From: Gemmatimonadota bacterium
GTDB taxonomy: Bacteria; GCA-2686955
Assembly: GCA_002686955.1 (NCBI GenBank)
Contig: NYZA01000021.1
Location: 1 to 22,639, forward strand
DNA length: 22,639 nt
Reading direction: 5' to 3'
Numbering within the stretch: the first letter of the stretch is position 1; each line of letters starts with the position of its first letter. This document shows positions 1 to 22,639 of this stretch, piece after piece. Below the pieces are notes generated by a model. That model saw only the letters and a program-made list of their open reading frames with translations, was not told the DNA's origin and searched no databases. A program made the translations under genes and the position numbers.

Positions 1-379
1 GCGCCGGATTGATCGCAAGGGCCCGATCAAAGAGCGCGAGCGCCTCTTGGTGTTGTTGATTCCGACAGAGAAAATGCCCATACGTGTTGTAGATGGACGC
101 GTCGCGCTCCGCCTGATCGGGCTCTAACTGCATGGCCCGTTGATAGGCGTCGGCTGCTGCTCCTGAGTCACCGATCGCGTCAAGAGCCAGGGCGAGATTG
201 AACCAACCCAGATAGAACGCTGAGTGTTGCTCGACCACCTGCTGAAGCGGTTCGATGGCCTCTTTCGGAGATCCACGCCGGCGGAGTTCTCGCGCCTTGA
301 AAAGTCGGCTGTAGTCGTAGCGTTCGAGCGAGTCCGCAGCCACCTCGAGTAGAGAGGACCTACCCGCTCGATCGAGGAA
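1..379 (-). pseudogene. TPR-repeat protein, 3' part off the left edge, 5' end broken or frameshifted
   Basis: Read on the minus strand from 379 to 1, the frame gives helix-turn-helix tetratricopeptide repeats. One repeat runs through FYLGWFNLALALDAIGDSG to RAMQLEP, and the next through YNTYGHFLCRNQQHQEALAL to RALAINP. These carry the canonical TPR W/G/Y/A/P spacing. TPR proteins act as protein-protein scaffolds; the partner here is unknown. The frame opens after a TGA at 380-382 with no ATG; only a GTG near 347 could start it. Immediately upstream a different minus frame (about 478-385) also looks protein-like (helical, with QLTRQL), so a one-base frameshift near 380 in a longer gene is likely. 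The C-terminus lies outside the window. The family call is fairly certain; the start and intactness are not. Confidence 0.55.
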
Positions 380-432
380 TCACCGCAATCCCGCCGCGGG
401 AGCTGGCGCGTCAGTTGGTGGGCGGTGGCTGA

Positions 433-804
433 CAATTCACCGGATTCATCCGCGGATGCCCGGGCACGACGAAGGTCCAGCTACCCGGCTCCGATACCGC
501 TGTGCTGGCGGCTCTGCACCTGAACCGATGCCTCGACGACACCCTCAGCCTCTTCCGAATCTCGCGCTAGAACGGTGTCGAGCGGATCTACGCGCGGCTC
601 TTCGAAGAGTACGGCTACAACGAATCGGGGCGCGCCATCGACCACATGCTCTGCCAAGATGGGATCTTGCACATGATGGTCGGCAACGGCAGCCTGGGCT
701 ACAACTGGAGAGCCGAGCTGATCCCTCTTTGGTTCGACGGCGCCGTTCGGCTCAGCTTCGACCCGCCCCCCTTTGCCGCGGCGCGAGGAGGCGTGGGCGG
801 GTGA
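433..804 (+). pseudogene. Fragment of an unrecognised protein with an in-frame TAG
   Basis: The plus frame opens after TGA 430-432 and closes at TGA 802-804, with no start codon near its beginning. It is interrupted by TAG at 568-570. The part after the stop has strongly protein-like composition: RIYARLFEEYGYNESG, then an aspartate/histidine stretch IDHMLCQDGIL, then MMVGNGSLGYNWRAELIPLWFDG. The other frames here give low-complexity arginine/proline translations typical of shadows. I do not recognise the family. With no start, an internal amber codon and a degenerate end, it is best read as the remains of a larger gene. Confidence 0.45.
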
Positions 805-1048
805 GCGGTGATGGCGCGCGGGGATCGGTCGCCGGGCAGGTCGCCCTCAGAGCCGGTCTTGCTTCGGCTCGCGAGCACGACCCGGTGTCGAGACGACGTG
901 GATGACACCCAACGGGGTTTGATCGATGACAACGATGTCAGCGACATCATCGATATCTCGTTCGACGATCCTCCGGGTTGCGAGCCGCAGAAATGTAGCG
1001 GCCTGGGCACTCGGGTCCCGTAGCGCCCGGCTTACTTTCCTGTTGCCT
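805..1048. other. Gene-poor stretch with one doubtful plus-strand ORF
   Basis: No convincing gene is seen here. An open frame from GTG 808 to TAG 1021-1023 ends in an acidic, cysteine-containing tail (DDNDVSDIIDISFDD, then PPGCEPQKCSG). That tail could be a C-terminal remnant of an exported protein, but its first half is low-complexity and it has no clear ribosome site. The stretch also contains the hairpin listed at 1005-1028. Confidence 0.3.
1005..1028. terminator. Putative transcription terminator hairpin
   Basis: The 24 bases fold into a stem with outer arms GGGC and GCCC, extended inward through a wobble pair and further pairs, then CGG/CCG around a three-base loop, with one bulged A. 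It lies just beyond the stop of the minus-strand membrane protein at 1049 and at the end of the plus-strand remnant, as expected for a shared terminator. There is no clean T-run on either side; only a pyrimidine-rich stretch follows on the plus strand. Confidence is therefore modest. Confidence 0.35.
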
Positions 1049-1438
1049 TCAGTAAAGCAGCGACAGATTCACGTAGGCCTGAAGCGAGAATCCGAGCGCG
1101 AAGAGCAGAAAGCCCACGGCACCGGCGGTGCCTTTCTCGAGTCGGTGAACGATCGCGCCGAGCATCTTCGGTCCGAAATCGCTGACCAGGGCTATGCTAC
1201 AGATCAAGATCATCGCCTCGGCTAGATGGATCGCAAGGCCCAGCTTGCTCATCGCCAAGAGTGCGACCGCGGCCGCGAGGAGAATCAGAAAAGAGAGTAC
1301 CCGATGCTTCCGGAGCCCCTCACCAAGGCGCTCGAGATGGTCGAACCCGATCGCCTCGATCGAGAGCAAGAAGGCGCCCGCGAGCTCGAGATAGAGCCCG
1401 GCGAAGGTCAATCCGTACAGTAGGTCTCTTTCCGGCAT
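1049..1438 (-). CDS. Small integral membrane protein of unknown function (129 aa)
   Basis: An ATG-started 129-residue protein with four predicted membrane helices: about residues 8-28 (LLYGLTFAGLYLELAGAF and on), 47-68 (VLSFLILLAAAVALLA), 73-95 (AEAMILICSIALVS) and 105-127. Short charged loops such as the HLERLGEGLRKHR segment separate the first two helices. A GGAG lies about ten bases before the ATG. It starts 21 bases after the stop of the LVIVP gene upstream and probably shares its transcript. It ends in TGA at 1049-1051, followed by a hairpin. I do not recognise a family and assign no function beyond inner-membrane location. Confidence 0.75.
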   Translation of the reverse strand: MPERDLLYGLTFAGLYLELAGAFLLSIEAIGFDHLERLGEGLRKHRVLSFLILLAAAVALLAMSKLGLAIHLAEAMILICSIALVSDFGPKMLGAIVHRLEKGTAGAVGFLLFALGFSLQAYVNLSLLY

Positions 1439-1459
1439 CGCTTCGGTTCTCCGCGTCTG

Positions 1460-1987
1460 TCAATCCAATCGGTCCGTATGAGGCCAAAAACCACCGTCGG
1501 CCCAGGCCCCGATCTCGACGGGCGGCCCCGGCAGATCGGCGTTGACGATTCGCAGATCGCCGTCGCCGCCCCAGAAGATGAGGGCGTCGTCGAGGCGCCC
1601 GGGCGCCGGAATCAGGTAGCCCCTCTCCCCAGCTATCGCGACCGCGGAAACGTGCGGAAAAACATCCTTCGGCAAATAGACACCCCGCCGCTCCGGTTGA
1701 TCGGGATCACCGAGATCGACCGTGAGCACCGTATCGCTCCCGCTGGCCACGATCGCCAGATCCCCCTCAACCGCGATCCCCCAAATGCCGCCGGGGATCG
1801 CCAGCCGCCCCCGCTCGATCGGCGCGCCCTCATCATCGCTTCCCAGAATCACGAGATCCCCGCTGCTCGAGACCAGATCCAGCTCCGGCGTCGAAACGAT
1901 GCAGGGGAAATCCACCGGCTCCGTGGCCACCGCGGGCGGAGTCAAGAGCGCCGCGAGCAGAAAGCGAACGAACGATCTCTTCCTCAT
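1460..1987 (-). CDS. Short exported LVIVP-repeat (beta-propeller-like) protein
   Basis: I chose the start at the ATG at 1987-1985 because a GAGGTG ribosome site sits five bases upstream and because the protein then begins with a clean signal peptide: MRKRS, then FVRFLLAALLTPPAVA, with cleavage likely after AVA. An earlier GTG at 2020 would bury this signal. The mature part (about 155 residues) has LVIVP-type repeats, seen in IWGIAVEGDLAIVASGSD followed by VLTVDLGDPDQPERRG. These are the same repeat type as in the large exported protein at 9187-11169. Such repeats form beta-propeller blades, usually in cell-surface or periplasmic proteins. The protein has too few blades for a closed propeller, so it may be truncated or may oligomerise. 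It follows rlmKL by 78 bases. Confidence 0.7.
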   Translation of the reverse strand: MRKRSFVRFLLAALLTPPAVATEPVDFPCIVSTPELDLVSSSGDLVILGSDDEGAPIERGRLAIPGGIWGIAVEGDLAIVASGSDTVLTVDLGDPDQPERRGVYLPKDVFPHVSAVAIAGERGYLIPAPGRLDDALIFWGGDGDLRIVNADLPGPPVEIGAWADGGFWPHTDRLD

Positions 1988-2065
1988 GAGAGCACCTCGT
2001 GTCGATGTCGGATTGTACACCCGCCACCGACTTCTCCGGACAAGGAGATGATAAAAACGGCTCCA

Positions 2066-4228
2066 CTATCGTCGCCGAATCTCCCAAACCCGATGCACCT
2101 TCGGCGTGCGCGCGAAATCGTGCGGAATCGTCTTCGCCGTGATATCGCGCGCATCGAATCCCTCGAGCGCCTCCGGATCGAGCTCGAATCCCCTTGCGTG
2201 CGTCGAGAAAAGCAGAACACCGCCATCAGCGAGCAACGATGCCGCATCTCGAATCAGCTCTGGATGATCCCGCGCGATTTCGAGGGGCGCCCGCATCCTC
2301 TTCGAGTTCGAGAAGGTCGGAGGATCGAGGAAGATCAGATCAAAGCGACGCTTGCCCGTGCTTCTTTCCTCTCTCAACCACTGCACGCAGTCGGCCTGGA
2401 TCAGCTCATGTCGCTTCCCCCCGATCCCGTTGCGTTCGAAATTCCGTCGCGTCCACGTAATGTAGGCGCGAGACATGTCGACCGTGGTGCTGTGGTTGGC
2501 GCCGGCCTTCGCGGCGCGGACGGTAGCCGTGCCGGTGTAGCCGAAGAGGTTCAGGAAGCGTTTGCCACCCGCCAGCTCCGCGATCCTCTCCCTCGTCGGG
2601 CGGTGGTCCAAGAAGAGTCCGGAATCGATATGATCGGTGAAGTTAACGAGGAAGGTACAGGGACCTTCCCGTACTTCGTGCAGCTCTCCATGGGTGCCGG
2701 TGCGTTCGTACTGCGCCGTGCCGCGCTGGCGCCGACGCATCTTGAAAAACAGATTGCCGCTCGGAATCTCCAGCACCATGGGGATCACCGAGGCGGCATC
2801 GCGCCGCCGAGCTTCGGCCTTCGCGGGATCGACCGACGCGGGCGGCGCATATTCCTGCACATGCGCCCAGGTCGCGCTGCCGTGGTAGAGATCGATGGCG
2901 AAGGAGTAGTCCGGCAGATCGGCGTCGTAGATCCGATAGGCGAAAACACCATTCTTTCGCGCCCATTTCCTGAGCAGCCGCAGCTTCTTGCGCAAACGGT
3001 TGGCGAAAATCTCGGCCCCTTCCGACCAGTTCGCCTCGATCGCCTCGGAATCGGCGGCCCGCTCTCCCGCCCGCTCGCGACTTGCGATGCGCGAAACGCT
3101 CAAGCGACATTTCAAGGCTCCGTTGTAGAGCGTGAAGGTCGCGCTGGGTCGCAGGCCCGTTCGGCGCTCCTCGCTCGCCGTGAGCACCGCTACGGTCCAA
3201 CCTGGAAAATGCGCCTTGGCGGTCTTGCCCAAGCGCGAATAGAGCAAGGTGAGCTCCGGTGCCGCGCCGATCCGGTGACCGTAGGGTGGATTCGCCGCGA
3301 AGAGCCCCCGTCCCCCCTCGCGCCTCGGCCGGCTGTCCCCCAGCTCCCGCCTTTCGATATGCACGCGACCGTGCAGACCCGCGCGCTCCACATGAAGATG
3401 CGCCGCGGCAACCGCCCGTGCATCGCTGTCGAACCCGCTAATCGGCGGCAGATTCGCCAACCCCGCCACGCAGAGCTCCCGCGCCTCTTCCAGCAGCTCC
3501 TTCCACGCAGCCGCGCCGTGACCGCGCCAACGCTCGAAGCCGAATCGGGACCGGCCGAGGCCGGGCGCCACGTTCCCGGCCATCAGCGCCGCCTCGATCG
3601 GCAAAGTGCCGGTTCCACACATCGGATCGACCAGCTCCCCCCCCTCTTGCGCGATCTCGGGCCAACCGGCCCGCATCAGAACCGCCGCCGCCAGATTCTC
3701 CTTGAGGGTCGCCTGCCCCCCTTCCTGCCGGTATCCCCGCATATGCAGACTGCCTCCCGAGAGGTCGAGACTGATCGTGGCTTGATCGCCACGGATGTGG
3801 AGGTTGATCCGCAGATCGGGATCAGCGGTGTCCACCGATGGTCGCACCCCCTGGGCATCGCGAAAACGATCGACGATGGCATCTTTGGTCTTGAGAGCCG
3901 CATAGTGGGAGTGCGTGACCGCCGAGCGCGATGTCACGCAATCCACTGCCAAGGTGGAACGGGCGCTGAGGTGATCTTCCCAACGAAGGGCGCGAACCCC
4001 GTGATAGAGCGCATCGGAGGTCGGCGCCGGGAACCCGGCCAGAGGTAGCAACACCCTATTGGCGATTCGCGACCAGAGGCAGACACCGTAGCCCACCTTC
4101 AACGACCCTTCGAAGGCGACTCCGGCCCGCGTGACCCGCGGCGTGCGTCCGCCGAGGCGACGGATCTCGCCCTCCAAGAGCCCCTCCATCCCCTTGGGCG
4201 ATGTTGCGAAGAAACGATGTTGGCTCAC
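2066..4228 (-). CDS. rlmL: Bifunctional 23S rRNA methyltransferase RlmKL (m2G2445 and m7G2069)
   Basis: 720 residues, close to the usual length of the fused enzyme. By family knowledge the N-terminal half makes m2G2445 and the C-terminal half m7G2069 in 23S rRNA during 50S assembly. An N-terminal THUMP-type RNA-binding region (about residues 15-150) is followed by the first Rossmann methyltransferase, with the SAM motif DPMCGTGTLP near residue 201 and the catalytic NPPYG near 313. The RlmK half has LNLFGYTGTATV near 559 and DPPTFSNS near 635. The start is the GTG at 4228-4226, which overlaps the proA stop as GTGA and is followed directly by the conserved FFATSPKGMEGLL. An ATG at 4312 would extend 28 residues into proA and is rejected. 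The stop is TAG. Translational coupling to proA is likely. Confidence 0.93.
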   Translation of the reverse strand: MSQHRFFATSPKGMEGLLEGEIRRLGGRTPRVTRAGVAFEGSLKVGYGVCLWSRIANRVLLPLAGFPAPTSDALYHGVRALRWEDHLSARSTLAVDCVTSRSAVTHSHYAALKTKDAIVDRFRDAQGVRPSVDTADPDLRINLHIRGDQATISLDLSGGSLHMRGYRQEGGQATLKENLAAAVLMRAGWPEIAQEGGELVDPMCGTGTLPIEAALMAGNVAPGLGRSRFGFERWRGHGAAAWKELLEEARELCVAGLANLPPISGFDSDARAVAAAHLHVERAGLHGRVHIERRELGDSRPRREGGRGLFAANPPYGHRIGAAPELTLLYSRLGKTAKAHFPGWTVAVLTASEERRTGLRPSATFTLYNGALKCRLSVSRIASRERAGERAADSEAIEANWSEGAEIFANRLRKKLRLLRKWARKNGVFAYRIYDADLPDYSFAIDLYHGSATWAHVQEYAPPASVDPAKAEARRRDAASVIPMVLEIPSGNLFFKMRRRQRGTAQYERTGTHGELHEVREGPCTFLVNFTDHIDSGLFLDHRPTRERIAELAGGKRFLNLFGYTGTATVRAAKAGANHSTTVDMSRAYITWTRRNFERNGIGGKRHELIQADCVQWLREERSTGKRRFDLIFLDPPTFSNSKRMRAPLEIARDHPELIRDAASLLADGGVLLFSTHARGFELDPEALEGFDARDITAKTIPHDFARTPKVHRVWEIRRR

Positions 4229-5517
4229 GTTGTTTTCCGGGACCGATGCGTAAAGCTGCGCTTGCCCGGGCCGTAGTCCCCCGCGCATTGCCCGCGACCG
4301 CGCAGGATCCACCGTGTCGTCAGAAGCCCCTCGACGCCGACCGGTCCGCGCGCGTGAATGCGTCCGGTGGAGATCCCCACCTCTGCCCCTAGACCGAATC
4401 GGTAGCCGTCCGCGAAGCGCGTGCTCGCGTTATGAAACACCGATGCCGAATCGACCTCGCGCAAAAAGATCGTCGCTGTATCCGGATTCTCGGTCACGAT
4501 GGCGTCGGTGTGGCCGCTGCCGTGCCGATGGATCATCTCGATCGCCTCCCACACATCGGTCACGGCGAAAAGCGCCAATATCTTGTCGCCGTATTCTCGA
4601 CCTCGATCGGCTTCGGTAGCGAGGATGGAATCGGGGAAGCACGGTTTGCAGAACTGATCGGCCCGCGGCTCGACACCGGCTTCGGCGAGGGCGGTCATCA
4701 AGGCCCCGGCCCGCGGCAGAAACTCCCGGTGAATGAGCAACGCTTCGGTTGCGTTGCAGGCGGATGGGTAGTCACACTTTCCGTCCACCGCGAGGCGCGC
4801 GGCCATCTCCGGGTCCGCCTTCTCATCGATATAGAGATGACAAACCCCCTCTGAGTGGCCGAGCACGGGAATGCGGGTGCTCCTCCGAATCGTCTCCAGC
4901 AACTCGCCCGAGCCGCGCGGAATCACCACATCGACCAGATCGTGCAGATCCAGGGCCGCGGCCGCATCTTCGCGCCCCTCCAACCCGGCGACCGCGTTCG
5001 GATCGAGCCCTGCATCTGCGAGCGACTCTCGCAGACACTCCACCAGAACGCGATTCGTCCGCCCGGCCTCCCGCCCCCCTTTCAGCAACACTCCGTTTCC
5101 CGATCGAATGGCCAGGGCGCCGATCTGCACGACGGCGTCCGGACGGCTCTCGAAGATGACGAGCAACACACCGAGGGGACTGGGCACTTGCCTGAGGATC
5201 AGCCCCTCGTCGAGCTCGGTCTCGCGCAACACCTCAGCCATCGGATCGGGGCGCCGCGCAAGCGAAAGCACCCCCTCCCTCAGATTCTCGAGCTTGTGGG
5301 CGTCGAGAGCGAGGCGAGCCATCAGCGGCGCGGCCAGAGCGCTCGCCCGGGCCGCGTCCAGATCGCCCCGGTTGGCTTCGAGGATCTCGTCCTCCCGAGC
5401 GCTGAGCAAACGGGAAAGAGAGTGCAGGGCCTCGGTCCGCTTCGACCCACCGGCCGCCCCCAACCTTCGTTGGGCATTGCGCACCCCCTTCGCCACCGCC
5501 CTCACTTCCAAGCTCAT
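4225..5517 (-). CDS. proA: Glutamate-5-semialdehyde dehydrogenase (gamma-glutamyl phosphate reductase)
   Basis: 430 residues, full length. ProA reduces gamma-glutamyl phosphate to glutamate-5-semialdehyde with NADPH, the second step of proline synthesis. The aldehyde-dehydrogenase fold is clear: VIFESRPDAVVQIGALAIRSGN near residue 120, the catalytic cysteine in YPSACNATEAL at about C254, and the end motif IHARGPVGVEGLLTTRW. A GGAGGA ribosome site lies just before the ATG, and that ATG overlaps the proB stop (ATGA at 5517-5514). The C-terminal tail past RWILRGRGQ includes DYGPGKRSFTHR, a tail seen in some ProA subfamilies. Its last codon region overlaps the GTG start of rlmKL. Confidence is high. 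Confidence 0.96.
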   Translation of the reverse strand: MSLEVRAVAKGVRNAQRRLGAAGGSKRTEALHSLSRLLSAREDEILEANRGDLDAARASALAAPLMARLALDAHKLENLREGVLSLARRPDPMAEVLRETELDEGLILRQVPSPLGVLLVIFESRPDAVVQIGALAIRSGNGVLLKGGREAGRTNRVLVECLRESLADAGLDPNAVAGLEGREDAAAALDLHDLVDVVIPRGSGELLETIRRSTRIPVLGHSEGVCHLYIDEKADPEMAARLAVDGKCDYPSACNATEALLIHREFLPRAGALMTALAEAGVEPRADQFCKPCFPDSILATEADRGREYGDKILALFAVTDVWEAIEMIHRHGSGHTDAIVTENPDTATIFLREVDSASVFHNASTRFADGYRFGLGAEVGISTGRIHARGPVGVEGLLTTRWILRGRGQCAGDYGPGKRSFTHRSRKTT

Positions 5518-6686
5518 GATTCCTCCAGAACCAGATCATCGCGCCGAATCAGCGCGTGGCCGCTGCGAAGCTCCGCCGGTGGGCGCCCCCGACACCAGAG
5601 GCGTGTGGTCTCGGCATCGTGCCCGATGATCCCCCGGCCGACGAGCGCTCCGCCCGGCCCGCGAAGCTCGACGATATCACCCGCGGAGAAGTCGCCCTCG
5701 ACCTCGCGAACACCGACCGGCAGCAGAGAGCGGGCCCGCTCCCTCAGGGCCGCCACCGCGCCCGCGTCGAGGTGAACGATCCCCCTCGGCGCCGCGGCGA
5801 ACGCGATCCACCGTCTCCGCGCCGCCAGCCGACCCCGCGCGGGAAACCAGGTTCCCACGGCCTCCCCCTCGAGAAAGCGCTCGATCGCGCCCGGATCGTG
5901 GCCCGAGGCGATCAACGCGTGACAGCCCGAGCGCGCCGCCAGGCTCGCCGCCTCGGCCTTGCTGCGCATGCCGCCCCGTCCCCCATCCCCGGGCGTCCCG
6001 TCGGCCGCGGCCAGCAGCTCGCGCTCTTGCGCCGCCGAATCGACCCGGTAGACGAGGCTCGCGTCGGCGAAGAGGCGCGGATCACGATCGTAGAGCCCGT
6101 CGACATGGGTGAGCAGCACCAGCAGATCGGCGTCGAGCTTGCTCGCGATGAGTGCCGCCAGACGGTCGTTCTCAGAGAAAACCGGGCGATCGTTTTCGGC
6201 CACCGCGCCCAGTTTCTCGGCGGTCACCGCGTCGTCCTCGTTGATGACCGGCACCGCGCCGTGGGCGAGCAGCGCGCCGAGCATGGCGCGGGTCTTCAGA
6301 TAGCGCCCGCGGTCGTCGAAATCGCCCTCGGTCAACAGCACCTGCCCGCAAGTGGTTCCCAGCCGACCGAATCCCGCCTCATAGAGCCCCATGAGCAACC
6401 CCTGGCCCACCGCGGCGCAGGCTTGGCGCGGCGCCAATTCAGCCGGTGTCTCTTCGAGCCCGAGCGCTCCACGGCCGAGTCCGACCGCCCCCGACGAGAC
6501 CAGGAGCACGTCCCGGGCGCGAGGTCCGTCCTGTTTCAGCGCAACGGCCGCCTCGACGATCGCGAGCAGGCGCGACTGAGCCAGGCGACCGTCGGCGCGC
6601 GAGATCACGCGCGTGCCCACCTTGATCACGATGCGGCGGATCGCGCCGAGGTCGGGCGTATCGGATTCGATAATCTCGTCTTTCAT
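5514..6686 (-). CDS. proB: Glutamate 5-kinase
   Basis: 390 residues. ProB phosphorylates glutamate to gamma-glutamyl phosphate and is normally feedback-inhibited by proline. The amino-acid-kinase domain spans about residues 17-270: IVIKVGTRVIS at the start, VSSGAVGLGRG, FSENDRLAALIASKLDAD, LLTHVDGLYDRDP and GGRGGMRSKAEAA, all in the expected order. A PUA-type C-terminal domain follows (about 290-380), as in the long form of the enzyme. A GGGAG lies upstream of the ATG. The gene starts 49 bases after the lipoprotein gene and overlaps proA by four bases, a standard proBA pair. Confidence 0.96.
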   Translation of the reverse strand: MKDEIIESDTPDLGAIRRIVIKVGTRVISRADGRLAQSRLLAIVEAAVALKQDGPRARDVLLVSSGAVGLGRGALGLEETPAELAPRQACAAVGQGLLMGLYEAGFGRLGTTCGQVLLTEGDFDDRGRYLKTRAMLGALLAHGAVPVINEDDAVTAEKLGAVAENDRPVFSENDRLAALIASKLDADLLVLLTHVDGLYDRDPRLFADASLVYRVDSAAQERELLAAADGTPGDGGRGGMRSKAEAASLAARSGCHALIASGHDPGAIERFLEGEAVGTWFPARGRLAARRRWIAFAAAPRGIVHLDAGAVAALRERARSLLPVGVREVEGDFSAGDIVELRGPGGALVGRGIIGHDAETTRLWCRGRPPAELRSGHALIRRDDLVLEES

Positions 6687-6735
6687 ACCGCTCCCGGTCT
6701 CCCGAGGATCGATCGGCTTTCGAGTCCCCGACCGC

Positions 6736-7134
6736 CTACCAATACTTCGTATGACACCGAGTGCACGCCTGCTCGGTGCGCAGAATCGCCTGCGCCCGTT
6801 CCGGCGGCGTGAGCCCGAAATCGAAGAGCGAGCGCGCCTCGGCGATATTCCGGTCGAGATTCGCCTGGAATGGATCCGCGTCCTTCATCTTCCTCGAGAG
6901 CTCCAGATAGCGCACGATCGCACCGACATCCTCGTGCATGGCGGCGCGCGCGGCCCGCGAATCGTCGAGCGACATCCCGACGCGGTGAAGACGCCCCATA
7001 CGGTCGCCGAGAGCGGTCATCAAGACCTCTCCAGGCGCCTCCGACTCGCGCCCCGCATAGTCCAGAATCGTCTCTTCCGCGCAGCCCGCCAGCCCGAGCG
7101 TAGCGCCGAGCGCCGAGATCAGAGCAAAGCGCAA
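6736..7134 (-). CDS. Cytochrome c-prime-like haem lipoprotein
   Basis: 132 residues from a TTG start at 7134-7132. The start is supported by a GAGG five bases upstream and by the complete lipoprotein signal peptide it produces: hydrophobic residues to LAGC, with the lipidated cysteine at residue 18. The only haem-binding motif, CTRCH (residues 124-128), lies eight residues from the end, the position typical of cytochrome c-prime. The middle is predicted all-helical, which fits the four-helix bundle. Such proteins bind haem c and often NO or CO in the periplasm; here it would be membrane-anchored. The first 16 bases overlap the end of elbB, so translation is probably coupled. A related helical c-type cytochrome family is possible. 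It ends in TAG directly after HTKYW. Confidence 0.75.
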   Translation of the reverse strand: MRFALISALGATLGLAGCAEETILDYAGRESEAPGEVLMTALGDRMGRLHRVGMSLDDSRAARAAMHEDVGAIVRYLELSRKMKDADPFQANLDRNIAEARSLFDFGLTPPERAQAILRTEQACTRCHTKYW

Positions 7135-7772
7135 AACGCCTCGACCGCCGCCTCGATCCCCTCGGCCACCTTCACGATGCCGCCCTCGAGCATATAGGCG
7201 GGCGTCGTCACGATCTTGTGCTCTTCGTCGACCACGCAGCCCTCGACCGGCGCCTCGACATGGATCGCCCCCATCGCCCCGAGCGCGCCGGCCGAATCAG
7301 GATCGCAGCCGATCGTCAGCCGCACCCGCGGATCGCCCTCCAGAGCCGCCGCCACCACCACCGGAGCGATGCACCAGGCGCCCAGCGGCTTCCCCTCTGA
7401 GACCATGCGCCGGATCAACATCGCGCTGGTCGGCTCGACCGAGCATTCGGCCCCACGGACCGCGAAATCGCTCAGGTTCTTCGCCGCACCGAAACCGCCG
7501 GGCAGAATCAAACCGTCGAGGTCGCCGGCATCTTCGGGGATCAGCACCGGCCCCCGAGCGATCCGGGCGGCCTCGGCCCGCACATTTCGCGTCTCGCCCT
7601 CGGCGGGCTGCCCGCGATGGTGATCGATCACCTCGCGCTGATCGAGATCGGGAGCCATCACGATCGGCGTATGACCGCGCCGCGTAATCGCCAGTAAAGT
7701 AAGGACCGATTCATGAATCTCGGCGCCGTCGAAGACGCCGCAGCCGGAAAGCAGTATGCCGATGCGCGCCAT
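7119..7772 (-). CDS. elbB: ElbB-type DJ-1/PfpI glyoxalase-like protein
   Basis: 217 residues from the ATG at 7772-7770, preceded by GGAG at six bases; this is the length of E. coli ElbB. The start MARIGILLSGCGVFDG and the segment DLDGLILPGGFGAAKNLSDFA are hallmark ElbB sequence. The nucleophile-elbow cysteine is in GAWCIAPV at about C134. ElbB was once linked to isoprenoid synthesis and shows weak glyoxalase activity; its real role is unsettled. An ORF extension to 7985 exists but adds 71 low-complexity residues and is not used. This appears to be the first gene of the minus-strand operon. A perfect 10-bp inverted repeat lies 41 bases upstream. Confidence 0.92.
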   Translation of the reverse strand: MARIGILLSGCGVFDGAEIHESVLTLLAITRRGHTPIVMAPDLDQREVIDHHRGQPAEGETRNVRAEAARIARGPVLIPEDAGDLDGLILPGGFGAAKNLSDFAVRGAECSVEPTSAMLIRRMVSEGKPLGAWCIAPVVVAAALEGDPRVRLTIGCDPDSAGALGAMGAIHVEAPVEGCVVDEEHKIVTTPAYMLEGGIVKVAEGIEAAVEAFCALL

Positions 7773-7812
7773 GAGAAACTCCGCAAAGGGTTTTTGGGTG
7801 AAGGGTGGGGCC

Positions 7813-7840
7813 GATGGAAGCGCGCCCATCCGCTTCCATC
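7813..7840. promoter_or_regulatory. Perfect 10-bp inverted repeat upstream of elbB
   Basis: GATGGAAGCG at 7813-7822 and its exact complement CGCTTCCATC at 7831-7840 flank an eight-base spacer. The repeat lies 41 bases before the elbB ATG, in the expected promoter or leader zone of the operon. There is no T-run after either arm, which argues against a simple terminator. It could be an operator for a dimeric regulator or a leader hairpin; which one is not decidable from sequence. Confidence 0.5.
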
Positions 7841-8202
7841 CTACGCCCCGATCTCCCGGCGGAAAAGAGCGAGAAAAAGTATCTGGAAGAGGGGCGGGGG
7901 AGGACCGAGCTTTGACTCGCCGGTCGCCGCCCGAAGAGATGTGAGGCGATACGCGCTTTCGGGACTCCGCCCGCGCATGCGACACAATCTCCAGCGGCCG
8001 TCACCCACGAAGATACTCGGTGCCGACACTTCTGAACGCGTTCGCCGAGGCGGGGGTTTGGTTGCGAGTGGTCGCGTGTTGCGCGTGTCGAAGTCGCGAA
8101 TCGCGGAGGCAGGCCGGACAATACTGCGGCGTCCCTCTCCCTATCTCTTAGCTTTTCGATGCCGGGCCCTGTTCCCGAACCCCAAAACGCGACGATTGAG
8201 GA
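7841..8202. other. Intergenic region between divergent transcripts, no gene seen
   Basis: Translations in all frames are arginine/proline/serine-rich shadow sequence without domain motifs. The region separates the minus-strand elbB operon from the plus-strand gene pair and presumably holds the elbB promoter, which I could not place. Confidence 0.5.
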
Positions 8203-8231
8203 TTGACAGCTCAACTGCCGCTGGTCAGAAT
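8203..8231 (+). promoter_or_regulatory. Sigma-70-like promoter for the plus-strand pair
   Basis: A perfect TTGACA at 8203-8208 is separated by exactly 17 bases from CAGAAT at 8226-8231, which matches four of six -10 positions. It lies about 100 bases upstream of the first possible start of the plus-strand pair and points toward it. This is a motif match only. Confidence 0.4.
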
Positions 8232-8341
8232 AGAGATTGAAGGCGCGTCGTGAGCCGCGAAGCGCGCACATGTGACGATATCTAGGCGAATCCTGAACGG
8301 GGCGGAACGGTCACCGAGACCGGGCCCGACCCGGGAACGGG

Positions 8342-9190
8342 GTGAATGATGGGCAAGTCTTCTCTCTCTCTCTAACGCAAGGGCTCTTCTGGGGAGGGGG
8401 AGGGGACCCCGACGACCCGAACTTGAAACCGGCCAGCCTCATGCTGATGCCGATGCCGTGTTTCTGGAGCTCCGAGACGGCCGGTTGGGATGCGATCGTC
8501 GGAACCTGCTTTGATCAGCTTCCGCCCGGTGGGAGCGAGGGTCTCCTGCTGCTCTCCGAAACCGTCGCCATGGCGCGGACGGAGGTCTTGACTCAGGGCG
8601 AGTCGTACTGGCAGCAGATCCATCAGGAGCTCGACATCACCCCGCTCTTTCTCGAATGGGCGGCGAACGCCGGCAACAACAAGGGTGTCTATCTGCAACC
8701 GTACCTCCGCACCCAGATGGACGCCTACACTTCGGTCTACTCCTCTCAGGAAACATACATCAACCAGTGGGGGCGACTCGCCTGGGAGCCGCATATCGAG
8801 GTGTACTACCACACTCAGGATCCCGGAACTCCGCCATCGCAGCCGCTGCACCTGACCTTCGAGACCAAGGCGAACAACCCATCCCACGAGGCGTATGTGC
8901 TCAGCGACTGGAACGGCGGCGAAGCGAACGTTCTGCTCGTGAATCCAGGCGGCTTCGACGATCAATGCCTGAGGATCTACACCAATCAGGTCGATGAGGA
9001 CTACTTCGCCGAGGTCCGCGATCTTGCGTCCGGCACGGTCGACTTTACCGCGCAATGGAAGAAGGCGATCGAGTGCCAGGGCTTCGATGCGAACTGCGAA
9101 TGCTCCGGCGACCCCATGGAAGACGATTGGTTTTACGTCCCGATCCCGATCGGCCCCTGGGACACCAAAATCGTGAGGATCTACCAATGA
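8342..9190 (+). CDS. Unrecognised protein, first gene of an overlapping pair
   Basis: 282 residues if started at the GTG at 8342. I do not recognise the family. It is rich in Trp, Tyr and acidic residues, with segments such as NLKPASLMLMPMP, AGNNKGVYLQPYLRTQMDA, HIEVYYHTQDPG and YVLSDWNGGEANVLLVNPGG, and a C-terminus with Cys pairs (CQGFDANCECSGDP). That composition suggests an exported beta-rich domain, yet there is no signal peptide. Either the 5' end is lost or the true start is in another frame: two ATGs at 8346 and 8349 (GGGGTG upstream) would be in frame if one CT were lost from the run at 8361-8373. Its stop overlaps the ATG of the LVIVP gene (ATGA). A partial copy of its 3' end lies at 11183-11276. 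Confidence 0.6.
   Translation: MNDGQVFSLSLTQGLFWGGGGDPDDPNLKPASLMLMPMPCFWSSETAGWDAIVGTCFDQLPPGGSEGLLLLSETVAMARTEVLTQGESYWQQIHQELDITPLFLEWAANAGNNKGVYLQPYLRTQMDAYTSVYSSQETYINQWGRLAWEPHIEVYYHTQDPGTPPSQPLHLTFETKANNPSHEAYVLSDWNGGEANVLLVNPGGFDDQCLRIYTNQVDEDYFAEVRDLASGTVDFTAQWKKAIECQGFDANCECSGDPMEDDWFYVPIPIGPWDTKIVRIYQ
8361..8373 (+). repeat. TC dinucleotide repeat (6.5 units) near a gene start
   Basis: Thirteen bases of alternating T and C occur about 20 bases into the gene. Loss of one unit would join the two upstream ATG codons (8346, 8349) to the long downstream frame; as it stands those ATGs run into TAA at 8373-8375. Confidence 0.6.
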
Positions 9191-11169
9191 GCACGTTCGT
9201 CTTGCTCGCGCTCTCGCTGTCGCTCGGCGCGCCGCCCGGCTCTTGCCGCGAGTTCCATCTATCCAATGCCGCCAAGTCTTGGGAGGTGGCCTCCGACGGC
9301 CTCGATGTCGTGGTGTTCGGCCCGGGCGCTTGCGAACGATTGGAACTGGATGAATCTGGTCGGCCACAATCGATCCGTCGCATTCCTCTCGGCGGGTGGC
9401 CGCTCGCGATCCATCGGGGTTGGCTCTACCATGGGAACTATAAAAGGACCATCGACATCTTCGACTGGACCTGTGAAGACGCCGGGCTGCCTGTCGAGGC
9501 GGGGAGGATCGAGCTGGAGACCGCGAAGTCGGTCGTTGCGGCGGAGGCACTCGATATTGTGAACGAGACGCTTTTCGTCGGAACCGGTACCGTATACGAG
9601 AGCGAGAAGAAGTACATTGGCCGCTCATTGCGCAGCTACTCTATCGCGAATCCGGTCGCGCCGGTCCCGCTCGACACGCTGGCTCTCGCTAGTACTCCTC
9701 TCGACCTCGTCTTCTCCGGTGATCTGTGCATCGTGCCGATCTATGCGGGGGCAGTCTCCATCATCGACATCTCGCACCCGGACTCAATGGTCGAGCTGAG
9801 CAACATAGAGATCGGAGTCGAACCCAAGGGCGCCGCGGTCGCGAGCGGCGCCCTGATCGTCGCGGCGGAAGACGACTCGATGCGGCTCTACGACATCGGC
9901 GATCCACGGCTGCCCCGTTTGCTCGGTACGGAGTACCGACCAACCCACGCCATCGAGACGATCGATGGCGGCTTCTGCACGGTCGACAGCGCCCTGACCA
10001 CCTGGAGCATCGAGCCGGGCCGGCCGCCGGAGCCTGCGGGCTTCGTCGATCTGGGCATCGACATGTTTTCGTGGAGATACAGTTACGACGGCGTTCGAGA
10101 CGCCCGCTACATCCCCGATGCCGGTGCCGTAGTGATCGCGGCCTTCGAGAGCGGAACGATCATCGCCGACGTGCGCGACATCGAGAATCCACGCGTGATC
10201 TGGCGCGAGCCGATCGTTCCCTTCCTGATCGCGACCGGCGCGCAGATCGATGGCGATCGGGCGTACGTATCGAGCACCCCCTCGGTATCCGAATGGGCCT
10301 ACGGCGGGGTGAGTGTCTTCGAGATTCCGCAAGAAGGTCAGCCGCGTCTTCTGGGTTGGTCCGATACCCGCCGAAGCACGACGCAGTGCGCGATCGCGGT
10401 GAAAGACCGAGGCGTCGCCTACACTCTGGATTGTGGTGGGCATCGCATGATCCACATCTGGGACGTGTCGGATCCCACCACGGTGGCCTACATCGACTCG
10501 ATCGACTCGGCGCCGATCGCCGAACATCATCTCATGGTGAGTGGAGACCGCCTCTACTCCGCCGGCGCGGGTGTGGCCCTTCATGACATCTCGGTCCCCC
10601 ACCAACCCGAGCTGCTGGGCCACCTTCAGCTCCCTGATATGATCGGGCGCTTCGCCGGGCTCACCACGGTCGAAGGTCGCGATTACGTATGGATCGCCGA
10701 CTTTGGCGTGGCGATCGTCGACGCCACCAATCCGGACAGCCTCGCGCTGACCCACGACGGGCCGATCGGTGAATACGGCTCTTTTCGTGGCGCCGCCAGC
10801 GAAGGGAACAGGTTGTACCTGGTCAGCGGCGAGACCTTCATCGCCGTCGACATCTCTGTTCCCGGCGACCCGAAGATCCTGGCGGAGCATGCCATCCTGG
10901 GGCCGGAGCCCGGCCAACGGTACACCATGGACGTTGTGGAAGGGCGCGCCTATCTGGTGACGAATTGGGGTTCGGGAACCGGCTCCGGCCACCTGTACGT
11001 CCTCGATTTGACGCCCAAGGGCGATGTTACGCGAATCCAGAGCTGGGGGCCGATCGAGAGGATCGAAACGATCCGCAAGGTCCCCGGCCGGATCTTCGTC
11101 GCCGGCTCGCTCGGGGTGGGTTGGATGCCGCTCGACAACACCGATCTCTTGCTGGGGGTGATTGAGTAG
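9187..11169 (+). CDS. Exported LVIVP-repeat beta-propeller protein (660 aa)
   Basis: The ATG at 9187 overlaps the upstream stop (ATGA), with GAGG eight bases before it. The first 19 residues, VLLALSLSLGAPPGS in core, form a short hydrophobic signal without a positive n-region, possibly ending at a cysteine. The rest is a chain of repeats ending in the LVIVP pattern: VSIIDISHPDSMVEL, MRLYDIGDPRLPRLLG, VSVFEIPQEGQPRLLG, IHIWDVSDPTTVAYI, VALHDISVPHQPELLG, VAIVDATNPDSLALT and FIAVDISVPGDPKIL. At least seven blades are visible, enough for one or two propellers. LVIVP proteins are typically surface or periplasmic proteins of unknown function; ligand binding is inferred, not shown. It ends in TAG. 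A nonsense-mutated copy of its 5' end follows at 11273. Confidence 0.8.
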   Translation: MSTFVLLALSLSLGAPPGSCREFHLSNAAKSWEVASDGLDVVVFGPGACERLELDESGRPQSIRRIPLGGWPLAIHRGWLYHGNYKRTIDIFDWTCEDAGLPVEAGRIELETAKSVVAAEALDIVNETLFVGTGTVYESEKKYIGRSLRSYSIANPVAPVPLDTLALASTPLDLVFSGDLCIVPIYAGAVSIIDISHPDSMVELSNIEIGVEPKGAAVASGALIVAAEDDSMRLYDIGDPRLPRLLGTEYRPTHAIETIDGGFCTVDSALTTWSIEPGRPPEPAGFVDLGIDMFSWRYSYDGVRDARYIPDAGAVVIAAFESGTIIADVRDIENPRVIWREPIVPFLIATGAQIDGDRAYVSSTPSVSEWAYGGVSVFEIPQEGQPRLLGWSDTRRSTTQCAIAVKDRGVAYTLDCGGHRMIHIWDVSDPTTVAYIDSIDSAPIAEHHLMVSGDRLYSAGAGVALHDISVPHQPELLGHLQLPDMIGRFAGLTTVEGRDYVWIADFGVAIVDATNPDSLALTHDGPIGEYGSFRGAASEGNRLYLVSGETFIAVDISVPGDPKILAEHAILGPEPGQRYTMDVVEGRAYLVTNWGSGTGSGHLYVLDLTPKGDVTRIQSWGPIERIETIRKVPGRIFVAGSLGVGWMPLDNTDLLLGVIE

Positions 11170-11182
11170 CTTGGTGTTCCCT

Positions 11183-11450
11183 ATATCGAAGTGTACTACC
11201 ACACTTGGAACGGCGGTTTTACGTCCCGATCCCGATCGGCCCCTGGGACACCAAAATCGTGAGGATCTTTCAATGAGCACACCCGCCTTGCTCGCGCTCT
11301 CGTTGTCGCTCACCGCGCCGCCCGGCTCTTGTCGCGAATTCCATCTATCCAATGCCGCCGATTCTTAGCGGGTCGCCTCCGATGGCCTCGATGTCGTGGT
11401 GTCGAACCACCGGGCGCGCGAGCGATTGGAGCTGGATGAATCGGGTCGGT
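11183..11450 (+). pseudogene. Mosaic partial copy of the preceding gene pair
   Basis: Three blocks copy the pair just upstream. Positions 11183-11205 match 8793-8815 (encoding IEVYYHT), 11206-11216 match 8909-8919 (WNGG), and 11217-11450 match 9131 onward. The last block includes the end of the first gene, the ATGA overlap (11273-11276) and the start of the LVIVP protein. In the copy the Trp codon of AKSWEVASDG has become TAG (11366-11368), and similarity fades after LELDESGRS. Two internal deletions joined at short shared sequences and a nonsense codon show a decaying tandem duplication. Confidence 0.85.
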
Positions 11451-11526
11451 CGCGAACGCATGAAGCCCGGCACGCCCCACCCTCGGGACTAGCGCGAGAA
11501 GAACTTCCGAGTTTCGCATCCCATCT

Positions 11527-12890
11527 TCAGGTCGCCGACTCCAACGCGAGGGGCAGAATCTCGGTCATGTAGAGCGGCAATGACAAGAGCCTGTAGCGGA
11601 CATCTTCGCCCGTCGTCGTCTTGACCGCCACGTCCTGAACCGACGGAGGATTGCCGTCGAGCCGTGCCGCGAGCGCCAACCCCTTGGCGCGCATGAACGC
11701 GTGGAGCGACTTCATCGACCCGGCCCGCCCCGCCTTGACCTCCACGGGGATCACCTGGCTTCCGTACTGCACAATGTAGTCGATCTCGCCCTGTCGCCCG
11801 GCCGTTCGCTGCCAATAGTACAGTCGCGGAGTCTCCCATGTAGGGAACAGACAGCGCAGGAGCTGCCCCGCGCACTGCTCCGCCAGTCCTCGCTTGTTTG
11901 CCCACACACTTTGGGCGAGGTTCCGAAGCTCGAGCCGGGACAAATCGAGCTGAACCGAAGCGATTCCGACATCGACCAGCAACATCTTGAAGAGCATGGG
12001 GTTGGTCTCGGCCCCCAACGGCAGTCCGTTGGCCGCGGTGTGCTCGACCCTATGGCAGACTCGGGCCAGGGTGAGGAGCTCGACGGCTTGTTTGACCTCG
12101 CGATGCCTGGCGTCCACGTCCACATGGCTGTACACGAAGCGGCCGCCCAACTGCCCGGGCACCGCATCCATGACTTGGCGCAGCAGCTCGACCGGCACGC
12201 GATCTCTGTACTTGTTGAAATCGTCGCGAAAGGCGGCGAGCAGATCGAGTTGTAGTTGCAACCGTTGCTCGTCGTCCCGGTGCTCGACCCACTCGGCCAC
12301 GACCCCGGGCAGTCCTCCCACGACACAATACTCGGAGAACAACTCCAATGCCTTCTGATGCAGGCGAGGAGCGAGGACGCCGGTCTCACCTGCCCGAGAC
12401 AATGCACCGCGCAACTCTCCCTGACCCGACACGTCCAGAAACTCGAAGAACAATACCGGCTCGAGGTAGCAGTACATGATGCGTCCCACCGGCATGCTGA
12501 AGCCGTCTTCCCGCGACGCGAAATCCAACAACGATCCGGCGGCGATGACCGGCAATTCCGGCATCTCCTCGCGAAACACCGCAGAGAAGCCAGCAATCGA
12601 GGAACGGCCTGGATTTCGTCGAGGAAGAGGATGGAGGTCTCGGGCCGAATGTTCGAGCCCAGGTCTACTTGAAGATCCGCGACAATCCGCCTGGGGTCGT
12701 TCGATGCGAAATGCTCGGCGAGCTCAGGCCTCTTCTCCAGATTCAGCTCGACGAGCTTTCTCGACTGGCGTGCCGCGAGATCGCGCACGAGCCATGTCTT
12801 CCCGACCTGTCGCGCACCCCGCATGACCAGGGGCTTGCGATTCGGACCGAGTAGCCACTTATCGAGAAAAGTCGTAGTGGATCGCTTCAC
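11527..12890 (-). pseudogene. AAA-family ATPase with DUF4143 domain, frameshifted
   Basis: The start is probably the GTG at 12890, which yields the family-typical VKRSTTTFLDKWLLGPNRKPLVM; a TTG at 12914 is the alternative. The N-terminal AAA_14-type domain has Walker A GARQVGKTW and Walker B SILFLDEIQ. The frame then breaks at a T-run (AAA at 12574-12576 on the plus strand). The family sequence continues one frame over as REEMPELPVIAAGSLLDFA, through the DUF4143 region, to the nuclease-like motif GEIDYIVQYG followed by VIPVEVKAG, ending in TGA at 11527-11529. Restoring one T rejoins both halves into a full-length protein of about 454 residues. These proteins are common in accessory regions; their function is poorly known, perhaps DNA or stress related. 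Sequencing error cannot be excluded. Confidence 0.85.
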
Positions 12891-13018
12891 CGCGAAGGCC
12901 TTTCTTCCATTCAATTCGGATGATGCGCTATGTGGCGGATTCAGTTAAGAACAACGTGTTGTTTCTGACGTCGCGCGAAGAACCGGTCCAGCCGCTACTC
13001 TATAGTTCGGAGCTCGCC

Positions 13019-13456
13019 ATGAAAGCGATCTACAAACACACGCAGCCGGGCACCCTGGTCCTGATCTGCCTGCTCATTCCGGTGCTGATCATCGTGGTGG
13101 TGTCGATCCTGGATCAGTGGCTCTGGGTCACAGCGGCGGTCTTGGTGTTCCTGATCGCGCTCGGGATCGTATTCGCGTCGCTGACGGTGGAGGTGACGGG
13201 GGAGCGAATCGCTTGCTGGTTCGGTCCCGGGCTGATCCGGAAGGAGTGGCCGATCTCGGAGCTGCGATCGGTCGCGATGGTCCAAAACCGTTGGTTCTAC
13301 GGCTGGGGGATCAGGCTGACTCCAAAGGGGTGGTTGTACAATGTCTCGGGATTCGATGCGGTCGAGCTCGAGCTCGCCTCGGGACCTCGCGTCCGGATCG
13401 GGACCGACGAGCCGCGCGAGCTCAAGGCGGCGATCGGGCGGGCGATGCGCGGTTGA
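13019..13456 (+). CDS. Two-helix membrane protein with PH-like domain (145 aa)
   Basis: The start is the ATG at 13019 with GGAG six bases upstream; an in-frame ATG at 12920 gives an implausible polar leader and is rejected. Residues about 12-31 (LVLICLLIPVLIIVVVSIL) and 36-54 (VTAAVLVFLIALGIVFA) are membrane helices. The remaining cytoplasmic part has alternating beta-strand pattern: LTVEVTGERIACWFGPGL, the arginine-lysine-tryptophan turn and ISELRSVAMVQN, ending with a helix DEPRELKAAIGRAMRG. This resembles bacterial PH or YcxB-type domains. No specific role is known. It lies 77 bases before the thiolase gene, so the two may be co-transcribed. Confidence 0.75.
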   Translation: MKAIYKHTQPGTLVLICLLIPVLIIVVVSILDQWLWVTAAVLVFLIALGIVFASLTVEVTGERIACWFGPGLIRKEWPISELRSVAMVQNRWFYGWGIRLTPKGWLYNVSGFDAVELELASGPRVRIGTDEPRELKAAIGRAMRG

Positions 13457-13533
13457 AGTATGATTCGAGGCGCGCCGCCACGAGAAGGACGACGACAAGG
13501 CGACACCCGACAAACGACTGAAGGACCGAGAGA

Positions 13534-14736
13534 ATGAAAAAGATCTATCTGACCCAGTTCGACCAGAGCCGATTCGGAAAACTGCCCGACTACACCATCG
13601 ACGAGATGATCGCCGACGCGGGATCTCAAGGGCTGGATCGGATCGACCGGAGTCTCGTGGATCACATCGCGATCACGGGGCTCTTGACGCCGTTGCTGAG
13701 CGAGCAGTGCTTGCTCGCCGGGCTGGTGGCGATGGATCCGGCGTACACGAACAAGAGCATCAAAGGGGTGGTGAACGCCTGCGATTCGGGCGGGCTGGCC
13801 GTGCTCGACTGCGCGACGCAGATTCTCGCGGGAGGGGGCCATGTGGGACTCGCGATCGGTCTGGAGAAGATGCACCCGCCGGAAGGGAAGCTCGATTCGA
13901 CGAAGATCGGTTTGGCACTGGGCACGGCCGCCCACCGCGACGATGCCTTCCCCCCCTTCACCTTCCCGCACGCCTTCGCGGTGATCATGGACCGCTACAT
14001 GAAGAAGTACGGCTACAGCGAGGAGGAGTTCGCCGTCATCCCCCCGATCTTCTACGACAACGCCTCCCACAACCCGTTGGCCCACATGCACAAAACGAAG
14101 GCGCCGGTCACTCCGGAAGCGGTTGTGGCCAGCTACCGCCTATTCACCGAGCCCGAGGAGCTGCCCCTGAAGCTCTTCGAGTGCTCGCAGATCTCCGACG
14201 GTTGGGCGCGCATTCTGGTTTGCGACGACGAGGGGCTCGCCGCGCTCGGCATCGATCGATCAGATGCGACCGAGCTGGCCGGGTTCGGGCAGGCCACCGA
14301 CAGTCTGGCGGTCGCTTCGCGGGGCGAGCGCCTCCTCGAGCCGATCGGGGCGCGGCGAGCCTTCGACACGGCGATGGAGCTGGCGGGGGCGACACCGGCC
14401 GATATCTCCTTCCAGGAGGTGCACGACTGCTTTTCCGTAATGGCCGCGGTCGCCACCGAAATCACCGGCCTCGCCGATCCGGGGTTGGGGCTGCGCTATT
14501 TCCTCGACGGTCATGCCGGCCGCGATGGAAAATGCCCGATCAACACTTCGGGCGGCCTGATCGCCAAGGGGCATCCGATCGCCGCGACCGGTGTCGCCAT
14601 GATCGGATGGGCGCACAACCAGCTTCTCGGGAAGGTCCCCGCGGCGTTGCAGCTCGATGGTGCCGATCTCGGCACGACGCTCAATATCGGTGGACCGATC
14701 TGCAGCACGGTGGTGACGGTTCAGCGCCGGGCGTGA
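13534..14736 (+). CDS. SCP2-type thiolase / acetyl-CoA acetyltransferase family protein
   Basis: 400 residues from ATG, with a GAGAGA purine stretch upstream. The thiolase fold and catalytic residues are visible: the nucleophile in VVNACDSGG (about C83), the histidine of the EVHDCFS segment (about H296) and GGLIAKGHPIAATG with H346. The HDCF motif in place of NEAF places it in the SCP-x/lipid-transfer-type thiolases, which handle branched or sterol-like acyl-CoAs or degrade beta-ketoacyl-CoA. The substrate cannot be read from sequence, and no beta-oxidation partner is adjacent. It ends in TGA and is followed at once by a strong inverted repeat. Confidence 0.9.
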   Translation: MKKIYLTQFDQSRFGKLPDYTIDEMIADAGSQGLDRIDRSLVDHIAITGLLTPLLSEQCLLAGLVAMDPAYTNKSIKGVVNACDSGGLAVLDCATQILAGGGHVGLAIGLEKMHPPEGKLDSTKIGLALGTAAHRDDAFPPFTFPHAFAVIMDRYMKKYGYSEEEFAVIPPIFYDNASHNPLAHMHKTKAPVTPEAVVASYRLFTEPEELPLKLFECSQISDGWARILVCDDEGLAALGIDRSDATELAGFGQATDSLAVASRGERLLEPIGARRAFDTAMELAGATPADISFQEVHDCFSVMAAVATEITGLADPGLGLRYFLDGHAGRDGKCPINTSGGLIAKGHPIAATGVAMIGWAHNQLLGKVPAALQLDGADLGTTLNIGGPICSTVVTVQRRA

Positions 14737-14743
14737 TGCGATG

Positions 14744-14791
14744 GAGGGGGGCCCGCGCTAGCGGAGTTCCCCGCTCGATCCCGCCCCCCTC
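14744..14791. terminator. Bidirectional terminator-like double hairpin
   Basis: Outer arms GAGGGGGGC (14744-14752) and GCCCCCCTC (14783-14791) pair perfectly over nine bases. Inside, AGCGG (14760-14764) pairs with CCGCT (14771-14775). The structure lies between the thiolase stop (plus) and the end of an ATPase remnant (minus, stop at 14790), a typical place for a shared terminator. No T-run follows. Confidence 0.45.
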
Positions 14792-14955
14792 ATGGGCCAA
14801 GGGCTCCAATAGGAGCCACCACGATTCCATCGTCGCGGACGTACCCAAACCCTGTTCCGGTGATGACCACAAGTGCCATCGGCTTTCCGCACTTGTCTGT
14901 GTCAACGATGCGGGCGAACCTCTGGAGCGACGCCGCGCCCTCATCGACCCGTCCG
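14790..14955 (-). pseudogene. C-terminal remnant of an ATPase (DUF4143-type)
   Basis: The last roughly 54 codons before TGA 14790-14792 read VDEGAASLQRFARIVDTDKC, then GKPMALVVITGTGFGY, then VRDDGIVVAPIGALGP. That is the conserved tail of a long DUF4143-containing ATP-binding protein family, ending with the IGALGP signature. Upstream of about 14955 the similarity stops and the DNA becomes the plus-strand regulator described next. Everything encoding the ATPase domain is missing. It is not the same gene as the ATPase at 11527-12890. Confidence 0.65.
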
Positions 14956-14965
14956 GCGTGAAGGA

Positions 14966-15985
14966 CTCGCGGGAGGCAGCTACGTTCGCATCGGCTCCAC
15001 CAACCGTCGCGCGGATGCCGATCTGATCGCGGAGCTTCAGCGTGCCGCGCGCGGCGCGAGCTACGATGAAGAAGCGATGCCGGAGCTGGACTCTGAAGCG
15101 ATCGACTTCGGAGCGGCTTCAGAGCTCTATTCAGAGCACCGCCGGCTACGCCGCTCCGATATGGAGACTCTGCGCCTGATGACACGGCACCAGGGGCGCA
15201 GAGTGCCCACGATCGGCGGCGTGCTGCTCTTCGGGGTGAAGCGCCTGGACTCTTTTCCGGACGCATGGATTCAAGCCGGACGATTTCGGGGAAACGACAA
15301 GGCCAGGATCGTGGATCGAGTCCAGATTCGCTCCCCCTTGCCTCGCGCCATCGAAGAGGGGATCGCATTTGTCACGAAGCACTCCCTCTTTGGTGCGGAG
15401 ATCGGGGCCGTCCGCCGAAGAGACCGATGGACCCACCCGATCGAAGCCGTGCGGGAGGCGGTTGTCAACGCGGTTGCCCACGCCGACTACTCCCAGCGCG
15501 GCGCGCCGATCCGGATCTCCTTCTTCGACGATCGACTCGAGGTGGACAGCCCGGGAATGCTCCCCGCGGGCTTGACCGTTGAGGACCTGCGTCGAGGAGT
15601 CTCCAAGCTGCGCAATCGCGTCATCGGACGCGTTCTTCACGACCTTGGACTGATCGAGCAGTGGGGGAGCGGAATTCAGCGAATGACCCGCGCCTGTGTC
15701 GAAGCGGGCCTGAGCGAACCGCTGCTGGAGGAGCTTGGAACGTGCTTCCGTGTCACGATCTTCAGTACAAGAGTCGGGGACACTCAAGTGGACGAGACCG
15801 AGCGGGCGATCCTGCGGGCGCTGGCCGAATCAGATGGACTCTCGACCAAGGAGATCGCAACTGCGGTCGGTCGGTCCGCGCGTTCGACCCGAACCCGGCT
15901 GATCAAGCTGATCGAACGCGGATTGGTACGGGCGGTGGGTTCCGGGCCACGCGACCCGCGCCGCAAGTACTTCCTTCTGGAGTGA
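14966..15985 (+). pseudogene. 5'-truncated AlbA_2 / HATPase transcriptional regulator
   Basis: From about 14966 the frame shows the end of an AlbA_2 (Schlafen-like) domain, YVRIGSTNRRAD. A histidine-kinase-like ATPase region follows, with AVREAVVNAVAHADYSQRG, an IRISFFDDRLEVDSPG motif and the end marker GSGIQRM. A C-terminal winged helix completes it (ERAILRALAESDGLSTKEIA, VGRSARSTRTRLIKL). Families of this build act as DNA-binding regulators, often annotated as RecG-like. The expected N-terminal part of the AlbA_2 domain (about 90 residues by family knowledge) is absent; upstream in frame is antisense of the ATPase remnant. An internal ATG at 15077 could still make a shorter protein. The frame is otherwise intact to TGA 15983-15985. 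Confidence 0.8.
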
Positions 15986-16024
15986 CCGACGGCGCCGCGG
16001 GGCGGATGGGTATCGCCGGCTCAG

Positions 16025-17854
16025 CTACCAATCGTGCGGCGCCTCGTTCGGCGCGGGGAACTCATCGAGGGTCGTGAGCAACCAGCGGTCGATCGCGATG
16101 TTGTTCGGCGCCTGAGCCAGTGAGAACTCGTGTACACCCTTGGTGAGCACGGCGGTCGCCACGCGGCGCCAGATCCAGGGACCGGGGGATGAGGCGGTCG
16201 CCGACTTGCCGCGGGGCGCGGGGCGGCCGTCGATCGAGATCGAGAGAGCGCCGGCCCGCGTGAATTCGCCGCGGATGCGGGCCCAGATCCGATACTCGCG
16301 CCATTCCGGGATCTCGACGCGGTAGAAGAGCGCCTGGCCGACCGCATCGGGAGCCGCGCCGCCGGCGCTCTTGGCGGCCTGGCGACTGAGATAGGAATGG
16401 CCCCAGGCGGTGGTGTCGTCGGCCACTTGCCAGACACCGAGCGCGTTGGCCGACTCGGCCTCGCGGTAGATGCACTTTTCCGGATTGCCGGTGTGCCAAT
16501 CGTCGTACATGAAGCGCGACGCCTGAATTCGCGTGTGATCCCACACGCCTGGAGTGTCGTAGACATGGATCTTCGAGTCGTAGCCCTGGAAAACGATGTC
16601 GGTATCGCCGTCGTGATCCAGATCGGTGAGTATGCCGGTGCCGAGATCGTTCGAATCGGTCCAGATCGGCCATCCGTTCACGACGTTGCCGTTCAGCTCG
16701 AAAGCCTAATCGTAGGGGTTCGAGCCGCCGGCGAAGGCCTCGACGCCTGGGTCGCCGTCGATGTCGCCGACGATTAGCTGTGATTGCATGCTCCATGGCC
16801 CAAGCCAGGGCTAGTGGGAATCGAGCGTGCCGTCGGCGTGATAGAGGAGCACGTAGGAGGGGTTGGTGTTGCACCAGAGTGCGCTCACTTCGTTGGGTGC
16901 ACTTCGCAGGGCAACCGGCATCGCATCGACGTACCCGAAGTTGGCGACCGGTGGCCATCCGTTGACAGCACCGCCTTGGTTGTCGAAAACGTGAATGTGC
17001 CCGGCCCAATCGCAAGCAACGATTTCCGGCTCCGGTCCGCCGTCGAGGTTGGCGAGGGAGACAGGGGTGCCGACGACGCCAGCGTCCAGGGTTGCGAGGC
17101 GCGGCTCGGCGGCAAAGGGGGTGCCGTCGTGGTTGAATGCGAAAATGGATGCTTCGCCTTGCCCGGCGCCTACATACCCGGCGGTCACGATCTCCATATC
17201 ACCGTCGAGATCGAGGTCGGCGATCGCGAATCCCGATTCCACGGTTTCGTCAATTTCGACGGGCCAACCGGGGAGTGGGGCGCCCTGATCATCGAGTAGG
17301 GTCAGACCGCTTGCGTTGTATCCCCATATCCAGGCGGTCGTGTAGAGAGTTTCGAGACGGCCATCTCCGTCGAAATCGAAAATGGTGATCGCCGCGGTGA
17401 CGAGAACGGGTTGCCCGAAGGTCGCGGGCCAACCAGGCAGCTCCCGTCCGTCTATATCGACTGCATGTATTCTCCCAAAGGCCCCTTGTTCGTACTCGGC
17501 GAAGACCGCTTCGATCTGGCCGTCGTTGTTCAGATCTCCGCCGCCAACGTGTCCTTGCACATCTTTTGGGAAGGTCCAGGGAGCGGATGCCACGTGCGAT
17601 CCGTCGTGGTTGTAGACCATGACTTCTCCCTGTGGAGACGCGCCGCCGGCAACGATCTCCTCGAATCCGTCACCGTCCAGATCAGCCACCAATGGCGAAG
17701 CACCTCCCAAGACCCAGTTGACCGGCCAGCCGGCATTCTCGGGGTAGGCGAACGCCCGGCCCGAGAGCCAGGAACACAGAGCAATGCCAGCAAATGCTAA
17801 GCCCGTCGTTACCGTCGAGCGATACCGACGAGCTCTGTCCTTAGACAGCTTCAT
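16025..17854 (-). pseudogene. Exported FG-GAP protein with sugar-binding-like C-terminus, two in-frame TAGs
   Basis: The ATG at 17854 overlaps the stop of the beta-helix gene (ATGA). A signal peptide ends at about SGRAFA before YPENAGWP. Seven FG-GAP/integrin-type calcium-loop repeats follow, among them LVADLDGDGFEEIVAG, IFDFDGDGRLETLYT, IADLDLDGDMEIVTAG, VGDIDGDPGVEAFAGG and LTDLDHDGDTDIVFQG. The last 170 residues look like a jelly-roll carbohydrate-binding module (IYREAESANALGVW, then EYRIWARIRG, then RWLLTTL). Codons 348 (TAG at 16811-16813) and 383 (TAG at 16706-16708) interrupt one otherwise continuous frame of 609 codons, and repeat homology continues across both. Without readthrough the product stops after five repeats and lacks the binding module. 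Confidence 0.85.
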
Positions 17855-19421
17855 TGACCTAGATTACAGTTGCCGACAGCCTCCACATACTCAAGGCAGA
17901 GATCGACCCCTGTTGGATCCCATATGTTGTGCTTTCCACCGTAGGCACCGATATCACACGTTGTCAAACCGACCCCGGGCGGGCTGCTGCTGTCCGCATA
18001 CGCTGTCCCGGGCGGCCCCTGATCGATCGCTTTCGAGTCGTTCGCCGCCGCGGCGTACCCACACACCGGATTCGAGATAGTCTTCAGCATATAGCTATAT
18101 TTGGCGACACCGCTGCCGTCTGGAATCACACCTTGATAACGCGGATTCGATCCGCCGGGCGTGTCGTCGTTGATGTCGTTCGCGCCCACCAATATCGAAT
18201 CAGCGTAATCGAGATCGTTCGCCCAGAGAAGCTCGTAGTCGGTTGAGAGCAAGGGCTGGGTTCCGGGGTTGGGGCCTACGACTTCAAACGCGGGCTGCTC
18301 CGCGGTCTGGGTTCCCGAGCGGGTGATCGTGTTCGCATAGAGCGTCGCGATACAAAGCTCGTGCACTCTCAGTCCGTTGCCATCGGTGATGTCGATCACG
18401 TTGTTGTGAGCCACGACTTCCGTGGGAACCACTGTTCCGTTGACGGCCGGTGCGAAGCACTCCGTCGAGTCGACCGCACACATTGGGTCGCTCGGCGTCG
18501 GTGGCTCGCCCAAGTAGAGAGCATGGGATACGAGGGCTCCTTCCTCTTGGTTCCTGGAGAATATGTTGTTTCTCACGATGCCCTTGGAGCCGTGCACGAA
18601 GTGAAGGCCCAGCATTCCGCTACAGTAGAAGAGATTGTGCTCGAATAGCGACTCGAGGCTGTCGGGGACCGAGGAAGGAGCGGTGGTGTCGATCCGCCCG
18701 GCCCCCAAGTGCCAGCCTTCGCTGCCCGCCTGCAACCGATTATTCCGCGCGGTCACCGCGAAATGGTAGGTCGTAACCGCATCGATGTTTCCGACGACTT
18801 CGTTGTTCAGGAAATGCCCCCACTTTGGGCTCTGCCCGAATGCTTCATCCGCGTATCTGCCCTTATTTCCGATGACGACGGTGCCGTCACAGTGGTGCTC
18901 CGACTCGAAATAGTTGTCTTCGATGAATAGGCCGGTGGCGTAGCTCTGGGCCGGATCGTCAGCGGCGTTGAAAACCCCAAGAGCGGCCGCGTCATCCTCC
19001 CCAATAACCTCGAATGCCTTGAGTGTGACCCTCATATCATGGCAACGCCGCCCCGAGGGGTCGAGTCGGTCGTTGTGGATCTCGAAGGCGCCGGCCCACT
19101 CGCGGCACAGTATGTAGCCAGTGTCGGTATAGGACCACCGAATCTGCGGCGGCTCCGCCATCAGATCATCCGGCATGAACGAAATGTAGAACTGGTTCGT
19201 ATCCCCAGCGGCGGGATAGACCTTGACCTGCTCTTCGTACGTCCCCGACACAACCACAATCGTATCTTGATGCACCGCGGCATCCACGGCCGATTGAATC
19301 GTTTGATAGCAGGGTAGCGTGCAGTTCGGATCGACGAGCTTCGTTCCCGCGAAGGCCCTCGTCGCGCTACACACAAAAAGCGCTACGGCGAGAGGCGAGA
19401 GGCGAGAGGCGCGTGTACCAT
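17851..19421 (-). pseudogene. Exported right-handed beta-helix protein, start out of frame (possible phase-off state)
   Basis: The 507-codon body from 19374 down has pectate-lyase-like features. A YQTIQSAVDAA motif and DTIVVVSGTYEEQVKV begin the helix. Asparagine-rich turns follow, among them FIEDNYFESEHH, VTARNNRLQAG, GIVRNNIFSRN, VAHNNVIDITDGNG and ATLYANTITRSG. No GTG/TTG/ATG in its own frame gives a complete signal peptide; GTG 19374 starts too late. A well-placed ATG at 19421 (AAGGA eight bases before) is one base out of frame because of a 7-bp tandem repeat inside the signal-peptide coding region. With one or four repeat copies it would encode a good signal peptide ending TRAFA. It overlaps the FG-GAP gene by four bases. 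It is either switched off or carries an assembly-collapsed repeat. Confidence 0.85.
19389..19409 (-). repeat. 7-bp tandem repeat, three copies, in signal-peptide coding region
   Basis: On the plus strand CGAGAGG occurs three times exactly at 19389-19395, 19396-19402 and 19403-19409; the coding-strand unit is CCTCTCG. It lies ten bases inside the ATG at 19421. Since seven is not divisible by three, each gain or loss of a unit shifts the reading frame of the beta-helix gene. Copy numbers 1, 4 and 7 are in frame. Confidence 0.95.
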
Positions 19422-19470
19422 GATCTCCGTCCTTTCGGGAGTGCCCTCGGGCCGTTCGTGATTCGAGCGA

Positions 19471-19488
19471 CCTTATGTCTGAATAAGG
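19471..19488. promoter_or_regulatory. Inverted repeat near the beta-helix operon transcription start
   Basis: CCTTAT (19471-19476) and ATAAGG (19483-19488) form perfect arms around the six-base spacer GTCTGA. It sits directly downstream of the proposed -10 element, where a repressor would block initiation. Being AT-rich in GC-rich DNA, it stands out. The function is inferred from position only. Confidence 0.4.
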
Positions 19489-19517
19489 ACCCTAAGCCTC
19501 TCTCTCGGCCACGTCAA
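19489..19517 (-). promoter_or_regulatory. Possible promoter of the beta-helix / FG-GAP operon
   Basis: Read on the minus strand, TTGACG (19517-19512) is followed after 17 bases by TAGGGT (19494-19489). The -35 match is five of six; the -10 match is weak, three of six. It lies about 70 bases before the ATG at 19421 and abuts the palindrome at 19471-19488. Confidence 0.3.
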
Positions 19518-19793
19518 CGGCCACTTCGCCCCTTCGTGCGATCTTCGCGCCCCGCGGGTGCGCCGGCGGTCGATTTGGGCGCATCTTGACGATATATGAT
19601 CAGGCGTCGTGTAAAGCGGCTGGATCAACGACTCTGGAGGGGGCAGGGCCGCCGAATCTTGCTGCGTCAACACACGAGTTCGAGGCTTGCGGGGCGACGG
19701 GGCGGGCCTGGCGATGTTCTACGGTGACCAGTGTCTCAATACTCGGTCCACAGTTTCTCCGACTTCCCGGGGCTACTCAAGTGCCCGCGCAGC
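19518..19793. other. Intergenic region, no gene seen
   Basis: The translations show no recognisable domain. A plus-strand TTGACG near 19587 has no gene behind it. This is the downstream end of the AbiE-like pair and the upstream region of the beta-helix operon, both on the minus strand. Confidence 0.4.
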
Positions 19794-20456
19794 TCAATTT
19801 CTCTCGCGTACATCCACTCGGCGTGACTGGATTTCTAGCGGCGCCATGGGGGGAACCAACAGAGTTCCGACCTGCTTCTGGAAGAACTTCTTGATCGTTT
19901 GCCAATCACTGTCGCCTTCCCCAACCAGAGGAGCCTCCCGCTCCGCATCGACGAAATAGGTCAAAGCTCGCAGCAAAAGACCGTCGCCGACGCCCTGCCG
20001 ATAGACCTCGCGCAACGCGCTCAATGCGTCGGCGATCCCCATGCGCTGGCTCTGCAGGACTACGTACAGATCGAAGAAGTCCCGGCGCGTACCACGGTCG
20101 ATGATCGCGTGCATCTTCGTCGCCAGGATACCCCGGACGGTGAGCCGGCGCTCTTCGGTGTGGGGGGCCAGGCGATCGAGGACGAAGATCGATACACGGA
20201 TTCCGTCCCAGATCAAGTGCGCGGTGTCGGCCGTGCGCTCGAGCATCTCTACCTCACCCTCTGCTTCGAGCTGCGCCACCAAATCGGGCAGGTGTTCCGC
20301 GCGGCGCACTCCGAAATCGACATCGCGACTGGGTCGATAAGGGCAAAGGCAGCGCACGGCCTGACCGCCGATTACGAACCAGTAAGGAAGATGGTCGACC
20401 GCCTCGCCGACGGCGCCGGGAAGCACATCGAGGGGCAGGAGGCGCTCGGTGCTCAT
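19794..20456 (-). CDS. AbiEii/AbiGii-like nucleotidyltransferase (toxin of a toxin-antitoxin pair)
   Basis: 220 residues. The nucleotidyltransferase signature is present: WFVIGGQAVRCL with the GG at residues 30-31, then SRDVDFGV with the paired aspartates D45 and D47. The second family block ATKMHAIIDRGTRRDFFDLYV (about 112-131), seen in AbiEii proteins as a K-x-x-A-x-x-DRG-x-x-RDxxDLY pattern, is also clear. AbiEii toxins stall growth by modifying tRNA or other RNA with nucleotides. Its ATG overlaps the TGA of the upstream gene (ATGA at 20456-20453), the normal bicistronic layout with antitoxin first. The C-terminal third is less typical. Activity as a toxin is inference from family and layout. 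Confidence 0.8.
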   Translation of the reverse strand: MSTERLLPLDVLPGAVGEAVDHLPYWFVIGGQAVRCLCPYRPSRDVDFGVRRAEHLPDLVAQLEAEGEVEMLERTADTAHLIWDGIRVSIFVLDRLAPHTEERRLTVRGILATKMHAIIDRGTRRDFFDLYVVLQSQRMGIADALSALREVYRQGVGDGLLLRALTYFVDAEREAPLVGEGDSDWQTIKKFFQKQVGTLLVPPMAPLEIQSRRVDVRERN

Positions 20457-20962
20457 ATTCGGCGCACCGCGAGGATGGCGCCGAGCAGGCCGCGGCTGCG
20501 TTGTCTCCAGCCCCGCGTTCGGGCGGCCTGGTAGAGATCGAGCCAGGGCATTCCCGCGGCGAAGCTCGAGGCGCGAGCGCAGCCGTGATTCAAACAGTAG
20601 AAGGCAACTTGATGGCCGGGGATCCGTCCCTCGTCACCCAAGTTGTACAGCGCCCGCTGAACTTCCGGCGGAAGATCGCCCATTTCGTAGCTGTGTCCGG
20701 GAGATCGTTCCATGACTCGGTAGATGGTTGCGCGCGAGGGAGGCCGATACCCCTCTCGGCGGCAAAAGGGCTCGAGGCTCGCCAGGATCTCTCTAACGGG
20801 CGGACGCTCCTGACTCAAGAGGAGTTTGCGAAGCTGCTCCGAAAGCGGCCCGGGTAGGCGGCTCACGCCGCGATCCGAGCGACCGCGCCGGGAAGACTCG
20901 GTGCGCTCGTCAAACCGCCGGCGCGCGTCTTCGAGCGAGCTTTCCAGGTTAAAGAGAGACAT
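20453..20962 (-). CDS. Putative cognate antitoxin / small DNA-binding partner of the AbiEii-like gene
   Basis: 169 residues from the ATG at 20962 (GCGGA just upstream); an ATG at 21001 is less likely, as it would add a 13-residue leader in the probable promoter. The charged N-terminus (LEDARRRFDERTESSRRGRSD) precedes a winged-helix-like block with VREILASLEPFCRREGY and RPPSRATIYRVMER. The C-terminal part contains DLPPEVQRALYNLGDEG, then PGHQVAFYCLNHG and PWLDLYQAARTRGWRQRSRG. It does not look like the classical AbiEi antitoxin domains I know, yet it overlaps the nucleotidyltransferase by four bases in the antitoxin position. Antitoxin function is therefore inferred from context. Confidence 0.65.
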   Translation of the reverse strand: MSLFNLESSLEDARRRFDERTESSRRGRSDRGVSRLPGPLSEQLRKLLLSQERPPVREILASLEPFCRREGYRPPSRATIYRVMERSPGHSYEMGDLPPEVQRALYNLGDEGRIPGHQVAFYCLNHGCARASSFAAGMPWLDLYQAARTRGWRQRSRGLLGAILAVRRI

Positions 20963-21030
20963 TCCGCTAGCTAACGTAATACATATCCCACGGAAACTCA
21001 AGCCAGCGTCCGCCCCCAGGATCCGCCACC

Positions 21031-22019
21031 CAATGCCCGGCGGAGCCGCGCGACGAGGTTCGCAACCGATCCGAAGACATCACGATTCTGGAGCTCAGCC
21101 CCGCCGTAGAGCTGATATTCTCAATGAGCATGGCCAATGCGCGGGAGCGGTTCTGTACAACATGGAGACCCAGGAGTACTTCGCGGTGGAGGCGAAGGCG
21201 GTTGTGATGGCGACCGGTGGCTGCGGTCGGCTCCACATTCAGGGGTTCATGACGACCAACCACCATGGCGCCACCGGCGACGGAATCGTGATGGGCTATC
21301 GCGCCGGTGCGCCGGTGGTCTTTCTGCATACCGTCCAGTACCACCCGACCGGGATCGTCTTCCCAGAGCAGGCCGAAGGGATCTTGATCACGGAGAAGCT
21401 CCGGGGCTCGGGCGCCAACCTCGTCAACTTCGATGGCGAGCAGCTCGTGAACGAGCGGGAGCCGCGCGACGTCGAGGCGGCTTCGATCATCAAGGAGTGC
21501 GTGGTCGAGAACAAAGGTGTTCCGACGCCGACCGGCAAGCTCGGCATCCGGCTCGACTCGCCGATGATCGAGATGCTCGCCGACGAGGGAACGGTCCAGA
21601 AGGAATCTCCAGGCAAGTACATCCTCTACAAGCGCTTCGGCATCGACATCTCCAAGGAGCCGATGCTGATCTACCCGACTCTGCACTATCAGAACGGTAG
21701 CCTGGAGCTCCAGGCCGACGGGCGTACCTGCCTGCCCGGGCTCTTCATCGCGGGCAAGGTCGGCGGAGGGATCCACGGGGCCAACCGCCTCATGGGGAGC
21801 TCGCTGCTCGATATCGTGGTCTACGGGCGCATCTCGGGGGCCTCTTCGGCCGAGTACATCGCCGGAGAGCACACCGATGGAGCGCTGCATCTGGACCATG
21901 CGCGCAGCTATTCGAGCGAGATCGACGGGCGGGTAGCACCGGCCCTGATCCCCGATTACACTGATCCCGAGCTGTGGGAGCGACAGCTCACGACGAGCTA
22001 TGTTGGAAATGTGAGGTAG
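21031..22019 (+). pseudogene. SdhA/FrdA-family flavoprotein, 5'-truncated and frameshifted
   Basis: Most of the reading frame (from about 21115) matches fumarate reductase/succinate dehydrogenase flavoprotein subunits: EAKAVVMATGGCGRLHIQG, MTTNHHGATGDG, the substrate-site QYHPTGIVFPEQAEGILITE, VNEREPRDVEAASII, and the FAD-binding end GGIHGANRLMGSSLLDIVV. The expected N-terminal FAD Rossmann segment (GxGxxG, roughly 150 or more residues) is absent. A short preceding piece, DITILELSPAVEL (about 21076-21114), is family-like but in another frame, so one base has been lost near 21115. Upstream similarity fades near 21030, next to the start region of the AbiE-like operon. The frame ends in TAG 22017-22019. 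The enzyme cannot be functional as written. Confidence 0.85.
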
Positions 22020-22639
22020 ATTGGCACGAATCTGCTGAAAGAAACGCTCACGATCCCGAGAATCGCCGAGGCGATCGATCGCCTGGGGCTGCCGGACGAG
22101 AAGTACGATGCCTGGGGCTTCAGCTCCGAGCAGAGCAAGCTGCTCTACTCTCTGGCGTACCCGATCTATCGCTACTTCCGCCCCGTGATCCGTGGAATCG
22201 AGAACCTGCCCTCGGGGCGGGTTCTGATCGTCGCGAACCACTCCGGGCAGCTCCCCTTCGACGGAATCGTGCTGGCGCTCGCGACACTCCTCGAAGCCGT
22301 TCCGCCCCGCCTGGTGCGTCCGATGGCGGAGCGGTGGGTTTCCACTCTGCCGGTGATCAGCGAGCTCTTCAGCCGGGCCGGGGTGGCGTTGGGCGATCCG
22401 ATCAACTGTCGCAACCTGCTCGATGCGGAGAACGCGATCCTGGTGTTCCCCGAGGGGGCGCGGGGACTGGGGAAGCTCTACGATCGCCGCTATCAGTTGG
22501 AGCCTTTCGGGCGGGGCTTCATGCGCCTGGCGCTGCAGACCGACACCCCGATCGTTCCGGTCTCGATCGTCGGCGCGGAGGAGTGTCTCGTCAGCGTTCA
22601 CAACGCAAAGACACTGGCTAGATTGCTGAGATTCCCCTA
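22020..22639 (+). CDS. Lysophospholipid/glycerol-phosphate acyltransferase (PlsC-like), 3' end off the window
   Basis: The frame directly following TAG 22017-22019 encodes an acyltransferase with block I NHSGQLPFDG (H74, D81), an H-x6-D spacing found in the MGAT-like LPLAT branch. Block III is VFPEGARGLGKL (about 142-153), and block IV is DTPIVPVSIVGAEE. Such enzymes transfer acyl groups from acyl-CoA or acyl-ACP to lysophospholipids at the inner membrane. There is no ATG, GTG or TTG in frame before residue 56; protein-like sequence (NLLKETLTIPRIAEAIDRLG) begins right after the stop. The start is therefore either the rare ATT at 22020, behind GAGG, or lost by mutation. At least 206 residues are visible; the C-terminus lies beyond the edge. 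Confidence 0.8.
   Translation, partial: MGTNLLKETLTIPRIAEAIDRLGLPDEKYDAWGFSSEQSKLLYSLAYPIYRYFRPVIRGIENLPSGRVLIVANHSGQLPFDGIVLALATLLEAVPPRLVRPMAERWVSTLPVISELFSRAGVALGDPINCRNLLDAENAILVFPEGARGLGKLYDRRYQLEPFGRGFMRLALQTDTPIVPVSIVGAEECLVSVHNAKTLARLLRFP

Follow-up and report, generated by a model that had tools for sequence, protein, structure and literature searches.

The window analyzed here is the whole stretch of 22,639 nucleotides spanning positions 1 to 22,639 of contig NYZA01000021.1, in the genome assembly GCA_002686955.1 of a Gemmatimonadota bacterium. On its minus strand, GAAAGGACGGAGATC, an ATG (19421), a perfect array of period 7, the hydrophobic core of a signal peptide and the body of a beta-helix protein follow one another, and the start of a gene coding for an FG-GAP protein overlaps the end of the beta-helix gene. 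The features of the locus are as follows:

19425..19436, minus strand: Shine-Dalgarno-like stretch, GAAAGGACGGAG, 5' of the ATG (from the sequence)
19419..19421, minus strand: ATG start codon; in the assembly its frame is not that of the body
19387..19411, minus strand: perfect 7-bp tandem array, CCTCTCG on the minus strand, 25 bp, 3.57 copies; proposed slippage site
19383..19385, minus strand: TAG closing the frame of the ATG, directly 3' of the array
19348..19386, minus strand: core of the signal peptide with its cleavage region, read in the frame of the body, VALFVCSATRAFA (by eye and by a hydrophobicity rule)
17851..19374, minus strand: beta-helix body, 507 open codons; mechanical ORF from GTG 19374
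16811..17854, minus strand: FG-GAP protein gene, its ATG overlapping the beta-helix stop (ATGA, 17854-17851), ending at TAG 16813
16025..16810, minus strand: FG-GAP frame beyond TAG 16813, interrupted again by a TAG at 16708; 3' part that is lost or in decay

The CCTCTCG array is the top-scoring tandem repeat of the window (TRF score 50). A previous, sequence-only reading of this DNA had described three exact copies of CGAGAGG (the same unit on the plus strand) downstream of the ATG, and these are indeed present within a perfect array that is slightly longer. As that reading had also claimed, the frame opened by ATG 19421 closes early, reading MVHAPLASRLSP and meeting TAG 19385 after 12 residues, and frame arithmetic agrees with its proposal that one or four copies would join the ATG to the body, since the addition of one unit or the loss of two places both in a single frame. 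The signal peptide of the gene, AVALFVCSATRAFA, with a putative cleavage site near 19348/19347 (again by eye and by the hydrophobicity rule), is the one described earlier, and the units, read by eye, contain no stop in any frame. Between the upstream stop and the core, the only start-like codons in the body frame are an ATA at -55 and GTG 19374. Because the latter sits within the core, a protein begun there would be without most of its signal peptide, and the gene has no usable in-frame start 5' of the core.

The beta-helix product matches the Pfam Beta_helix family below the cut-off, and its paralogue C55 does so above it. The structural model of the protein is of low confidence (mean pLDDT 52), and the folds nearest to it are pectin methylesterases and lyases at a TM of about 0.3; the PL6 lyases and RbmB are found, together with the pectin methylesterases, among these low-TM neighbors. 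On this modeling, a polysaccharide-active or surface beta-helix protein is plausible. A scan of named genomes with the single protein gave no match, and no relative of it was found in the viral contigs and plasmids searched; a profile scan retrieved the related MAG JALXCG01 ('Gemmatimonadetes bacterium', same phylum) and otherwise weak, mostly short matches. The overlap between the FG-GAP start and the beta-helix stop, which the sequence-only reading had pointed out, is a genuine ATGA, and this arrangement makes it probable that the FG-GAP gene is translationally coupled to the beta-helix gene. Apart from the in-frame TAGs at 16813 and 16708, the FG-GAP frame is continuous to 16027, and the presence of these two codons suggests that the partner is truncated or decaying. 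The use of TAG as a sense codon was considered and discarded, the tally of in-frame candidates (TAG 32, TGA 30 and TAA 2) giving no sign of recoding. Elsewhere in the window, a stretch of 35-75 bp at 19675-19749 (minus strand) matches eight other places in the genome with 74-91% identity, and may be a dispersed element or a structured repeat near gene ends.

The genome is a draft MAG of 270 contigs, 84.5% complete, in which a free scan for arrays covered 1.858 Mb in 140 stretches (43% of the genome) and pattern searches covered the other ~57%. Perfect arrays of at least three copies and at least 20 bp numbered seven in the real 1.858 Mb and none in six order-3 Markov simulations of 1.858 Mb each, an occurrence beyond chance, in line with a simple-sequence contingency locus. 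Three of the seven have a 6-bp unit, one of them being an ordinary coding run of Glu-Pro, and the remaining four, with non-triplet units, are the array described above, those of C62 and C137, and one at a contig end (C100). The arrays of the window, C62 and C137 all lie within ~60 bases before a signal-peptide-like core; this zone, the limits of which depend on crude gene finding and on the hydrophobicity rule, comprises 1.8% of the sampled bases, so that random placement would put all three in it with a p near 6e-6. Indeed, every non-triplet array found off contig ends in this genome precedes a signal-peptide core. Two-copy repeats near starts (C36, C65 and C73) are in frame and their frequency is explicable by chance.

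Together with a gene from another genus of the same family, the arrays that recur at signal peptides outside the window are these:

C62, array at 2561-2632: beta-helix paralogue of the window protein (40% identity), 13-bp unit in 5.54 copies directly after ATGCGTGTA
C256, array at about 11070-11106: GTG start, CCGCTCT in 5.3 copies, TAA; body frame GSAAFFGGVAMFLVTGLPLRADG
C255, array at about 7849-7887: ATGACG, TCTCAGC in about 6 copies, TAA soon after; body frame ATCVILLLFGTARAG
C137, array at 1927-1950: ATGACG, TCTCAGC in 3.43 copies, TAG; body frame TLAAVGILLLLRSALAA
G001:C523 (another genus, same family): ATGAG, CTACTCG in about 3 copies; body frame LLVGALALVSPDPARA; beta-helix relative

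The 13-bp array of C62 occupies the same site as the 7-bp array of the window gene, and the 7-bp arrays of C256, C137 and C255 sit between the start codon and the signal-peptide core of genes for exported proteins; those of C256 and C255 were found through a sequence motif and not through their position. A non-triplet array at or in the start of the coding region is hence seen in the window gene and in five others. The five array genes of the genome itself comprise two of the beta-helix family (window and C62), two of what we term the 'NLLENPGFE' family (C256 and C255, the products of which share 32% identity) and C137, whose product has only an N-terminal stretch in common with the 'NLLENPGFE' proteins, for which no Pfam match was obtained. 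Taken at face value, this distribution argues that at least five genes for exported proteins carry, within the stretch encoding the export signal, short repeats that are probably on/off switches of the sort seen in pathogenic bacteria. Two further motif matches, G001:C166 and C69, were inspected and are not switches of the signal-peptide array kind.

Homopolymers were considered as possible switches as well, but those of at least 8 bases show a weak excess near starts (22 of 121, against 11% of bases). Among relatives of the array genes, C55 carries a C7 tract downstream of its start and G001:C485 a C8 tract, both genes being in frame, while a relative of the C256 protein in C270 (about 2690-2800, minus strand) has a G9 tract in its signal peptide and an ATG one base out of frame. 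These three tracts are only suggestive as switches and, since homopolymers of such length are common in the genome, they were not counted as such. In C149 (near 1500) and C93 (near 1480), homologs of the array genes meet unrelated upstream sequence precisely at C7 or G9 tracts, and these junctions may be assembly chimeras or real breakpoints.

In none of the six array genes does the start codon share the frame of the body, so that all would be OFF as assembled. The offset between body and start is 2 in the window gene and C256, and 1 in C62, C137, C255 and C523; as both wrong frames are represented, each gene needs a change in length, and frame arithmetic indicates that other copy numbers would bring start and body into one open frame. 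If one third of such genes are expected to be ON, six OFF out of six has a probability of ~9% and, given also that the phase-variable neuO gene is mostly OFF, the outcome does not appear odd. In the five genes of this genome, the body frame runs past the core without a stop for 503, 485, at least 478, 484 and 186 codons. Genes that have long been out of frame should collect stops, and the open bodies, which constitute our main argument, thus suggest recent or recurrent expression.

Given these observations, it seems likely that the array of the window is a simple-sequence contingency locus, that is, that the beta-helix gene undergoes translational phase variation by change of copy number. In such a scheme, slipped-strand mispairing at replication would alter the number of 7-bp units and, 7 not being a multiple of 3, every such change would either bring the ATG into register with the signal peptide and the body or take it out of register. 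Copy number would consequently vary between cells; ON cells would export the beta-helix protein, and the FG-GAP partner would follow the same switch through a polar effect mediated by the ATGA overlap. An array of three to four copies of 7 bp is short, and slippage may be slow. The genome would then harbor a small set of switches, all of them situated towards the N-terminus of a signal peptide, a region that could accommodate an array devoid of stop codons in any frame. The contingency-locus interpretation had been put forward by the sequence-only reading, and the rest of the genome supports it as regards structure and recurrence; the switching itself we infer. More tentatively, and with rather less confidence than for the window array itself, we propose a set of switches, invariably located in the signal-peptide n-region, in a lineage that does not belong to the known phase-varying pathogens. 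Units as different as heptamers and a 13-mer would have arisen independently at this one site in unrelated families of exported proteins, the reason being that non-triplet units rich in pyrimidines encode Leu, Ser, Ala, Arg and Pro whichever frame is read, which would make for an acceptable n-region as long as the unit is in frame.

Several other explanations of these data have to be weighed. The one that survives best, even if we regard it as unlikely, is decay: the n-region of signal peptides tolerates repeats, chance expansion of an array leads to loss of frame and the genes are recent pseudogenes, as might be argued from the out-of-frame state of all six of them. The two TAGs of the FG-GAP partner imply that the window locus may be decaying and, together with a TAG in a paralogue fragment (C35) and a further disruption downstream in G001:C523, the genome of which has a coverage of only about 2.4-fold, they point to decay in part of the family. 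This process does not readily account, however, for bodies that are open for ~480-500 or more codons past the core in C21 (the window contig), C62, C256 and C255, nor for the open frames of more than 1000 codons in C255 and C256, and five independent recent losses, each through an array at one place and with the body otherwise intact, would be a strange coincidence. Assembly or sequencing error, whereby the true number of units is in frame and the assembler dropped or added some, is quite improbable, because arrays of 24-40 bp are shorter than the usual span of short reads and seldom collapse, and because sequencing error does not generate perfect multi-copy arrays, with five different units, at a single functional site. 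It derives some support from the draft nature of the MAG, from the low coverage of the related-genus genome and from the apparent joining of C149 and C93 to unrelated genes at homopolymer tracts, which suggests errors near repeats.

Constant expression in spite of the frame, whether by programmed ribosomal frameshifting within the array or by ribosomes re-initiating downstream of the short ORF, is highly improbable. It would be conceivable in C62, in which a GTG four bases 3' of the ATG is in frame and would give the whole signal peptide, but the body frames of C256, C137 and C523 lack any start-like codon 5' of the core and that of the window gene has only one, inside the core. Furthermore, the units share no slippery heptamer and, with +1 and +2 offsets both occurring, no single ribosomal frameshift would serve all six genes; a programmed frameshift, for which one conserved direction and a slippery site are expected, was discarded on these grounds. 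The differing units, the two wrong frames and the open bodies fit reversible frame switching and speak against both programmed frameshifting and old decay. Finally, that GCTCTCN-type repeats simply land anywhere, those in signal peptides being by-products without a switching role, is barely credible, for although three-copy GCTCTCN arrays turn up in 4 genomes of a diverse set of 290 as well as in 52 viral-contig stretches, and heptamers are the most abundant long simple-repeat class in most genomes surveyed (PMC4679880), only two of 46 distinct viral-contig arrays (L236 and L247) were recognized within signal peptides, both in frame, and the non-triplet arrays found off contig ends in the present genome all precede signal-peptide cores.

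Heptamer arrays are therefore widespread, but it is no general property of such arrays to be confined to signal peptides, as they are in this genome. The two viral-contig cases just mentioned, L236 (1958-3706, plus strand) and L247 (6556-7083, plus strand), are metagenomic viral or proviral contigs with 4-copy heptamers in in-frame signal peptides (MKRLLLRRFALSSQLSALSFLLVALSALSSQ and MKKLFLLSALCSLLAPIAFA, respectively). Contigs C98, C123 and C195 of a genome from another family (G231) contain three arrays of GCTCTCA, one of which has at least 7 copies.

What is known of repeat-driven phase variation comes mostly from pathogens adapted to a host. For a lineage such as this one, no description of a heptamer combined with a signal-peptide position in several paralogues was found in the literature searched, mostly outside subscription journals; the mechanism is known from opa and neuO, and it is the lineage and the use across families that appear to be new. 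If the switching postulated here is real, its occurrence at several genes of an uncultured lineage would imply that exported proteins are subject to bet-hedging in the environment as well, perhaps against phage or for polysaccharide use. It should also be borne in mind that, in array genes like these, automatic annotation cuts the signal peptide short or drops the gene altogether.

Among known systems, the TAACTGA and GGGAATC heptamers of Beggiatoaceae, Xanthomonas and Nostoc are likewise 7-bp arrays in environmental or plant-associated bacteria, but they are chiefly intergenic, with one unit family per genome, and unlinked to surface genes (PMC4679880, PMC4692102), while the arrays reported here lie inside the coding regions of exported proteins and involve several units. 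Hypervariable repeats have been reported in uncultured bacteria, an example being those in a gene of a Gracilibacterium, although their 9-mer unit, as a multiple of three, alters the protein and not the frame (PMC6851277), in contrast to the non-triplet units seen here. A heptanucleotide array in the 5' coding region, with the unit AAGACTC, is present in neuO of the E. coli K1 prophage CUS-3, which is OFF in 65.6% of 64 genomes (PMC13001214). The window array resembles it in having a 7-bp unit near the start codon, in the full-length translation predicted at one copy number in three and in being OFF as assembled, neuO being mostly OFF in sequenced genomes. On the other hand, neuO is a single gene for a cytoplasmic O-acetyltransferase without a signal peptide, and its 3 to 53 copies compare with about 3 to 6 here. 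In the hmw genes of Haemophilus influenzae the heptanucleotide array is part of the promoter and sets how strongly the genes are expressed, whereas the array here belongs to a coding region. The likeness is that a 7-bp array controls a surface protein in hmw (PMC8262952), as is proposed here.

The opa genes of Neisseria, which carry CTCTT coding repeats in the leader-peptide region (PMC3960869), provide a parallel for both the position and the recurrence of the arrays. As in opa, a non-triplet array with a pyrimidine-rich unit lacking stop codons is located in the signal-peptide coding region of several paralogous genes for putative surface proteins, here in the pairs window/C62 and C256/C255, and copy number sets the frame. 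The differences are a unit of 7 or 13 bp instead of 5 bp, a different unit in most genes where the opa genes share a single one, unrelated proteins and lineage, and the fact that variation has been demonstrated in opa, while the array genes described here are known from assembled sequence. Homology to opa was discarded, given that the units differ from CTCTT and that Pfam returns beta-helix or nothing; the locus would work like opa, but it is not opa.
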